Assembly (NCBI GenBank): GCA_903921365.1
Contig: CAIXPS010000014.1
Coordinates: 1-58,493, forward strand
Length of the DNA stretch: 58,493 bases
Source of the DNA: an uncultured bacterium
GTDB lineage: Bacteria; Chloroflexota; Anaerolineae; J036; Brachytrichaceae
Reading direction: 5' to 3'
Shown here piece by piece: positions 1 to 58,493 of the stretch. Numbering within the stretch: the first letter of the stretch is position 1; the number at the start of each line of letters is the position of its first letter. Under the pieces are notes generated by a model, which was not told where the DNA came from, made no database searches, and worked only from the letters and a program-made list of their open reading frames with translations. The translations under genes were made by a program, and so were the position numbers.

Positions 1-1236
1 CCCGCGCAATTGATCTGCATCGAGTTGACCGCGCTCGAAGACACGGTCAACGACAACTCCGGCAACAGCGCAGCCGCGACCGCGATAACGGACTCGCGCA
101 TCAAGACCCTCCTTGACGGACTTGATCTCACCACCACCGCGCTTGTCGTCCTGTCAGATCGCGGGCTGCCCGGCCCGAATGGAGATGGCGGCGGGGAACC
201 CGACGTGGCAATGACCCCTCTCGTCATGGCCGGCGCAGGCGTCGCCGCGCATAGCCAGGGTCTGATTCAAGCGGTCGATGTTGCCCCCACAATCGCGGCG
301 CTGCTCGGCGCCCCGCTCCCCGTGCACGCCCAGGGAGAGCCGGCGCTGGCCGGGCTCGCATTGCCACTCACCGTCCAACCCGGCGCAGCACTCTCAAAAA
401 CAGCCGCTGTCTCGACGACAGTGCTCGCGACCTCCGCGCTCGCACCCTTACCCGCCCTCTTGCTGGGTTCCGCCCTGCAACTGACGACGTTTTACGAAAG
501 CTGGAGTGAAGCAATCCGCCAACCGCGTTTTGCGTCCGAGATGTTCCGGGCGCAACAAGCGGCTATCACCAGCGGCGACGCGGCCGCCTATCAGAAGTTC
601 GTCGACGATCTGCGCGCGCGCGCGATAGTCGGGCGAGATACGCGCATTGCGAACGAGCGGTCGCAACGCCTGCCGATTCTAGTCGGCGTCGGCTTATTTC
701 TGATCATAGTCGCGGGGGTGACATACACGTCACGCCGCTGGCAGCCGTTCGCAGGCGCCGTTCTCTACACGGCCGGCTGGTACGCCATTTTCACACTGGC
801 GCGCGGACATCTCTTCAGCCTGGCGATGTTTGGCAACAGCGACCCGACGGCTTTCCTCGCCGGCCTGGCGCGAGACAGCACCGTTCTCCTGATCGTAGTC
901 ACAGCCATCATCGCGTTGACGACCGGCCGGCACGATGACGGGTTGGACGCGATCACCACAGTATTAAACACCGTGCTCCTGATCGTGTGTGTTCAAGTGG
1001 GTCAGGCCGCCTGGTTTTACTTCCAGTGGGGCGCGCAGTTCTCATGGGCATTGCCAGACTCACAGTCGCTGGTTGCGGCAATGGCGGAGTTGACACAGAT
1101 CAGTGCACTGTCACTGCGCATTGTGCCGGAACTGCCGAACCTGCCGATTCCGCTGCTCATCGCGGTGCTCAGCTTGATTATTTACACGCTGGTGCGCCAT
1201 AAAGAGGAACCTGGGCGGTACGGACGGCTGCGTTAG
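1..1236 (+). CDS. Alkaline-phosphatase-superfamily membrane protein, C-terminal part
   Basis: The frame is open to the first base, so the 5' end lies outside the window. The first 120 residues resemble the end of a type I phosphodiesterase/sulfatase-like catalytic domain: a strand ending in ALVVLSDRG (the family usually has SDHG) and VDVAPTIAALLG, the usual closing helix. The remainder is membrane protein: a hydrophobic segment follows this domain, then a soluble stretch rich in charged residues, then about five membrane spans up to the C-terminus (LLIAVLSLIIYTLVRH). This suggests a membrane-anchored hydrolase acting outside the cell on phosphate or sulfate esters. The substrate cannot be told. 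Arg in place of the usual metal-binding His is odd and may mean lost activity. It is followed after 60 bases by a methyltransferase gene on the same strand. Confidence 0.6.
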   Translation, partial: PAQLICIELTALEDTVNDNSGNSAAATAITDSRIKTLLDGLDLTTTALVVLSDRGLPGPNGDGGGEPDVAMTPLVMAGAGVAAHSQGLIQAVDVAPTIAALLGAPLPVHAQGEPALAGLALPLTVQPGAALSKTAAVSTTVLATSALAPLPALLLGSALQLTTFYESWSEAIRQPRFASEMFRAQQAAITSGDAAAYQKFVDDLRARAIVGRDTRIANERSQRLPILVGVGLFLIIVAGVTYTSRRWQPFAGAVLYTAGWYAIFTLARGHLFSLAMFGNSDPTAFLAGLARDSTVLLIVVTAIIALTTGRHDDGLDAITTVLNTVLLIVCVQVGQAAWFYFQWGAQFSWALPDSQSLVAAMAELTQISALSLRIVPELPNLPIPLLIAVLSLIIYTLVRHKEEPGRYGRLR

Positions 1237-1296
1237 CCCCAACATTACAATAAAATTGCTCAAATTCACAGCAAGTGGCAGGAAGAATCGAATAGT

Positions 1297-2040
1297 ATGA
1301 ACAACGCGAGTAAACAAACAGCAGCCCCTGATTATGGCATCGATTTCCCCAAAGAGTTGCGTCGAAACGGGCTCTACGGGCTGGGCGGGGTCGCCATGGG
1401 CATCGTGCTGGCGTTGCTGGCAGCGGACGGCGCGTTGGGCATCGTATTGAGCACCGTGAGCCTTGTGAGCGGCATCCTGCTGATTGCAAATGTCGCAGTT
1501 TCGTTCTGGGGAAGCAGAAGCGGCAAGCTGCGCGTGCGCGACCAGATCATTGCCCAATTGCCATGGCGCGGTGACGAACAGGTGCTGGATATCGGCTGCG
1601 GACACGGTCTGATGTTGATCGGCGCGGCGCAACGCCTGACGACCGGCAAGGCGACGGGCATCGATATGTGGCTTCAGGAGAGCCAGTGGCACAACGACAG
1701 TGATGCGACGCTGGCCAATGCCTCGCTCGCAGGGGTTGGCGATCGCGTCACCGTCCGGCGCGCCGACGCCCGCGACCTGCCCTACGACAACAACGCATTC
1801 GATGTCGTGTTGTCCAGCTGGGTCATCCACACCATGACGGACCCGGATGACCGGGCGCAAGTGTTGAAGGAGATCGCTCGTGTCGTCAAACCCGGCGGGC
1901 GGGTGGTCATCGTTGACTTCGACTTTGTCAATGAGTATGTGAAACACTTCCGTGACAAGGACTGGAAAGACGTTCAGAAGGCCGGCCCAAATTTACTCTT
2001 TGTCACGCCCACCTATACGATGAGCGCCGTCAAGCCATAA
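1297..2040 (+). CDS. Class I SAM-dependent methyltransferase with N-terminal membrane segments
   Basis: A 247-residue protein. Residues about 25-70 form two hydrophobic helices (GLGGVAMGIVLALLAADGAL and the following stretch), so the enzyme is probably held at the membrane. The Rossmann methyltransferase domain follows: motif I VLDIGCGHG near residue 93, an acidic residue in the GIDMW strand, the RRADARDLPYDNNAFDVVLSS segment typical of the Methyltransf_11 family, and the late motif KPGGRVVIVDFDF. It transfers a methyl group from S-adenosylmethionine, but the acceptor is unknown. The ATG was chosen because homologous methyltransferases with membrane leaders begin at a similar distance; no strong ribosome site is seen. 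The gene ends just before a promoter region holding a PadR-like palindrome. Confidence 0.8.
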   Translation: MNNASKQTAAPDYGIDFPKELRRNGLYGLGGVAMGIVLALLAADGALGIVLSTVSLVSGILLIANVAVSFWGSRSGKLRVRDQIIAQLPWRGDEQVLDIGCGHGLMLIGAAQRLTTGKATGIDMWLQESQWHNDSDATLANASLAGVGDRVTVRRADARDLPYDNNAFDVVLSSWVIHTMTDPDDRAQVLKEIARVVKPGGRVVIVDFDFVNEYVKHFRDKDWKDVQKAGPNLLFVTPTYTMSAVKP

Positions 2041-2096
2041 CGAGCGGCGCATTCCGTTCGGTTCCGTTCCGTCAGGTGTGCGATGACAGGTCCTGA

Positions 2097-2113
2097 CATA
2101 TACTCAGTATGTG
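2097..2113. promoter_or_regulatory. PadR-type palindrome upstream of URO-D gene
   Basis: CATATACT-C-AGTATGTG is a near-perfect inverted repeat (7 of 8 pairs) just before the AGGAGG ribosome site of the URO-D-family gene. It shares the ATATACTCA core with the perfect palindrome over the start of the PadR gene at 10549-10575. It is read as a binding site for that regulator, which would tie this gene to the PadR protein. Confidence 0.5.
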
Positions 2114-2132
2114 CAGGAGGCATATACACATT

Positions 2133-3305
2133 ATGACAACGTCACGCGAACTAATCAATCAATTACTGCGCGGGAAAAAGGCCGAGCGCGTCGCTCTCGT
2201 GGATTCTCCCTGGGGCGACACCCTGTCTGCCTGGGTGCAGCAGGGCTATCCCGTGCGCAAGGAATACAAGGAAGTCGGTGAAGACCGCTGGTGCAGGGAA
2301 GACGGCCGCTGGATCGAAGCCACCGTCGCCGGGGAATACGAGGAACCCGTGCCGCCGTGGGAACATTTCGATTACGACATGGTCGGCATCGGCCCGTGGT
2401 TCGATGTCATGCCATTGCGCGATTACGAGGAAATGGTCGAAGAGACGCCAGAATGGGAGGCGAAACGGAATGGCGCGGGCGCTGTGCTGAAGTACTGGAA
2501 GCACAAGTCCGGCACGCCTGAACACATCGACTTCCGCATGGTCACGCGCGATATCTGGGAGCGCGACTACCGACCTTCCCTGCTTGAGCTTGACCCATTG
2601 CGCGTGGACCTGAAGGAGATGGCCAAAAACATCGCCACGGCCGCCAGCGCAAATAAGTGGGTGCACTATGGGCACATGTTCATCTGGGAGTCGATGCGCC
2701 AGAGCATGGGCGATATAACCTTGTACGAGAGCCTGTTGCTCGATCCTGAGTGGGTGCATGACTACAATCGGGTGTACACGGACTTTTACAAGAAGCACTT
2801 CGCCTACATGATCGAAAAGGCCGGCAAGCCTGACGGCATCTGGCTGTATGAAGACATGGGATATAAGAACGGTCTCTTTGCATCGCCAAAGGTGCTGGAG
2901 GAACTGATATTCCCGTATTACAAGGAGATGGTCGATTTCTTCCACGGGTATGATCTGCCGGTGATCCTGCACACGTGCGGCAGCACTGCGGCAGCGCTTC
3001 CTTTGATCGTGGCGGCGGGTTTCGATGGCCTGAACCCGATGGAACGCAAGGCGCTGAATAACGATCCATTCGTGTTTGCTGAGAAGTACGGCGACAAAAT
3101 CGCATTCGTCGGCGGGCTTGATGCGCGCGTATTCGAGACAAACGATCGTGACATCATCAAGCGCGAGGTGGCCTCTTACATCGACGGGATGAAAGCGCGC
3201 GGCGCCAGGCTGGTCTTCGCATCAGACCACTCGATCTCCCCCAACACCCACTACGCCAGTTACTGTTACGCGCTCGAAGTATACCGGGAGCACATGCTGT
3301 ATTAA
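2133..3305 (+). CDS. URO-D superfamily protein, putative corrinoid-type methyltransferase
   Basis: A 390-residue TIM-barrel protein of the uroporphyrinogen decarboxylase superfamily. It carries HTCG at residues 280-283, matching the HxC zinc ligands of methylcobamide methyltransferases (MtaA/MtbA) and not HemE. The closing part (FASDHSIS...) is typical of the URO-D-like proteins found in sugar-use loci. The true substrate is unknown; zinc-dependent methyl transfer is an inference. The start is the ATG at 2133, which has AGGAGG at 2115-2120; the in-frame ATG at 2109 lies before that site. A PadR-like palindrome overlaps the leader. A small helical protein gene follows after 7 bases. Four more proteins of this superfamily lie in the window. 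Confidence 0.85.
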   Translation: MTTSRELINQLLRGKKAERVALVDSPWGDTLSAWVQQGYPVRKEYKEVGEDRWCREDGRWIEATVAGEYEEPVPPWEHFDYDMVGIGPWFDVMPLRDYEEMVEETPEWEAKRNGAGAVLKYWKHKSGTPEHIDFRMVTRDIWERDYRPSLLELDPLRVDLKEMAKNIATAASANKWVHYGHMFIWESMRQSMGDITLYESLLLDPEWVHDYNRVYTDFYKKHFAYMIEKAGKPDGIWLYEDMGYKNGLFASPKVLEELIFPYYKEMVDFFHGYDLPVILHTCGSTAAALPLIVAAGFDGLNPMERKALNNDPFVFAEKYGDKIAFVGGLDARVFETNDRDIIKREVASYIDGMKARGARLVFASDHSISPNTHYASYCYALEVYREHMLY

Positions 3306-3312
3306 AAGCACC

Positions 3313-3762
3313 ATGGCCAAACAATCGGTTGATCCACTCGGCGCCTGGATGGCCTCATCCGGGACGATGATCGCTGCGGAAGTTGATTCCCGGCGTGAGG
3401 CGATCTGCGCCATGGTGAGCGACCAGATCATGGCCAGATATCCGATGCTATGTTACGACCCCACCCGTCCAGATGCTAGCGGGTTCCAACAGACCATGAT
3501 CCGTGGCACCCCGCAACGCATCCACGAGTTGATACAAGTGGTTCTTGGGCTGCAGTCACTGGGCAGCCTCAATGAAGAGTATCGCTGGTCATGGGGACTT
3601 TTGCCCCGTTATGGCGTCACCAGCGACCACCTGCTGAGCTTCATGCGCATCTACTTTGACGCCGTCAGAGATAAGCTGAAGCTCAGCAGCGAAGACCGCG
3701 CTGGTTTAGATCTATTGGAACAGGCCATCACCCAGCGTATCGCAGAAATTACAGCGAAGTAA
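3313..3762 (+). CDS. Small helical protein paired with URO-D gene
   Basis: A 149-residue, mostly helical, soluble protein without signal peptide. It lies 7 bases after the URO-D gene, so the two are almost surely co-transcribed. The stretch WGLLPRYGVTSDHLLSFMRI followed by two more amphipathic helices aligns by eye with the 138-residue protein at 34650 (shared pattern WG, LP, GV, H, L, FRI, D, RD, L). The overall helix pattern recalls the N-terminal helical domain of RsbR-type stress regulators, but this is only a resemblance. Function unknown; a partner or sensor for the neighbouring URO-D or corrinoid proteins is possible. Its last 14 bases overlap the end of the convergent isomerase gene. 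Confidence 0.7.
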   Translation: MAKQSVDPLGAWMASSGTMIAAEVDSRREAICAMVSDQIMARYPMLCYDPTRPDASGFQQTMIRGTPQRIHELIQVVLGLQSLGSLNEEYRWSWGLLPRYGVTSDHLLSFMRIYFDAVRDKLKLSSEDRAGLDLLEQAITQRIAEITAK

Positions 3763-4585
3763 GCCCTATCTCCCCGGCGACGCGGCGCACCTGCGCCGCA
3801 GCCAGGTCATACTCGCCGGCAGATGGCAAATGCTCAAGCATCAGCGGCACATCCGCGTCAAGTTGACTTAACTCAGACAGGAAAACACGGTAATCCAGTG
3901 CGCCTGTCCCAATGCGCGCCTCATCCAGATGCACCGTGAGCTTGCCGCTTAACAGGATATCTTTCGCGTGGCAGCTCTTGATGTGCGCGCCAAACAAGCG
4001 GAAGCACTCGCGCACAAGATCAGCGTTGTTGAAGTAGCGTTGCGGGCTGCAGATCAGGTTGACCGGGTCCAGATGGGCGGCAAACTGCTTGCGATCCACC
4101 GCCTTGATGAGATCCGCATACGATTGCGGCGAGTCCGGGTACATCCACGGCATCGTCTCCAGCGTGTAGAACGCTCTACCGGGCTGTGCGGCATCAATGA
4201 TCTCGCGCACCACATCCACGATCAGGTCGAACGTCGCCACAGTCAGGTTTTCGGGGTGTGGCCCGTCCCACTGCGCGCCGCATGAGCCACTGATATTGAC
4301 ACAACAGCGGGCTCCAATGCGATCTGCGAGCGCCAGGCGGCGTTGGCACAGCGCTATGGCGTCCTTGCGCGTCTTGTCGTCAGGGCTCATCGGATTGCTC
4401 CACGCGCCGACTTCGGCAATCACGATATCTGCCGCGGCGGCCGCAGACGCGTAAGCCTGCAACACCTCATCCGTCGCGTCATCGCCGGCGGGGCAGTAAG
4501 CGGCGCGATAACCGAGCCGTTTAACTGCCGCCGCCCACTCGTCGGGATTGGTATATTTCTCAAAGACAGGGCCACCCAGTCTCAT
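3749..4585 (-). CDS. Sugar phosphate isomerase/epimerase-like TIM barrel protein
   Basis: A 278-residue protein of the xylose-isomerase-like (AP endonuclease family 2) TIM-barrel fold. Visible signs are CVNISGSCG in the middle of the barrel, YTLETMPW (metal-binding Glu), AAHLDPVNLI, IKSCHAKDI (His, Asp) and the closing LMLEHLPS (Glu). These are the usual divalent-metal ligands of the family. It probably interconverts a keto and aldo sugar or epimerises one; the sugar is not identifiable. An AGGAGA site precedes the ATG. It is downstream of the arabinofuranosidase and the zinc dehydrogenase on the same strand, so it probably acts on the sugars they release or oxidise. Confidence 0.85.
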   Translation of the reverse strand: MRLGGPVFEKYTNPDEWAAAVKRLGYRAAYCPAGDDATDEVLQAYASAAAAADIVIAEVGAWSNPMSPDDKTRKDAIALCQRRLALADRIGARCCVNISGSCGAQWDGPHPENLTVATFDLIVDVVREIIDAAQPGRAFYTLETMPWMYPDSPQSYADLIKAVDRKQFAAHLDPVNLICSPQRYFNNADLVRECFRLFGAHIKSCHAKDILLSGKLTVHLDEARIGTGALDYRVFLSELSQLDADVPLMLEHLPSAGEYDLAAAQVRRVAGEIGLTSL

Positions 4586-4632
4586 GTCAGTTCTCCTTTT
4601 GGATGCGAGATATTATGGACAGCTCAGTGTCC

Positions 4633-5676
4633 TTATGGATTGATGACGATCTTGTTGCGATCCGGTGTGCCCATGACAGCCATCGCCTCATGGATGCGCT
4701 CCAGCGGGAAGCGGTGCGAGATGATCTTCGACACAGCCACCAGCCCGCGCTCCATCAAGCGGATCGATTTCGACATCGCCAGCGGGTTGGTGCCGAAGCT
4801 GGCATCCATGCGCCCTTCGAGGAAATGGGTGTAACCGCCGTCGAGTTCAAAGGTCTCGTGCGTGGTGATGCCGAACACATTCCACTTCGTGCCGCGCCGG
4901 CGCAGATCGACCATCAACTTGACGGCCTGGATCGGCCCGGCCGCCTCGACGATGATATCGGGCCCACCCGGCATGATCTCATACACGCGCTTTTTCGCGT
5001 CTTCCTGCGCCGGGTTGACGCCGTGCGTCGCCCCAAGCGCTAGCGCATTCTTCAAAGCGTAATCGCTGTTGTCGATCGCGATCAGCCGGCCTGCGCCGGC
5101 CGCGCGCGCAACCATCATGCACAATAGCCCGATGCTGCCCACGCCAATGACGACGACATCATCCCCCACTTTCATCTCGCTGTAGTGGATCACGCCCTTC
5201 CACGCGCCGGAGAGCGGTTCGGTCAACGCCGCCACGTCAAAGCTCAGGCTGGCGGGTTTATGGAACACGCTCGTGTCCTTTGTGCGCATGTACTGCGCAA
5301 AGGCGCCCGGCAACACCCGAACCGGGCCGTCGCCGCCGGTCGTGAACGCGTTCTCACAGTAGTGAGTATTGCCGATGCGACAGTTATCGCAATAGCCGCA
5401 GTATCCCGATGGCATCACGATCACTTCGTCGCCGGGCTTGAAGTGCGTCACGCCAGGGCCGACCTCCGCGATGACGCCGCTCGGTTCGTGGCCGGGGATG
5501 AAGGGGAAATTCACGTTGCGGCGAATGCCCTTAATGGCTTTGTAGTCGGTCGCGCATATGCCGCATGCCTTAATGGCAACGACGACATCGCCATACTCAG
5601 TCGCATGTGGAACTGGAACCTGTTCGAGCCTGAGATCGTTAAAATCGTGCAGCACCGCCGCCAGCATCGTATCCAT
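4633..5676 (-). CDS. Zinc-dependent medium-chain alcohol/polyol dehydrogenase
   Basis: A 347-residue MDR-family enzyme. Catalytic zinc ligands are seen in CGICATDYK and GHEPSG; the structural zinc site is complete (CGYCDNC and a fourth Cys in THYC). The NAD(P)-binding motif is GVGSIGLL near residue 178. It resembles threonine, sorbitol or xylitol dehydrogenases of the same group and probably oxidises a secondary hydroxyl of a sugar or polyol. It sits between the GH51 arabinofuranosidase and a sugar isomerase on the same strand with short gaps, which fits a role in pentose use. A GGAGGAT stretch lies just before the ATG. The exact substrate cannot be read from sequence. Confidence 0.88.
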   Translation of the reverse strand: MDTMLAAVLHDFNDLRLEQVPVPHATEYGDVVVAIKACGICATDYKAIKGIRRNVNFPFIPGHEPSGVIAEVGPGVTHFKPGDEVIVMPSGYCGYCDNCRIGNTHYCENAFTTGGDGPVRVLPGAFAQYMRTKDTSVFHKPASLSFDVAALTEPLSGAWKGVIHYSEMKVGDDVVVIGVGSIGLLCMMVARAAGAGRLIAIDNSDYALKNALALGATHGVNPAQEDAKKRVYEIMPGGPDIIVEAAGPIQAVKLMVDLRRRGTKWNVFGITTHETFELDGGYTHFLEGRMDASFGTNPLAMSKSIRLMERGLVAVSKIISHRFPLERIHEAMAVMGTPDRNKIVINP

Positions 5677-5726
5677 ACTATCCTCCAGATCAAAATAACA
5701 TATCGGCGTCCTTGACTTTTAGCGCT

Positions 5727-5738
5727 CTAAAGGACTCC
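5727..5738 (-). repeat. Dispersed repeat, copy at end of GH51 gene
   Basis: On the minus strand GGAGTCCTTTAG. It matches the core of the repeat found at 11719, 12761, 13559 (three times), 17732 and 53907. Here it encodes the last residues Gly-Val-Leu and the stop codon of the arabinofuranosidase. Confidence 0.65.
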
Positions 5739-7595
5739 GTGCAATACGGTCACTGAATAAGGCGGAAACTGGTATTCGATTATTCCGTCTCGCATCGCCA
5801 GGGTTGCCTCGCGCGGCGCGACATGATCCTTCTCCACAAAACTGTTGACCGCATCTAGTCCTGTCCCTGCAAGCGACCATGCCTGACAGGTCATAGAGGA
5901 TCGGTCAGTGGTCGGCCACTCAATCGCGCGAGCCTCCGCATTGCCTGTGTAGTTAACCACAAACAGCGCAATCTCGCCATCCGCTTCGCTGCCGCGACGG
6001 GTGGCGGCAATATCAAGCACCTCATCGCTTGCCGTCGCAACGACCAGCGCCCTGTCACCAGCGAAGTTCGCGTAAGCCTGTTGGACGTAATAGGTCGGCG
6101 TGAAGTACATGTCAGACGGGCTGGTCTGCAGGACGCCGCTGTTGCAACTGTTGGTCATGTTCGAGCGGTTGGCAATGCGGATAATCTCCCCGTGGCGCTG
6201 ATACAGGTTGAACATGCGCGCCGCGTTCAGCGCATTAAAGAGCGTCAACAGCCACGCGCGCGCCCAGCCCCAGTGGCCGCCGGTGTGATTCCACTCGGTC
6301 ACGGCGATCTTCAACGCCTTGTTCCGGGCGTGGTCGTGGATCTTGCGCTCAAGCGCGACAAGTTCACGCTCGACATCCCCGGCATAAGGGGTATAAATAT
6401 GCGGGCACACATAGTCGATTTCGTCCGACAGATCGAACAGGATGTTATCGGACGGATACGACGCCATAAGCGTCAGTTGCGGGTAACGGTTGCGAATCGC
6501 GCGCGCAGTGTCCACCATGCGCTGCTCATATTCCTCGCCGGCCTGCTCATTGCCAATCTGCCAATATTGGACGTTAAATGGCGCCGGATGACCCATCGCG
6601 GCGCGCGCGCTGCCCCACCGCGAGGCGACGGGGCCGTTACAGTACTCGATCTCCTCCAGTATCTGTTCGACGGTGGCCGAGTTGGAATTCAGACAGATCA
6701 GCGGTTGGGCGCCCACCAGCTCGCAGAATTCGAGAAACTCTTGCAGCCCGACATCGTTCTCCTCCCGATTGCCCCAGGGCTGATTGACAAACGGCGCGCG
6801 TCGTTCACGCGGGCCGACGCCGATTCGCCAGTCATAGTAGATCAGCGACGACCCGCCAAACCGGATGATGCCCGGCTTGAGCGCGCGAATGGCCTCGACT
6901 ACATCGGGACGCCACCCGCGCCGGTTATCCTGCGGCATGAGTGACACCTTATCGACCCAGAACGTCCCCGGTTGCGAGGCCACAATCGCCAGTGTCGCGC
7001 CGTCATCAGTTGTGTCTGGTGTCAGGACGCCCGTATACCGCGCCCATTCAGTGGTGATCACCTCACAGGTCATGACTGCATACGCTCGGAAGAAAGCGCC
7101 ATAATTGCGCCCCAGCATGACGCTGACCGACGAGCCGGGTGTCACATTGCTGCGAAGATACATCCCAACATCCAGCGCCTGCCCTTGCTTTACCGCAACG
7201 CCATCTTGCGCGATCCCGGCAACAAAGGATGTCCCAGCGGCTGCAGTAACAGTTACTCTGGCCGAATGCGCGCCGACAAACGCGTTCAGCGGATCGAGGT
7301 CAACTGTCGCGTGGGCATCGACCATCTCAAGTTCTCCAGGGCGCTCCGGCCAATGGTCAAACCGGGGCACCGCGGCGGCCAGCGGACGCCAGCGCGGGTA
7401 GACCCAGTTTTGTCCGGGTGGATAGACCTGTTGCGGTTGCAGGACGCCCTCAAACGAACGATCCTGCACCTTCTCAGCCCACATGCCGGGGAGCAGGTCA
7501 TTCAGCGGCTCGATGAACTCACCGTAGATCAACGGGGAAAGGGTCGCCGCTGACCGTTGTTCAGAACCAACAATAATGTGACGGCTCTCCGGCAT
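5727..7595 (-). CDS. GH51-type alpha-L-arabinofuranosidase
   Basis: A 622-residue enzyme of the GH51 family. It has an early LIYGEFIEPLND segment, a carbohydrate-binding-like beta domain near residues 100-220, then the barrel with RFGGSS, the acid/base region QIGNEQAGEEY and the nucleophile region VTEWNHTGGHW, and a closing beta domain. It removes terminal arabinofuranose from arabinoxylan or pectin side chains. No signal peptide, so likely cytoplasmic. The ATG at 7595 was chosen because GGAGG lies five bases before it; the frame runs 11 codons further up without such a site. The last codons and the TAG stop are supplied by a dispersed repeat (5727-5738). Confidence 0.9.
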   Translation of the reverse strand: MPESRHIIVGSEQRSAATLSPLIYGEFIEPLNDLLPGMWAEKVQDRSFEGVLQPQQVYPPGQNWVYPRWRPLAAAVPRFDHWPERPGELEMVDAHATVDLDPLNAFVGAHSARVTVTAAAGTSFVAGIAQDGVAVKQGQALDVGMYLRSNVTPGSSVSVMLGRNYGAFFRAYAVMTCEVITTEWARYTGVLTPDTTDDGATLAIVASQPGTFWVDKVSLMPQDNRRGWRPDVVEAIRALKPGIIRFGGSSLIYYDWRIGVGPRERRAPFVNQPWGNREENDVGLQEFLEFCELVGAQPLICLNSNSATVEQILEEIEYCNGPVASRWGSARAAMGHPAPFNVQYWQIGNEQAGEEYEQRMVDTARAIRNRYPQLTLMASYPSDNILFDLSDEIDYVCPHIYTPYAGDVERELVALERKIHDHARNKALKIAVTEWNHTGGHWGWARAWLLTLFNALNAARMFNLYQRHGEIIRIANRSNMTNSCNSGVLQTSPSDMYFTPTYYVQQAYANFAGDRALVVATASDEVLDIAATRRGSEADGEIALFVVNYTGNAEARAIEWPTTDRSSMTCQAWSLAGTGLDAVNSFVEKDHVAPREATLAMRDGIIEYQFPPYSVTVLHGVL

Positions 7596-7659
7596 GGATA
7601 CCTCCAAAGGCGCTGCGTGGTTTGGCACACCCTCAAAGATACATCAAAGTGGCTTTTAC

Positions 7660-8214
7660 TTACTTCTTCAGTTTCTCCCTGAAATGCTCGCGAAACTTCT
7701 TCACCTTGGGCGCAATCACCACGCGGCAGTAGGGCTGAGAGCCATTGTTCTGAAAGTACTCCTGATGGTAGTTCTCCGCCATAAAGAACGCGGTGAATGG
7801 CGCGAGTTCCGTCACAATCGGATCATCATAGAGTCGCGCAGCAGTGATTTCTCTGATAACCTGCTCCGCCATTGCCTTTTGTTCCGGCGTTCGATAGAAG
7901 ACGACGGAGCGATATTGCGTGCCGGCGTCCGCTCCCTGGCGATTCAACGTCGTTGGATCGTGCGTGCTGAAGAACACATCCAGAATGTCGTGCAGCGAGA
8001 TGATCGCACTGTCAAACGTCACCTGCACCACTTCGGCGTGGCCGGTCGTTCCGGTGCACACCTGGCGATAGGTGGGGTTTGGAATCGCCCCGCCGCTGTA
8101 CCCGGATTCAACACTCACGACGCCTTTGAGCGCATCGTAGACGGCTTCGGTGCACCAGAAACATCCGCCGCCGATTGTGATTACTTCTGTGCTTTTATTG
8201 ATTGTTTCGCTCAT
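7660..8214 (-). CDS. msrA: Peptide-methionine (S)-S-oxide reductase MsrA
   Basis: A 184-residue protein of normal MsrA length. The catalytic motif GGGCFWCTEAVYD is at residues about 16-28, followed by GVVSVESGYSGG and the TGHAEVVQV segment, all hallmarks of the family. It reduces the S form of methionine sulfoxide in proteins using thioredoxin, repairing oxidative damage in the cytoplasm. No MsrB domain is fused. The ATG has an AGGAGAAAAA leader. It lies downstream of modB on the same strand with a gap of about 75 bases; the link is probably only positional. Confidence 0.95.
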   Translation of the reverse strand: MSETINKSTEVITIGGGCFWCTEAVYDALKGVVSVESGYSGGAIPNPTYRQVCTGTTGHAEVVQVTFDSAIISLHDILDVFFSTHDPTTLNRQGADAGTQYRSVVFYRTPEQKAMAEQVIREITAARLYDDPIVTELAPFTAFFMAENYHQEYFQNNGSQPYCRVVIAPKVKKFREHFREKLKK

Positions 8215-8288
8215 TTTTTCTCCTTTGTCCTGTTCGCAAGCATATCGGCAGCGCCTTATAGTCCGATGATTGGGCGATTACGAAACTC

Positions 8289-9074
8289 TTACCCGGCGCG
8301 ATTTAGCAGCGCCTTTGCCATCAGGAGCGCGCTGAAGGACAGCCCCATCAGAATGACCGACAGCGTCACTGCCGTGTCGAGGTTTGCCTCGAAGCCGATA
8401 TAGATCGCAAGCGGCATCGTTTGTGTCACGCCCTGCAGATTCCCGGCAAACAGGATCGTCGCGCCGAACTCGCCCAGCGCGCGCGCCCAGCTCATCACCA
8501 GGCCGCTGACCAGTCCGGCCCACGCCAGGGGGGCCATGATATGGCGGAAAATATCCCAGTTATTTGCCCCATCGAGCGAGGCCGCCTGCGTAAGGTCAAC
8601 CTCAATGCCGGCAAAGGCGATGGCGGCGGACTTGATGTAAAACGGCGCAGCCACAAACGTCTGCGCCAGCACGACGGCTACCTGCGTAAAGGCGATGTCC
8701 ACCCCCAGAACCGTGAACGCCGGGCCGAGCAATCCGCGCCGGCCAAACGCCAGCAACAACGCAATCCCGGCGACGGATGGGGGCAGCACCGTCGGCAGGT
8801 CGATCACTGTGTCGATCAGTTTCTCAATGCGCCCATGCCGCACGGCCAACAAATATGCAACCGGCGTTCCAAAGACCACGATGATCGCAGCGCTGATCAG
8901 GGTGGTCACAAAGCTCAACCCGATGGCGGAACGCACCTGCTCGCGCATGACACTCTCGATGATGCGATCAAACGGCGCGCGCAACAGCAGCGCGACCAGA
9001 GGGAGCAGAAAAAACAACAACAGGGGCAGACTGAGTAGCCGCCACAGCCCTGTCGTTGTTCGTCCGCTTTTCAC
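8289..9074 (-). CDS. modB: Molybdate ABC transporter permease ModB
   Basis: A 261-residue integral membrane protein with about six spans. The binding-protein-dependent transport signature is present: EVDLTQAASLDGANNWDIFR (the EAA loop that contacts the ATPase), and ALGEFGATILFAGN, which is very typical of ModB/CysT-type permeases. It forms the channel for molybdate (or tungstate) uptake. It starts 9 bases after modA ends, so the two are co-transcribed. The ATPase gene modC, often next in such operons, is absent; msrA follows instead. The permease must therefore use an ATPase encoded elsewhere. Confidence 0.9.
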   Translation of the reverse strand: MKSGRTTTGLWRLLSLPLLLFFLLPLVALLLRAPFDRIIESVMREQVRSAIGLSFVTTLISAAIIVVFGTPVAYLLAVRHGRIEKLIDTVIDLPTVLPPSVAGIALLLAFGRRGLLGPAFTVLGVDIAFTQVAVVLAQTFVAAPFYIKSAAIAFAGIEVDLTQAASLDGANNWDIFRHIMAPLAWAGLVSGLVMSWARALGEFGATILFAGNLQGVTQTMPLAIYIGFEANLDTAVTLSVILMGLSFSALLMAKALLNRAG

Positions 9075-9083
9075 GCGTTTATT

Positions 9084-9956
9084 CTACTTGGCATCCTTTG
9101 GCGCCGTGATGAACCCATACCCCGCAAGCACCTTCTGCCCCGCGTCAGACAGGACATAGTCAACGAAGCCTGTTGCCGCTGCGGCTTGTGTCGAGTCTTT
9201 CAACGCCGCAATGGGATATGTCGCCACGGTATTCAGGGCATCGGGAATGTCGATGCGAGTCACCTTCGCAGCAGCGTCGCCGCCGATATCTGTCGTATAA
9301 ACAATCCCGCCATCCGCTTCACCGAGCGTTACCTTGGTGAGGACCGACTTGACGCTATCCTCGTACGACACAACGTTCTTCAGGACAGCTTCGCGATAAC
9401 CCGGCGTAAAGCTACTATCCTTCAGCGTCTTTGTCAGGTAGTCGAGCGCATACTGCCCTACCGGCACTTCCTTCGCCGCCAGCACCAGTTTCAACCCTGG
9501 CTTGCCCAGGTCCTGCAACGTTTGCAGTTTGGCGGGATTGTCCCTGGGGACGACGACCACCAGCCGATTGCGGACAAAGACTTTTTCAGTGCCGCTGACG
9601 ACGCGACCGGACTGAATCGCGACAGTCATCTGCGCTTTGTTCGCGGACGCAAAAACATCCGCCGGCGCGACCTGCGCAATCTGTTGGGCGAGCTGCTGCG
9701 ACCCGGCGAAGTTAAACGCCACCTTCACACCCGGGTTGGCGGCCTCATAGTTGCGGCCGATCTCGCTGAAAGCGTCCTGTAATGACGCAGCAGCGAACAC
9801 TTTGATCGTCGCTGGCGCGCCACTGGCAGGGACGCTGGTCGCAGTCGCGCCAGGGGCTGTTGTTGTTCCTGAACAGGCTGTCAGGGTCGCTGCACAAGCG
9901 ATGATACTCAACAATGCAAGACGATAGCTAGACACGAATTTCGATAGATATGGCAT
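9084..9956 (-). CDS. modA: Molybdate ABC transporter substrate-binding lipoprotein ModA
   Basis: A 290-residue protein with a lipoprotein signal (ATLTACSG, lipobox Cys near residue 28) and a Thr/Ala-rich linker. The mature part matches ModA: IKVFAAASLQDAFSEIGRNYEAANPG, FNFAGSQQLAQQI and PADVFASAN, which contain the residues that bind the oxyanion, then YALDYL and GIVYTTD. It captures molybdate or tungstate outside the cytoplasmic membrane and delivers it to ModB. A GGAGG site precedes the ATG. Lipid anchoring of a solute-binding protein fits a single-membrane cell. Confidence 0.93.
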   Translation of the reverse strand: MPYLSKFVSSYRLALLSIIACAATLTACSGTTTAPGATATSVPASGAPATIKVFAAASLQDAFSEIGRNYEAANPGVKVAFNFAGSQQLAQQIAQVAPADVFASANKAQMTVAIQSGRVVSGTEKVFVRNRLVVVVPRDNPAKLQTLQDLGKPGLKLVLAAKEVPVGQYALDYLTKTLKDSSFTPGYREAVLKNVVSYEDSVKSVLTKVTLGEADGGIVYTTDIGGDAAAKVTRIDIPDALNTVATYPIAALKDSTQAAAATGFVDYVLSDAGQKVLAGYGFITAPKDAK

Positions 9957-9996
9957 GGTTCTCCTCCCTATGCTGTAGAAAATAGACGGTCAACGG

Positions 9997-10560
9997 CTAC
10001 TTCAAACCAAGCGCATCACGGCACTCCGACAACCATTCAAGGATTGAAGTCAACTGTCGAACGCGCAAACCAAGGCCAAGCCGGTTGAAGGTCTGAGCCT
10101 GCGGAATCTCAGCCTGCATCTCCTGCAGCCTTGCTATGCCGCGTTGTATCTCGATGACCTGTGCATCAATGAGGTCGCGCGCCATTGCCGGGTTGCTCGC
10201 GGCAAAGTACAGCCGCGTTGTAAACTCCAGCCGGATCGCGTGCACACTGCAACTGGTTGGCTGATTCAGCCATTCATTGAAGCGCGCGCGACCCATAGCA
10301 GTGAGGTTGAACTGCCGGCGCGCCGGCAGCTTCTCCTGTGTCAGCATTTCCCCGGCAATTGCCCCCTGAGTCTCCAGTCGCGCCAGTATGTTGTAGGTCT
10401 GGCTCAGGCTGACTCGCCAGATCTGACCCAGATCCTCGACCAACTGCCGATGCAACTCATACCCATGCGACTGCCGCAAAGACAGAAAACCGAGTAACGC
10501 ATACTCGGGTGATAACCCGCCGCTTTTAGACGCTCTCGCACTGTCACGCGATATACTCAC
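9997..10560 (-). CDS. PadR-family transcriptional regulator
   Basis: A 187-residue protein. Residues about 15-95 form the PadR winged helix: LSPEYALLGFLSLRQSHGYELHRQL, then SLSQTYNILARLETQGAI as recognition and wing region. The C-terminal helices are the dimerisation domain of longer PadR proteins (Vir_act_alpha_C type). It should bind a palindrome as a dimer and be released by a small molecule. The start codon is GTG, and it lies inside a perfect 12-bp-arm palindrome (10549-10575), so self-repression is likely. A similar palindrome precedes the URO-D gene at 2133. The gene directly upstream in the same direction encodes another URO-D-like protein, suggesting that the regulator serves these proteins. 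The ligand is unknown. Confidence 0.9.
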   Translation of the reverse strand: MSISRDSARASKSGGLSPEYALLGFLSLRQSHGYELHRQLVEDLGQIWRVSLSQTYNILARLETQGAIAGEMLTQEKLPARRQFNLTAMGRARFNEWLNQPTSCSVHAIRLEFTTRLYFAASNPAMARDLIDAQVIEIQRGIARLQEMQAEIPQAQTFNRLGLGLRVRQLTSILEWLSECRDALGLK

Positions 10561-10575
10561 TGAGTGAGTATATCG
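10549..10575. promoter_or_regulatory. Perfect palindrome over the PadR start codon
   Basis: Arms CGATATACTCAC (10549-10560) and GTGAGTATATCG (10564-10575) are exact reverse complements separated by TGA. The GTG start of the PadR gene is the end of one arm. Dimeric winged-helix repressors often bind such sites in their own leader, so this is read as an autoregulatory operator. Confidence 0.75.
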
Positions 10576-10590
10576 CCGACCAATCGATTG

Positions 10591-11661
10591 TCAAGGCAAA
10601 AGAGGGCTGATTTCGCGCATCCGCGCAAGCCAGCGCTTTGACTCGTCGAGTGACTCACCCAGCAGGTTGAAGATAAACCGTGTGCCGGCGGGCGCATGCT
10701 GGATGAGGTATTCGGTATCCTCAATGGATACCCACCCCAGAACATGCACCGGCCCCTCAGTCCCGCCCAATGGCTCCAGGATTGTGTTGTAGCCATGCCG
10801 CGCAGCCACCCGATTAAAGGCGTAGAAATGCGGGACTTTCTTGAATGATTCAAACTGATGTTCGGCGTCGGCGCAGCAATGCATCGCCAGGCTGCCAAAG
10901 GTCTGCGACAGATCAACCAGCTCCGGCAGACAAAACTCCTCAAACATGCGTGTGCTCATCACGCCGCATTCGTCGTTTGAGACCCACGGCCCCAGCTCAG
11001 GGGGGCACCACACCGCCGGGCAGTGGCAGGTGCTGCTGTGTGGGAATTCCTTGCGAAACTCGGTCAGGAATGCCTTGAGCAGGATGGCGCATTTGTCCGC
11101 GAGGCGCTTCACCGCCTCCTTTTCCTCCGGATCGGTCATGGCCTGCAGGAAACCCTCTTTGTTCCAGACCAGCGCAGCCGTGTCGAAGCCCGTTTGTATA
11201 TCTGCCGGCCCGAGCCAGACATCTTTCCCCAGTTCCGACTGGACGGCATGAGCAAGCTCAAAGACCCGGTACAGCGTTGGGGATGTCCAGATGCTGGGCT
11301 GTTCGAGGCGATCCGCCTCATCCGCTGTCCACACGAGGGGCTGCGCGGCCGCATTCGTATCGGTGTAGCGATGCACCTGGCAGCCAAAGGCGGCAGCATA
11401 AATGTGCGTGCCTGTCGTCAGCCGCGCGCACGGGACGTTGTCGTCCCCTAGCATTTCGGTGTACTGCACCTGGCGCATGTAGTTTTCAACTGTCTGAGGC
11501 GCCCAGTTCTGCGCTGGCTTATCCGACAAGGTATAGTCGTAATCGGGATGATCTGTGCACCCCAACTGTGGGGGCGTGCAGACAAAGCCATGTCTCTGGA
11601 GCGGACCTTTGTTGAAGATGTTCCGCAAGAAGTGCTCGTTTCGCGTCGTTTGTTCACTCAT
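10591..11661 (-). CDS. URO-D superfamily-like protein, divergent
   Basis: A 356-residue protein with the URO-D superfamily pattern: N-terminal FLRNIFNKGPLQRHGF, a central region with long helices, EFCLPELVDLSQTFG and LAMHCCADAEHQF, where HCCA (His at residue 261) stands at the place of the HxCG metal motif of corrinoid methyltransferases. The remainder (GTRFIFNLLGE, then closing helices) also fits the barrel end. Length is normal. Reaction and substrate are unknown. It lies just upstream of the PadR gene in the same direction, 30 bases apart, and is divergent from ctaA. The ATG has only a weak upstream AGGTG. Confidence 0.7.
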   Translation of the reverse strand: MSEQTTRNEHFLRNIFNKGPLQRHGFVCTPPQLGCTDHPDYDYTLSDKPAQNWAPQTVENYMRQVQYTEMLGDDNVPCARLTTGTHIYAAAFGCQVHRYTDTNAAAQPLVWTADEADRLEQPSIWTSPTLYRVFELAHAVQSELGKDVWLGPADIQTGFDTAALVWNKEGFLQAMTDPEEKEAVKRLADKCAILLKAFLTEFRKEFPHSSTCHCPAVWCPPELGPWVSNDECGVMSTRMFEEFCLPELVDLSQTFGSLAMHCCADAEHQFESFKKVPHFYAFNRVAARHGYNTILEPLGGTEGPVHVLGWVSIEDTEYLIQHAPAGTRFIFNLLGESLDESKRWLARMREISPLLP

Positions 11662-11718
11662 CTCTATGCACCTGCTGTGAATTACCGTCGGTCTGTCCTG
11701 ACCGCCAACGGCAATAGA

Positions 11719-11740
11719 ACTGCTTGGAGTCCTTTAGGAT
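11719..11740 (+). repeat. Dispersed repeat, intergenic copy
   Basis: ACTGCTTGGAGTCCTTTAGG with core GGAGTCCTTTAGGA at 11726-11739. It lies in the 182-base gap between the divergent URO-D-like gene and ctaA and is followed by TTGTATGCCCAC, similar to the sequence after the triple copy at 13559. Confidence 0.65.
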
Positions 11741-11843
11741 TGTATGCCCACTGAGGGTGTTGCGCGCGCGCTGCGGTGTGTTGCATAACCGTGTCGCATA
11801 AACCCGCTTTTTCGCGCGGGCGAGCGGAGTATGATTACTGTCA

Positions 11844-12830
11844 ATGTCCGTAACCTTTCAAAGCAAATACCTGCCCGTCTATGCCTGGTTTGTCACAGCA
11901 TTCAATATTCTGGTGATCGCGTGGGGCGCCATGGTGCGCGCGACGGGATCAGGCGCAGGATGCGGCAACCACTGGCCGCAATGCAATGGGGCGATACTTC
12001 CAGAACTGGCGCGCATCGAGACAGTCATCGAGTTCTCCCATCGCATCAGCAGCGCGTTTGCAGGCGTCTTCGTCGTAATCCTGGTGCTATGGGTTTTCCG
12101 CGCCGCCAGACACCCACTCGCCCGGCGCGCAGCCGTGCTGTCACTCGTGTTCATCGTGATGGAAGGGTTACTCGGCGCGCTGCTGGTGCGACTGGAACTC
12201 GTCGCCGGGAACACATCTGCCTTACGCGCGGGGGCGGTTGCGCTGCATCTGGTCAACACGCTGTTGCTGCTGACATCACTGGCATTGACAGCGCGATCGA
12301 GTGGTAATCCTGCACAGTCCCCACGGGATGCACAGTCGTCGCGTTGGCTGCCCTGGCTATTGGCGATCGGGTTGATCGCGACGGCGCTCCTGAGCGCAGC
12401 CGGCGCAGTCACTGCGCTGGGCGACACGCTCTTTCCAGCGCAGTCGCTCTCGGCAGGTTTATACACCGACCTGGATCCAGCAGCCAACTTCCTGGTGCGA
12501 TTGCGCGTGGTTCACCCATTTCTTGCGGTGATCACTTCCTTCTACCTCATTATGCTCAGCCGCTACCTGCTGGGCGCCTATACCGACCCGACGATTGCGC
12601 GGACTGTCAAATGGCTGCTGGCTCTGGTCATAGTGCAAGTTGCAGCCGGCGTCGTCAACGTGCTCCTTCTCGCGCCCCTCTGGATGCAAGTCGTCCATCT
12701 CGTCCTGGCCGATGCTGTATGGATCACGCTGGTCTTGCTGACCGCTGTGTCACGCACTTACTGCTCGGAGTCCTTTAAGGATGGCGCAACACGCGCCCCG
12801 CGCGCTCCGAGTTCGTTGACCCAACCCTGA
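11844..12830 (+). CDS. ctaA: Heme A synthase (COX15/CtaA family)
   Basis: A 328-residue integral membrane protein with about eight spans. Family marks: GAMVRATGSGAGCGNHWPQC near residues 30-50 (conserved Gly/Cys loop) and IEFSHRISSAF (heme-binding His), then VALHLVN, and VVHPFLAVITS in the second half as the matching His. It oxidises heme O to heme A for aa3-type cytochrome oxidase, so the organism is capable of aerobic respiration. No ctaB or oxidase genes are next to it. The last 22 codons overlap the end of the convergent creatininase gene, and CSESFKDG in this tail is encoded by a dispersed repeat, so the true ancestral C-terminus was probably shorter or different. Confidence 0.92.
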   Translation: MSVTFQSKYLPVYAWFVTAFNILVIAWGAMVRATGSGAGCGNHWPQCNGAILPELARIETVIEFSHRISSAFAGVFVVILVLWVFRAARHPLARRAAVLSLVFIVMEGLLGALLVRLELVAGNTSALRAGAVALHLVNTLLLLTSLALTARSSGNPAQSPRDAQSSRWLPWLLAIGLIATALLSAAGAVTALGDTLFPAQSLSAGLYTDLDPAANFLVRLRVVHPFLAVITSFYLIMLSRYLLGAYTDPTIARTVKWLLALVIVQVAAGVVNVLLLAPLWMQVVHLVLADAVWITLVLLTAVSRTYCSESFKDGATRAPRAPSSLTQP

Positions 12831-13528
12831 ATACAAAACTCCAGCCAGCGGCGACCCTCTTGCGCCGTCGCCTCGGTGGCATCGAGCAACCATTCGGGCA
12901 ATACAGGGAGACTATCCAGCGCAGCCATGCGCACCGTTTCAGGATATGCGGCCATGATGAGTTGCGTTTCGCCTTTACCCGCGTGTCCAACCGGCACGCG
13001 TTCAGCAGTCGGGCTTGGATAGGCAGAAAACGTGTCCAGTGCCGCGACTTTGATCATGCCGAAAATATCAGGCACAGGCAGCGTTGACGGCGCGCGACGT
13101 CCCCACTCGGCGCCCCACTGCGCCGTCAGGTCGCGAACCACCTCCATCGCGGCGCGCTTCAGGCACAACACCTGCAGCCCCTCCGGCCCCTGGTGATGCT
13201 GCATGATGTAAACGCGCCGGAACCCCAGGCTAATGACATGCCGCAGCACCTCGCGCGCGTACTGAAAGAACGGCTCTGGGGAAAAATCGACTTCGCCTTC
13301 TGCCGGGCCTGCCGCCCACGATAGCGTCGGGCCAAAAGAAAACGGCGGCCATAGGACACACTCCGCGCGTCGCGCCGCCTCTTCACAGATCGCATTGGCA
13401 ATCAGGAAGTCAGTTCCGAGCGGCAGGTGCGGGCCGTGATATTCCACGACGCCAGCCGGCATCAGAACCGGGACATTTCGCCGCACCGCATCCTGTAATT
13501 GTTCGGGGCGCATCTCAACAAATCGCAT
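12758..13528 (-). CDS. Creatininase-family amidohydrolase
   Basis: A 256-residue protein of the creatininase/MftE family. Metal ligands are visible in VLMPAGVVEYHGPHLPLGTD (Glu, His, Asp) and in VYIMQHHQGPEG, plus AGKGETQLIMA (Glu). Such enzymes open cyclic or linear amides; substrates include creatinine, FAPy intermediates and peptides, and none can be chosen here. Usually written HGNGGN, the second loop is HHQGPEG in this protein, so activity may differ. The C-terminal residues are encoded by a dispersed repeat and overlap ctaA by 73 bases in convergent orientation. A potential leader AGAGGTATTGC precedes the ATG. Confidence 0.85.
   Translation of the reverse strand: MRFVEMRPEQLQDAVRRNVPVLMPAGVVEYHGPHLPLGTDFLIANAICEEAARRAECVLWPPFSFGPTLSWAAGPAEGEVDFSPEPFFQYAREVLRHVISLGFRRVYIMQHHQGPEGLQVLCLKRAAMEVVRDLTAQWGAEWGRRAPSTLPVPDIFGMIKVAALDTFSAYPSPTAERVPVGHAGKGETQLIMAAYPETVRMAALDSLPVLPEWLLDATEATAQEGRRWLEFCIQGWVNELGARGARVAPSLKDSEQ
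12761..12780 (+). repeat. Dispersed repeat inside the ctaA/creatininase overlap
   Basis: CTGCTCGGAGTCCTTTAAGG, one of eight copies of the repeat. It is read by both convergent genes: as CSESFKD near the end of CtaA and as the last residues of the creatininase-like protein. Confidence 0.65.
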
Positions 13529-13558
13529 AGCAATACCTCTTATGGGCTGATAGATAGA

Positions 13559-13618
13559 CTGCTTGGAGTCCTTTAGGGCTGCCTGGAGTCCTTTAGGACT
13601 GCTCGGAGTCCTTTAGGG
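13559..13618 (+). repeat. Three tandem 20-bp copies of the dispersed repeat
   Basis: Three head-to-tail units with the pattern CTGCYYGGAGTCCTTTAGGR at 13559, 13579 and 13599. The last unit covers the TAA stop (13613-13615) of the minus-strand histidine kinase. Part of each unit, AGTCCT-TT-AGGACT, is self-complementary when the next base fits. Tandem copying shows that the 20-bp unit can multiply. Confidence 0.85.
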
Positions 13619-14692
13619 CTGTATGGGCAGTGTAAACGAAAACCGGCTGCCGCATGCTTTGCCACGGCTTTCGGCGCGCACCTGGCCGCCATGCGACTCG
13701 ACAATAGCCTTCACAATCGCCAACCCCAGCCCGGTGCCGCCGGTTTCGCGGCTGCGGGATTTATCGGCGCGATAAAAGCGATCAAAAACCGATGCAATCT
13801 GCTCAGGTTCCAGCCCCTCCCCGGTATCCTTCACCCCCAGCGTGATGAATCCACCCGCAGCGACACCGGTCACGACTATCTCACCGCCGGCAGGCGTGTG
13901 TCGGAACGCATTAGAGAGCAGGTTAATCAGCACCTGGCGCACGCGGTTCGGGTCACAGGTCGCTTCCGGCAGCCCGGCAGTCTCGTTTGTTATCCGAACA
14001 CCGGTTTCTACAGCCAACGGCTCAACCGCTTGCAACGTCTCCGCAACCAGGACATTCAGATCGGTCGGCTGTTTCTCCAGAGGCAACTGTTGCGACTCGG
14101 CAAGCGCCAATTCGCGCAGGTCATTAACCAACCGGATGAGGTGGCGCGTCTGCCCATACAGGTTCGCGATTTCGGCCTCATCCAGGGTAACCACGTGGTC
14201 AAGGGCAGCGCGCAGATTGCCCTCAAGCACAGTGAGCGGCGTGCGCAATTCGTGCGAAACATCCGCCATCAGATTCTTGCGCGTCTCCTCAGCCCTCTGA
14301 ATCTCGTCCGCCATCTGGTTAAAGGTCGTGCCCAGTTCAACAATCTCGCGGCTGCCATGCGCCTTCACACGCGCGTCAAGGTTGCCCTTGCCCAGAAGAT
14401 GCGCTGCTTTCTGCAGATCGCTGATCGGCCCGCTGACGATACGGCTGATCAGGACGCCCGCTCCGATCCCGATGAAAATGGACAAAATACCGAAATTCAC
14501 CAGACGACCCGCGATCTCACTCTTGAGCGCAATCGGGCCGTCAGGCTCATTGCCGGCAGGTCCGCCTTGGACGGGAGCCCCTTGCGGCGGTCCGCCGGCA
14601 TCCTCCAGCACGATATTGAGAAATTGAAGAAAGAAGACCAGGAACAACACGCCCGCAATCATCAGGCTGAGGCGCACCCATAACCGGTTCAT
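13613..14692 (-). CDS. Sensor histidine kinase, HAMP type
   Basis: A 359-residue membrane kinase. One span near residues 8-28, a short outside loop rich in Gly, Pro and Gln (about residues 32-55), a second span near 65-88, HAMP to about 140, HisKA with VSHELRTPLTVLEGN (phospho-His), and a HATPase domain with N box INLLSNAFRHTP, VKDTGEGL and GGTGLGLAIVKAIVESHGG. All catalytic boxes are intact. It partners the response regulator whose gene overlaps it by 4 bases. The signal is unknown; the loop composition resembles the GGP-rich linker of the divergent esterase lipoprotein. The stop codon lies in a dispersed repeat. Confidence 0.95.
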   Translation of the reverse strand: MNRLWVRLSLMIAGVLFLVFFLQFLNIVLEDAGGPPQGAPVQGGPAGNEPDGPIALKSEIAGRLVNFGILSIFIGIGAGVLISRIVSGPISDLQKAAHLLGKGNLDARVKAHGSREIVELGTTFNQMADEIQRAEETRKNLMADVSHELRTPLTVLEGNLRAALDHVVTLDEAEIANLYGQTRHLIRLVNDLRELALAESQQLPLEKQPTDLNVLVAETLQAVEPLAVETGVRITNETAGLPEATCDPNRVRQVLINLLSNAFRHTPAGGEIVVTGVAAGGFITLGVKDTGEGLEPEQIASVFDRFYRADKSRSRETGGTGLGLAIVKAIVESHGGQVRAESRGKACGSRFSFTLPIQP

Positions 14693-15417
14693 GTGCGCTC
14701 CGTATCGGCAGGACGACGCTGTTCAGGCATTCGGTAGCCAACGCCATAGACCGTCTGAATGTAGACCGGCTCGTCGGGGTCGCTCTCAATCTTGCGGCGC
14801 AGATTGCGAATATGCGTGTCGAGCGCGCGCCCCAGCCCCTCATAGGCGTAGCCCATTGCTTTTTCAAGCAACTCATCGCGCGTGAGCGTGTGACCCGGGT
14901 TGCGCATGAAGGCTTCGAGCATGTTGAACTCGGTGCGGGTGAGTTCGATAGCGCCTGCGTTTACATACAGAATATGTTGGTCAAGGTCGAGTCGCAAAGC
15001 GCCGACCATGAGGATGTGCGTGGGATCGCCTTGAGTCTGGTCGAGCTTGATACGGCGCAACAAGGCATTCACCCGCGCGACCACCTCGCGCGCATTGAAC
15101 GGTTTTGTGACGTAGTCATCCGCGCCGAGTTCGAGACCAACGATTTTATCGGCGTCCTCAACGCGCGCCGTCAACATGATGATCGGCGTCGCCGACAGCG
15201 CGCGGTCGGCGCGAACCAGGCGAGTGACCTCCCAACCATCTTTGTTGGGCATCATCACATCCAGGATCACCAGGTCCGGGCGTTCGCTGCGCAGTGTTTT
15301 CATGGCAAAGTCGCCGTCATAAGCCGTGAGCACCAGATAGCCCGATTGCTCCAGGTAGCCTCGCAGCACTTTTACGATCGATCGATCGTCGTCAACGACC
15401 AGTATTCGTTGTGGCAT
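14689..15417 (-). CDS. OmpR/PhoB-family response regulator
   Basis: A 242-residue regulator. Receiver domain: RILVVDDDRSIVKVLRGYL (acidic pocket), DLVILDVMMPNKDGW (phospho-acceptor Asp), LTARVE and DDYVTKPFNAREVVARV (Lys). The C-terminal winged helix includes IELTRTEFNMLEAFMRNPGH, LDTHIRNLRRKIE and IQTVYGVGYRM. It is activated by the overlapping kinase gene and should bind direct repeats near promoters. The gap of about 210 bases to the divergent esterase gene holds several TCTCAAG boxes, suggesting a target. The ATG at 15417 was chosen because AAAAGG lies seven bases before it; the frame opens nine codons earlier with TTG. Confidence 0.95.
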   Translation of the reverse strand: MPQRILVVDDDRSIVKVLRGYLEQSGYLVLTAYDGDFAMKTLRSERPDLVILDVMMPNKDGWEVTRLVRADRALSATPIIMLTARVEDADKIVGLELGADDYVTKPFNAREVVARVNALLRRIKLDQTQGDPTHILMVGALRLDLDQHILYVNAGAIELTRTEFNMLEAFMRNPGHTLTRDELLEKAMGYAYEGLGRALDTHIRNLRRKIESDPDEPVYIQTVYGVGYRMPEQRRPADTERT

Positions 15418-15489
15418 CTGTAAGCCTTTTAGCGCGTTTCTCAATCGCGGACACGGAGAAGATAAGTGCTGGGAATCCTAGCACAGCAA

Positions 15490-15575
15490 TCTCAAGGAAT
15501 TGTCAAGACAATCGCGCGAAGAATCTCAAGACAAACCCGCAGAAAGAATGCAGGCCATCTTGAGAATGTCTCAAG
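15490..15575. promoter_or_regulatory. Cluster of TCTCAAG boxes between regulator and esterase
   Basis: TCTCAAG occurs at 15490, 15524 and 15569, TGTCAAG at 15501 (11 bases after the first), and the inverted form CTTGAGA at 15559, making CTTGAGA-ATG-TCTCAAG at 15559-15575. Direct repeats at one helical turn are typical sites of OmpR-family regulators. Because the region separates the regulator gene from the esterase gene, they may be binding sites for that regulator. Confidence 0.5.
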
Positions 15576-15628
15576 AATTGATCCTTACACTGGCGGCTGC
15601 ACAAAGCTAAGCAGTAAAGGAATTTGAA

Positions 15629-17689
15629 ATGCATCATTTAGAAACCCCAACTGGTTCTATCACCTCCAGGCCAGTCGCTACCCGCGCAAGCCTGCGTCTA
15701 TTGACCGGAGCCTTGATCGCCTTCATAACGATCAGTTCCACCGCGTGTGGAGCGCCAGCCGCGCCGACGACGGCGCCCACTGCCGCCAGCAAAGCGCCTA
15801 CTGCCGCGACCGCAACGGTGCAGACGACGCCACAGGGCGCCGCTCAGACTTTACCCCCTGGCGGGCCTCCGGGCGGCCCCGGTGGCCCGCCGAAAGTGAT
15901 CACGCCCACACTGCAGAATGTGGCCTACGCCGCCACATCGAGTGCGCAGGTTCTCGATCTCTACATCCCAGCCGGAAGCGGCCCGTTCCCACTGGTCATC
16001 AACATCCACGCGGGTGGTTTCTTCTCCGGCGACAAGGATATGGCGCCGGGCAGCACAAGTAAGGCGTTACTGGCAGCCGGTTATGCCATCGCCAGCATTG
16101 GATATCGGCTGTCAGGCGAGGCCAAGTTCCCCGCGGCAGTGTATGACGCCAAGGCAGCCGTGCGCTTCCTGCGCGCCAACGCCGCAAAGTACAACCTAAA
16201 CCCGGATAAGTTTGCCGCATTCGGTCAATCTGCCGGCGGCAACATCGCTGCCTTGCTGGGAACCAGTGGCGGAATCGCCGCTATGGAGGGCGACCAGGGG
16301 AACAACGGCGTATCAAGCAAGGTGCAGGCGGTCGTGGACTGGTATGGGCCGGTCGACTTCGGCGTAATGGACGCGCAGATCGCGACACAGACTTGCCCGG
16401 CAGGCACGCAGTTGCACACGCCGGCGGATTCGTTCGAGTCGCAATACCTCGGCGCTGCACTGAACACCCTCCCGGACGTGGTAAAGAAAGCCAATCCAAT
16501 CACATACATCAGCGCAGACACGCCGCCATTCTTCATCCAGAACGGCGATCAGGACTGCAACGTCCCTGTCGCACAATCGAAGATGCTGGCAGATGCTCTC
16601 ACAGCAGCCAGGCTGGACGCGCATTATGAATTACTGAAGGGTGTGGGGCACGGCGACGACTTCACAGGCGCGCCGGTGTTTGAAGCCCCCGCCAATATCC
16701 AGCAGGTAGTCGCATTCCTGAACGCGAAACTGACTGTGGCCGCGCCTGCAGCATCCGCTGCGATTGCAACCACTGCACCCAGTGCCCCGGCTGCGACAAC
16801 CGCGCCAACGACAACCCAACGCAGCCCTGGCGGTTCAGGTCAGATGACCTCAGGCGCATCCGCGACGCCAACCTACAAAGACCTGGCGTATGCTTCAGTA
16901 TCCGCTGTGCAAAAGCTCGACATTTATCTTCCTCAGGGTGATGGCCCGTTCCCGCTGATCATCAATCTACATGGCGGCGGCTTCATGATGGGCGACAAGA
17001 ATGACCCGCCCAGCCAACCGGCCATCGCCCAGTTCCTCGCGGCGGGCTATGCGGTTGCGAGTATCGGTTATCGCCTGAGCGCTGAAGCCAAGGCGCCTGC
17101 TCAGATTCAGGACGTAAAAGCGGCTGTGCGCTTCCTGCGCGCAAACGCAGCCAAGCACAAACTCAACCCGGAGAAGTTCGCAAGCTTCGGCGGTTCTGCG
17201 GGCGGCAGCCTGGCGGCATTACTCGGGACCTCCTGTGGCGCCGCGGGGATCGAAGGCGCAGACCTGGGCAATGGGGATCAGTCCAGTTGCGTGCAGGCGG
17301 TCGTCGACTGGTTCGGCCCGACCGATTTTCTGCAGATGGACGCGCAATTCGCCGGCACAGCCTGCCCGCAGGATCACAATGCCGCAAACTCGCCGGAGTC
17401 ACAACTGGTCGGCGCGCCGATCCAGACCAAACCCGACCTGGTCAAGCTCGTTAACCCGATCACGTATATCAGCCCGAAAGCGCCGCCGTTCCTGATCCAG
17501 CACGGCACTGCGGACTGCAACGTTCCACCGCAACAGGGTAAGATCCTCGCGGATGCGCTCATCCCCGCTATCGGCGCGGACAAGGTGACCTACACGCTCC
17601 TGCAGGGAGCGGGTCATGGCGACGCCGCATTCTCAGCCGCCGCCAACATGAAAATCGTTCTGGATTTCCTTGGCAAGTATCTGAAGTAA
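15629..17689 (+). CDS. Lipoprotein with two tandem alpha/beta-hydrolase (esterase) domains
   Basis: A 686-residue protein. A lipoprotein signal (ITISSTACG) is followed by a Thr/Ala-rich and GGP-rich linker, then two homologous esterase domains, about residues 85-365 and 410-686, joined by another Ala/Thr/Pro linker. Both keep the full set of residues: oxyanion HAGGFFSGDKD and HGGGFMMGDK, nucleophile Ser in GQSAGGN and GGSAGGS, Asp in NGDQDCNVP and HGTADCNVP, His in GVGHGDD and GAGHGDAA. The family (BD-FAE-like) includes acetyl- and feruloyl-esterases of plant cell walls. Anchored outside the cell, it could remove acyl groups before the glycosidases act. An AAAGGAATTTGAA leader precedes the ATG. 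Probably controlled by the divergent two-component pair. Confidence 0.9.
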   Translation: MHHLETPTGSITSRPVATRASLRLLTGALIAFITISSTACGAPAAPTTAPTAASKAPTAATATVQTTPQGAAQTLPPGGPPGGPGGPPKVITPTLQNVAYAATSSAQVLDLYIPAGSGPFPLVINIHAGGFFSGDKDMAPGSTSKALLAAGYAIASIGYRLSGEAKFPAAVYDAKAAVRFLRANAAKYNLNPDKFAAFGQSAGGNIAALLGTSGGIAAMEGDQGNNGVSSKVQAVVDWYGPVDFGVMDAQIATQTCPAGTQLHTPADSFESQYLGAALNTLPDVVKKANPITYISADTPPFFIQNGDQDCNVPVAQSKMLADALTAARLDAHYELLKGVGHGDDFTGAPVFEAPANIQQVVAFLNAKLTVAAPAASAAIATTAPSAPAATTAPTTTQRSPGGSGQMTSGASATPTYKDLAYASVSAVQKLDIYLPQGDGPFPLIINLHGGGFMMGDKNDPPSQPAIAQFLAAGYAVASIGYRLSAEAKAPAQIQDVKAAVRFLRANAAKHKLNPEKFASFGGSAGGSLAALLGTSCGAAGIEGADLGNGDQSSCVQAVVDWFGPTDFLQMDAQFAGTACPQDHNAANSPESQLVGAPIQTKPDLVKLVNPITYISPKAPPFLIQHGTADCNVPPQQGKILADALIPAIGADKVTYTLLQGAGHGDAAFSAAANMKIVLDFLGKYLK

Positions 17690-17708
17690 AGCGTTTACTC
17701 AGGGAACG

Positions 17709-17774
17709 ATGCATGACCAGAGGGTTTGTCACTGCCTGGAGTCCTTTCGGATGTGACAACCACTGGTCATTCAT
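17709..17774. terminator. Long hairpin between convergent genes, with repeat in its loop
   Basis: Left arm 17709-17732 (ATGCATGACCAG...TTGTCAC) pairs with right arm 17753-17774 (GTGACAA...CTGGTCATTCAT) with a small mismatch bulge. The loop contains a copy of the dispersed repeat (CTGCCTGGAGTCCTTTCGG, 17732-17750). Its place between the esterase and the fucosidase, which face each other, suggests a two-way terminator. There is no clear T run. Confidence 0.5.
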
Positions 17775-17778
17775 CATT

Positions 17779-20169
17779 TCAGGCAAATGCAACTTCGATG
17801 CGGCACACGCGGCCCTTCTCCAACTTCAGCGCAGTGATCACACGATCCGAAAATCTTGTTTCTTCCACACCGTTCACACGCGCCGATTGAATGGTTCGCG
17901 GCAGCTTTAACTTGACTGTTTGATCCACCACGGCGACCAGGTCAACCGTCATCCGGCCCGCATTCATATCCCAGACCTGATCGACACGCACACCGCCGCG
18001 ACACAGCAGCCCTGTCACACGCCCGGCGGCCCACTTCGATGGCAATCCAGGCAGCAACTTGATCAGACCCGGCTTGGAAAAAAGCAACATCTCCTGAACC
18101 GCAGCCGACCAGCCCATGTTGGCATCGATCTGAAACGGCGCCCAGTTCAGGTCGAGATTCAACCCCATCTGGCGCCAGTCGTTGTGGACGGTGAAGAAGT
18201 TATTCATCAATGAGCCACGGCTGAGGATGTCCAGGCACTCCAGCGCGAAGTCCCCTTCGCCCAGCCGCGCATAGATGTTGGCCATGTGCGCCAGCGACCA
18301 CGACGTCTGCTCTTTCAGCCCGATCACCAACCGCTTCTTCACTGCTGTATCAAACGCCTTCAGGAGCGCAGGGTCGCTGTCCTCAGTCACTTCAAGACCT
18401 GGAAACACGGGATACAGGTGCGACTGGTGGCGATGGTAATAGTTATCGTTGAAGAACGGGTGCATCCACTCCTTCACCGCGCCGTCTGCATTGATCTGAT
18501 AGGACGGGATGCGCGCCAGCATGGCCTTCCATTTCTCGGTGTCGCCGGCGTACTGACCCGTAATCGCGGCGCCCTCAACAAGATGGGTCAAAACCTCTTT
18601 CGCAATCGCGAAGTCCATCGTGGCGTTGATGACGGTTTTGATGCCGTCGAGCTGGCCGGGTTTCAGCCAGTTGCCAGGCGTGTTCTCGGGCGACTGCGAG
18701 GGCAGGCTCATGTAATACCCGTCGGGGCCGATGATGAAGAAGTCCTCGTAAAACAGCGCGGTTTCGTATAAGAATGGGAGCGCCCGTTCGCGCAGAAAAA
18801 CCTCATCGCGCGTGAACAGATAGTAGTCGTAGTAATGCTGCGCGAGCCAGCCCGCCGCGCCCGTCCAGTGCAGGATGTGCGGCTGCAAGTCCTGTAACAG
18901 CCCCGTGCCAGGCGCGCTGACCGCGCCGATGGTGATGCCGCGACAACCGTACAGGTTGCGCGCGTTTGTGCGGAAGTCTTCGAGCGAGCGATCGTAGTAG
19001 TCAAACATCGCCAGCAGCAGCTCCGGCATGTTGCCCGAAAGCGCCTGCCAGTAGATCATCTGGATGTTCTCGTTCGCCATGTTGAACGTCCAGAAGCCAT
19101 CGTACTCGCCACACCACAAACCTTGAAGCGGGCACGGATGCCCGCCTTCGCGCGAACTGGAGATCAGCAGGTAACGGCCATAAGCCCACACCTTCTCGAT
19201 CAAGGCTATGGGCGCTTCGCCCTGATACGCCTGCAACAACAGGTGTTCGTTCGACAGGGTGTGTGATGCGTGATCCGCGCCAAGGTCAAGCGAGACCGAG
19301 TTGAACAGTGCGCCATGCAAGGCAACGTGACGTTGCAGCAACTCCGCGTAGGTGCGCGTCTCCTGTGCCAGCATAGCGCACAGCCGATCCCACGCTGCGC
19401 GCCGTTCGTCCTTGATGAACACGGCCACATAGACGGTAACGTGATCCGCACCCCTGACGACGATGGTGCGCCCCTCTGCCGCCAATGCGCCGCCGGCGCA
19501 GATCACGCGGGCAACGGCGCCAAAGTCAGTCCCATCGTCATTACGCGCCGCATAGCAGACCGTGTCGCCTGCGGCGACGACCTCGACTTGCTGCGGCAGG
19601 TCGGCAGCCGGCATGCCGAAGGGCTTGAGGGCGTCAAAGCGATCGTGCAGGTCAAGGCTGATCGTCGCATTGATCTGGTCTGGGCCGTGACGATCAATTT
19701 CATACACCACCAGATCATCGGCGCGCGACACAAAGAGACCACGGTTATAGCGCGTGTCTCCATCGCGCCACGTCACCCGGATTTCACCACGCTCCATGTC
19801 CAGTGTGCGCCGGTATTCCTTGAACGGGTGGCTGCACGGCATGCTGATCTTCAAGTCGCCCAGCGGCGTCGGATAAGCGCACCCGCCGCGATACCCGGTC
19901 GCCTTGATCGCGTTACTGAGGATATACTCGGCGTCTTCAACGCGCCGCTCCAATAACAAGCGACGCACCTCAGGCAGATGACCACTCACATCGGGCAATT
20001 CCTGGCGAATCTGTTTACACCACAGATCCTCGTGCGTCAACAGAATCGTCTCATCGCGAATGGCGCCATAGACCGATGCGCCGATGCGCCCATTGCCGGC
20101 CGGCAAGGCGTCACGCCAGCGGGCCGCCCACCACGATGCGGGAGTAAGGAGGGTAAGTGTGTTTTTCAT
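17779..20169 (-). CDS. GH95-type alpha-L-fucosidase
   Basis: A 796-residue protein with the GH95 layout: N-terminal beta domain with WRDALPAGNGRIGASVYG at residues about 18-35, and an alpha/alpha barrel with MANENIQMIYWQALSGNMPE (position of the catalytic Asn/Asp pair), SHLYPVFPGLEV, TSWSLAHMANIYARLGEG, and WAPFQIDANMGWSAAVQEML. The closing sandwich has LLPGLPSKWAAGRVTGLLCRGG. It removes alpha-linked fucose (some members act on galactose) from polysaccharides. No signal peptide, so intracellular. It is last in an apparent operon with an MFS transporter and an isomerase, which points to uptake of a short fucosylated sugar and its breakdown inside. Confidence 0.9.
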   Translation of the reverse strand: MKNTLTLLTPASWWAARWRDALPAGNGRIGASVYGAIRDETILLTHEDLWCKQIRQELPDVSGHLPEVRRLLLERRVEDAEYILSNAIKATGYRGGCAYPTPLGDLKISMPCSHPFKEYRRTLDMERGEIRVTWRDGDTRYNRGLFVSRADDLVVYEIDRHGPDQINATISLDLHDRFDALKPFGMPAADLPQQVEVVAAGDTVCYAARNDDGTDFGAVARVICAGGALAAEGRTIVVRGADHVTVYVAVFIKDERRAAWDRLCAMLAQETRTYAELLQRHVALHGALFNSVSLDLGADHASHTLSNEHLLLQAYQGEAPIALIEKVWAYGRYLLISSSREGGHPCPLQGLWCGEYDGFWTFNMANENIQMIYWQALSGNMPELLLAMFDYYDRSLEDFRTNARNLYGCRGITIGAVSAPGTGLLQDLQPHILHWTGAAGWLAQHYYDYYLFTRDEVFLRERALPFLYETALFYEDFFIIGPDGYYMSLPSQSPENTPGNWLKPGQLDGIKTVINATMDFAIAKEVLTHLVEGAAITGQYAGDTEKWKAMLARIPSYQINADGAVKEWMHPFFNDNYYHRHQSHLYPVFPGLEVTEDSDPALLKAFDTAVKKRLVIGLKEQTSWSLAHMANIYARLGEGDFALECLDILSRGSLMNNFFTVHNDWRQMGLNLDLNWAPFQIDANMGWSAAVQEMLLFSKPGLIKLLPGLPSKWAAGRVTGLLCRGGVRVDQVWDMNAGRMTVDLVAVVDQTVKLKLPRTIQSARVNGVEETRFSDRVITALKLEKGRVCRIEVAFA

Positions 20170-20180
20170 GTTATTTCTCG

Positions 20181-21575
20181 CTACCTGGCTATCAACCGGG
20201 ATACTGTGCGCGCTACGCGCTCTGCGCGCGCCACACCGAGTCGCAGAGTTGCGCGGGTGCTATAGATATCATCGGGTCTGACCCGGCGATAGGCGATCCA
20301 GCCGAACGCGAGGAGCGCCAACGACAAGATGAACAACAGGTTGTTGCCATCCACCACGGCGCCCCCGATGGCAATCTGCCAGCCCTCGGTGACCGACAGG
20401 AGCCCACCGGCGACGAGTGGGGCAAACCCGCCTGTGACACCCATCCAGGCATAGTAGATGGCGGTATAGGCGGAGCTCTTCTCATGCGGGATCACCCCAT
20501 TAAACAACAACCGCCCCGATCCGATATTGATCCCGTTTGACGCCACGCCATAGGCGAAGTAAAACAGCGCGCACAAGACCGCTACCTGCGGCGCCTGCGG
20601 CGATAACAGCATCCAACCCATTGGAACGAAGACGATGACTCCGACGGCCAGCGTCAACACAGGCCGGCTGCCCACGCGGTCAGCCAGCCAACCCCATGTG
20701 AAACTGGCAAGCACGCCGCCGAGCATCACGGCGGTATCCAGCGCAACAACGGACCCGGGCGGCAAGCCGATCTTTTCCTTGACATAGAGCGGCAAAAAGC
20801 TTATCAACAGCATCGTCCCAATCGTGACCGCGCCCATGCCAGACAGATAGACAACGAAGTTGCGGTCGCGCAGCGCCCCGGCCATGTCTTTCAGGTGTGT
20901 TCCGCGCAGGGTGGTTTCGCGCACTGGCTCGCCACCAGGAACCCGCACCATCATCAGCACACCAATCAGCCCAAGCACCGAACCGATGCCCATCAACAGG
21001 AGATATCGCGACAAGCCGACGCCTGTGTCGAGCACCTGCCGAGCCACCAGCAACGCGACGCTGGATGCCCCCGCGCCGAACACGATGGCGATGGCCGCGT
21101 ACTTGCCACGAACGGCATTGGGGACAAACTGCTGGAACCACGGGTAGTAGGCGGTTTCCGCCAGCGCTCGCAACACCGCGAAGACAATCACAACTGCAAA
21201 CAGAAAGACCATCGCGGCGGTCTGGCCGGCCGTCGCCACAATCCACGGGAGCAACAGCAGACTTGCGATGACCACTTTCCGGCTGCCATAGCACGCCAGG
21301 AAAACCCGCTTGCGCCCCACCCAATTGGCGACAGGCGCAAACACGAGCGCGAGTAATCCACAGAAAGGGAAGAGCGACAGCAACGCGCCGATCTGCCCCT
21401 TGGGCAATCCTAACTCGCTTAGAAACAAGAGAAAAACGGAGCCGTTAAAAGTCCAGAGCGCAAAGATGCTGTTAAACACCCCGGCGCCCAGGCTCCACGG
21501 TAAGGCGCGACGTTTCTGTTCGTCTGTAACCGTGTGCCGTGTGCCTGGATAAACAGCTGTTGATTTACTTGGCAT
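20181..21575 (-). CDS. MFS-type sugar transporter
   Basis: About 464 residues with 12 predicted spans. Major facilitator signs: FAPVANWVGRKRVFLAC after span 2 and WGWLADRVGSRPVLTLAVG in the second half (the G-x-x-x-D/N-R-x-G-R-K/R motif). It probably imports the oligosaccharide or sugar handled by the neighbouring fucosidase. The start at 21575 was chosen because it overlaps the end of the upstream isomerase gene by 11 bases and is preceded by GAGGG; the longer frame runs through the coding end of that gene. It ends 11 bases before the fucosidase start, so all three genes are surely one unit. Confidence 0.88.
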   Translation of the reverse strand: MPSKSTAVYPGTRHTVTDEQKRRALPWSLGAGVFNSIFALWTFNGSVFLLFLSELGLPKGQIGALLSLFPFCGLLALVFAPVANWVGRKRVFLACYGSRKVVIASLLLLPWIVATAGQTAAMVFLFAVVIVFAVLRALAETAYYPWFQQFVPNAVRGKYAAIAIVFGAGASSVALLVARQVLDTGVGLSRYLLLMGIGSVLGLIGVLMMVRVPGGEPVRETTLRGTHLKDMAGALRDRNFVVYLSGMGAVTIGTMLLISFLPLYVKEKIGLPPGSVVALDTAVMLGGVLASFTWGWLADRVGSRPVLTLAVGVIVFVPMGWMLLSPQAPQVAVLCALFYFAYGVASNGINIGSGRLLFNGVIPHEKSSAYTAIYYAWMGVTGGFAPLVAGGLLSVTEGWQIAIGGAVVDGNNLLFILSLALLAFGWIAYRRVRPDDIYSTRATLRLGVARAERVARTVSRLIAR

Positions 21576-22476
21576 GACCCTCGCGACGATCACGCTCGCT
21601 GTAGATTCCCAATCCCCGATTGATAAACTCCTTGCACGCTCGCGTAGACTCAACCGGCGAGTAACCGGAGTAGTCGAAGTCATCGACGAGCCAGCCGTCA
21701 TAACCCGCATCGAGCAGTATCTTCGTCACTTCCTTGAATGGCACAACGCCGCGACCGAGTTCGACAAAACGGCCGCGCGAGTCCACGGCATAGGCGCCTT
21801 CGTCTGCCGGGACGCGATACCCCGGCCATAGTTCCTCTTGCGGCCGCCCCGCAAAGGTGATGTCTTTGTAATGCATGAACTTGATCCGGTCGACATAGCG
21901 CCGCACAATGTCGACGACATCGAAACCGCTCAGGGCAATCTGCCCGACGTCGCAACAAAAGCCGACCACCGCTGGATCGGTCAGCGCCAGTAGCCTTTCG
22001 AGCGCAGGTTGGGTCTCGAAGATACTGCCCCAGTGCTGATGCCACGCCAGCGTGACACCCTGAGAACGCGCATACTCGCCAAGGTGGTTGGCCGTTTCGG
22101 CGATGAACTTGATGTAATCATCGACGCTGGCATATTCCTGCGCAGCGCGCCAGTCCTTTTCACCGCCGTCGAGCAACACATACTGTCCGCCGATGGCTGC
22201 CACAAACCGGCAGCGCCGTTTCACTTCTTCGACCCCGCGCGCGCAGGCTTCTTTGTTGTTGAAGTTGATTCCCCAGTAATAACTGGAGAGTTCAAGCCCG
22301 TGCATCGCGAGCAGTCGGGCCAGTTCTGCTGGTTTGCGCTCATACCAATCGATCAGAAACGAGTAGCAGACTTCGAAGCCGTCCAAACCGACAATCGCCA
22401 TCTCGTCCAACATGCGATGGAAGTTCTCATAGTGGTTATCCTTCAGCCAAAGTTGCGCGCCAAATCCTATTTTCAT
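21565..22476 (-). CDS. Xylose-isomerase-like TIM barrel sugar isomerase/epimerase
   Basis: A 303-residue protein of the same superfamily as the one at 3749 but only distantly alike. Visible are KIGFGAQLW, GFEVCYSFLIDW, YVLLDGGEKDW, LAWHQHWGSIFE (metal-binding region), VGFCCDVGQIALSG (Asp) and VDDFDYSGYS. It should isomerise or epimerise a sugar or inositol derivative; the family also has inosose dehydratases. The ATG at 22476 has AGGAG six bases upstream, which decides the start. First gene of the operon with the MFS transporter and fucosidase. Confidence 0.85.
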   Translation of the reverse strand: MKIGFGAQLWLKDNHYENFHRMLDEMAIVGLDGFEVCYSFLIDWYERKPAELARLLAMHGLELSSYYWGINFNNKEACARGVEEVKRRCRFVAAIGGQYVLLDGGEKDWRAAQEYASVDDYIKFIAETANHLGEYARSQGVTLAWHQHWGSIFETQPALERLLALTDPAVVGFCCDVGQIALSGFDVVDIVRRYVDRIKFMHYKDITFAGRPQEELWPGYRVPADEGAYAVDSRGRFVELGRGVVPFKEVTKILLDAGYDGWLVDDFDYSGYSPVESTRACKEFINRGLGIYSERDRREGHAK

Positions 22477-22567
22477 TTTTCTCCTGATTGCGAGAGCTGG
22501 GTTACAAGGGATTGTAGAACGGAAGCAGAAATAAAAAGTGAATGACAATACGGGTCAGGAGGCCGTG

Positions 22568-22903
22568 ATGGTTTTACTACAGATTTACTTTATTGTCCCC
22601 GCAGCCAGTGCGGATAATTTCGAGCGCATGTATACCGACGTATACGTGCCGGCGTTGCGTAAGCAGGCGGGGTATCAACGGTCGCGATGTCTACGCCTGT
22701 ATCCGGCGCAAGTCACAGAGGCAATCGGCGCCGCGCCAACTGAGTTCAATTACCAGATCATGCTCACGTTCGACACAGAAGACAACCGCCTGCGCTGGGC
22801 TGCGAGCGCCGAACACGCCGTCGCATGGCCGCAAGCGGTGGGTCTGGCGAACAATGTCGCGTGGCGTGGATATGACGTCGCCGGTCACGACGATGTCGCG
22901 TAA
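22568..22903 (+). CDS. Small dimeric alpha/beta-barrel (EthD-like) protein
   Basis: A 111-residue protein with the ferredoxin-like pattern of the dimeric alpha/beta barrel superfamily: a first strand LLQIYFIVPA, helix FERMYTDVYVPALRKQAGY, a strand in FNYQIMLTFDTE, and helix LRWAASAEHAVAWPQAVGL. Related proteins are small monooxygenases, EthD-like proteins or stress proteins; no catalytic function can be assigned. AGGAGG lies five bases before the ATG, giving a very good start. It is divergent from the isomerase operon and about 80 bases ahead of an SMP-30-type lactonase gene in the same direction, so a shared role in sugar metabolism is possible. Confidence 0.75.
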   Translation: MVLLQIYFIVPAASADNFERMYTDVYVPALRKQAGYQRSRCLRLYPAQVTEAIGAAPTEFNYQIMLTFDTEDNRLRWAASAEHAVAWPQAVGLANNVAWRGYDVAGHDDVA

Positions 22904-22982
22904 CTACTCGCCAGTATAAAAGGTATAGTTTGATTAGCGTATCCCTTGCGTTACCGCCAGGGATGTGAAAGAGGGAGTTGCC

Positions 22983-23891
22983 ATGTTGATCGAAGTATTC
23001 GACAGCGCGTTCAAGGCATTGGTTGATCCAGCGTCCGAGCTCGCAAAGCTGGCCGGCGGGTTCATGTTCACTGAGGGGCCGATCTGGGACCGATCCAGAC
23101 ATTGCCTGTATTTCTCCGACATCCCCGCCAACACGCTCTACGCGTATTCCAACACAGACGGCTTGATCGTCAAACGCAGCCCAAGTGACAACTGTAATGG
23201 CAACACCATCGACCATGAGGGGCGGCTGTTGTCTTGCGAGCACCACACCCGGCGCGTCACGCGCGAAGGCGCTGGCACAGCGGGGACAACGGGCGGAATC
23301 GAGGTAATCGCCAGCCATTACCAGGGCAAACGGCTGAACTCGCCCAACGACATCATCGTTGCCAGCGACGGTGGGATCATCTTCACCGACCCGCACTACG
23401 GGTTGATGGAGGGATTGGGCGGCCCAGGCGAGCAGGAACTGTCATTCCGCGGTGTGTACCGGCTTGCGCCGGGCGCAGTCGAACCGACGCTGCTCGTCGA
23501 TGACTTCTCAGCGCCGAACGGGTTGGCGCTCAGCCTCGACGAACGCACACTGTATGTGGATGACACCATCGGCATGCACATGCGCGCATTCGATGTCAGC
23601 GCTGACTGGACATTGCAGAACGGCCGCGTGTTGTTCGACTTCCCGCGTGGTCTGGACGAAGGCGTGCCGGACGGGTTAAAGCTGGACGAACACGGGAACA
23701 TCTATTGCACCGGACCTTACGGGGTATGGGTGATTTCGCCGTCAGGAGCGGCGCTCGGCTGCATCCATATGCCCGAAGTCACTGCCAATCTAAACTGGGG
23801 CGAGGCTGATGGGCACACTTTGTTCCTTACAGCCAGCACCAGCCTGTATGCGCTGCGCACGCTGGCGCGCGGCAAATACATCGGAGCATAG
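22983..23891 (+). CDS. SMP-30/gluconolactonase-type sugar lactonase
   Basis: A 302-residue six-bladed beta-propeller. Family marks: FTEGPIWDRSRHCLYFSDIPAN at the start, with the metal-binding Glu, LNSPNDIIVASDGGIIFTDPHYG (Asn, Asp) in the middle, SAPNGLALSLDERTLYVDDT, and LDEHGNIYCTGP near the end. These enzymes open sugar lactones to acids, a step after dehydrogenase oxidation of arabinose, fucose or xylose in non-phosphorylating routes. GGGAG lies just before the ATG at 22983; the GTG 18 bases upstream lacks a site. Its presence next to fucose and arabinose genes fits oxidative sugar use. Confidence 0.9.
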   Translation: MLIEVFDSAFKALVDPASELAKLAGGFMFTEGPIWDRSRHCLYFSDIPANTLYAYSNTDGLIVKRSPSDNCNGNTIDHEGRLLSCEHHTRRVTREGAGTAGTTGGIEVIASHYQGKRLNSPNDIIVASDGGIIFTDPHYGLMEGLGGPGEQELSFRGVYRLAPGAVEPTLLVDDFSAPNGLALSLDERTLYVDDTIGMHMRAFDVSADWTLQNGRVLFDFPRGLDEGVPDGLKLDEHGNIYCTGPYGVWVISPSGAALGCIHMPEVTANLNWGEADGHTLFLTASTSLYALRTLARGKYIGA

Positions 23892-23920
23892 ACCTTTAGC
23901 CTGTTAGCCTGAATGAGCCA

Positions 23921-23960
23921 GGATGCATTGAACAGCAGTTGTGCCGTAGTCACTGCATCC
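23921..23960. terminator. Inverted repeat between convergent genes, possible terminator
   Basis: GGATGCA (23921-23927) and TGCATCC (23954-23960) are exact complements around a 26-base loop, in the 89-base gap between the lactonase and the facing secreted protein. Weak as a terminator because the loop is long and no T run follows. Confidence 0.3.
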
Positions 23961-23980
23961 GGACTCCAGTAGCCGAGCGA

Positions 23981-26116
23981 TCAGCGCAGGATATGAGGCA
24001 GGAATGCATGGTATGCCCCTGCGCTGTTCAGGATATTGAAATCCCGTTCGGCGAAAATGGCCCACGTCGTCGCTGCCAGTCCGACGCGCTCAGGAATACA
24101 TTGGAATGGCGTGCTCAGACATTGCTCGATTGGCGGAAGGATATCGCCATCCTGCATTGTGCTGGCCGCCAGCCCATTGGAATCACCAAATGGCGCCGAC
24201 AGTTGTGCCTGCCGAATCTGATTAAGGTAAAACGTGATATTGTCCTGAAACTCAGATGTGGCGTAGAGCAAATCAACATACTTCATCGCCACGACCATCT
24301 GTCCCGTGAATTCCCACGCGATGCCATTTGGGCCTGTGATCGGGGTTGATACGATGTTGAAGCCGCTATACGATTGGCCGCCAACAGTCACTGTTACCCC
24401 GAAAGTGTTCAAAGCAAACGAAATCGGCTGGCGCCAGTCGATCATGTTTCGATAACGTGGTGAGGACGCCATTCCCAGTGTTGTAAACGTGTCTGAGTCC
24501 AGGAAATCACATGTGTTGATTACGTCATTGCCCAGTTGAAGCCCGTTTGCACAAATTCCTGGGCCGGGCAAAGTGCCAGTTGGCACTGTCCCCACATTGA
24601 AACGACCTGCTATTGGGTCAAACATCTGCATAACGAAATCGCCAGCAGCATTGGCGCGCGCGGTCCACTGAGTGGCTCCGAGGGTATCACCGCGTTGCTT
24701 CGCAATGGCAGATAGCGCCGTGAATGCAGCATAGATATCGGCGTTATTCTCAACAGATTTGCCAGTGTTCAAAACCTTTGGAGTGATCCCGTGGTCAGGG
24801 TAGCCAAGATAATAACCGCCGTAGCCCGTTCCGGTGGTGTCCGTCAGATTGCTGCTGATCCAGTTTGCGATCTCCAGCGCGGAGGTGTAGTAGCGTGAAT
24901 CGCCAAACTGTTGATAAGCGTTTGCCAGAGCCAGGATTGCAAACGCGTTATTCCCTCCAGAAGCTCCGTCGAGCACCAGGCAGTAACCCGTGGCTGCTAT
25001 TCCGCAACTGTATCCGGACAACCGCGATTGACCCTCCAGCGCCGGGCCGGATATCTGGTCGTTGAACAGCGCAACGTCGCCGCTCATATACGCATTATGC
25101 AAGCCAGTATTTCCGCTCTGCCCGAGAGGCAGCGGATCGCCCGCGTTGTCGTGTGCGAGTGCATAGCGAAAAGTGTCTGCAATGAGTCGCGCATTGTTAA
25201 GATCATCTGGCAGTCCGCGTTGAGACAATGCCATCAGTGTCAGCGCCGACTCATAGATCGTTGTGATATTGCGGTTGACTTGATCGACTGGGAACGGCTC
25301 ACGCCCGCTGGCGGGCGTCGAGCGCGGAATAACGCCGAACGTTTGAGTACTGAGAGGAAACCCCAACACGCTTTGTTGAAAGACAGGAACCGGCTCAAAG
25401 CGAATGTTGTCCAACAGCATTGTCCCGCCATTCGGCGCATAACTATTGTTCATCACAATCGCGAATAAGATGTGGGTGGACGACAAATTCGGGAGCGGAC
25501 TCAGCGTGCTCAGCGGGATCGACACTGTGATATAGGTCGATGTGTAGGGTATTGTCACGATGGGGGCTTTACCGCCCCCCACACCAAACTCCGCCTGCAC
25601 GCCTCCCGGAGTCGGTGAACGGGCGCTGAATACAATCTGCGTGGCGCCAGTGAGGTCATATCCAGAACCACTGAGGTTCACACCCCAGTGTTCAGGATCT
25701 TCAATATTGACCCCTGCATATTGCCCGCTCGCCAACGGATCAACAGTAAGCCTCAGCACCGTGCCGCGACTGCGGTCCAGCCGGTTGACATCTGTGGAAC
25801 ACCCATTTTCAGAAACAGGGTCATCCACACAACCAGTGTCGGTGTGGATTTTGTCTGTGGCGCCGAACAGACCCGATGGGAAGCCATGGTTAACACCGGA
25901 GTCAGCATCTTGATAGACAAAGAAGCTTTGACGATTGGCAGGCGCGCGCCGGGCAAGCGCGGAATAAGCCGCATCGGTGATGTTGGCGTTGGCAGGAATG
26001 CCCACGCCACTATGGCTTGCCTGCACGGGATGAGTAACAGCGGAAGTGTTACTCAGCAAGGCCAGAACGAGGATGACGATCACGGAACCGTTTGAATAAT
26101 GGAATTTCGTATACAT
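23981..26116 (-). CDS. Secreted alpha/alpha-barrel carbohydrate-active protein with FLP-type C-terminal tail
   Basis: A 711-residue protein with a signal peptide (positive start, then IVILVLALLSNTSAV). Residues about 60-250 look like a beta-sandwich carbohydrate-binding domain (YAGVNIEDPEHWGVNL, MLLDNIRFEPV). The rest is helical, with repeated patterns such as NAFAILALANAYQQFGDSRY and NADIYAAFTALSAIAKQRGD, as in (alpha/alpha)6 glycoside hydrolases and lyases. A defined family could not be named and catalytic residues are not certain. The last residues AYHAFLPHILR resemble the FLP/YLP tail seen in many Chloroflexota secreted proteins, which may be a surface-sorting signal. Lower GC than most neighbours. 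Confidence 0.65.
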   Translation of the reverse strand: MYTKFHYSNGSVIVILVLALLSNTSAVTHPVQASHSGVGIPANANITDAAYSALARRAPANRQSFFVYQDADSGVNHGFPSGLFGATDKIHTDTGCVDDPVSENGCSTDVNRLDRSRGTVLRLTVDPLASGQYAGVNIEDPEHWGVNLSGSGYDLTGATQIVFSARSPTPGGVQAEFGVGGGKAPIVTIPYTSTYITVSIPLSTLSPLPNLSSTHILFAIVMNNSYAPNGGTMLLDNIRFEPVPVFQQSVLGFPLSTQTFGVIPRSTPASGREPFPVDQVNRNITTIYESALTLMALSQRGLPDDLNNARLIADTFRYALAHDNAGDPLPLGQSGNTGLHNAYMSGDVALFNDQISGPALEGQSRLSGYSCGIAATGYCLVLDGASGGNNAFAILALANAYQQFGDSRYYTSALEIANWISSNLTDTTGTGYGGYYLGYPDHGITPKVLNTGKSVENNADIYAAFTALSAIAKQRGDTLGATQWTARANAAGDFVMQMFDPIAGRFNVGTVPTGTLPGPGICANGLQLGNDVINTCDFLDSDTFTTLGMASSPRYRNMIDWRQPISFALNTFGVTVTVGGQSYSGFNIVSTPITGPNGIAWEFTGQMVVAMKYVDLLYATSEFQDNITFYLNQIRQAQLSAPFGDSNGLAASTMQDGDILPPIEQCLSTPFQCIPERVGLAATTWAIFAERDFNILNSAGAYHAFLPHILR

Positions 26117-26128
26117 CTTGGTCCCCTT

Positions 26129-27103
26129 TCACACTATAACTCGGCGGTCATCGCTATTATCTTTGTCGCTATTCGAACCTTGCCTGCGGAACGTCAATAT
26201 TTCATTAATGCCGTCTTGCAATGAAACAGAGGGCCGGTATCCGAGGATTTGTGTAATCCGTTCTAAGCTGGCAACCTGACGCCTATTATAGTTTTCTCCC
26301 GATGGGTTGGGGATATAACTTGGTTGAACTGAAACTCCCATCAATTCCGATAGGACGCCAATGAGATCATTAAGAGAAACCGCTTTACCCGTGCCAACAT
26401 TCAAGATCATACTGCCAAGAGGCTGGGAATGCTCAAGAATTAACTGAAAGGCGCGCGCCACGTCCTGCACATTGGTGAAATCTCGCGTTTGAGTGCCATT
26501 TCCATAAACAGTCGGCTTTCGCCCCCTTTCAATATCCCATATGAACTGGGACACAAGATTAGCAAGCTCTTTCTTGTGGTCTTCGCGCAGGCCATAGATG
26601 CTCATTAAGCGGACGCCGATTATATCCATGCCGTACTTCAAACTGTACGTGTGTGCTATGCTCTCTAAACAGTATTTTGCAGTTGCGTAAAAATTCGAGA
26701 TATCTAATGGGCCTTCTTCTCGAAGTGGAATAGGCGCATTGCCATATACTAAAGCAGAAGAAGCATAAATAATTCTTCTGCACTCTTTACGACGAGCAAA
26801 CTCCAGCATCCGAAGAAAGCCTATGATTTTGCTGTGGAAGCTTCCTATCAAATCAGATGAGAACATGGGCGTAGAAGATGGCCCTGCCAAATGAATGACT
26901 GAATCTACGTCAGGCACTGCGTCCCAAACACATTCATCAGCTACATCTCCTGTCTGCAGCAAGATATCTGCGGGAAGATTAGATGCGCGACCAAGAGAGA
27001 GATCATCAAGAGCAATCACCGTATACCCGTTTGCTGTAAGATGGCGGGCAACATTGTTGCCTATAAATCCGGCGCCTCCAGTTATTAGTATCCGTTTTGC
27101 CAT
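26129..27103 (-). CDS. NAD-dependent nucleotide-sugar epimerase/dehydratase
   Basis: A 324-residue extended short-chain dehydrogenase. Rossmann motif ILITGGAGFIG at the start, IYASSALVYG (catalytic Ser), FYATAKYCLES (Tyr and Lys of YxxxK), VRLMSIYGL and FTNVQDVARAFQL. It resembles UDP-glucose 4-epimerase and related enzymes that make UDP-galactose or UDP-uronic acids. The ATG at 27103 has GGAGG five bases before it and overlaps the stop of the upstream glycosyltransferase in TGATG, so translation is coupled. The pair probably makes and uses one nucleotide sugar for a surface glycan. Clearly AT-richer than the surrounding genes. Confidence 0.9.
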   Translation of the reverse strand: MAKRILITGGAGFIGNNVARHLTANGYTVIALDDLSLGRASNLPADILLQTGDVADECVWDAVPDVDSVIHLAGPSSTPMFSSDLIGSFHSKIIGFLRMLEFARRKECRRIIYASSALVYGNAPIPLREEGPLDISNFYATAKYCLESIAHTYSLKYGMDIIGVRLMSIYGLREDHKKELANLVSQFIWDIERGRKPTVYGNGTQTRDFTNVQDVARAFQLILEHSQPLGSMILNVGTGKAVSLNDLIGVLSELMGVSVQPSYIPNPSGENYNRRQVASLERITQILGYRPSVSLQDGINEILTFRRQGSNSDKDNSDDRRVIV

Positions 27104-28671
27104 CACTTCCTCCGATGATCTGTCTTATCATTGAAATGCAAATGAGAAACCTGTTGTGCAGACGGCTTGGGAGTATTTGGGTTCCAATTTCTGAAGAATC
27201 TCCGACCTCCCACCACACAAACAAGCTGAGTAAAGACTACCGGCAATGTATACACAGTCCCCATGAGGAACGATAGGAAATAGAATTTCCAAAAGTCTTT
27301 CTTGCTATTTGTGCCCCCATATTCCAGGAAAGCCGGGAAGCACCACCACAACAAGTACGCTGGAACCATTAAGTTAGTTAGCAATCCCACGGCCGAGATC
27401 CACAATGGCGGGGGAGCACAAAAAGAACCTATCAACCATAGAAACGGGGCTGAAAAGATGCCTATTCCCCACCAGGCATGGTCTATCACCCAACTCGTTG
27501 TGAAAATCAAGCGCCGCCATGTTGCGCCTGCAATCTCAAGGGAGGAAGGGGAATAGGGTTGATAGGATATGGAGTCTACGAAGATTTCACCTGGCTTTGC
27601 TGTTACGAGTCGAATAAACTCATCATAGCCCCCTGTTGCCCATCGAACCCGCTGTTTCCAGAAGCTCTTATACGTGTGCCACGAATTGCTCCCTGTTGGC
27701 ACCGCTTCAATCAATGCACAGGGAACCGCCTTGGTTTTCATTCTGAAACCGCCTAAGAGACTGTATTGCCCGATAATCAAGCGAGCATCTTCTGTAATGA
27801 CGCTTGTATCCCATGGTTGGCCATATTGCTCTTTCAAATACTGGCATAACTTCACTGGGATTATTACGCCCGAGCCGGCATGAAGATCAGCTTTCCGGCG
27901 TGTTCGGACATTTCTAGACCATTTCCCTACTGCCCCAAGAGAATCCGCCACTGCAATAAAACGACCGAATACATTATTTGTCTCATAATTAGCCATTGGT
28001 ATTGACGTTAATTGCCAAATATGATTTTTTGCGCCGTCTTGTCTGACCTCATCATCTATGGTTTGAAGCGCATGGGAGGGAAGCAGAGAATCGCCGTCAA
28101 GCACAACAATAAAATCAACGCCTTCTGTTTTTTCGGCTACGTATTCATATCCCGCATTTAAAGCTCCGGCCTTAAAATTACGGCGTTCATTAGTTAAGTG
28201 AATGAAATTGGGAACTTGCCACGTATGGAGAATTTGATCAACTACCTCTCCGGTAGTCTTTTCGGACCCGACAGCACATTCACTACGTTCTGTAATAATA
28301 ATGACCTGATAATTTTCAGCAGGATAATCCTGAGACTTCAGGTATTGAAGTGTCACTGGAATAATTTCAGAAGACTTGTATGCGGCCACTAAAATAACAA
28401 ACTTGCACTTGTTGTTACTGGTCTGATGATCATAATTTATCTTCTTCAAAAGACAATGCAACGTGTCTCTAGACCAATAACTAATATGGATTGTTCGCTG
28501 GTATAAATTCAAATAGTAAAATGACAAAACACCCCATATTATTCCCGTAGTGTAATCATGCATAGATAATCCTACGCATATAGATATAAGAACAATGATA
28601 AGTTGTAAAAGTATGTCTTTAATGTAATCCCATGAATTGGCGGGTTTATGCCATTCAGAATGTGTGACCAT
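27103..28671 (-). CDS. Membrane glycosyltransferase family 2 (cellulose-synthase-like)
   Basis: A 522-residue protein. Two N-terminal spans (residues about 20-60) precede a GT2 catalytic domain: KFVILVAAYKSSEIIP, DFIVVLDGDSLLP (metal-binding DxD type), ITEDARLIIG (third Asp) and WKQRVRWATGG (the QxxRW motif of processive synthases). Three or four C-terminal spans follow. It polymerises or transfers a sugar from a nucleotide donor at the membrane, probably for an exopolysaccharide. No PilZ domain is visible. Base composition is strikingly AT-rich compared with the window. Its start codon is back-to-back with the upstream region of the GH116-like gene. Confidence 0.9.
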   Translation of the reverse strand: MVTHSEWHKPANSWDYIKDILLQLIIVLISICVGLSMHDYTTGIIWGVLSFYYLNLYQRTIHISYWSRDTLHCLLKKINYDHQTSNNKCKFVILVAAYKSSEIIPVTLQYLKSQDYPAENYQVIIITERSECAVGSEKTTGEVVDQILHTWQVPNFIHLTNERRNFKAGALNAGYEYVAEKTEGVDFIVVLDGDSLLPSHALQTIDDEVRQDGAKNHIWQLTSIPMANYETNNVFGRFIAVADSLGAVGKWSRNVRTRRKADLHAGSGVIIPVKLCQYLKEQYGQPWDTSVITEDARLIIGQYSLLGGFRMKTKAVPCALIEAVPTGSNSWHTYKSFWKQRVRWATGGYDEFIRLVTAKPGEIFVDSISYQPYSPSSLEIAGATWRRLIFTTSWVIDHAWWGIGIFSAPFLWLIGSFCAPPPLWISAVGLLTNLMVPAYLLWWCFPAFLEYGGTNSKKDFWKFYFLSFLMGTVYTLPVVFTQLVCVVGGRRFFRNWNPNTPKPSAQQVSHLHFNDKTDHRRK

Positions 28672-28759
28672 GTGTTCTCAATCCTCAGCTTTCGGTCATT
28701 TTAGCTCACGCACAATTAATTGCTGTATCAACGGTCGCCAGCGCCTGTTCCCGGCAAAT

Positions 28760-31102
28760 ATGCTCCACGGCACATGGCAGTCGTTTATGGCTAAAGGCTA
28801 CGGCGCCCCCGTTACCGGCGTCATCTACCGCGGTGATCCGCGTCCCACCTGCGGCATGCCGCTCGGCGGCATCGACACGGGATGCATCGACATCGAGCCG
28901 AACGGCATGTTCGGTTACAGCACCCTGTTTAACCACCTGGCCGACCCACGCCTGCTGTTGAATATGCCGTTTATCGGCCTGAACGTCGCCGGCCAGACCT
29001 GGGTGTTGATTTCCGACCGGCTGGCCAAAGCCGCTACCCCGCGATGGAACCAGAGCATCGTGACATTTCCTTCCACCGACTACACGCCGCGTTACACCAC
29101 CATCGGGCTGGACGACCGCGTGTCCATTACCGAGTCCATCGATTACTGGGGGCACTACCCGGTGGTCGATATGGAGTTCAACACAACCTGCCCGGTCGAA
29201 GTGGGCATGCGGGCGTGGTCGCCATTCATCCCAGGCGACACCATCACATCAATGGCGCCCGCCTGTGTGTTTGAAGTGACGCTGCGCAACACTGCGAGCG
29301 CTCCGCAGCAAGGGACGCTGGCATTCAGCTTCCCTGGATTTGAAACGCCGCAAGAAGCACAGGCGCGTCGGGCTGATGTCGCCATTGGCACAGGCGGCAC
29401 AGGCGTCCTCATTGCGAGCGGCATGACCGAGGCATGGGACATGTCGTATGTGTTGGGCGTCGTCACACCAGATACAGCAGTGCGCCACGGCGGCCCGCTC
29501 AATACATCCGGCGCCGCCTGGGCCAACATCGCCAGCCAGCTCCCGCAACCGGACACAGGCGAGACCGGCGCATCACTGGCTGTTGATTTCAACCTCGCGC
29601 CTGGTGAAACGCGCGTGTGTCGCATCGTCCTGGCCTGGCATGCGCCCAACTGGCGCGCCGGCGGGACGCCGGCCATGACGCATACAGACCTGCACACGCA
29701 CAAGTATGCGCAACACTATCGCGATGCGCTGAGCGCGGCGCAATTCATCGCAGCCAATCACAACCAGTTGCTGCGGCGCGTGATCGCCTGGCAGGAAACG
29801 ATCTACGCGGATCCGCAGACGCCCGGCTGGCTGGCCGACTCATTGATCAACAACCTGTACCTGATCACTGAAGACAGCGTGTGGGGTCAGGCGCAGGGGT
29901 CGCTCAACAGACTTGAGTTTGAGAAAGATGGGCTGTTCGGGATGTGCGAATGCCCGCGCGGATGCCCGCAGATCGAATGTATCCCATGCAGCTTTTACGG
30001 CAACATGCCGCTGGTGTACTTCTTCCCGGACGCCGCCCTGTCCACATTGCGCGGCTACAAGGCCTACCAGTTCGAAGACGGCCGCCCGCCATGGATTTTC
30101 GGCGGTTGCACATCGACCACGCCCGCTACCAAACCGCCCTATGGCCTGGCGCGACCCGACCAGGGCTACCAGACCGTGTTGAACGGCGCGTGTTACATCG
30201 TCATGGCCGACCGCTACTGGCGCGCTACCGGCAGCAGTGCGTTCCTGCAGGAGTTCTGGGAATCGCTCAAGCACTGCAACGACTTCTCGATGACCCTGCG
30301 CCCCGCCTACGGGTTGTCACAAGTGATCGCGATGCCCACCCCCGGCACCGACGGGCACGGCATGGGTGACACCGAGTGGTTCGAAGCGCCCGAACCGGGC
30401 TGGAAGGGTTACGTCACGCACGCGGGTGGCGTCCGCATGGCGCAAGTCATGATCATGCGACGCATGGCGGAAACCGTGGACGACGTCGCCTATGCGCGCC
30501 AGTGTGACGAGTGGCTGGTTGCCGGCGCCAAAGCGCTTGAGGAGCATCTGTGGAACGGCAGCTACTATCTGAACTTTTTTGAACCCGAAACCGGCGCGCG
30601 TTCCGATCTCATCTTCGGCTACCAGCTCGATGGGCAATGGGTGACCGATTTCCATGGCCTGCCCGGCGTGTTCCCGCTGGATCGCGTAGCGACCACGTTG
30701 CAGACGTTGCGCGACGCCAACTGCGCGCTCAGTCAGTCCGGCGCGGTGAACTACGCCAACCCCGATGGCACGCCGGTCAAGATCGGCGGTTACGGCACGT
30801 ACAGTTACTTCACCCCGGAACTGTATATGCTGGCGATGACATACCTGTACGGTGGTCAGCGCGAGTTTGGCCTGGAACTGCTGGAACGCTGTCAGGGCAA
30901 CTTGATGCGCTGGGGCTATCTGTGGGATGCGCCCAACACCTTCCGCGGCGACATGGACACCGGCCAGCGCGCCTTCGGCGCCGACTATTACCAGAACATG
31001 ATGCTGTGGTGCGTGCCTGCAGCACTGACCAGTTCCGACCTGTCAGTCCCGCTACAACCCGGCGGGCTCGTTGCGCGCATGATCGCTGCCGGGAAAGCTT
31101 GA
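28760..31102 (+). CDS. GH116-like glycosidase (GBA2/DUF608 type)
   Basis: About 780 residues. The N-terminal beta domain begins with RPTCGMPLGGIDTGCIDIEP, the hallmark of GBA2-type beta-glucosidases, and continues with VTLRNTASAPQQGTLAFSFPG. The second half is an alpha/alpha barrel (NNLYLITEDSVWG, GMPTPG-like loop, YDxxF-type helices, FFTPELYMLAMTYLYGG). It probably hydrolyses a beta-linked glucoside or xyloside. The typical acid/base loop with HNTYD is not found; instead TDGHGMGDTEWFE is present, so specificity may be different. No signal peptide, so intracellular. Start uncertain: ATG at 28760 or 28787, neither with a strong ribosome site. Confidence 0.75.
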   Translation: MLHGTWQSFMAKGYGAPVTGVIYRGDPRPTCGMPLGGIDTGCIDIEPNGMFGYSTLFNHLADPRLLLNMPFIGLNVAGQTWVLISDRLAKAATPRWNQSIVTFPSTDYTPRYTTIGLDDRVSITESIDYWGHYPVVDMEFNTTCPVEVGMRAWSPFIPGDTITSMAPACVFEVTLRNTASAPQQGTLAFSFPGFETPQEAQARRADVAIGTGGTGVLIASGMTEAWDMSYVLGVVTPDTAVRHGGPLNTSGAAWANIASQLPQPDTGETGASLAVDFNLAPGETRVCRIVLAWHAPNWRAGGTPAMTHTDLHTHKYAQHYRDALSAAQFIAANHNQLLRRVIAWQETIYADPQTPGWLADSLINNLYLITEDSVWGQAQGSLNRLEFEKDGLFGMCECPRGCPQIECIPCSFYGNMPLVYFFPDAALSTLRGYKAYQFEDGRPPWIFGGCTSTTPATKPPYGLARPDQGYQTVLNGACYIVMADRYWRATGSSAFLQEFWESLKHCNDFSMTLRPAYGLSQVIAMPTPGTDGHGMGDTEWFEAPEPGWKGYVTHAGGVRMAQVMIMRRMAETVDDVAYARQCDEWLVAGAKALEEHLWNGSYYLNFFEPETGARSDLIFGYQLDGQWVTDFHGLPGVFPLDRVATTLQTLRDANCALSQSGAVNYANPDGTPVKIGGYGTYSYFTPELYMLAMTYLYGGQREFGLELLERCQGNLMRWGYLWDAPNTFRGDMDTGQRAFGADYYQNMMLWCVPAALTSSDLSVPLQPGGLVARMIAAGKA

Positions 31103-31158
31103 TACCGCTATGTTTTCGTGATCGCCACGAAACGTCGCCAGTGTTTCTGTTTCAGCCG

Positions 31159-31187
31159 CCAAAAAGCATCTTGATCTGTGTTTTTGG
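31159..31187. terminator. Inverted repeat CCAAAAA...TTTTTGG between convergent genes
   Basis: Arms at 31159-31165 and 31181-31187 are exact complements around a 15-base loop. A second short hairpin TTTCGTG...CACGAAA lies at 31114-31132. They fill the 95-base gap between the GH116-like gene and the facing URO-D gene, as expected for a two-way terminator. Confidence 0.4.
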
Positions 31188-31197
31188 ACTGCTGTCG

Positions 31198-32454
31198 TCA
31201 TGACACATAGTGTTCGACCACCGCCATCGCCAGCTTCTCCCATGCCCACAAACGCTGCGGATCATTGCGCACCGTCGAGATATCCTTCATGATGATCTCC
31301 ACGTGACAGCCCCTGGCCTTATCGAGAAACGCCGTCAAGTCCTCGCGCGCAGTTTCCGGGTTAAACACGTCTGTCGCCAGCACGGCGGGGCTCGGCTTGC
31401 GCGACATCACATAGTCCCCGCCAATCTCCTTGATCGCGCGGTCGACGTTGACCCACGGGCTGGTGGATACTTTGCGCAGGTTCGGGATTCTGCGCAAGAT
31501 GCCCATCTTCACGTCAAGCGGCTCACAACAACCATAATACGTGATGCCCCAGCGTTGCAGCCAGCGCATCTCGTGTTTGAGCGCAAACTCCCAGTGCATG
31601 CGCGGTGAGACAGACCCGAATATCTGCGCCGTGGCGCACCCCCACAGGTTAGCCGTGTGCGGATGCGACGGATCGAGTGTCTCGCCCGGTAACTGGGATG
31701 TGTAGCCATACCCGCCCGATCCAATGCGCGTGTTGTCATCGTTGCGCGTCAGCAAGTTTAACTCCTCCCACTGGTCGAGTTCGCACAGGTAGGCATCCAC
31801 CAAGCGCGTGATTGCCGCTTCAACCATTTCAGGGCGATCAACCAGATCGCGCATGGCATCTTCGACGCCCCACCAGCGCACCAGTTCATCCCATGGCGCA
31901 AACCAGCGCCCCTTGATGCCCACTTTGCACACCGGCAGGATATCGGCAAAAATGCCGCTCATAAGATCAAACCGCGCATCAGTCTCAGCGCGATCGTGCG
32001 TCACCCGCGGCATCTGGATCTTCTCGACATCCTCAGGATTGACGATAAGCGGGTGAAAATGGCGCGAGACCACCTCGCTGGTCTCGCTGGTGCGAACGAT
32101 ATCCACATCCTCCTGCAAGCCAAAACCGCTGCTGTGAATGACGAGTGGGCAGGCGATGTACTCATCGACGACCATGTCGGCGGGCAGGTGACGCCATTGA
32201 TACAGCAGGCGGCGCAAGTCAGTCTCGATCCCCTGCGCCCACGCGTCGTCGCATTGCAGCGTCAACTCGTCAGCGACATTCATCTCATTCCAGCAAATCT
32301 CGTTGATCCAGACCATCGGGCGAACCGATTCGCGGTCGTTCAACCGGCGCCACATCTCCGCCTTCTCGCGGTGTGCCGGCAGTCTGGCGATGGCGGCTTG
32401 TTCCGCCGCCAGGCGGCGTAGAATCTCTCGATCGTGGTTGGAAATGGTCAACAT
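31198..32454 (-). CDS. URO-D superfamily-like protein, long divergent member
   Basis: A 418-residue protein of the URO-D superfamily by overall layout: LAAEQAAIARLPAHREKAEMW, RFDLMSGIFADILPV, the helix WVNEICWNEMN early on, and WGITYYGCCEPLDVKMGILR, where the HxCG motif is replaced by YGCCE with Cys at 309 and 310. KLAMAVVEHYVS ends the barrel. Two adjacent Cys could still bind a metal. Function unknown; the family includes corrinoid-linked methyltransferases. The ATG at 32454 has GGGAG six bases before it, which sets the start; the frame is open for a further 49 codons upstream. It is divergent from another URO-D gene, 147 bases apart. Confidence 0.75.
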   Translation of the reverse strand: MLTISNHDREILRRLAAEQAAIARLPAHREKAEMWRRLNDRESVRPMVWINEICWNEMNVADELTLQCDDAWAQGIETDLRRLLYQWRHLPADMVVDEYIACPLVIHSSGFGLQEDVDIVRTSETSEVVSRHFHPLIVNPEDVEKIQMPRVTHDRAETDARFDLMSGIFADILPVCKVGIKGRWFAPWDELVRWWGVEDAMRDLVDRPEMVEAAITRLVDAYLCELDQWEELNLLTRNDDNTRIGSGGYGYTSQLPGETLDPSHPHTANLWGCATAQIFGSVSPRMHWEFALKHEMRWLQRWGITYYGCCEPLDVKMGILRRIPNLRKVSTSPWVNVDRAIKEIGGDYVMSRKPSPAVLATDVFNPETAREDLTAFLDKARGCHVEIIMKDISTVRNDPQRLWAWEKLAMAVVEHYVS

Positions 32455-32476
32455 GGGTCTCTCCCGCAAAGCGTAA

Positions 32477-32550
32477 CGTGATCTGATGTCACGGATTATT
32501 GTATGACCACACGCGCAATGTGGGTAGTGGATCGACGCGCGACGCGCGTC
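32477..32550. promoter_or_regulatory. Two inverted repeats between divergent URO-D genes
   Basis: CGTGA (32477-32481) with TCACG (32489-32493), and the stronger GACGCGC (32534-32540) with GCGCGTC (32544-32550). They lie in the shared 147-base promoter region of the two URO-D-family genes and may be regulator sites. They do not resemble the PadR palindrome. Confidence 0.4.
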
Positions 32551-32601
32551 ACAACGGTATCGGGTGTACATTAAACCCATCTGACAGTAAGGAGGACGCA
32601 A

Positions 32602-33729
32602 ATGAGCAAAGCTCTCGCAAAGATCGCGCGGTTACGCACCGCATTAAGACATGAGGAGCCGGACCGCGTGCCGGTGGGCGAGGCATTCTGGACCGGTTTC
32701 CTGTTGCGTTGCAAGGCCAAGTGGGGGCCGGGCTTTGATCCTTATCGCCATTTCGACCTCGACTACGTCACGGTCGTGCCCAACATGGATCCGCGCATCC
32801 AGCCCTTCGAGGTGATCTCACAAGATGGCGACGACATCGTCGTCAAGACCGGCTTCGGCGCGACCATCCGGCGTTCCGGACGCCTGCCGATGCCGCATTT
32901 TGACTCCTTCTCTGTGCAGCAGCCTGAGGGAATGGCCGGCTTCGTCTTTGACGACCCCGCCGATCCACGCCGCTTCTTCCAGGGCGGCGACGATCAGCTC
33001 AACTGCGTCGGCGATGCGCTCAGCCGCAATATCGCGTCGTGGCAGGATCGCCTGACGCCCTACCTCGATGACTTCGCGGTGTTCGGCGGCACATGCGAAC
33101 CCTATGAGTATCTGTGGCGCATCATCGGCAGCGAGAACGCCCTCGTGTGGATGGCCTCGGAGCCTGAGATGTTCGACGCCTTCGTGAACCGCGTCGGCGA
33201 GTGGCTGCTGGCATTCACCCGCGCTCAGATCGTCGCGGGCACCGGGCGGTTGTCCGGCATGATGATCTACGGCGACGTAGCGTACCGGCGCGGGATGCTG
33301 TTCAACCCGAAGCGCTGGCGCGAGATGTTCAAACCGCACGTCAAGGCGCTGATCGACGCGTGTCATGAGGCCGGGCTGATGGTGATCTATCACGGGTGCG
33401 GCAACGCCAGCCGGATTTACGACGACTTGGCTGAGATCGGGCTGGACGGCTATAACCCATTGGAGGCCAAGGCCGACCTCGACGTGGTGGAACTGAAGAA
33501 ACAGTATGCGGGCCGTCTGGCGTTTGTCGGCAACGTCGACGTGCGCATCCTCGAACGAGGCAACCCGGACGAGATCCGGCGCGAGGTGCTCTACAAGCTG
33601 CAGGCGGCCAAAGGCGGCGGCTGGGTGTTCCAGTCCGACCACTCCATCAGTTGGGATGTCGCGCCGGAGAGTTATGAACTGGCGACACGGATACTGCGAG
33701 AGAACGGGGAGTATCCGCTGAAGATTTGA
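32602..33729 (+). CDS. URO-D superfamily protein, putative corrinoid-type methyltransferase
   Basis: A 375-residue protein starting with LRTALRHEEPDRVPVGEAFW, a typical URO-D-like opening. It has HGCG at residues 264-267 (VIYHGCGNASRIYDDLAEIG), equal to the HxC metal motif of MtaA/MtbA-type methyltransferases, then DGYNPLEAKADLDV, AFVGNVDVRILERG and VFQSDHSISWDVAPESY. It is clearly related to the protein at 2133 (both share DG.NP, VG..D.R and SDHSIS). The third cysteine ligand of the classical enzymes is not obvious. AGGAGG lies six bases before the ATG. It heads the direction of the cobalamin-binding protein gene that follows after 210 bases. Confidence 0.88.
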   Translation: MSKALAKIARLRTALRHEEPDRVPVGEAFWTGFLLRCKAKWGPGFDPYRHFDLDYVTVVPNMDPRIQPFEVISQDGDDIVVKTGFGATIRRSGRLPMPHFDSFSVQQPEGMAGFVFDDPADPRRFFQGGDDQLNCVGDALSRNIASWQDRLTPYLDDFAVFGGTCEPYEYLWRIIGSENALVWMASEPEMFDAFVNRVGEWLLAFTRAQIVAGTGRLSGMMIYGDVAYRRGMLFNPKRWREMFKPHVKALIDACHEAGLMVIYHGCGNASRIYDDLAEIGLDGYNPLEAKADLDVVELKKQYAGRLAFVGNVDVRILERGNPDEIRREVLYKLQAAKGGGWVFQSDHSISWDVAPESYELATRILRENGEYPLKI

Positions 33730-33840
33730 GATTGGAGATTGGCCGAAAACGCATTGCAATCTATGACTTACATAAGAATTGAGGCGAAAGAACAGTAGTG
33801 AGTCTCAGGATATATAATGACGCAATAGTATTGCCATCGA

Positions 33841-33878
33841 GGTTACTCGCGCGTAACCTTGGAATGTGCGGCAATTCC
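33841..33878. promoter_or_regulatory. Inverted repeats upstream of CarH-like gene
   Basis: GGTTAC-TCGCGC-GTAACC (33841-33858) is a perfect 6-bp-arm inverted repeat, followed by GGAAT...ATTCC (33861-33878). They lie in the 210-base gap before the cobalamin-binding protein gene and are candidate operators for that operon. A promoter was not pinned down. Confidence 0.4.
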
Positions 33879-33939
33879 GCCCTGATTGGATCCTTGCTGG
33901 AATCTATCACACACCGAGTGGACTATGGAGAATTCTACA

Positions 33940-34608
33940 ATGAGCACAAGACTCGATTTACCAAACGCGCAGTTCGCCACGCTGCAATATGCCTACCTCG
34001 AGGCAATGAAACTCGGAAGCGGGCGCGCGGCGGACAAGGTGCTGCAAAATGCCCTTGACACAAAGATAACGGTCAACGACATCTATCTTGATCTCTTTCA
34101 ACCCACCGGTTACGAGATTGGCAACCTTTGGCAGCGCAATGAGTTCACAGTTGCCCAGGAACACCTCGCAACGGCGATCATCGAACGTCAGATGGGCGAG
34201 ATGCATCCTTACTTTCGCCCACTGCAGGAAAAATCAAAAACACTCGTCATTGGCTGCGTGGATAAAGAACAGCACCGCGTTGGCGCGCGCATGGTTGCCG
34301 ACTTTTTTGAACAGGACGGCTGGACTGTGTATTACCTCGGCGCAACAGTTCCCACCGAGCATTTCATTTCGATGGCTAAAGAAGTGAAAGCCGACCTGAT
34401 CGGATTGGCGTCGCAGTTGATCTACACCCTCCCCGCAGTGTCCGAGTTTATCCGGGAACTAGATCGAAAAGGCATGGGCGGCATCCCGGTCATGGTCGGC
34501 GGAATGGCGCATGCACAGCAACCCCAACTGGCCAAAAGCCTGGGAGTGCGGTTTTCCGCCGTCGATGCGCGCGAAGCCGTTCGATTAGCCAACGATCTTT
34601 TTGTGTAA
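33940..34608 (+). CDS. CarH-like cobalamin-binding sensor domain protein, no DNA-binding domain
   Basis: A 222-residue protein made only of the four-helix cap and the B12-binding Rossmann domain. The cap has W64 and E74-H75 (W, nine residues, EH), the motif with which CarH-type photoreceptors hold the adenosyl group. The B12 domain has VDKEQHRVGARMV with H112 as likely lower cobalt ligand, then VYYLGATVP and a closing GGMAH loop. The spacing W to lower His is close to that of CarH. Methyl-carrier corrinoid proteins have the DxHxxG form and lack this EH motif, so a sensor is more likely. The residue after W64 is Gln, not the His used by photolysed CarH. It starts at ATG 33940 (GGAG upstream) in an operon with a GGDEF regulator and kinase. 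Confidence 0.85.
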   Translation: MSTRLDLPNAQFATLQYAYLEAMKLGSGRAADKVLQNALDTKITVNDIYLDLFQPTGYEIGNLWQRNEFTVAQEHLATAIIERQMGEMHPYFRPLQEKSKTLVIGCVDKEQHRVGARMVADFFEQDGWTVYYLGATVPTEHFISMAKEVKADLIGLASQLIYTLPAVSEFIRELDRKGMGGIPVMVGGMAHAQQPQLAKSLGVRFSAVDAREAVRLANDLFV

Positions 34609-34649
34609 TCAGCCCGCACACTGCACCCCTGATAACTTGAAGGTGAGAT

Positions 34650-35066
34650 ATGTCTGACCCGAATGACTTTCCGGAAGTTTCTGCCGGCACACTCGCGCGT
34701 TTTGAAGCGAACCGAACACTCATCGTGAGCGAAGTCGTTGAGCGATCCATGCGGCGCCAGGAGGAAGTAGTTCAGCACGGCGAAAAGGCGCGCCAGGCGG
34801 TCACGACCGGACTGGACTTTACGACCAAAGCACTGGGCATTGCGATGCAATTGCACAACGGGGAGATGTTGAAGCAGCAATTGGTGTGGGGGGCTGATCG
34901 TCTGCCGCATGACGGCGTAGCGCTACAGCACATTCTCACGCGCTTTCGCATTCTGGAGGACGTGATTCGCGATACCCTCGCACCCGCAGATGCTGAAGCG
35001 GTAAATCACTATGCTGACTATATGATCGAACTGCAAGAAGAGTTCATGAAATCAGCGATCCCGTAG
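34650..35066 (+). CDS. Small helical protein paired with cobalamin sensor
   Basis: A 138-residue soluble, all-helical protein. Its core WGADRLPHDGVALQHILTRF and following RILEDVIRDTL align by eye with the protein at 3313 (WG, LP, GV, H, L, FRI, D, RD, L), so the two are probably paralogous, each next to URO-D or corrinoid genes. GAAGGTGAG lies four bases before the ATG. It sits between the CarH-like gene (41 bases) and the GGDEF regulator (17 bases) on the same strand. No known family can be named with certainty; a linker between the sensor and the regulator or kinase is a reasonable guess. Confidence 0.7.
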   Translation: MSDPNDFPEVSAGTLARFEANRTLIVSEVVERSMRRQEEVVQHGEKARQAVTTGLDFTTKALGIAMQLHNGEMLKQQLVWGADRLPHDGVALQHILTRFRILEDVIRDTLAPADAEAVNHYADYMIELQEEFMKSAIP

Positions 35067-35080
35067 AGTTGGTTCAACTC
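35066..35080 (+). promoter_or_regulatory. Hairpin before the GGDEF regulator start
   Basis: GAGTTG-GTT-CAACTC is a perfect 6-bp stem directly between the stop codon of the helical protein (35064-35066) and the ATG at 35084. No ribosome site is seen there, so the hairpin may affect translation of the regulator or mark coupling to the upstream gene. Confidence 0.35.
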
Positions 35081-35083
35081 CCC

Positions 35084-36961
35084 ATGGAAAAAGCAACTAT
35101 CCTGATTGTTGACGACGAGGAAAACGTAGTGCGTTCCTTGAGTCGGACGTTGCGCGACCAATACCATGTGCTAACAGCCACATCCGGCGAGGCGGCGCTC
35201 GAAATTGCGGCGCGTGAGGATATTGCCGTTATCCTGACGGATCAGCGCATGCCCGGATTGACCGGAGTTCAGCTTCTGGAGAGGGCAAAAAAGACGCGTC
35301 CAAACACGGTCGGCATCCTGATCTCTGGATACTCAGATGTGACTGCGCTCATGGATGCGCTAAACGTGGGAGTTGTCCGTGGTTATATTCCCAAGCCATG
35401 GGACACCGAAGAATTGCGCCAGAAGCTGAACAGCGCAGTGCAACAATTTGAGGCAGTCATCAACGAGCATGAATTGCTGCATAGCACCACAGAATCGGTT
35501 GTGCAAGCCCGCGAACAGATGGCGGAGTTTCGCAAAATATTCGATCTGGTGTCTGCGGGTGAAATCGGCAATGTATTTTCTAACGCGGAAGGGAAGTTAA
35601 CCGCCTTCACCCCGCTTACCGGTCAACTGCTCAATCGCGAGTTTCTCGATCATCTATCGGATGGATTTGCCCTTATCCGTGAGAATGGGACAATCGACTA
35701 CTGCAATTCGGCGTGCCGCAAGATGCTTGCACTGGATTACCCGACGAACGCCGAGTTTTTCAGTGTGCCGCGTCTCAGAGACTGTGCGCCGCTGGTGAAA
35801 GCCCTGCAGTCGGCCTTTCATGGCAGTCCCGGACATGCAGAATTCTTCCTGATAAATCGCAACGGTGACAAGTCTTATCTTGAAGCAGCGGCAACACCGA
35901 TCGTTGACCCCAATAAAGGCAACAACGCCGTCATCATCGTCCGCGATCAAACCGAACGGCAACAAAACCTGGCGCACCTGAAAGGGTTGAGCGCTGTGAC
36001 AGAGGCGATTGTGCAGACCCTGGACTTTGATCAGGGCTTGCCATTAGTGCTTGCCGCCTGCTGCGAAGCCGTGCAGGCTGATGGATGCTACCTCTATTTT
36101 GTGGATGCGCAGACAAAAGACCTGCATCTGGCTGGCGCAATAGGATTAAGCGCAGAGATGGTCGAGTTTCTCAAGCAAAACCCGCTCCCCATGGGTAAAG
36201 GCCTGACTGGACAGGTTGCGTTAACGGGCGAACCGAATGCTATTGTCAGGGTACAGGATGCGACGGTGGCATATCCTGCACAAGTTGCAAAGGAACACAT
36301 TGTTTCTACCGCTATGGCCCCGCTGCGCGACCAGACCGGAATTTCGGGAGTGATTGGTGTTACTTCTCAGGCGCTACGCAAGTTCTCTGATGCGGAAATC
36401 AAACTCCTGTCATCCATTGGGAGTCAGGTCGGCATGGCGTTGCGTATTGCGCGCCTGCTTAATCTGCTCCGTGAGCAAGCGCATATAGATGGTTTGACTG
36501 GTTTATTTAACCGTCGCTACTTTATGGAATTAGCTGAGCGTGAATACGCGCGCTCACAGCGTCATCATTCGTCCCTGGTTGCGTTGATGCTGGATATGGA
36601 TCGCTTCAAGCAAATCAACGACGGACATGGACATGCGATTGGCGACCAGGTGCTACAGGCTGTCGGTTCAGTGCTCGCCGCTGGCGTGCGTTCGATTGAT
36701 CTCGTCTGTCGTTACGGCGGTGACGAATTTGCCGCATTGCTGCCCCATTGTGAAGAAACTGAAGCACGGCAAGTCATCGAACGTTTACAGCAACGCGTGA
36801 GCGAGATTCAAATCCCAACCGCCAGCGGCGCGATTTCTGTGGGCGTCAGCATTGGATCGGCAACGGCATCACAGGCATCCGAGGATTCTTTGGACGCGCT
36901 CTTTATTCGCGCCGATGCCAGGATGTACGAAGTGAAAACCAAAAAGAGATTGGGGCAATGA
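35084..36961 (+). CDS. Response regulator with PAS, GAF and GGDEF diguanylate cyclase domains
   Basis: A 625-residue protein. Receiver at residues 1-120 with acidic pocket IVDDEE, phospho-acceptor D53 (VILTDQRMPG) and YIPKPWDTEEL; a coiled linker; a PAS domain near 190-310 (GFALIRENGTIDYCNSACRK); a GAF domain near 320-465 (LPLVLAACCEAVQADGCYLY); and a GGDEF domain with YGGDEF at 544-549. The inhibitory RxxD site (RSID) lies exactly five residues before GGDEF, so the enzyme should make c-di-GMP and be product-inhibited. Phosphorylation by the overlapping kinase probably controls it. PAS and GAF may sense more signals. Confidence 0.93.
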   Translation: MEKATILIVDDEENVVRSLSRTLRDQYHVLTATSGEAALEIAAREDIAVILTDQRMPGLTGVQLLERAKKTRPNTVGILISGYSDVTALMDALNVGVVRGYIPKPWDTEELRQKLNSAVQQFEAVINEHELLHSTTESVVQAREQMAEFRKIFDLVSAGEIGNVFSNAEGKLTAFTPLTGQLLNREFLDHLSDGFALIRENGTIDYCNSACRKMLALDYPTNAEFFSVPRLRDCAPLVKALQSAFHGSPGHAEFFLINRNGDKSYLEAAATPIVDPNKGNNAVIIVRDQTERQQNLAHLKGLSAVTEAIVQTLDFDQGLPLVLAACCEAVQADGCYLYFVDAQTKDLHLAGAIGLSAEMVEFLKQNPLPMGKGLTGQVALTGEPNAIVRVQDATVAYPAQVAKEHIVSTAMAPLRDQTGISGVIGVTSQALRKFSDAEIKLLSSIGSQVGMALRIARLLNLLREQAHIDGLTGLFNRRYFMELAEREYARSQRHHSSLVALMLDMDRFKQINDGHGHAIGDQVLQAVGSVLAAGVRSIDLVCRYGGDEFAALLPHCEETEARQVIERLQQRVSEIQIPTASGAISVGVSIGSATASQASEDSLDALFIRADARMYEVKTKKRLGQ

Positions 36962-38187
36962 ATCCCCCGGCGTTCGCCCTGTTTGAGCAAATCCAGATTG
37001 TCATGCTGACCATGAGTCTGGATATGTCATTGACCTCTCTCAATCCGGCAGCGGAACGTCTTTTCGCGCGTCCGGCATCCGAGCTGTTAGGACGGGCCTT
37101 TACCACGGTGCTTGATCCGTACAGCCATGCAAAAGGTGTGCTCATGCTGGAACGCACACTGGCAGACGGCTGCGTGACTGAATGGGAGCTGGATCACATC
37201 CAACCGCATGGGCCTCCAGTGCTGGTGGGATACACGACAACGGTGCTCCGCAATGAGGCTGGCGAGGCGATTGGCCTTGGCGCGGTCGGACATGATCTCA
37301 CCGCGAAGATGGAACTGACGGCAAAGCTCGCGGAGACAAACCAGCAATTCGAAGGGGCGTTACTCCAACTGGAGAAAGCGCACAGCCAGTTGAAAGCGGC
37401 GCAAACCCAGCTGGTCCAATCCGAAAAGATGCGCTCACTGGGACAGATGGTTGCGGGCGTCGCGCACGAGATCAACAATCCAGCCGGATTTGTCGCAAAC
37501 AACCTGACGGACCTGGCGCGCCGCACGCCGCGTCTGCGCGCATTGTTCGACGCCTACGCGCCGCTCAAGTCCAACGCCGATTCCAGCCAGCGCGCCGCGA
37601 TTGAACAGGCTGAAACAGCTGCGGAAATCGAATACCTATGGCAGGATCTGCCCGATCTGGTGAAGGAAAGCCAGGACGGCATCGAGCGCATCCGCCAGAT
37701 CGTCCTCGCACTGCGCAACTTTGCCCGCCTGGATGAAGCAGTGCTCAAGGTATCCGACATCAATGAAGGCTTGCGAAACACGTTGCGGATCATTCGACCA
37801 CAGTGCAAGGACCGCATCACGATCACTGAGGAACTCGGCGAACTGCCAAAGACGTTGTGTTACCCCGGCGAGTTGAACCAGGTCTTTCTCAACTTGTTGA
37901 TCAACGCGGTTCAGGCGATTGAGGGACAAGGACGCATCTGGGTGACCAGCCAATATCGCCATAACGTTATCACAGTGTCAATCCGCGATGACGGCAAAGG
38001 AATGGACGCCGTTACGCTGGCGCGACTGGGCGAGCCCTTCTTTACCACCAAAGCGGTCGGTTCGGGCACGGGGTTGGGGCTTGCCATTTGTTACGGCATC
38101 GTGGAACGGCATGGGGGACAACTCAGATTTGAAAGCGCGTCCGGGCGCGGAACGACTGCGGCAGTTGAAATCCCAGTGCCAGTTTGA
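36958..38187 (+). CDS. Soluble PAS-histidine kinase
   Basis: A 409-residue kinase without membrane spans. A PAS domain at residues about 5-125 (MSLDMSLTSLNPAAERLFAR), a coiled helix near 125-160, then H170 in MVAGVAHEINNPAGFVANNL (phospho-His), and the ATP-binding domain with NLLINAVQAIEG (N box), IRDDGKGMDA and TGLGLAICYGIVERHGG. All catalytic boxes are present. It overlaps the GGDEF regulator by 4 bases (ATGA), so the two are a cognate pair. As a soluble kinase in the operon with the cobalamin sensor, it may be driven by protein contact inside the cell. The C-terminal end lies in a 55-base tandem duplication. Confidence 0.93.
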   Translation: MNPPAFALFEQIQIVMLTMSLDMSLTSLNPAAERLFARPASELLGRAFTTVLDPYSHAKGVLMLERTLADGCVTEWELDHIQPHGPPVLVGYTTTVLRNEAGEAIGLGAVGHDLTAKMELTAKLAETNQQFEGALLQLEKAHSQLKAAQTQLVQSEKMRSLGQMVAGVAHEINNPAGFVANNLTDLARRTPRLRALFDAYAPLKSNADSSQRAAIEQAETAAEIEYLWQDLPDLVKESQDGIERIRQIVLALRNFARLDEAVLKVSDINEGLRNTLRIIRPQCKDRITITEELGELPKTLCYPGELNQVFLNLLINAVQAIEGQGRIWVTSQYRHNVITVSIRDDGKGMDAVTLARLGEPFFTTKAVGSGTGLGLAICYGIVERHGGQLRFESASGRGTTAAVEIPVPV

Positions 38188-38219
38188 AAGCGCGTCCGGG
38201 CGCGGAATGACTGTGGCGC
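38128..38219 (+). repeat. Tandem duplication at the histidine kinase 3' end
   Basis: TTTGAAAGCGCGTCCGGGCG and the following bases occur at 38128 and again at 38183, an offset of 55 bases, with near identity over about 35 bases. The second copy lies beyond the kinase stop. It records a recent local duplication. Confidence 0.8.
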
Positions 38220-38405
38220 AAGGAGTCTGTACGGTTTGTTTACATAATTTTCATCAATCGCAGAAGCACTGAGCAAGCGCCATCGACCTCGGTGAGTATC
38301 GTCCGGTGATTACAGGCCAGGGTATTTGCGGACGCTATTCGGGATTCGCATATGACTGGCTGCCAACAGTTACGGTCACCAAGCCTCATCCCGGGATGAA
38401 CAACA

Positions 38406-38440
38406 GAGCGGGCCATCCTGTAAATCGGGACTGCCCGCTC
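38406..38440. terminator. Inverted repeat GAGCGGGC...GCCCGCTC
   Basis: Exact 8-bp arms at 38406-38413 and 38433-38440 around a 19-base loop, downstream of the signalling operon. It could be a terminator or an end of the decayed insertion element. The bases from 38220 to 38515 otherwise show no gene. Confidence 0.4.
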
Positions 38441-38515
38441 CAATCTGATGGCAACGATGGATCATTGTATTACTGAGTTTTGACAAAAGAATGTCGCATG
38501 TGCCATGATTGGCAT

Positions 38516-39065
38516 ATGCGGATATACGGATCGAACTTGGACGCGGGCGCCCGACGAGCAAGTGGGCTAGACCTCTTGGCCTAAGGCAAGACATGTGCGA
38601 AGATGACATCGCAAGTTGGAGTGAGGAAACGAACTGTCGAGCGGTGGCGTAACGATTAACGCGAAGGCGTGATTCGCAAACGGTAGAAACGCGGGCCGTT
38701 GCCTCGGTTCAGTAGTAAACAGCTATTAAAACTGGAACGCGCATTGAATCGCGGTGCATTTGCCCACGGATAGTCAAAAGACTATTGGACACTCGACCGA
38801 GTTGCGTATTTGCTATGGGCGCTCTTTGCAGTAAGATACCACTTCAGCAGCGTGTGGCATTTACTGCAACGCATGGGGTGGAGCAACCAGAAACCACAAC
38901 GGCAGGCATTGCAGCTCAGCATCCCGACTCTGGGCTTGTGTCCACATGTCCGACTTGCCCTGGAAGCGCTGGCCTGGTGCGACATACATCTTTCAAAACT
39001 CAGTAGGTGACTTTTATTTATACCATCCTGCGTGTGGGGAATCCAGTTATCCCCCAACCGGCTAA
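38516..39065 (+). pseudogene. Decayed IS630-type transposase
   Basis: From the ATG at 38516 a single frame can be read through several in-frame stops (TAA, TAG) and gives a degenerate IS630-family sequence: a helix-turn-helix ending in RKRTVERWRND, a segment reading as ALNRGAFAHG-stop-SKDYWTLDRVAYLL (first part of the winged helix), then RYHFSSVWHLLQRMGWSNQKPQ. After a frameshift near 38950 the remains of the catalytic core can be read as TYIFQNSVGDFYLYHPACG, where the acidic residue is lost. The element is long dead and now fills most of the 1.1-kb gap between the signalling operon and the CsbD gene. From 39066 to 39345 nothing convincing is seen. Confidence 0.8.
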
Positions 39066-39345
39066 GATAAATACTCTCTAATAAGGCGATGCCAGATGAG
39101 AACGCGCATCGTAGCATGGGTGTGTATTCCTGTGCTTGGAGTTGTGCGCAGGTCCGGTCACGTCGAGATACCGTGCGGGCCAGGGCAATTTCCATATCAA
39201 CAGGAGCGAATCACGCGGACGGCTTTCCGCCGATCGCATACAGGCCTGTCCAAAGAAGGTCTGGATGTTGCGAATCGTTTGGATGCCGGCCTGCTTATTA
39301 GCCCTGGCCATGGCTAAACACCAGTGTGACCAGGAGGAGACTGAT

Positions 39346-39567
39346 ATGAATTCGGACATCTTTTCAGGTAAGTGGAAGCAAATGCGTGGACAGGTCAAAG
39401 TTGCGTGGGGCAATCTCACCGATGACGACCTGGACAAGGTGAATGGCCAGTATGACAAGTTCGTCGGCCTGCTGCAGGAGAAATATGGCTACAGCCGCGA
39501 GCGCGCCGAACAGGAAGTGGATCGGCATTTCACGGTGCATGAAACCATGCCGCCAGTAACGAAGTAA
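39346..39567 (+). CDS. CsbD-like stress protein
   Basis: A 73-residue protein. It opens with NSDIFSGKWKQMRGQVKVAW and continues with GNLTDDDLDKVNGQYDKFVG, the CsbD family pattern. These small hydrophilic proteins are induced by general stress in many bacteria; their molecular role is not known. AGGAGGAGA lies just before the ATG at 39346. The bases upstream hold no clear gene and form the flank of the decayed transposase. It precedes the LPXTG protein by 45 bases, so a link with surface stress is possible. Confidence 0.9.
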   Translation: MNSDIFSGKWKQMRGQVKVAWGNLTDDDLDKVNGQYDKFVGLLQEKYGYSRERAEQEVDRHFTVHETMPPVTK

Positions 39568-39612
39568 AGATTCTCTGCACCCAATTAGATAAACATCTCA
39601 GAAGGTTAAAAC

Positions 39613-40392
39613 ATGAAAGCTTGGCGATTGATGAGTGTTATTTATGTGGCAGCCGCGCTGCTACTCACACGTGGTTCATCCGTGAACGCGGCCGATCTGG
39701 CCATCACACTGGCCCCGGGTCAGACTGCAACCATACCGATGAAGTTCTGGTGCCTGGACTATGGCAAACCGTTTCCGCAGAATGTGAGTACACCTGCAAC
39801 GCGCGCGCCCGACGGCGTTGTGGCTGTGCTGCAGGCCGCCATTGCCAAAAACACCGTGAACACGAACCCCTACGAAACACAATTAGCCATATGGCGGGTG
39901 ACCACGGGTAAGTTTAACGACTATGGTCAAAAAGGGACGGTGCTCGCGCAGGAAATCTACAGCGACTCGCTCAAAATAACCGTACAGCCCCTGCCGTCCG
40001 CTCAACCGACACTCGCTGCGTTGATAACAAGTGGCACATTGTCCAGCACGCTTGTGGGCTTCAGCCCGCAGAAGGATACGGCCAATCCCGGTTTAGCCGG
40101 CAACGATTTCTTCGGCACGGGCAAGCTGGTTGTCACCAACATCTCTAAGGAGACAGTGAAGTTCGTGGTGGTTGAGGGTGGTGTGTTTGCGCCCCCGCCG
40201 GGTGTGGATGCACAGACACTGATTTCTCATCAGGATACCTCACAGGTGCCTCTGCTCCCCACAACGGGTGTCGATCTCCAGTCTGCCCTGGGCAGTGAAG
40301 CCACGCTATTTGGCGCAGGCGGGCTTGTCTGTCTCGCGTTTGCAGCGGCTTTATTGCTTCGTGTTCGCCCGCGTCAACGCAACGCCAGATGA
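39613..40392 (+). CDS. LPXTG-anchored surface protein, probable sortase substrate
   Basis: A 259-residue protein with a signal peptide (residues about 1-26), a beta-rich extracellular domain (APGQTATIPMKFWCLDYG and NPYETQLAIWRVTTGKF) and a classical cell-wall sorting signal: LPTTG at residues 215-219, a hydrophobic segment, and a positive tail RVRPRQRNAR. A sortase should cut between Thr and Gly and attach it to the wall or to another surface partner. The sortase gene overlaps the 3' end by 4 bases, which is strong support. No function could be assigned to the ectodomain. GAAGGTTAAAAC precedes the ATG. Confidence 0.85.
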   Translation: MKAWRLMSVIYVAAALLLTRGSSVNAADLAITLAPGQTATIPMKFWCLDYGKPFPQNVSTPATRAPDGVVAVLQAAIAKNTVNTNPYETQLAIWRVTTGKFNDYGQKGTVLAQEIYSDSLKITVQPLPSAQPTLAALITSGTLSSTLVGFSPQKDTANPGLAGNDFFGTGKLVVTNISKETVKFVVVEGGVFAPPPGVDAQTLISHQDTSQVPLLPTTGVDLQSALGSEATLFGAGGLVCLAFAAALLLRVRPRQRNAR

Positions 40393-41483
40393 TGATTCGA
40401 AGAATTCAGTTGTTGCGTTGGATGCGCTCCGTCCGCTGGTTGCCCGTAGCCCTTGCGTTTGTACTGGCAACCGTTGGCACGGTGTTGGTGGGGCGTGCTG
40501 CCTCATTGATACTGATTGGATCAGGCGCTTACGATGCGGCACTCCCTGACGATGTTGTTATCGTCGAGGACATGCGGAACGTTGAGCCCGGGACTGACGT
40601 CATGTCGAGGATACCGATCAGTGGCGCGCCGGGCTCAATTGTGCAGGCTGAACCCACAGGGGTATCTGGTGTAGACGATGTCACGCCGACAATCACTGCT
40701 TCTCAAAAACCCTTAGTGCCGATAGACGAGTACGGGGCTGACATTATCACGATGATGCCGGGCAGTGGCGGGCAGGCGGACACTGCGCAATCGAAACCGT
40801 TGGTGCAGGCAGGCAGGTTTGTAACCGGCGCCGTAACAAGCATACCTGTCGGTGACATGCCTGGTCCAGTCGTGCGGGCAAAAACTGCCAGCGCGCCCGG
40901 CGCGGGTACTGCCGCGCCGGTGGACGCTGCGCCACAGGGACCAGTGGCGCAGCCAACGCGCGTGCAGTTGCCCAAGGTTAGCCCTGGGCCGCCCCCTGCC
41001 AGGCTCGTGCCCGGTTCTCCCACTCGCATCGTCATACCAGCGATTGCCGTCGACAGTCCGGTTGTGGAAGTTGGCCTGCAGACCACATACAGTGGCGGCA
41101 ACTTGGTCAGCCAATGGGCAACAGCTGATTATGCCGTTGGCTTTAATCGCACCTCTGCGTTGCCAGGCAAGCCTGGCAATACAGTGATGTCCGGCCACAA
41201 CAACATCGCCGGCGAGGTGTTTCGCAATCTCAGCAACGTTCGCGCCGGCGACACAATCAGTGTGTTCGTGGGTCACAGTGAATTCAGGTATATCGTCACA
41301 GAGAAACTGTTGCTGCATGAGAACGGCGTTTCAGCACAGCAACAGCAACTCAATGCTCTTTGGATCGCCCCGACTGCGGATGTGCGCCTGACATTGGTGA
41401 GTTGCTGGCCCTATAGCTCCAACACACAGCGCCTGATTGTCATTGCAGTGCCTATGCCAAATGCCACGACAGCCAAACCGTGA
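40389..41483 (+). CDS. Sortase (class D/E-like) with long stalk
   Basis: A 364-residue transpeptidase. It has one N-terminal span (residues about 18-40), a long Pro/Ala/Val-rich stalk to about residue 210, and a beta-barrel sortase domain with IVIPAIAVDSPVVEVG, H270 in VMSGHNNIAGEVF, C339 in LTLVSCWPYSSN and R348 in NTQRLIVIAV, the complete catalytic triad. The SGHNN and CWPY surroundings fit class D/E or related sortases. It shares a 4-base overlap with the LPXTG gene and is probably dedicated to it. A stalk of this length is longer than usual and would place the active site far from the membrane. Confidence 0.9.
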   Translation: MMIRRIQLLRWMRSVRWLPVALAFVLATVGTVLVGRAASLILIGSGAYDAALPDDVVIVEDMRNVEPGTDVMSRIPISGAPGSIVQAEPTGVSGVDDVTPTITASQKPLVPIDEYGADIITMMPGSGGQADTAQSKPLVQAGRFVTGAVTSIPVGDMPGPVVRAKTASAPGAGTAAPVDAAPQGPVAQPTRVQLPKVSPGPPPARLVPGSPTRIVIPAIAVDSPVVEVGLQTTYSGGNLVSQWATADYAVGFNRTSALPGKPGNTVMSGHNNIAGEVFRNLSNVRAGDTISVFVGHSEFRYIVTEKLLLHENGVSAQQQQLNALWIAPTADVRLTLVSCWPYSSNTQRLIVIAVPMPNATTAKP

Positions 41484-41511
41484 ACAGGGAAACTGAGATC
41501 AGGGAGTCAGC

Positions 41512-42927
41512 ATGCAAGATCCTTTAGGAATTGATCCGCTCGCACAAACGGTGGAACTTAAAATCAGGCCGTCACAAGTAGCTCTCGCGGGGCTCACCCT
41601 GCTGGCAGTGTTTGGCGCGGCGATGCTCGTTCTGCGCTTGATGGACGTCATCATTCTGGTGTTTGTAGCACTGGTAATCACCTCAACGATACAGCCAATG
41701 AAGACTGCTTTGCAGCGTCATGGGATACCCAAGGCACTGGCCATGTTGCTCATCTACCTGGGCGTCCTTGGCGTGCTCGCGGGGCTGTTCGTGCTGGTGA
41801 TCCCTGTGCTGGTCAACCAGGGTGGGGAGATGGTGCGCGGCCTGCCCCAGGTTTACACCAGCTTGATTGCCTCGCTGGAGCAGAATCCCAGCGAGTTGAT
41901 TCGCACCCTGCCACAGAGGCTTCCGACCGGTGAGCAATTAACCAGTCAGTTACAAGCAGTGAGTGGCGTGATTCTGACTGGGGCGCTGGGCATCGGCATG
42001 AGTGTGCTCGGTTTCCTGACCCAGATGCTTAGCATTATCGTCCTGAGTATCTACCTGACGCTGGATCAGTCGCGGTTGGAGCGATTCTGGCTATCGCTGG
42101 CCCCCACGTCCCGGCGGCCGCAATTACTGGCAATCTGGCGTGAAATCGAGTCGCGCCTGGGCACCTTTATACGCGGCGAACTCCTGCTGATGACGTCCAT
42201 CGGTGTGCTGGCCAGCCTGGGCTACCTGGCGCTTGGTCTGCCCTACCCTCTGGCGCTCGGCGCTTTGGCCGGTCTGCTTGAGATTGTGCCGATGGTCGGG
42301 CCGACCCTTGGTGCGATTCCGGCAGTCCTCGTCGCCCTGTCGATTTCTCCGCTGGCAGCCTTACTGGTCGTAGTGTATTCGCTCGTGATTCAAGTTACCG
42401 AAAACCAAATCCTGGTGCCTCGACTGATGGGGCGCTCGGTCGGCGTAAGCCCGGTCATGGTCATCCTGGCCATCTTTGCCTTTACCAACCTGCTTGGGGT
42501 CGCTGGAGCGTTTCTGGCTATCCCACTGGCGGCAATCCTCCAGGTGCTGATGGACCATCTGATCGTGAATGCCGGCGTTCTCAGCACAGAAGAACCCGGC
42601 GAAGTCTCCATTAATGTCATGTCGGACATGCGGGCGACAATTCGACGCTTGCGCGCCGAAGGGCTGAACCGACTGCGAACCGGAAGCGGCCGCATTAACC
42701 TGTCTACGGGGAACAGTGATGATGTGGACAGCCAGGCGGATCAATTGTTGAAAAAAGCTGACCTGGCTCTTACCAGGGCCGCGCAGACGGCCACCACAGA
42801 TACGACCAAGGTGCATACCGAGCTCCTGGCCAAGGTCGACCTGGCTATCAATCAAGCCAGTGAAATGGTCGAGAAGGCCAATGCCAAAACGGCCGAGGCA
42901 GAAGCCAAGGTTTTAGCTGTGAACTAG
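41512..42927 (+). CDS. AI-2E/PerM family membrane protein
   Basis: A 471-residue protein with about eight spans in the order known for the family: two early spans, a long amphipathic region (about residues 90-160), then the conserved GLLEIVPMVGPTLGAIPAVL and NQILVPRLMGRSVGVSPVMV loops. Members have been linked to autoinducer-2 export or to ion transport; the true substrate is not known here. The C-terminal 115 residues are an unusual charged and coiled-coil tail (LLKKADLALTRAAQ, then KVDLAINQASEMVEKANAKT). The start has CAGGGAGTCAGC before it. It follows the sortase after 28 bases, so the same operon is likely. Confidence 0.88.
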   Translation: MQDPLGIDPLAQTVELKIRPSQVALAGLTLLAVFGAAMLVLRLMDVIILVFVALVITSTIQPMKTALQRHGIPKALAMLLIYLGVLGVLAGLFVLVIPVLVNQGGEMVRGLPQVYTSLIASLEQNPSELIRTLPQRLPTGEQLTSQLQAVSGVILTGALGIGMSVLGFLTQMLSIIVLSIYLTLDQSRLERFWLSLAPTSRRPQLLAIWREIESRLGTFIRGELLLMTSIGVLASLGYLALGLPYPLALGALAGLLEIVPMVGPTLGAIPAVLVALSISPLAALLVVVYSLVIQVTENQILVPRLMGRSVGVSPVMVILAIFAFTNLLGVAGAFLAIPLAAILQVLMDHLIVNAGVLSTEEPGEVSINVMSDMRATIRRLRAEGLNRLRTGSGRINLSTGNSDDVDSQADQLLKKADLALTRAAQTATTDTTKVHTELLAKVDLAINQASEMVEKANAKTAEAEAKVLAVN

Positions 42928-42928
42928 T

Positions 42929-42967
42929 CCTGGCGCCTTCGACATCATCGAGCCCAACGGCGCCAGG
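42929..42967 (+). terminator. Strong hairpin after the AI-2E-family gene
   Basis: CCTGGCGCC (42929-42937) and GGCGCCAGG (42959-42967) are exact 9-bp complements around a 21-base loop, immediately after the stop codon. It fits a terminator of the sortase operon, though no T run follows. Confidence 0.5.
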
Positions 42968-43050
42968 CGATCTGCCAACTGAGTTTGTGCCAGCAGATAT
43001 GATGGCTCAGCCTTTGATCAAAGACGCAGCGCAATCATCTACTGTCTGTC

Positions 43051-43983
43051 TCACGCCAGCACCGCGTTCACCTGTGCGAAGTCCTCCGTGCTGAGCTTCC
43101 ACCCGGCGGATTTGGCATTGGCCTGGACATGTTCGAGTTTGGTCGCCCCCGAGATCACCGAACTGACCTGCGGTTGCGCGAGCAGCCAGGCATGCGCCAG
43201 TTCGCCCATAGTGTGGCCGCGCTCGGCAGCCCAGGCTGTCATCTTCTGGACGCGATCATAGTTGGCGTCGGTCATGTAGCGTTGCACATAGCCGCTGCTC
43301 TCGCCGCGCGAACCCGCCGGCGCCGGTTCACCGCGCTTATATTTGCCGGTGAGGAACCCGCCCGCCAGCGGGAAGTACGGCAGGATGCCGACCTTGAATG
43401 CGTTGCAGTACGGGACGAGTTCTTTCTCGATGCCGCGCTCGAGCATGTGATAGTGCGGCTGGATGGTGACGAACGGCGCCCACCCGCGCACTTCGGCCAG
43501 CGTGTTGGCGCGCGCCAGTTGCCACGCGGCAAAGTTTGAGGCGCCCACATAGCGAATCTTGCCCGCGCGAACCAGGTCATCCAACGCGCGCAACGTCTCT
43601 TCAATCGGCGTGTTCTCATCCCAACTGTGAACCTGATACAGGTCGATATGGTCGCTCTGCAAACGGCGCAAGCTGGCCTCCACCCCATTGATGATGTGAT
43701 ACCGTGAAACGCCGGAGTCGTTGACGCCGTCGCCCATCGGGTGGCGCACTTTGGTCGCAAGCACGACCTTGTCCCAACGTCCCTTCAACGCTTCACCCAG
43801 CGTCGTCTCCGACTTGCCGCCGCCATACACGTCGGCGGTGTCGATAAAGTTAATGCCGAGGTCAAGCGCGCCGGCGATGATCGCGTTCACGCCCTGCTGA
43901 TCGACCTTCCCGCCAAACTGGTTCGTGCCTAGTCCAATCACGCTCACGCGCACACCCGAATTGCCAAGTTGTCTGTATTCCAC
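43051..43983 (-). CDS. Aldo/keto reductase
   Basis: A 310-residue protein. Barrel marks: GLGTNQFGG, NFIDTADVYGGGKSETTLG (catalytic Asp and Tyr), VVLATKVRHPMGDG (catalytic Lys), DHIDLYQVHSWDENTP (His) and VTIQPHYHMLERGIE. It belongs to the group of voltage-channel-subunit-like and general sugar aldehyde reductases and uses NADPH. It probably reduces or oxidises an aldehyde sugar. Short gap from the preceding terminator and no clear operon partner; the ATG has a GAGGAGCAG leader. Confidence 0.93.
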   Translation of the reverse strand: MEYRQLGNSGVRVSVIGLGTNQFGGKVDQQGVNAIIAGALDLGINFIDTADVYGGGKSETTLGEALKGRWDKVVLATKVRHPMGDGVNDSGVSRYHIINGVEASLRRLQSDHIDLYQVHSWDENTPIEETLRALDDLVRAGKIRYVGASNFAAWQLARANTLAEVRGWAPFVTIQPHYHMLERGIEKELVPYCNAFKVGILPYFPLAGGFLTGKYKRGEPAPAGSRGESSGYVQRYMTDANYDRVQKMTAWAAERGHTMGELAHAWLLAQPQVSSVISGATKLEHVQANAKSAGWKLSTEDFAQVNAVLA

Positions 43984-44044
43984 TGATCTGCTCCTCTACA
44001 CAGTTCCTTTGTATATCACGATTATCACTCTAACAGTCGTCAAC

Positions 44045-45451
44045 TCAGTAGATCGGGGTTGGCACAGTGACACGCATGAAGGTGCCCTGGCCGGGTTGCG
44101 AGCGGATGATGACAGTCCCACCCAATGCCGTCGTTCGCTCGCGCATACCCAGGAGTCCCAGTCCGCCTCCAGTGTCACGGCTACTAATCCCAAGGGCCAT
44201 GCCAATCCCGTCGTCGTATAGACCGGCACTCACCTGCCCGCCACTATAGAGGATGGATAGGAACACATGGCGCGCGGCGGCGTGGCGCTCCACATTGTGA
44301 AGACCTTCCTGCAAGACACGAAACAGGCCGAGCTCAATCTCAGGACGCAGCCGGCGTTCGTGGCCGGCGACGCGGAAGCGGGTGACGCAACCGCTGCGGT
44401 TTTCGAAATCGACTACCATGCGCCGCACAGCGGTCGCCAATCCCAGGTCGTCAAGAGCCGGAGGGCGCAGTCCCCTGGCCAACTCACGCAGATCAGCGAC
44501 GATGTCTTCGGCATATGTGCGTGTCTGGTACAGGCGCGCCACGACCTCGTCAGGCAGGCCATCAGCCGTGAGGATGAGGTCGAGTTGGCGGCATAGGTGA
44601 ATCACGGCCTGCACCGGCTCGTCGTGTAATTCCTGCGCGATGCGCCGGCGCTCGTCCTCCTGCCCCCGCAGCACAAATGCCGCATAGGTTTGCATCTGCT
44701 TGCTTCGACTCACTTCCTCCGTTACGTCTTCCAGAACGATCTGCTGCACGTGCCCGTCTGTGCTTTCGATGTCGGTGCAGGTCGGCCGGAACACGCGTTC
44801 TCCCGCTGAGACCACGCGCGCCACGTCGGACGCTGCGCGCTGCAGGATATTGCGGGCGTCCTCAATTCCCATGCAATCAGTGAGTGTGACGATTCCAGCC
44901 TGGTCATCAATGGTAAATATCTGTCGCGCAGCCGGGTTGGCATCGTGGATGTTTCCCTGGTTGTCCACTACCAGGATCGGCGCATGGTTGCTTTCGAATA
45001 GGGAGCGATACCGAGCTTCAGCCGCGCGGTGCGCCTCGCGCGCCTGCTCTGCCTGAGACCGGGCCTGGCGCTCCTTCTGCACCCAGTAACCGACAAAGAC
45101 GGACGTGGTAAAGATGAGTGCCAGTTGCGTGCCATCCGCCCATAAGTTCAGGGGTGGATCAATGGCGATCAGGTCGGGCAGCATGAGCACGATGACCCAG
45201 GTCATGGTGCTGATGGCGCCCGGCAGCCCAAACAGCAGCGATGCCAGGATCACCGGGATGAGAAAGAGCGACACCGGGACAAAATCCGGGATGCCCAGCG
45301 GGTGTAGAAAATCATACTTGTCAGATGTGGTGTGCACGGCGACACAGACAATGATCAACGCCTGGATCAGCCAGAATCGCCAATCGCGCAACGGGGGGAC
45401 GAGATTTTTCAGCCGGTTGTGCGCGGACCTGCCCGGGGGTGACTGTCTCAT
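44045..45451 (-). CDS. NarL-type sensor histidine kinase with PAS domain
   Basis: A 468-residue protein. The N-terminal 130 residues contain about four spans (LIQALIIVCVAVHTTSDK and SLFLIPVILASLLFG among them). A coiled segment leads to a PAS domain near 155-270 (LFESNHAPILVVDNQGNIHD). The HisKA_3 dimerisation domain has RRRIAQELHDEPVQAVIHLC with the phospho-His in LHDE, followed by DLRELARGLRPPALDDLGL and the ATPase end GGGLGLLGMRERTTALGGTV. It phosphorylates the LuxR/NarL regulator whose gene overlaps it by 4 bases. The ligand is not known. Confidence 0.93.
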   Translation of the reverse strand: MRQSPPGRSAHNRLKNLVPPLRDWRFWLIQALIIVCVAVHTTSDKYDFLHPLGIPDFVPVSLFLIPVILASLLFGLPGAISTMTWVIVLMLPDLIAIDPPLNLWADGTQLALIFTTSVFVGYWVQKERQARSQAEQAREAHRAAEARYRSLFESNHAPILVVDNQGNIHDANPAARQIFTIDDQAGIVTLTDCMGIEDARNILQRAASDVARVVSAGERVFRPTCTDIESTDGHVQQIVLEDVTEEVSRSKQMQTYAAFVLRGQEDERRRIAQELHDEPVQAVIHLCRQLDLILTADGLPDEVVARLYQTRTYAEDIVADLRELARGLRPPALDDLGLATAVRRMVVDFENRSGCVTRFRVAGHERRLRPEIELGLFRVLQEGLHNVERHAAARHVFLSILYSGGQVSAGLYDDGIGMALGISSRDTGGGLGLLGMRERTTALGGTVIIRSQPGQGTFMRVTVPTPIY

Positions 45452-46110
45452 GGTTGATCCGCATCTTCGAATGAAATCAAATTCTGCTGGACGCCGCGCA
45501 TAATGGCCTCGGTGCGCGACGCCACACCCAGCTTGTTGAATATATTGTTGAGGTGCCCCTCCACCGTGCGCAGGCTGATGCCAAGGTCGGTGGCGACTTG
45601 CTTATTCGGCAGTCCGCGCGCAATCAACCGCAGTACTGCCAATTCGCGCGCGGTCAAGACGGTGGCGCGCGCGCCGTGCGCGCCACCCGGGATGAAATGC
45701 TGGCCGAGTTTGCGCGACACGGACGACTGCAGGACTGTATTGCCGTGATGCACACTGTGTATGGCGTCGATGAGCTCACGGGCCGGCACTGTTTTCAACA
45801 GGTAGCCGGCGGCTCCTGCCTGCAAAGACGCGATGACATAGTCCTCGTCGTCGTAGGCGCTGACGATCAAGACGCGCACACTGGGGTTGGCTGCGACGAT
45901 GCGCCGGGTCGCCTCGATGCCGTTCAAAAGGGGTAAACGCATATCCAGCAAAACGACATTGGGAAGCAGTGTCCCAGCCAGCGCAACGGCCTGTTCTCCA
46001 TTTTCCGCCTCGCCTATCACACGCAGGTCGGGCTCGTGTTGCAGCAACTGACGGGTGCCATCCCGCATGAGCGTGTGATCATCCGCCACCAAAACCGTAA
46101 TATCTTCCAT
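45448..46110 (-). CDS. NarL/LuxR-family response regulator
   Basis: A 220-residue regulator. Receiver: ITVLVADDHTLMRDGTRQLL, phospho-acceptor in NVVLLDMRLPLLNG, and YLLKTVPARELIDAI. The LuxR helix-turn-helix is LTARELAVLRLIARGLPNKQ, then VATDLGISLRTVEGHLNNIF. It pairs with the overlapping kinase. The divergent cytochrome c lipoprotein gene 210 bases away is a candidate target. The ATG at 46110 has AGGGA five bases before it; the longer frame starts 11 codons upstream without a site. Confidence 0.95.
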   Translation of the reverse strand: MEDITVLVADDHTLMRDGTRQLLQHEPDLRVIGEAENGEQAVALAGTLLPNVVLLDMRLPLLNGIEATRRIVAANPSVRVLIVSAYDDEDYVIASLQAGAAGYLLKTVPARELIDAIHSVHHGNTVLQSSVSRKLGQHFIPGGAHGARATVLTARELAVLRLIARGLPNKQVATDLGISLRTVEGHLNNIFNKLGVASRTEAIMRGVQQNLISFEDADQP

Positions 46111-46212
46111 ATATTCCCTGGGTAAAACACCGCGCGCCAACACTACCGATGTGCATCACCCTATACCCACATGACCATAACAAGTATATCGCCCGGCCAT
46201 GCGGCGCCAGGC

Positions 46213-46226
46213 AGGTGTAATCACCT
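46213..46226. promoter_or_regulatory. Palindrome AGGTG-TAAT-CACCT between regulator and cytochrome
   Basis: A perfect 5-bp-arm palindrome in the 213-base gap between the divergent NarL-type regulator and the cytochrome c lipoprotein. Possibly a regulator site; its consensus does not clearly match NarL heptamers. The rest of the gap shows nothing more. Confidence 0.35.
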
Positions 46227-46323
46227 ACTCTACTCCCGTGTTTCCACTCTATTCCTGCGGCCAGGATTACGACATCATCACTCTATCGCTAATTGATCGA
46301 TTTCCGCACACGGAGTATATTGA

Positions 46324-46875
46324 ATGTATAACCTGAACCTTAAGAAATCAATCGCCGGGCACAAGCTCCTGGCTACTGTGACGATCACGGTGGTTTTAGC
46401 GCTGTTTCAGACAGCGTGCACGGCGACGGCAGCCGGTTCGTCCACTATCGTTCCTGCCGCCACCTCAACCAGTGTGGCCGTGCCTGTCCAGCCGGACCCG
46501 GATGCGGCCAAACCCTCGAATCCGGGTGGCGTCGGGCCGGCGCTCGCGCTCACCGGCGATGCGGCTTCCGGTCAGACGATATTCACCACCTACTGCAAGG
46601 TCTGCCATGGCGACAAAGGGGTGGGCGGCGTAGCGAACCCGGGCTCCAAGGACGGCACAGTCCCATCTTTGAATCCTATCGACGATACGATTGCGCACAA
46701 GGACCTCAAGGTGTTTGCCGCCAATATCGACCTGTTCGTCGAGCATGGCTCCAAGCCCGACGGCGACAAGCCACAACTGTCGATGGTTGCCTGGGGCGAC
46801 ACGAAGTCGATGACCCCGCAACAGATCGCCGATGTCATCGCCTATGTCATTAGCTTGAACAGCGGCAGTAAATAG
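46324..46875 (+). CDS. Cytochrome c lipoprotein, single heme
   Basis: A 183-residue protein with a lipoprotein signal (VVLALFQTACTA), a Pro/Thr-rich linker and a class I cytochrome c domain. The heme site is CKVCH at residues 91-95 after ASGQTIFTTYC, and the distal ligand is probably the Met in QLSMVAWG; MTPQQIADVIAYVISLN is the typical last helix. It transfers electrons on the outer face of the membrane, perhaps to the oxidase that needs heme A from ctaA. No oxidase genes are next to it. It is divergent from a NarL-type two-component pair which may control it. Confidence 0.92.
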   Translation: MYNLNLKKSIAGHKLLATVTITVVLALFQTACTATAAGSSTIVPAATSTSVAVPVQPDPDAAKPSNPGGVGPALALTGDAASGQTIFTTYCKVCHGDKGVGGVANPGSKDGTVPSLNPIDDTIAHKDLKVFAANIDLFVEHGSKPDGDKPQLSMVAWGDTKSMTPQQIADVIAYVISLNSGSK

Positions 46876-46879
46876 CCTG

Positions 46880-46923
46880 GCCATTGATGGATATGGTGAC
46901 CGATGTCATGATCGACTGCGCAT
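46880..46923. repeat. Relic fragment of the URO-D gene at 52001
   Basis: Bases 46880-46917 are identical to 52546-52583 inside the URO-D-family gene (38 bases). The last part plus the following bases, 46907-46923, equals 52834-52850 in the same gene. So the fragment looks like two separate parts of that gene joined at their shared CATGATCGACT, in the gap between the cytochrome and enolase-superfamily genes. No other gene is seen there. Confidence 0.85.
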
Positions 46924-46940
46924 GGCATCGGTTTCGCTCC

Positions 46941-48074
46941 TCATCTCCTCCTCTTCTCCCACCCATCCTCAAACAATCGAATGAAATAATCCTGCCCGTA
47001 CGGGTGCTTTGCCATCTCGGCCTCATCCAGTTCCACGCCCAGCCCCGGCGCATCCGACGGTTCGAGGTAGCCGTCCTTGACGCGCGGCACGCCATGCATG
47101 ATCTCGCGCGCCCAGGGGATGAGAAAGTCGTCAAAGCATTCCTGGATCAGGAAGTTGGGGATGCTGGCATGGATGTGCGCGTTGATGGCGGTGTTGAGCG
47201 GGCTTTGCGCCTGGTGCAGTGCGATGGACGCCTCGGCGGATTCAGCAATCGCCGCCGCCTTGCGCGCGCCGGAGATGCCGCCGATGTGCAACGTCTCCAC
47301 CTGCACGATGTCCACTGCGCGGTGCGATATCAGGTCGAGCACCTCGGAGAGCCTCCCGAAGCGCTCGCCTGTCGCCACAGGCACGCGGATCGCGCGCGCC
47401 ACCTCAACCGTCGCCGCAATGTCGGTCGACATTACCGGCGTTTCGAACCACATCGGTCGAAACTCCTCCAGCTGCTTGCCGATCCGGATCGCGGCTGACA
47501 CGCTGAAGCGGTCGTGCCCCTCAATGCACAGATCGACGTCGTCGCCGACCGCCTGGCGCACCGCCCGGATGATCGCAATCGACAGCTTCTCTTCGGCTGC
47601 GTCGATGTTGCGATACGCGCTTCCAAATGGGTCGAACTTCATTGCGGTATATCCCATCATCTTGAGCTTCGCGGCAGCCTCGCCAAAGAAGGCGGGATCG
47701 CGCGGCCCCTGGTACCAGCCGTTGGCATACACGCGCAGGCGCGGGCGTTGCTTCCCGCCAAGCAGCTGCCACACCGGGGCGTTGAGCGCTTTCCCCAGAA
47801 TATCCCAGCACGCGATCTCGATTGCGTTCATCCCGACGTTGCTGCTCAGGAACATGCCCTTGTGCATGCGTTGCCACACCCGCTCGGGTTGGAGCGGGTC
47901 TTCGCCGATGACGAAGCGTTCCAGCTCATGCACCTGCGCCTCGCCGGGTTTCGCGCTCAACCCGCCGGTTGCTTCGCCGATGCCCGTGACGCCTTCATCC
48001 GTGTAGACTTTTACAAACACCCAGTTTTTCCATGGGTTCCCCACCACATACGTTTTTAGTTCGGTGATCTTCAT
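46941..48074 (-). CDS. Enolase-superfamily sugar-acid dehydratase/racemase
   Basis: A 377-residue protein of the mandelate racemase/muconate lactonizing group. Metal ligands: the Asp/Glu set in CIEGHDRFSVSAAIRIG, WFETPVMSTD and VATGERFGRL; catalytic candidates are Lys in YTAMKFDPFG and the His in IALHQAQSPLN. The pattern is nearest to galactonate- or related aldonate dehydratases, which turn a sugar acid into its 2-keto-3-deoxy form. It ends shortly after the relic URO-D fragment. The following SDR and DHDPS-type aldolase genes on the same strand fit a non-phosphorylating sugar acid route, with the lactonase at 22983 as possible earlier step. Confidence 0.9.
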   Translation of the reverse strand: MKITELKTYVVGNPWKNWVFVKVYTDEGVTGIGEATGGLSAKPGEAQVHELERFVIGEDPLQPERVWQRMHKGMFLSSNVGMNAIEIACWDILGKALNAPVWQLLGGKQRPRLRVYANGWYQGPRDPAFFGEAAAKLKMMGYTAMKFDPFGSAYRNIDAAEEKLSIAIIRAVRQAVGDDVDLCIEGHDRFSVSAAIRIGKQLEEFRPMWFETPVMSTDIAATVEVARAIRVPVATGERFGRLSEVLDLISHRAVDIVQVETLHIGGISGARKAAAIAESAEASIALHQAQSPLNTAINAHIHASIPNFLIQECFDDFLIPWAREIMHGVPRVKDGYLEPSDAPGLGVELDEAEMAKHPYGQDYFIRLFEDGWEKRRR

Positions 48075-48117
48075 AACACCTCATCCTTTCACGCGTTCGT
48101 CACGAACACATCGAGAG

Positions 48118-48894
48118 TCAACGCATCCAAAGCCCGCCTGAGATATTCAACTCGCACCCGGTCACGTGCGCCGCCTCTTCTGACGCCAGATAAGACACCC
48201 CGGCAGCGATTTCCTCGACCGTTTCGAGCCGTCCGAGCGGCAACTGCTCCGCTGTCTCTTCGAGGAACTTCCGGCCATCCCCGTTTGTAATATCGCGCAG
48301 GCGCAATTCGCCCGGCGTGGCGACCCAGCCAACCGCTACCCAGTTCACCAGGATGCGGTCGGGCGTCAACCCGCGCGCCAGGCTCTTGGTCAATGCCAGC
48401 AGCGCGCCTTTCGAAGACCCGTAAGCCAGCCGCTCTAATCCACCGCGAAATGGCACCGTAGATCCGATGTTGATGATGCGTCCCCCACCCTGCCGGCGCA
48501 TGTGCGGGATCGCTTCACGGCAGCAGAGGAACGGCCCGCGCGCGTTCACGGCAAACACGTCGTCCCACAGTTCGACCGATTGCTCGCCGGGCGGTTCTTC
48601 GGGCGTGATCGCCGCGTTATTGACCAGCACATCCAGCCGTCCGAAGTGCTCGATTGTGCTGCGGATCAGCCCGATGCAGTCGGGTTCGCTGCTCATATCA
48701 GCGCGCACAAAGAGGGCGCGCGCCCCCGTGGACGCGATGTCGCGCGCGACTTGCTCACCCTCGCGCGTTCGCCGCCCCGATATCACCACGGCCATGCTAT
48801 CGCGCGCAAGCCGACGCGCGATCCCTTCACCCATTCCGCCGGTGGACCCTGTGATGACCACCACGCGGTTCACCGCCCCTTTGGTCACGGTCAT
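48118..48894 (-). CDS. Short-chain dehydrogenase/reductase
   Basis: A 258-residue SDR. Cofactor motif VVVITGSTGGMGEG near the start, NNAA in LVNNAAITPEE, catalytic YGSSK in LAYGSSKGALLALTK, and a closing SYLASEEAAHVTGCELNISGG. It oxidises or reduces a sugar or sugar acid with NAD(P). The ATG at 48894 has GAGGGTTAAGG before it; the frame continues 33 codons up with Ser/Arg-rich sequence that does not look like protein. It lies between the aldolase and the dehydratase genes on the same strand. Confidence 0.9.
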   Translation of the reverse strand: MTVTKGAVNRVVVITGSTGGMGEGIARRLARDSMAVVISGRRTREGEQVARDIASTGARALFVRADMSSEPDCIGLIRSTIEHFGRLDVLVNNAAITPEEPPGEQSVELWDDVFAVNARGPFLCCREAIPHMRRQGGGRIINIGSTVPFRGGLERLAYGSSKGALLALTKSLARGLTPDRILVNWVAVGWVATPGELRLRDITNGDGRKFLEETAEQLPLGRLETVEEIAAGVSYLASEEAAHVTGCELNISGGLWMR

Positions 48895-48928
48895 TTCCTT
48901 AACCCTCTTTGCAGTGGCAACAGCGTTG

Positions 48929-49828
48929 TCACGCTTTGAACAGCGGTGACACGTCCGCGAGGATGGCGTCGAGTTCGGCGTTATCCGGCCCATCCAGTTG
49001 CTTGCCCGGCGTGCGGCAGGTGCGGTTCGCGATCACCCCGCGCCGCACCATCACTTCCTTATACAGCGCCACGCCATATTGGCGTTCGTAATTAATCAGC
49101 GGCAGCACCCGGTTGAACCGCGCGCGGGCGCCGGCTTCGTCACCGGTTTCGAGCAAGTCCCAGACCCCTTGCAACAGATCGGTCGTCTGGCATGCGGGCA
49201 TGTTGCCAGCGGCGCCGCGCCGGTATTCGTCAAGCAGATATTGCCCGGCATTCCCGCCGTAAACTCCTTTACATGCGTCGCCCGCGGCGGTGATGGTGGC
49301 GCTGACCATGCGCGATGACGGGAAGGTTTCTTCTTTGAGGTACTCCACACCGTGAAGCTCACGGCACATGCGCGCGAGCAGGTCGGGCGACATCGGTGTG
49401 CCTACCGGGCCAAGGTAGTTCTGGATCATCACAGGGATGTCGAGCGCGCCTGCGAGCGCTTTATAGTAGTCGTAGCAACCGGGGGCGTCGGGATGCATGA
49501 TGTGCGGCGGCATCGACATGACACAACTGGCGCCGACCTGTTGTGCGAAGCGGCTGAGGTCAATCGCGGGGATAAAGTGGCCGCTCGTGGTGCTCGCGAT
49601 CACCGGAACCTGGCCACCGGCCTCATGCGTGACGATCTCGATCCAGCGCTTGCGTTCGTCATCGGAAAGGGTCGAGAACTCACTGGCGTTGGCCGGGCCG
49701 ACCAGCCCGCGCGCGCCCTTCTCGATGCAGAAGCGCACAACTCGGCGCAGGCCGGTTTCATCCAGTTCATATGCAGACGTAAACGGTGTGATTACGATTG
49801 GCAGAATGCCGCGTGGCAGTTGACTCAT
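48929..49828 (-). CDS. DHDPS-family aldolase (2-keto-3-deoxy sugar acid type)
   Basis: A 299-residue TIM-barrel class I aldolase. Signs: GILPIVITPFTSAYELDETG, GLVGPANASEFSTLSDDER (family form GTTGE is changed to PANASE), MIQNYLGPVGTPM (Tyr region) and VEYLKEET with the Schiff-base Lys. The family includes dihydrodipicolinate synthase, KDG aldolases and N-acetylneuraminate lyase. In this setting a 2-keto-3-deoxy sugar acid aldolase is more likely than lysine synthesis. First gene of the operon with the SDR and enolase-superfamily dehydratase; a GGAGGCAA leader precedes the ATG. Confidence 0.88.
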   Translation of the reverse strand: MSQLPRGILPIVITPFTSAYELDETGLRRVVRFCIEKGARGLVGPANASEFSTLSDDERKRWIEIVTHEAGGQVPVIASTTSGHFIPAIDLSRFAQQVGASCVMSMPPHIMHPDAPGCYDYYKALAGALDIPVMIQNYLGPVGTPMSPDLLARMCRELHGVEYLKEETFPSSRMVSATITAAGDACKGVYGGNAGQYLLDEYRRGAAGNMPACQTTDLLQGVWDLLETGDEAGARARFNRVLPLINYERQYGVALYKEVMVRRGVIANRTCRTPGKQLDGPDNAELDAILADVSPLFKA

Positions 49829-49957
49829 CCATTGCCTCCGTTGGTTTAGGTTGCTTGACGGGAGATGCTGGAGCTAATTCAGGGGCTCCCGCGAAGAGTA
49901 TATCTGAGGCGCGGAAAAACACGAACCCCCGATCGCACATGGAATATCATAGGCAGT

Positions 49958-49974
49958 CAGTGGGTATTCCACTG
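49958..49974. promoter_or_regulatory. Palindrome CAGTGG-GTATT-CCACTG before the GH13 gene
   Basis: A perfect 6-bp-arm inverted repeat about 53 bases upstream of the GH13 start, in the shared divergent region with the aldolase operon. An outer pair GGAATA/TATTCC (49941-49970) overlaps it. Candidate operator for one or both directions. The gap is just under 200 bases and shows no gene. Confidence 0.4.
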
Positions 49975-50026
49975 CGCGTTTGGTGGAACCCGTTAAACAA
50001 GATGTAGATGTATAGGTGGTGCAGAG

Positions 50027-51910
50027 ATGATTGATTTGAATGAAGTCGGGGCGTTTTCGAGTGCGCCGTCAGAAACTGGCGTGCAGGTGCGTTTTGGCAT
50101 TTATCTACCGGGAATTCACCCCGAAGAGGGCTACAGGCTGCGAGTGCGCGTCATCCATCGCAGTGATCGCTTTGACCCGGAAGTCGCCCCGCTCAACTTC
50201 GACCTGTCGCCGGTCGCAGAATCGCCACATAACCTGTGGCGCGTCGATGCAATCATCCCGGTTATTCCTGGCACGCACTTTGGCGTTTCGGGTAGCTATC
50301 TCTACCGGTATCAGTTGTTCCAGGTTGTGCCTGGCTCTGACCAGCCTAAAGTCGTCACGCAGTGGTTTACTGACCCATTTGCCCGCGCCACCGACGAGGT
50401 CGGTCAGCTCGCTGCGTTCGTCACCCCGGATGTTGCGGAGGATGTCGCATGGGACGATGTAGATTGGAAAACGCCTGAGTTGGCCGATTTGATCGTCTAT
50501 GAGCTTCACGTTGAGGAGTTCAACCGCTCGTTTGACGGTGTGATCGAGCGTCTTACCTACTTGAAAAGCCTCGGCGTCACCTGCCTGGAACTCATGCCGG
50601 TGACCAGCATGAAACGCGACTTCGACTGGGGCTATGGGCCGCTGCATTACTTCGCGCCGTGCGAACGATGGAACGGCGCTACTGGATTGAAACGGCTGGT
50701 GAACGCGTGCCACAAGGCCGGCATCGCCGTCATCATCGATGTAGTCTACCAGCACGTCGACCCCGGTTTCCCTTATCATCAGGTCTACGCCGATGCCGGA
50801 CGACTCGCCGACAGTCCGATGGTGCGCGGCGAGGGCCCATTTGGTCCGCAGATTGATTTCAGCAAAGACTTCGCTCAGGACTATATCCAGACCGCCAACT
50901 TCCGCTGGCTCCACGAATTCCATTTGGATGGTTTCCGCTACGACGAAGTCACCGATCTGTACGATGGGCCGGCCGGCGTTCAGTATGCCAAGATGGCCTG
51001 GGATAACTACAACGAGTCGCTCAAGCTGGCGCGCTTCACGCCATCCGGTAATGCGGCGGCCGGCGAATACAGCCGCATCATTCAGGCGCCTGAAGCGTTG
51101 AACCGGCCGCAGCAGATACTGCGCGAGACCTACTCAAACGCCACGTGGCAGGATGGATTATTGAACAAAGCTCAGAACATGGCGCAATGGAGTTATGTGG
51201 ATGACGACTTTGCGCATCTGCTGGATCTGGGCCTCATGGGTTACTCAACAACAAAGACAGTGCATGACGGGACCGGCCAGCCGGTAGAGATGCCAGTTGC
51301 GCCGTTTCAGTACCTCGAATCGCACGACCACAGCCAGTTGATCTCCTTTGTGGGACTGGAAGATGGCGATGTGCCGTTTGGAGATCGCAGCAAGGCTTAT
51401 GCGCTGCAACCCTACGCGATTGCGCTTTACACCCTGCAGGGCACTCCGATGCTGTTTCAGGGGCAGGAATTCGCGGAGAATTACGTGTTGCCGAATGATG
51501 GCAACGGGCGCATCCGCATTCGGCGCGATGTGAATTGGGAGTTCTTCTACGATCAGCAGGGGCAGATGTTGATTCACCTCTATCGCGTGCTTGGCCGATT
51601 GCGGCACGAGTATCCTTCATTGCGCAGCCGCGAGTCGTTCTACTGCCACACGGAGTCACGCCCGCAGGCCGGAGTAATCATCTATCGTCGCCAGTCCAGT
51701 GCCGATGGGCAGGTTGCCATGGTGATATTGAACTTCTCTGGCAATACCCAGAGCATCGATGTCGCGTTCCCTGAAAGCGGCGAGTATCGCGAGATGATCG
51801 ACGACTCCATTCGCCCGGTTCCATACGTCATCACGGCGAACGTGCCCGGACAGTTAGTCTCGGTTGAGGCGCCATCGCACTACGGATTCGTGTTTGTGAA
51901 AGCGGCATGA
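50027..51910 (+). CDS. GH13-type alpha-glucan-active enzyme
   Basis: A 627-residue alpha-amylase-family enzyme with an N-terminal CBM48-like domain (about residues 15-130) and a barrel: LIVYELHVEEFN, VIIDVVYQHVDP, HLDGFRYDEVTD (nucleophile Asp), ILRETYSNA (acid Glu) and YLESHDHSQLI (third Asp), then a closing beta domain. Layout resembles glycogen branching enzyme and maltooligosyl-trehalose trehalohydrolase; which one cannot be decided. All three catalytic residues are present. It probably trims or remodels stored alpha-glucan. GGTGGTGCAG precedes the ATG. It is followed after about 90 bases by the URO-D gene with the hairpin-covered start. Confidence 0.85.
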   Translation: MIDLNEVGAFSSAPSETGVQVRFGIYLPGIHPEEGYRLRVRVIHRSDRFDPEVAPLNFDLSPVAESPHNLWRVDAIIPVIPGTHFGVSGSYLYRYQLFQVVPGSDQPKVVTQWFTDPFARATDEVGQLAAFVTPDVAEDVAWDDVDWKTPELADLIVYELHVEEFNRSFDGVIERLTYLKSLGVTCLELMPVTSMKRDFDWGYGPLHYFAPCERWNGATGLKRLVNACHKAGIAVIIDVVYQHVDPGFPYHQVYADAGRLADSPMVRGEGPFGPQIDFSKDFAQDYIQTANFRWLHEFHLDGFRYDEVTDLYDGPAGVQYAKMAWDNYNESLKLARFTPSGNAAAGEYSRIIQAPEALNRPQQILRETYSNATWQDGLLNKAQNMAQWSYVDDDFAHLLDLGLMGYSTTKTVHDGTGQPVEMPVAPFQYLESHDHSQLISFVGLEDGDVPFGDRSKAYALQPYAIALYTLQGTPMLFQGQEFAENYVLPNDGNGRIRIRRDVNWEFFYDQQGQMLIHLYRVLGRLRHEYPSLRSRESFYCHTESRPQAGVIIYRRQSSADGQVAMVILNFSGNTQSIDVAFPESGEYREMIDDSIRPVPYVITANVPGQLVSVEAPSHYGFVFVKAA

Positions 51911-51977
51911 TGCGATTCTGTGTCTGTGCGTTGGGCGCGTGACGCAGGAAGCCCTCTGCTGTCGTCCACCGGTTTCA

Positions 51978-52013
51978 GATGGGGGTCTATACTCCCTTGT
52001 ATGGACCCCCATC
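51978..52013 (+). promoter_or_regulatory. Strong 15-bp hairpin over the URO-D start codon
   Basis: GATGGGGGTCTATAC (51978-51992) pairs with GTATGGACCCCCATC (51999-52013) in 14 of 15 places plus one U-G pair, leaving a six-base loop. The ATG of the following URO-D gene (52001) is inside the stem. In RNA this would hide the start codon. A terminator of the GH13 gene is the alternative, but there is no T run. Confidence 0.6.
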
Positions 52014-53125
52014 ATTTCCCTTATGATCGATTCCAGTCCGTCAAACAAGAAAAAGAGCAGCGCCTGATCGAGTTTCTGAACGCCCCGACGGCGGCTGACG
52101 TGCCCGTCATCGTGCGCGCGCCTTGCAACGTATGGGGCAAGGTGTCGCGTTATCGCGAGCAGTCGCTCGAACTGCAACTCGATGCGCTGGCGCTCTCGCT
52201 CGATATCCCCTCTGACTTTCTGTTTTCCTACCTCGAACCGTGGCACGGCGTGGGCGTGTTCGCGAACATCTTCGGTTGTCCGGTCAACTGGAATGATTAC
52301 GATGCGCCGCAGACCTATTACCGCTACCACACGGTTGACGAACTCAGCGACCTGAAGCGACCGAATATCATGGACAGCGAACTGGCGCAGATGGTGATCG
52401 AGTCCATCCGATACTTCCGGCGCGTTACCGGCGATGCGCTCGATATCTCGTTGACCGACACGCAGAGCCCCAATGACTCGGCCAGTCTGATCCTCGACAC
52501 GTGCGAATTCTTCACGGCCGGGCTGGTGGACTCTGAGCGCATCGCGCCATTGATGGATATGGTGACCGATGTCATGATCGACTTCTCCGACATGCAACTG
52601 GAAGCGCTGGGTTTGACCGCCACCCGACCCGGCCACATCATGCCGTCTGCGCGCGGACTCACGGGCATCTCGATTTCTGACGACAATATGGCGGTCATTT
52701 CCGCGCCTTGCTATCGCAATTCGGCGTTGCCCTACAACAATCGCCTGAGCGAGCATTTTGGCGGGATTGCTGTGCATACCTGCGGGAACTTTATCCAGAA
52801 CTACGGCGTCGTAAAACAGATCAAAGGCCTCGCCATGATCGACTGCGCATTGTCGGGCGCGGACCCGACGCCAAACAACCCCGTAAAACTGGGCGCCGCA
52901 TTTGCCAATACCGGCATCACGATCAAAGCCCGCATCGGTATCGAAGAGGAGCATTGGAGCGCACTCGACGACTTGATCCGACCCGATCTGAAGTTAATTA
53001 TTCAGGTGGAGTCGGATGGCAACGTCGCCAATGCCAGTCGCGTCTATGAGAAGCTGAAGACCCGCTGCCGCGAGATCATGACCCGCAAGCGCAACGCGCC
53101 CGTCGGGGGATACAGTGGAGGATGA
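52001..53125 (+). CDS. URO-D superfamily protein, putative corrinoid-type methyltransferase
   Basis: A 374-residue protein. It contains HTCG at residues 259-262 (IAVHTCGNFIQNYGVVKQIK), equal to the HxC metal motif of corrinoid methyltransferases, with FANIFGCPVNWNDYD and ILDTCEFFTAGLVDSE before it and IVIKARIG-like strands after it. The start is uncertain. The ATG at 52001 lies within a strong hairpin; an in-frame GTG exists at 51920 right behind the GH13 stop. Function unknown as for the others of this family. The next SDR gene begins just behind its stop, so the two are a pair. A relic of this gene lies at 46880. Confidence 0.82.
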   Translation: MDPHHFPYDRFQSVKQEKEQRLIEFLNAPTAADVPVIVRAPCNVWGKVSRYREQSLELQLDALALSLDIPSDFLFSYLEPWHGVGVFANIFGCPVNWNDYDAPQTYYRYHTVDELSDLKRPNIMDSELAQMVIESIRYFRRVTGDALDISLTDTQSPNDSASLILDTCEFFTAGLVDSERIAPLMDMVTDVMIDFSDMQLEALGLTATRPGHIMPSARGLTGISISDDNMAVISAPCYRNSALPYNNRLSEHFGGIAVHTCGNFIQNYGVVKQIKGLAMIDCALSGADPTPNNPVKLGAAFANTGITIKARIGIEEEHWSALDDLIRPDLKLIIQVESDGNVANASRVYEKLKTRCREIMTRKRNAPVGGYSGG

Positions 53126-53126
53126 T

Positions 53127-53906
53127 GTGGACGTGGAACGAGCGCGAAGCGTGCAGGGCAAAGTGGCGTTGATCACTGGCGCAGCCAAGGGCATTGGCTG
53201 GGGTTGTGCGCAGGTGCTTGGAATGGCTGGCGCAGCAGTAGCGCTTGTGGATATTGACGCAAACAGCGTTGAAAGCGCGGCGCAGCAACTGCGCGATTAC
53301 GGCGTCGCTGCGACGGCCTATACCGCCAACGTGAGCCGATCGGATGATGTGAACCGCGCCATCGACGCAGTCGTCGAGCGCTATCATGGCATCGACATTG
53401 TGATTAACAACGCCGGAACTCATGACGGCAAGAGCATAGAGCAAGCGAGTGAAGCGGACTGGGATCGTGTGATCGCCGTCAACCTGAAAAGCGTTTTCCT
53501 CGTCTCAAAGGCCGCATTGCCGCACCTGAAAGCCAATGGCGGCGCGATCGTCAACATGAGCTCGATGGTTGGGCTGGTCGGTCAGTCAAACGCTTGCGCT
53601 TATGCGGCGTCAAAAGGGGGCATCATCGCGCTGACGAAAAACATGGCTCTCGATCTTGCTCCCTATCATATTCGTGTCAACTGTATCTGTCCCGGATGGG
53701 TGGAGACGCCGCTGGTGCAGACCTGGTTTGGGCTGCAGCCCGATGAGCCCGCCGCGCGCAACTACATTTACTCGGTCCATCCTCTGGGGCGAATCGCGAC
53801 GCCTGAGGACATTGGTCGGGCCGCGCTTTTCCTCGCGTCAGAAATGGGTGCATTCGTCACTGGCGTCGCACTCCCCGTGGATGGCGGTGTGGCGCTGGGC
53901 TATTGA
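53127..53906 (+). CDS. Short-chain dehydrogenase/reductase
   Basis: A 259-residue SDR. Cofactor motif VALITGAAKGIGWG, NNAG in IVINNAGTHDGK, Ser in IVNMSSMVGLVG, YAASK in CAYAASKGGIIALTK (Tyr and Lys), and ASEMGAFVTGVALPVDGG at the end. It probably oxidises a sugar or sugar-acid hydroxyl with NAD(P). The start chosen is GTG at 53127, five bases after GGAGG and one base beyond the URO-D stop; another GTG is at 53115. Close coupling to the URO-D gene suggests that the SDR acts on the same compound. Confidence 0.88.
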   Translation: MDVERARSVQGKVALITGAAKGIGWGCAQVLGMAGAAVALVDIDANSVESAAQQLRDYGVAATAYTANVSRSDDVNRAIDAVVERYHGIDIVINNAGTHDGKSIEQASEADWDRVIAVNLKSVFLVSKAALPHLKANGGAIVNMSSMVGLVGQSNACAYAASKGGIIALTKNMALDLAPYHIRVNCICPGWVETPLVQTWFGLQPDEPAARNYIYSVHPLGRIATPEDIGRAALFLASEMGAFVTGVALPVDGGVALGY

Positions 53907-53927
53907 CTGCTTTGAGTCCGTTTGGGA
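53907..53927 (+). repeat. Dispersed repeat, diverged copy after SDR gene
   Basis: CTGCTTTGAGTCCGTTTGGG differs from the consensus in a few positions. It starts directly after the stop codon of the SDR gene, again a gene-end location like most other copies. Confidence 0.5.
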
Positions 53928-53942
53928 TTGAGGGTTACCAAT

Positions 53943-55058
53943 ATGTCAAAAACACTTGTGAGTGAACACGGCATCGTCTGCCGTCTACCCGATGAACGGC
54001 TTTCCTATTTTGGCTGGCCCACCGTTGCGCGTCTCGATGATGGGACGTTGATTGTCTCCAGTTCCGGGCTGCGCTCAGAGCACGTCTGTCCGTGGGGCAA
54101 GACCGTGATTAACGTCAGCACCGATGAAGGTCGGACGTGGTCGCTGCCGCGCGTCATCAATGACTCGCCGCTCGATGACCGGGATTCCGGCATCGTCAAC
54201 CTGGGCGGTGGAAAGGTGCTCGTTGCGTGGTTCACAAGCGCTAATCATTCCTACGCGCATGAGAAATGGGTGCGCGAATGGCTTGGCGATGCCGAAGTGG
54301 ACTCGTGGCTGCCGACGCTCGACGCGGTCACCCCGGAGATACTTGCTCAGGGGCTGGGGTCGTGGATCATGCTGAGCGATGATCGGGGCGCAACCTGGGG
54401 TGCGCCGATTCGTGTTCCGGTATCAGCGCCGCATGGCCCGATTCTGTTGCACTCAGGCGACCTGTTTTACATCGGCAAGTCCTATATGAATGGGTGGGGC
54501 GAGATGGAGATTGGCGCAATCATGACTGCGCGCAGCCGCGACGGCGGTCACACCTGGGACCGCCAGGGCGCTGTGCCTGTTTATCCCGGCACGGACTATG
54601 CCAACTATCACGAGCCGCACGTAGTCGAGTTGCCCTCCGGCCGCCTGATCGGGATGATCCGGGTTGAGGATCATGCGGATCATAAACTTGAACCGGCTGG
54701 CGTGGTGAATTTCAGCATCATGCAGACCGCGTCCGATGACGGCGGAATGACGTGGACGCCTGCGCGACCGCTTGGTTTTCATGGTTCCCCGCCACATCTC
54801 ATCCGGCACTCGTCTGGTGTGCTGGTGATGACCTACGGTTACCGGCTGGCGCCCTTCGGTCAGCGTGTCGCGTTCAGCCATGATGACGGCGTCACCTGGG
54901 ATCACGACTGGATCGTCCGCGATGACGGCCCTGACAGCGATCTGGGGTATCCGTCCTCGGTCGAACTGGATGACGGCAGCCTGCTGACGGTGTGCTACCA
55001 GAAAGTGCCTGGTGATCGGAAGTGTTCGCTGCTGTGGTCGCGCTGGCGCATGCCGTGA
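53943..55058 (+). CDS. Sialidase-like BNR/Asp-box protein
   Basis: A 371-residue six-bladed beta-propeller. Five Asp-box motifs are visible: STDEGRTW, SDDRGATW, SRDGGHTW, SDDGGMTW and SHDDGVTW. The start has WPTVARLDDGTLIVSSSG, similar to the opening of exo-sialidases and related BNR proteins. Arginines fit the binding cluster only partly, so true sialidase activity is not certain; a rhamnosidase or other BNR hydrolase is possible. No signal peptide. The ATG at 53943 has GAGGG seven bases before it. A strong hairpin follows the gene. Confidence 0.8.
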   Translation: MSKTLVSEHGIVCRLPDERLSYFGWPTVARLDDGTLIVSSSGLRSEHVCPWGKTVINVSTDEGRTWSLPRVINDSPLDDRDSGIVNLGGGKVLVAWFTSANHSYAHEKWVREWLGDAEVDSWLPTLDAVTPEILAQGLGSWIMLSDDRGATWGAPIRVPVSAPHGPILLHSGDLFYIGKSYMNGWGEMEIGAIMTARSRDGGHTWDRQGAVPVYPGTDYANYHEPHVVELPSGRLIGMIRVEDHADHKLEPAGVVNFSIMQTASDDGGMTWTPARPLGFHGSPPHLIRHSSGVLVMTYGYRLAPFGQRVAFSHDDGVTWDHDWIVRDDGPDSDLGYPSSVELDDGSLLTVCYQKVPGDRKCSLLWSRWRMP

Positions 55059-55061
55059 TGC

Positions 55062-55137
55062 GTAGCTGTGTGCCTTGCGAAGGGTTGTCGTCACATGGCG
55101 ATGCCCGTTGACAACCTTCGCAAGGCGGATAGCGCTA
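55062..55137. terminator. Long inverted repeat between convergent genes
   Basis: CCTTGCGAAGGGTTGTC (55073-55089) pairs with GACAACCTTCGCAAGG (55110-55125) with one bulged base; GTAGC near 55062 and GCTAC near 55137 extend it. It lies between the sialidase-like and adaptor genes that face each other, so a two-way terminator or a mobile palindromic element is likely. It shares a TTGTC/GACAAC core with the hairpin at 17709. Confidence 0.55.
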
Positions 55138-55142
55138 CACCG

Positions 55143-56333
55143 TTACTGTAGCGTGATGTCGGCCTGCCCGGTCATACCTGGCAACAGGATCATCTGTGAG
55201 GGATCGACTGCGATCAGCACTGTATAGAGCGCTGCGCCGCTCAGCGTTCCGGAAGACTGCGCCAGCACCGCGCTGACCTTGCCTTTAAACTCGTCTGTGT
55301 ATGACTTCAAACGTATCGTTACCGGCGCGTTGACTTTGATGCTGGCCACGTCGCTCTCAACCACATTGCTCGACTTGAACTGCAACCCGGCCAGATCCAC
55401 CAGCGTGAACGCATTACCTGGCGCGGTTTCGCCGGCCACCACGTTGACCGCCAGAACGACGCAGTCGCAGGGCGATACCAGCGTAGCCTTGCTCAGGGCG
55501 CTCTTAGCCTGTTCCAGCGTTGCTTTTGCCTGGCTGACTGTTGCGTCATCCACCTGGGACTGTTCGGCTGTCACACCTTCATTCAGCGACGCCACCTTAT
55601 TTTTTGCCGTCACGACTGACGCGTACGCCTGTGTCAAAGTGTCCTGTGACACCGGTTTCTGGAGGTTCAAATAGGTGTCACGCGCGGCAACCCAACTCTC
55701 GAAGGCGTTGCCATAGGAGGCTTCACCCATCTGGCACTGGGTTGTCTTGGCGCCATCTTTGCCGGCGCATGCGTAATCACGTTGCGATTGCGCCGAGAGG
55801 TAACCCAGCCATGCCGAATCAACACTCATGCGCGCATTCTCAATTACCGTTGCCGTGTTCCCGGCCGCGGTCTTGCTGTAACTGGCATAGGCTGCGCTGA
55901 GTTGCGCCTGCGCCGCCGTCAGGTTTTCCTTGGTTGCGGGCGCATTTTGTATGGCGATGTTCGCCTGGCTGATCTGAAGCGCCAGTTCGGCATCGGCTAC
56001 TGCTTCCTTTAGCGCCGTGTCATCAAGTGTTGCGAGCACGTCGCCCTTTTTTACGGTGTGTCCTGGCTTCGGGTTAACCGTCAATACCTTACTGCTGGCG
56101 TCGAAGCCCAGCGAGAGGGTCGGCGACCTGAGCGCCAGTGCGCCATCCACCGATACCGATGAAGTCGTTGCCACAACGCGCGTGGCGAGCGGCGCAGGAC
56201 GCTGTTGTGCAGTGGCGCCTGCCGCAGGTTGCGCGTTTGTATTGCTCGTAGTGCTTGTGGCGCTCGCGCATGCCGTGAGCGTCAATGCGGCCACAGCCGC
56301 GAAAAGTGTTAGTTTTGTAATCAGGTTTTTCAT
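55143..56333 (-). CDS. Efflux adaptor lipoprotein (HlyD/MacA-like), second copy
   Basis: A 396-residue protein with a lipoprotein signal (LTLTACAS), a Thr/Ala linker, a first lipoyl half (NPKPGHTVKKGDVLATLDDT), a long coiled hairpin (about residues 120-285), the second lipoyl half LVSPCDCVVLAVNVVAGETA, and a beta-barrel near the end (IKVNAPVTIRLKSYTDEFKG). Such adaptors join an inner-membrane ABC permease to an exit channel, or in single-membrane cells assist export. It lies 34 bases downstream of a similar gene. Each probably works with the MacB-like permease upstream. Confidence 0.9.
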   Translation of the reverse strand: MKNLITKLTLFAAVAALTLTACASATSTTSNTNAQPAAGATAQQRPAPLATRVVATTSSVSVDGALALRSPTLSLGFDASSKVLTVNPKPGHTVKKGDVLATLDDTALKEAVADAELALQISQANIAIQNAPATKENLTAAQAQLSAAYASYSKTAAGNTATVIENARMSVDSAWLGYLSAQSQRDYACAGKDGAKTTQCQMGEASYGNAFESWVAARDTYLNLQKPVSQDTLTQAYASVVTAKNKVASLNEGVTAEQSQVDDATVSQAKATLEQAKSALSKATLVSPCDCVVLAVNVVAGETAPGNAFTLVDLAGLQFKSSNVVESDVASIKVNAPVTIRLKSYTDEFKGKVSAVLAQSSGTLSGAALYTVLIAVDPSQMILLPGMTGQADITLQ

Positions 56334-56367
56334 GTTTCTCCTTTTGGAACAGTGCTCAGTCGGCAGC

Positions 56368-57702
56368 TTACTTAAGGCTAATCTCCGCCTGTCCCGTCAT
56401 TCCAGGGCGCAGATCGACGTTGGTTGTGTCGAGGCGCAGGATGACCGTGTATAGCGCCACAGTGCTCAGCGTGCCGGATGATACGGGCAAAACGGCGTCG
56501 ACAGTGCCGGTGAAAGTCTCCGTGAACGCCTTCAAGCGTATCGTTGCGGGCAGTCCCGACTTCATATTGACAACATCTCGCTCGTTCAGGTTGGTGGTCT
56601 GAAAAGTGATCTCTGATAGATCGAGCAGGGTAATTGCTGACCCGCTGCTGGCAGTGGCGCCTACGCTCAATGGCGCCTCCTGAACTACACAGTTGCAGGG
56701 AGATAGCAGCCTGACCGCTAGCAGGTTGCGCTGCGCGCGCTCGACTGTCGTCTCCACCTGTTTGATCTGCAGGTCATAGATCGCCTTCTGTTGATCGCTG
56801 ACGCCGTTTTGCAGAGTAGCCAGGCTGGTCTGCGCCTGCACCACGCTTGCCCACGCTGGTGTGAGATCGTTTTGGCTGGTGGGTTGCTGCGCCGTCACGT
56901 AGGCGTTATAGGCAGTGCGCTCGCGCATTTCGGATTGTTGCACGCTCATGTCGGCCCGTTTGCAATTAGCCCCTCCAAGCGCCTTCTTCCAGTCGTCGTC
57001 GCTGGAATACCCGGGCTTGATGCCGCAGGTTTGATCGCGATCGAGTTGCGAGGAATAGAGCGAATTCTTAGCCTGGTTCCAGCTTCGCAACGCCTGTTCC
57101 ACCGTGGTGGCGGTTGGGCCGCTTTTCAGCGTGTTGTAGGCCGCATAGGCTGAATTCAGGGCGGCTTTTGCATTGTCGATATCGGTCTGCTTGGCGGGCG
57201 CCAGGCTTTTTGCGATCTGCGCCTTCTGCAAAGCCAGGGCTTGCTGTGCTTGCTGAAGCGTGGTCTGTAGCGTGCCTGGGTCAAGCTCGGCCAGCACGTC
57301 GCCTGTTTTTACCGCCTGGCCGGGCACGACGTTAACCGCCGTGACCTTACCGGTCGTGTCAAAGCTCGCGTTAATGAGCGGTGTAGTCAGGGTCAGTGTG
57401 CCGTCAGCGGCAACACTCGTCGTTGTTGCGACTACGCGTTTTGGCAACGCGGTTGCGGCGATCTGGCTGACTTGTGCCACGACCGCTTGTCCACTGCTCG
57501 TTGTAGTCGACGCCTGTGTAATGCTTGATTGACATGCCGTCATCAGAAGTCCTGCAATCAGCAGGCTGATGGGCGCGAAGCGCGCGAATGGCGCGAAGCG
57601 CGCGAAAGGCGCGAAGCGCGTGAATGGCGCAAAGGGCGCGAAGCGCGCGAAAGGCGCGAAGCGTAAGAGTGTGTGATTGTGAAATCTCATGATGTTGTCC
57701 AT
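56368..57702 (-). CDS. Efflux adaptor lipoprotein (HlyD/MacA-like) with repeated leader
   Basis: A 444-residue adaptor closely similar in layout to the next gene: lipoyl half DTTGKVTAVNVVPGQAVKTG, coiled hairpin, LLSPCNCVVQEAPLSVGATA, and barrel end ATIRLKAFTETFTG. The lipobox is LLIAGLLMTAC. Before it lie about six copies of the hexapeptide FAPFAR (residues about 15-47), coded by an 18-base tandem repeat, making the signal region unusually long. Two ATG starts (57702, 57690) are possible; neither removes the repeat. It starts about 20 bases after the permease gene ends. Confidence 0.88.
   Translation of the reverse strand: MDNIMRFHNHTLLRFAPFARFAPFAPFTRFAPFARFAPFARFAPISLLIAGLLMTACQSSITQASTTTSSGQAVVAQVSQIAATALPKRVVATTTSVAADGTLTLTTPLINASFDTTGKVTAVNVVPGQAVKTGDVLAELDPGTLQTTLQQAQQALALQKAQIAKSLAPAKQTDIDNAKAALNSAYAAYNTLKSGPTATTVEQALRSWNQAKNSLYSSQLDRDQTCGIKPGYSSDDDWKKALGGANCKRADMSVQQSEMRERTAYNAYVTAQQPTSQNDLTPAWASVVQAQTSLATLQNGVSDQQKAIYDLQIKQVETTVERAQRNLLAVRLLSPCNCVVQEAPLSVGATASSGSAITLLDLSEITFQTTNLNERDVVNMKSGLPATIRLKAFTETFTGTVDAVLPVSSGTLSTVALYTVILRLDTTNVDLRPGMTGQAEISLK
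57570..57662 (-). repeat. 18-base coding tandem repeat (FAPFAR)
   Basis: On the plus strand GCGCGAAAGGCGCGAAGC and variants occur about five times head to tail. Read on the minus strand they code FAPFAR units in the leader of the efflux adaptor. The pattern is typical of slippage and can change copy number. Confidence 0.85.
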
Positions 57703-57722
57703 CCTTTATTCGTTGATTGGTT

Positions 57723-58493
57723 CTATCGTTCGCGCAGAATCACGATGGCCTTCTGGCGGATGATGGGTTGGGTCGCTAATGCTCCGCTGAATACCGCCGC
57801 GAAACAGACCATTGCGATGATCAATCCCGCCGTGTTGAAGTCAAATGCCAGCAGGAAGGGCTGGTCGCTCTGAAGCCGCTGGCTCAATACGAAGGCGTAG
57901 CCCAGGATTGTCCCCGCTGTGATGCCGGCAAGCCCGGCGGCCAGCGTGGTGATCACAGACTCGCCGATAAACACGCCGCGCAGCGACCCCTTGGCCGCGC
58001 CGATGGCTTTGAGCATTCCGATCTCGAGGCGTCGTCCCATGACCGCGGTATACATGACTGCGAGCACGCCGACGATGGCTGTAATCATTGATAGACCGGT
58101 CAGCAGCACGATGAACACGCGGCTTTGCGAAAGCGCCGCTCGCGCCGTCGCGACCGACTCGGACGTCGCCGTAAGGCTCATGCTGTTGTTTGTGCCCAGA
58201 TAACTGCGCAACTCGCGAATCAGCATGCCCTGGTTAACGCCGGGCTGAACGGTTGCAAGTAAGCGGCTGAGCACATTGGCAGTCTTATCGACCGCGCCAT
58301 TGGCCGGGTCGTTGTTCAACTCGCGGTAGGTGTCAAGACTCATCAACACGCCGCTGTTGTTGGCATCACTGCTGTTGCGCGTGAAGTAGCGGCTGAAGCC
58401 TGGGATGCGCGAAGCCACAGCGATGATCGTCATGCTGAGTTGATGATCTGTTCCGTTGCCTTGTGCCAGCAGCGTATCCCCTACGTGCAAGTC
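57723..58493 (-). CDS. MacB/FtsX-type ABC transporter permease, C-terminal part
   Basis: The frame is open to the end of the window, so the N-terminus is missing. The visible part has an extracellular MacB-like region (SRIPGFSRYF, TANVLSRLLATVQPGVN) and three spans with the typical FtsX segment AVMGRRLEIGMLKAIGAAKGSLRG between the first and second, and the final FSGALATQPIIRQKAIVILRE. It is the membrane part of an export or mechanotransmission ABC system. Two adaptor genes follow at once on the same strand; an ATPase gene is expected outside the window. Confidence 0.9.
   Translation of the reverse strand, partial: DLHVGDTLLAQGNGTDHQLSMTIIAVASRIPGFSRYFTRNSSDANNSGVLMSLDTYRELNNDPANGAVDKTANVLSRLLATVQPGVNQGMLIRELRSYLGTNNSMSLTATSESVATARAALSQSRVFIVLLTGLSMITAIVGVLAVMYTAVMGRRLEIGMLKAIGAAKGSLRGVFIGESVITTLAAGLAGITAGTILGYAFVLSQRLQSDQPFLLAFDFNTAGLIIAMVCFAAVFSGALATQPIIRQKAIVILRER

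Follow-up and report, generated by a model that had tools for sequence, protein, structure and literature searches.

The B12 photoreceptors known so far either bind DNA or are fused to enzymes. In CarH, the His next to the cap Trp caps the photolysed cobalamin, which gives a bis-His state. Photocobilins are built from a B12 domain fused to a globin; examples are SasPcob from Saccharothrix syringae and AbDPcob from an Acidimicrobiaceae bacterium (PMC10979010). Light of 530 nm alters the shape of photocobilins loaded with adenosylcobalamin (AdoCbl), which then stimulate diguanylate cyclase more than tenfold in cis; they also act in trans (AbDPcob; PMC10979010). SasPcob has Gln at the position of the CarH His, and its light state is water-ligated, not bis-His. 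The role of stand-alone photocobilins has been described as less clear. In the pre-2 clusters of Myxococcales, a separate B12-binding protein and a BBAG-2 globin are encoded side by side (PMC10151467). Adjoining separate B12 and globin genes (PMC10151467) and photocobilin-diguanylate cyclase fusions are, then, already known.

The window analysed here is the whole stretch of 58,493 nucleotides from an uncultured member of the Anaerolineae (Chloroflexota; GCA_903921365.1, contig CAIXPS010000014.1). It carries a four-gene run with the following features:

33940..34608, + strand: 222-aa B12-binding protein, one half of the split photocobilin-type receptor, with a four-helix cap and Rossmann domain (PF02607/PF02310; best PDB matches 8j2w/8j2x)
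34129-34131, + strand: W64, cap motif of the B12 protein
34132-34134, + strand: Q65, the residue directly after W64
34159-34164, + strand: E74-H75, cap motif of the B12 protein
34273-34275, + strand: H112, lower-ligand His position
34650..35066, + strand: stand-alone globin of the photoglobin/phycobiliprotein class, 138 aa (fused to a B12 domain in 12 genomes; its profile leads to allophycocyanins)
34809-34811, + strand: G54 of the globin, at the bilin-Asp position
34887-34889, + strand: W80 of the globin, equivalent to the corrin contact W296 of SasPcob
35069..36961, + strand: response-regulator diguanylate cyclase, REC-PAS-GAF-GGDEF (Pfam, motif positions, orthologue in the same place in locus L009)
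36689-36700, + strand: I-site RSID of the cyclase
36716-36730, + strand: GGDEF motif of the cyclase
36958..38187, + strand: soluble PAS-HisKA-HATPase histidine kinase (Pfam, intact boxes, orthologues in receptor-bearing genomes)
37465-37467, + strand: H170 of the kinase, in HisKA HEINNP

The four genes run in one direction and are spaced by 41, 2 (or 17) and -4 bases, so that 33940-38187 forms one unit; a promoter and terminator scan gave signal at chance level. The positions and domain make-up given for these genes in the first-pass annotation were all confirmed. That annotation had begun the unit at 32602, with a URO-D gene (32602-33729, PF01208). We left this gene out, because 210 bases separate its end from the B12 gene and no counterpart was found in the related loci compared. 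Genes that look URO-D/methyltransferase-like lie at 2109-3305, 10591-11661, 31198-32601, 32602-33729 and 51920-53125 of the window, amid sugar-degradation genes; the comparison with protein families covered 31198-32601 (no Pfam match) and 32602-33729 (PF01208).

The locus resembles the photocobilins SasPcob and AbDPcob (PMC10979010) in its W-x9-EH and E/DxH motifs, its photoglobin-class globin and its link to a diguanylate cyclase. It differs from them in that the receptor is made as two proteins, the bilin Asp and Cys are replaced by Gly and Val, K109 stands in GxxH, and the signal would leave by way of a histidine kinase and its REC partner. The side-by-side genes recall the Myxococcales pre-2 clusters, but those have a bilin reductase, a haem oxygenase and a biliverdin-binding globin (PMC10151467), whereas here a kinase and a REC-cyclase follow and no haem oxygenase was found. 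With CarH/LitR the B12 protein shares the adenosyl pocket and the lower-ligand His, while it has no MerR domain and no His for a bis-His state, and it has an extra globin partner.

The B12 protein matched PF02607 (E 2.5e-13) and PF02310 (E 3e-19) and nothing else above the Pfam cut-off, in agreement with the earlier remark that no MerR-type domain is present. Its best PDB sequence matches were photocobilin entries, 8j2w/8j2x of SasPcob (E 4e-24) and 8j2y, with CtMerR and CarH ranking lower. An AlphaFold model was weak to moderate (pLDDT 56); its top Foldseek match was again 8j2w, which we take as support only. The description of this protein as a CarH-like sensor lacking the DNA-binding domain was thus right as to a domain of the B12 photoreceptor type without MerR, but its nearest kind is photocobilin and not CarH. 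Reading of the motifs gave G61-N-L-W64-x9-E74-H75 and E110-Q-H112, so the cap motif and lower-ligand His noted before were upheld. It had also been pointed out that Gln replaces the CarH His. Gln65 does follow W64, but it is not an anomaly, as SasPcob too has Gln there; the likeness to this water-ligated receptor argues for photocobilin-like photochemistry, not for a dead sensor. Three of the four elements of the SignatureFinder signature for light-responsive cobalamin domains (GxxW, EH, GxxH, GxxxP) were present as GNLW, EH and GATVP, and K109-E-Q-H112 replaces GxxH, the Gly of which makes its contact via the backbone. The host genome encodes an AdoCbl-forming adenosyltransferase (PF01923), and the B12 protein would probably bind this cofactor.

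The second protein of the run had been annotated simply as helical. It is present, in place and 138 aa long, but its identity could be read only from profiles, since single-sequence searches were insufficient: as a single query it matched only Phycobilisome in Pfam, below threshold, and nothing in the PDB. A three-sequence profile had matches in 15 of the 400 Chloroflexota genomes sampled, and in 12 of them the matching segment was the C-terminal part of an ORF some 350-450 aa long. The N-terminal part of these ORFs was 51-61% identical to the window B12 protein, and their later part was 26-35% identical to the helical protein (E down to 1e-21). A profile of eight fusions aligned with SasPcob 8-318, through its globin, with E 1.8e-38. 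The globin-only profile, made from 14 members including that of the window, found allophycocyanins in the PDB (E 2.6e-5) in a list of almost all phycobiliproteins, and Pfam Phycobilisome was matched in six of the 14. Judged from these fusions and profile matches, the helical protein is the globin half of a photocobilin, of the phycobiliprotein class. An AlphaFold model built on two sequences was of low quality (pLDDT 48), and that it has five helices, as a five-helix globin would, is no proof. Of the weak single-sequence matches of this protein to ORFs of about 550 aa in the class, the one inspected (L013) was a chance match to GroEL, and a weak globin-profile match at 3529-3684 of the window lies in a frame broken by stops.

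The B12 and globin domains, fused in those 12 genomes, are two ORFs 41 bases apart in the window. The split form was found at three loci: the window, L009/L036 (genome G237) and L035 (G193). A tree built from the B12 domains placed these split forms within the fused ones (97/97) and the MerR-type domains outside, suggesting that the window receptor probably arose when a fused gene came apart. Conservation of gene order, proposed earlier as a check, was borne out for the receptor pair: a scan of genome contigs returned one relative, the Anaerolineales MAG G237, in which (L009) the B12 protein is 79% and the helical protein 64% identical with the order kept, far beyond chance. L009 also has a cyclase orthologue (58% identical) at the corresponding position. 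The gene that immediately precedes the B12 gene there (1924-5880) encodes a large protein read from its sequence as HD-GYP, with a C-terminal REC 51% identical to that of the cyclase, so that the split receptor of G237 is flanked by c-di-GMP-breaking and c-di-GMP-making enzymes. MerR-B12-globin proteins of the same class (L007 771-2156 on G000:C347, L049 and L050) likewise join a B12 domain to a C-terminal globin related to that of the window (hhalign 97.7%), but they carry a MerR DNA-binding domain, absent from the window protein, and form a separate clade. They look like CarH-like regulators with a photoglobin tail, and L007 has the CarH-type W-H pair. A second MerR-B12 protein of the host (L005 1292-2335, G000:C330) has ER instead of EH in the cap and is perhaps not light-responsive.

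Downstream, Pfam and motif reading agreed with the annotated REC-PAS-GAF-GGDEF cyclase and soluble kinase. In the cyclase (35069-36961) the REC Asp (of TDQRMP), the GGDEF motif and the I-site (RSID-x5-GGDEF) are intact. The kinase consists of PAS, HisKA (HEINNP, H170) and HATPase domains, and its H, N and G boxes are all preserved. A phospho-acceptor His and a REC Asp are thus both present, and the pair is conserved. Full-length orthologues of the kinase were found in G237 (67%), G193 (63%), G615 (62%), G621 (58%), and G308 and G640 (47-48%), and in the remaining receptor-bearing f71 genomes the orthologue was found in two fragments that span the PAS half and the kinase half. An orthologue with both PAS and kinase half occurred in 13 of 13 receptor-bearing genomes and in G635, where no receptor was detected, i.e., in 14 of the 400 genomes of the phylum sample; five further matches in this sample covered the kinase half only, at 34-40%. 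The co-occurrence of kinase and receptor gave a Fisher value of 1.6e-23, uncorrected for shared ancestry.

As for position, the kinase gene is close to that of the receptor in the window, L035, L056 and L060, and adjacent to a REC protein in L056, L060, L065, L067 and L074. In G507, G621 and G640 the kinase and REC pair is either a long way from the receptor or on a different contig. In G237 the kinase gene is the last on its contig side and the receptor contig is itself broken off, an arrangement consistent with adjacency but no proof of it. The REC domains of L056 and L060 were about 50% identical to that of the window and those of L035 36-46%, but the remainder of the protein differs: REC is joined to GGDEF in the window and in G237, to a kinase in G193, and to an unnamed helical region in the f71 genomes. 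The REC proteins of about 300-330 aa paired with the kinase are L056 6690-7655, L060 9540-10532, L065 484-1452, L067 2875-3852 and L074 2636-3517; their helical C-terminal regions look similar across the five, and a Pfam scan of two of them named no family for this region. The earlier proposal that the output is phosphorylation and c-di-GMP consequently holds as regards association with a kinase and a REC protein, which are conserved with the receptor, but less so for c-di-GMP, since GGDEF was present in only two of the genomes examined. By sequence comparison, receptor, kinase and REC form the conserved core, to which GGDEF adds an output specific to a lineage.

The host, which belongs to the Anaerolineae, is probably phototrophic; phototrophs are known in this class. 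PufL and PufM were found at G000:C266:8127-9762 (L079) with E values of 3e-78 and 1e-73, and the contig that carries them is like that of the window in GC and tetranucleotide composition (r 0.964). A reaction centre was also detected in all five f71 genomes tested, and none was detected in G237 and G193, which carry the split pair. The fused receptor gene adjoins a DNA photolyase gene in two genomes of one genus (L058 7960-10670 and L059 6302-8921).

We consider it fairly probable that the locus encodes a split photocobilin-type receptor through which green light, by way of AdoCbl, controls the kinase and the REC-diguanylate cyclase; light sensing and the relay are proposed by analogy with the published photocobilins. 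The globin would dock through its invariant W80 on the exposed corrin edge of the AdoCbl-binding cap/Rossmann protein. In the dark, the adenosyl group, stacked on W64 and held by E74-H75, would keep the receptor as a closed head-to-tail dimer. Light in the green (about 530 nm) would break the Co-C bond, so that adenosine leaves and the E74-H75 helix moves, and the product would be a water-ligated Co(III), with no bis-His light state because Gln65 replaces the CarH His. The altered B12/globin complex would then act on the co-encoded soluble PAS kinase by protein-protein contact, and the kinase would set the phosphorylation of REC and with it the activity of the REC-PAS-GAF-GGDEF protein, leading from light through phosphotransfer to c-di-GMP. 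The globin would serve as transducer or lid, probably bilin-free. Some points speak against the scheme: K109 departs from the light signature, the kinase has a PAS domain of its own that may respond to something else, the kinase and REC pair is remote from the receptor in G507, G621 and G640, the REC output varies between genomes, and no reaction centre was detected in G237 and G193.

Whether the globin holds a second chromophore bears directly on this scheme. W80, invariant among the members, aligns with AbPcob W289 (SasPcob W296), a residue that contacts both corrin and bilin. The CxRD bilin motif is absent: V51-T52-T53-G54 stands at the aligned place, with V51 at the Cys position and Gly54, invariant in 14 globin members, aligned with the Asp of allophycocyanin CxRD and with AbPcob H263, the counterpart of the bilin-ligating SasPcob D270 (counted from W289). 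This register comes from the ungapped alignment with AbPcob and from the alignment with allophycocyanin, SasPcob being aligned with a three-residue insert here. A receptor with sensitivity to red as well as green light, in which the globin takes biliverdin or another tetrapyrrole from outside or from an unrecognised enzyme, would agree with the bilin-binding class to which the globin belongs and with the BBAG-2 globins, which adjoin B12 proteins and bind biliverdin without CxRD (PMC10151467). We regard it as very unlikely, because both bilin positions are replaced, AbPcob with an altered Asp binds biliverdin poorly, and neither of two haem oxygenase families (PF01126, PF14518) was found in the host genome. 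On these grounds B12 is probably the only chromophore and the globin probably works without bilin.

The same complex could instead report the supply of AdoCbl (bound versus apo) to the kinase, with light being incidental. The non-classical GxxH (K109), the difference in AbDPcob cyclase activity between apo and AdoCbl forms, and the presence of the split pair in G237 and G193, where no reaction centre was detected, would suit such a cobalamin-level sensor; but the adenosyl pocket is complete as in proven photoreceptors, the closest characterised relatives are light sensors, photolyase genes neighbour the fused receptor (L058, L059), and the f71 relatives and probably the host are phototrophic, so we judge it unlikely. 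Another possibility, in our opinion distinctly unlikely, is that the GGDEF protein is the direct target of the receptor, much as AbDGC is activated by AbPcob in trans, and that the kinase is a second, independent input. A photocobilin does activate a separate diguanylate cyclase in vitro and the cyclase gene adjoins the globin gene in two genomes, but the kinase was found in all receptor genomes examined and GGDEF in only two. Finally, the URO-D-like gene just upstream and distant matches to MtbC/MtgC models might suggest that the B12 protein is a corrinoid protein carrying methyl groups for the URO-D/MtaA-like enzymes encoded nearby, a role that the first-pass annotation had named as fatal to its proposal. 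The evidence went against it: scores were far below the NCBIfam cut-offs for MtbC, MtaC and MtgC, the true carriers of the same genome (L001, L002) show DLHDIG and no W-x9-EH, and the URO-D gene lies beyond the 210-base gap and is not conserved in the related loci compared. We therefore rejected this identity as hardly credible and keep the split, light-sensing receptor as the preferred reading.

Our literature search, which did not extend to the main photoglobin survey (Schneider 2022), found no photocobilin with a dedicated kinase and REC protein and no split form free of the bilin motif; nothing relevant came up on B12 photoreceptors linked to a Chloroflexus histidine kinase, or to two-component systems and c-di-GMP. 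What may be new, and we put it forward tentatively, is a two-component system with B12 photoreceptor input in trans, in which a bilin-free split photocobilin uses its globin as a pure transducer from photolysed cobalamin to kinase and governs c-di-GMP in a phototrophic member of the Chloroflexota, the output domain having been swapped between lineages. The locus offers a specific partner set, one kinase and one REC protein, conserved across two Chloroflexota groups. The natural separation of the receptor halves makes the job of the globin measurable, and the locus would be a case for a globin of the phycobiliprotein class working without bilin. If the preferred reading is true, phototrophic Chloroflexota would gain a green-light sensor tied to phosphotransfer and, in some of them, to c-di-GMP.
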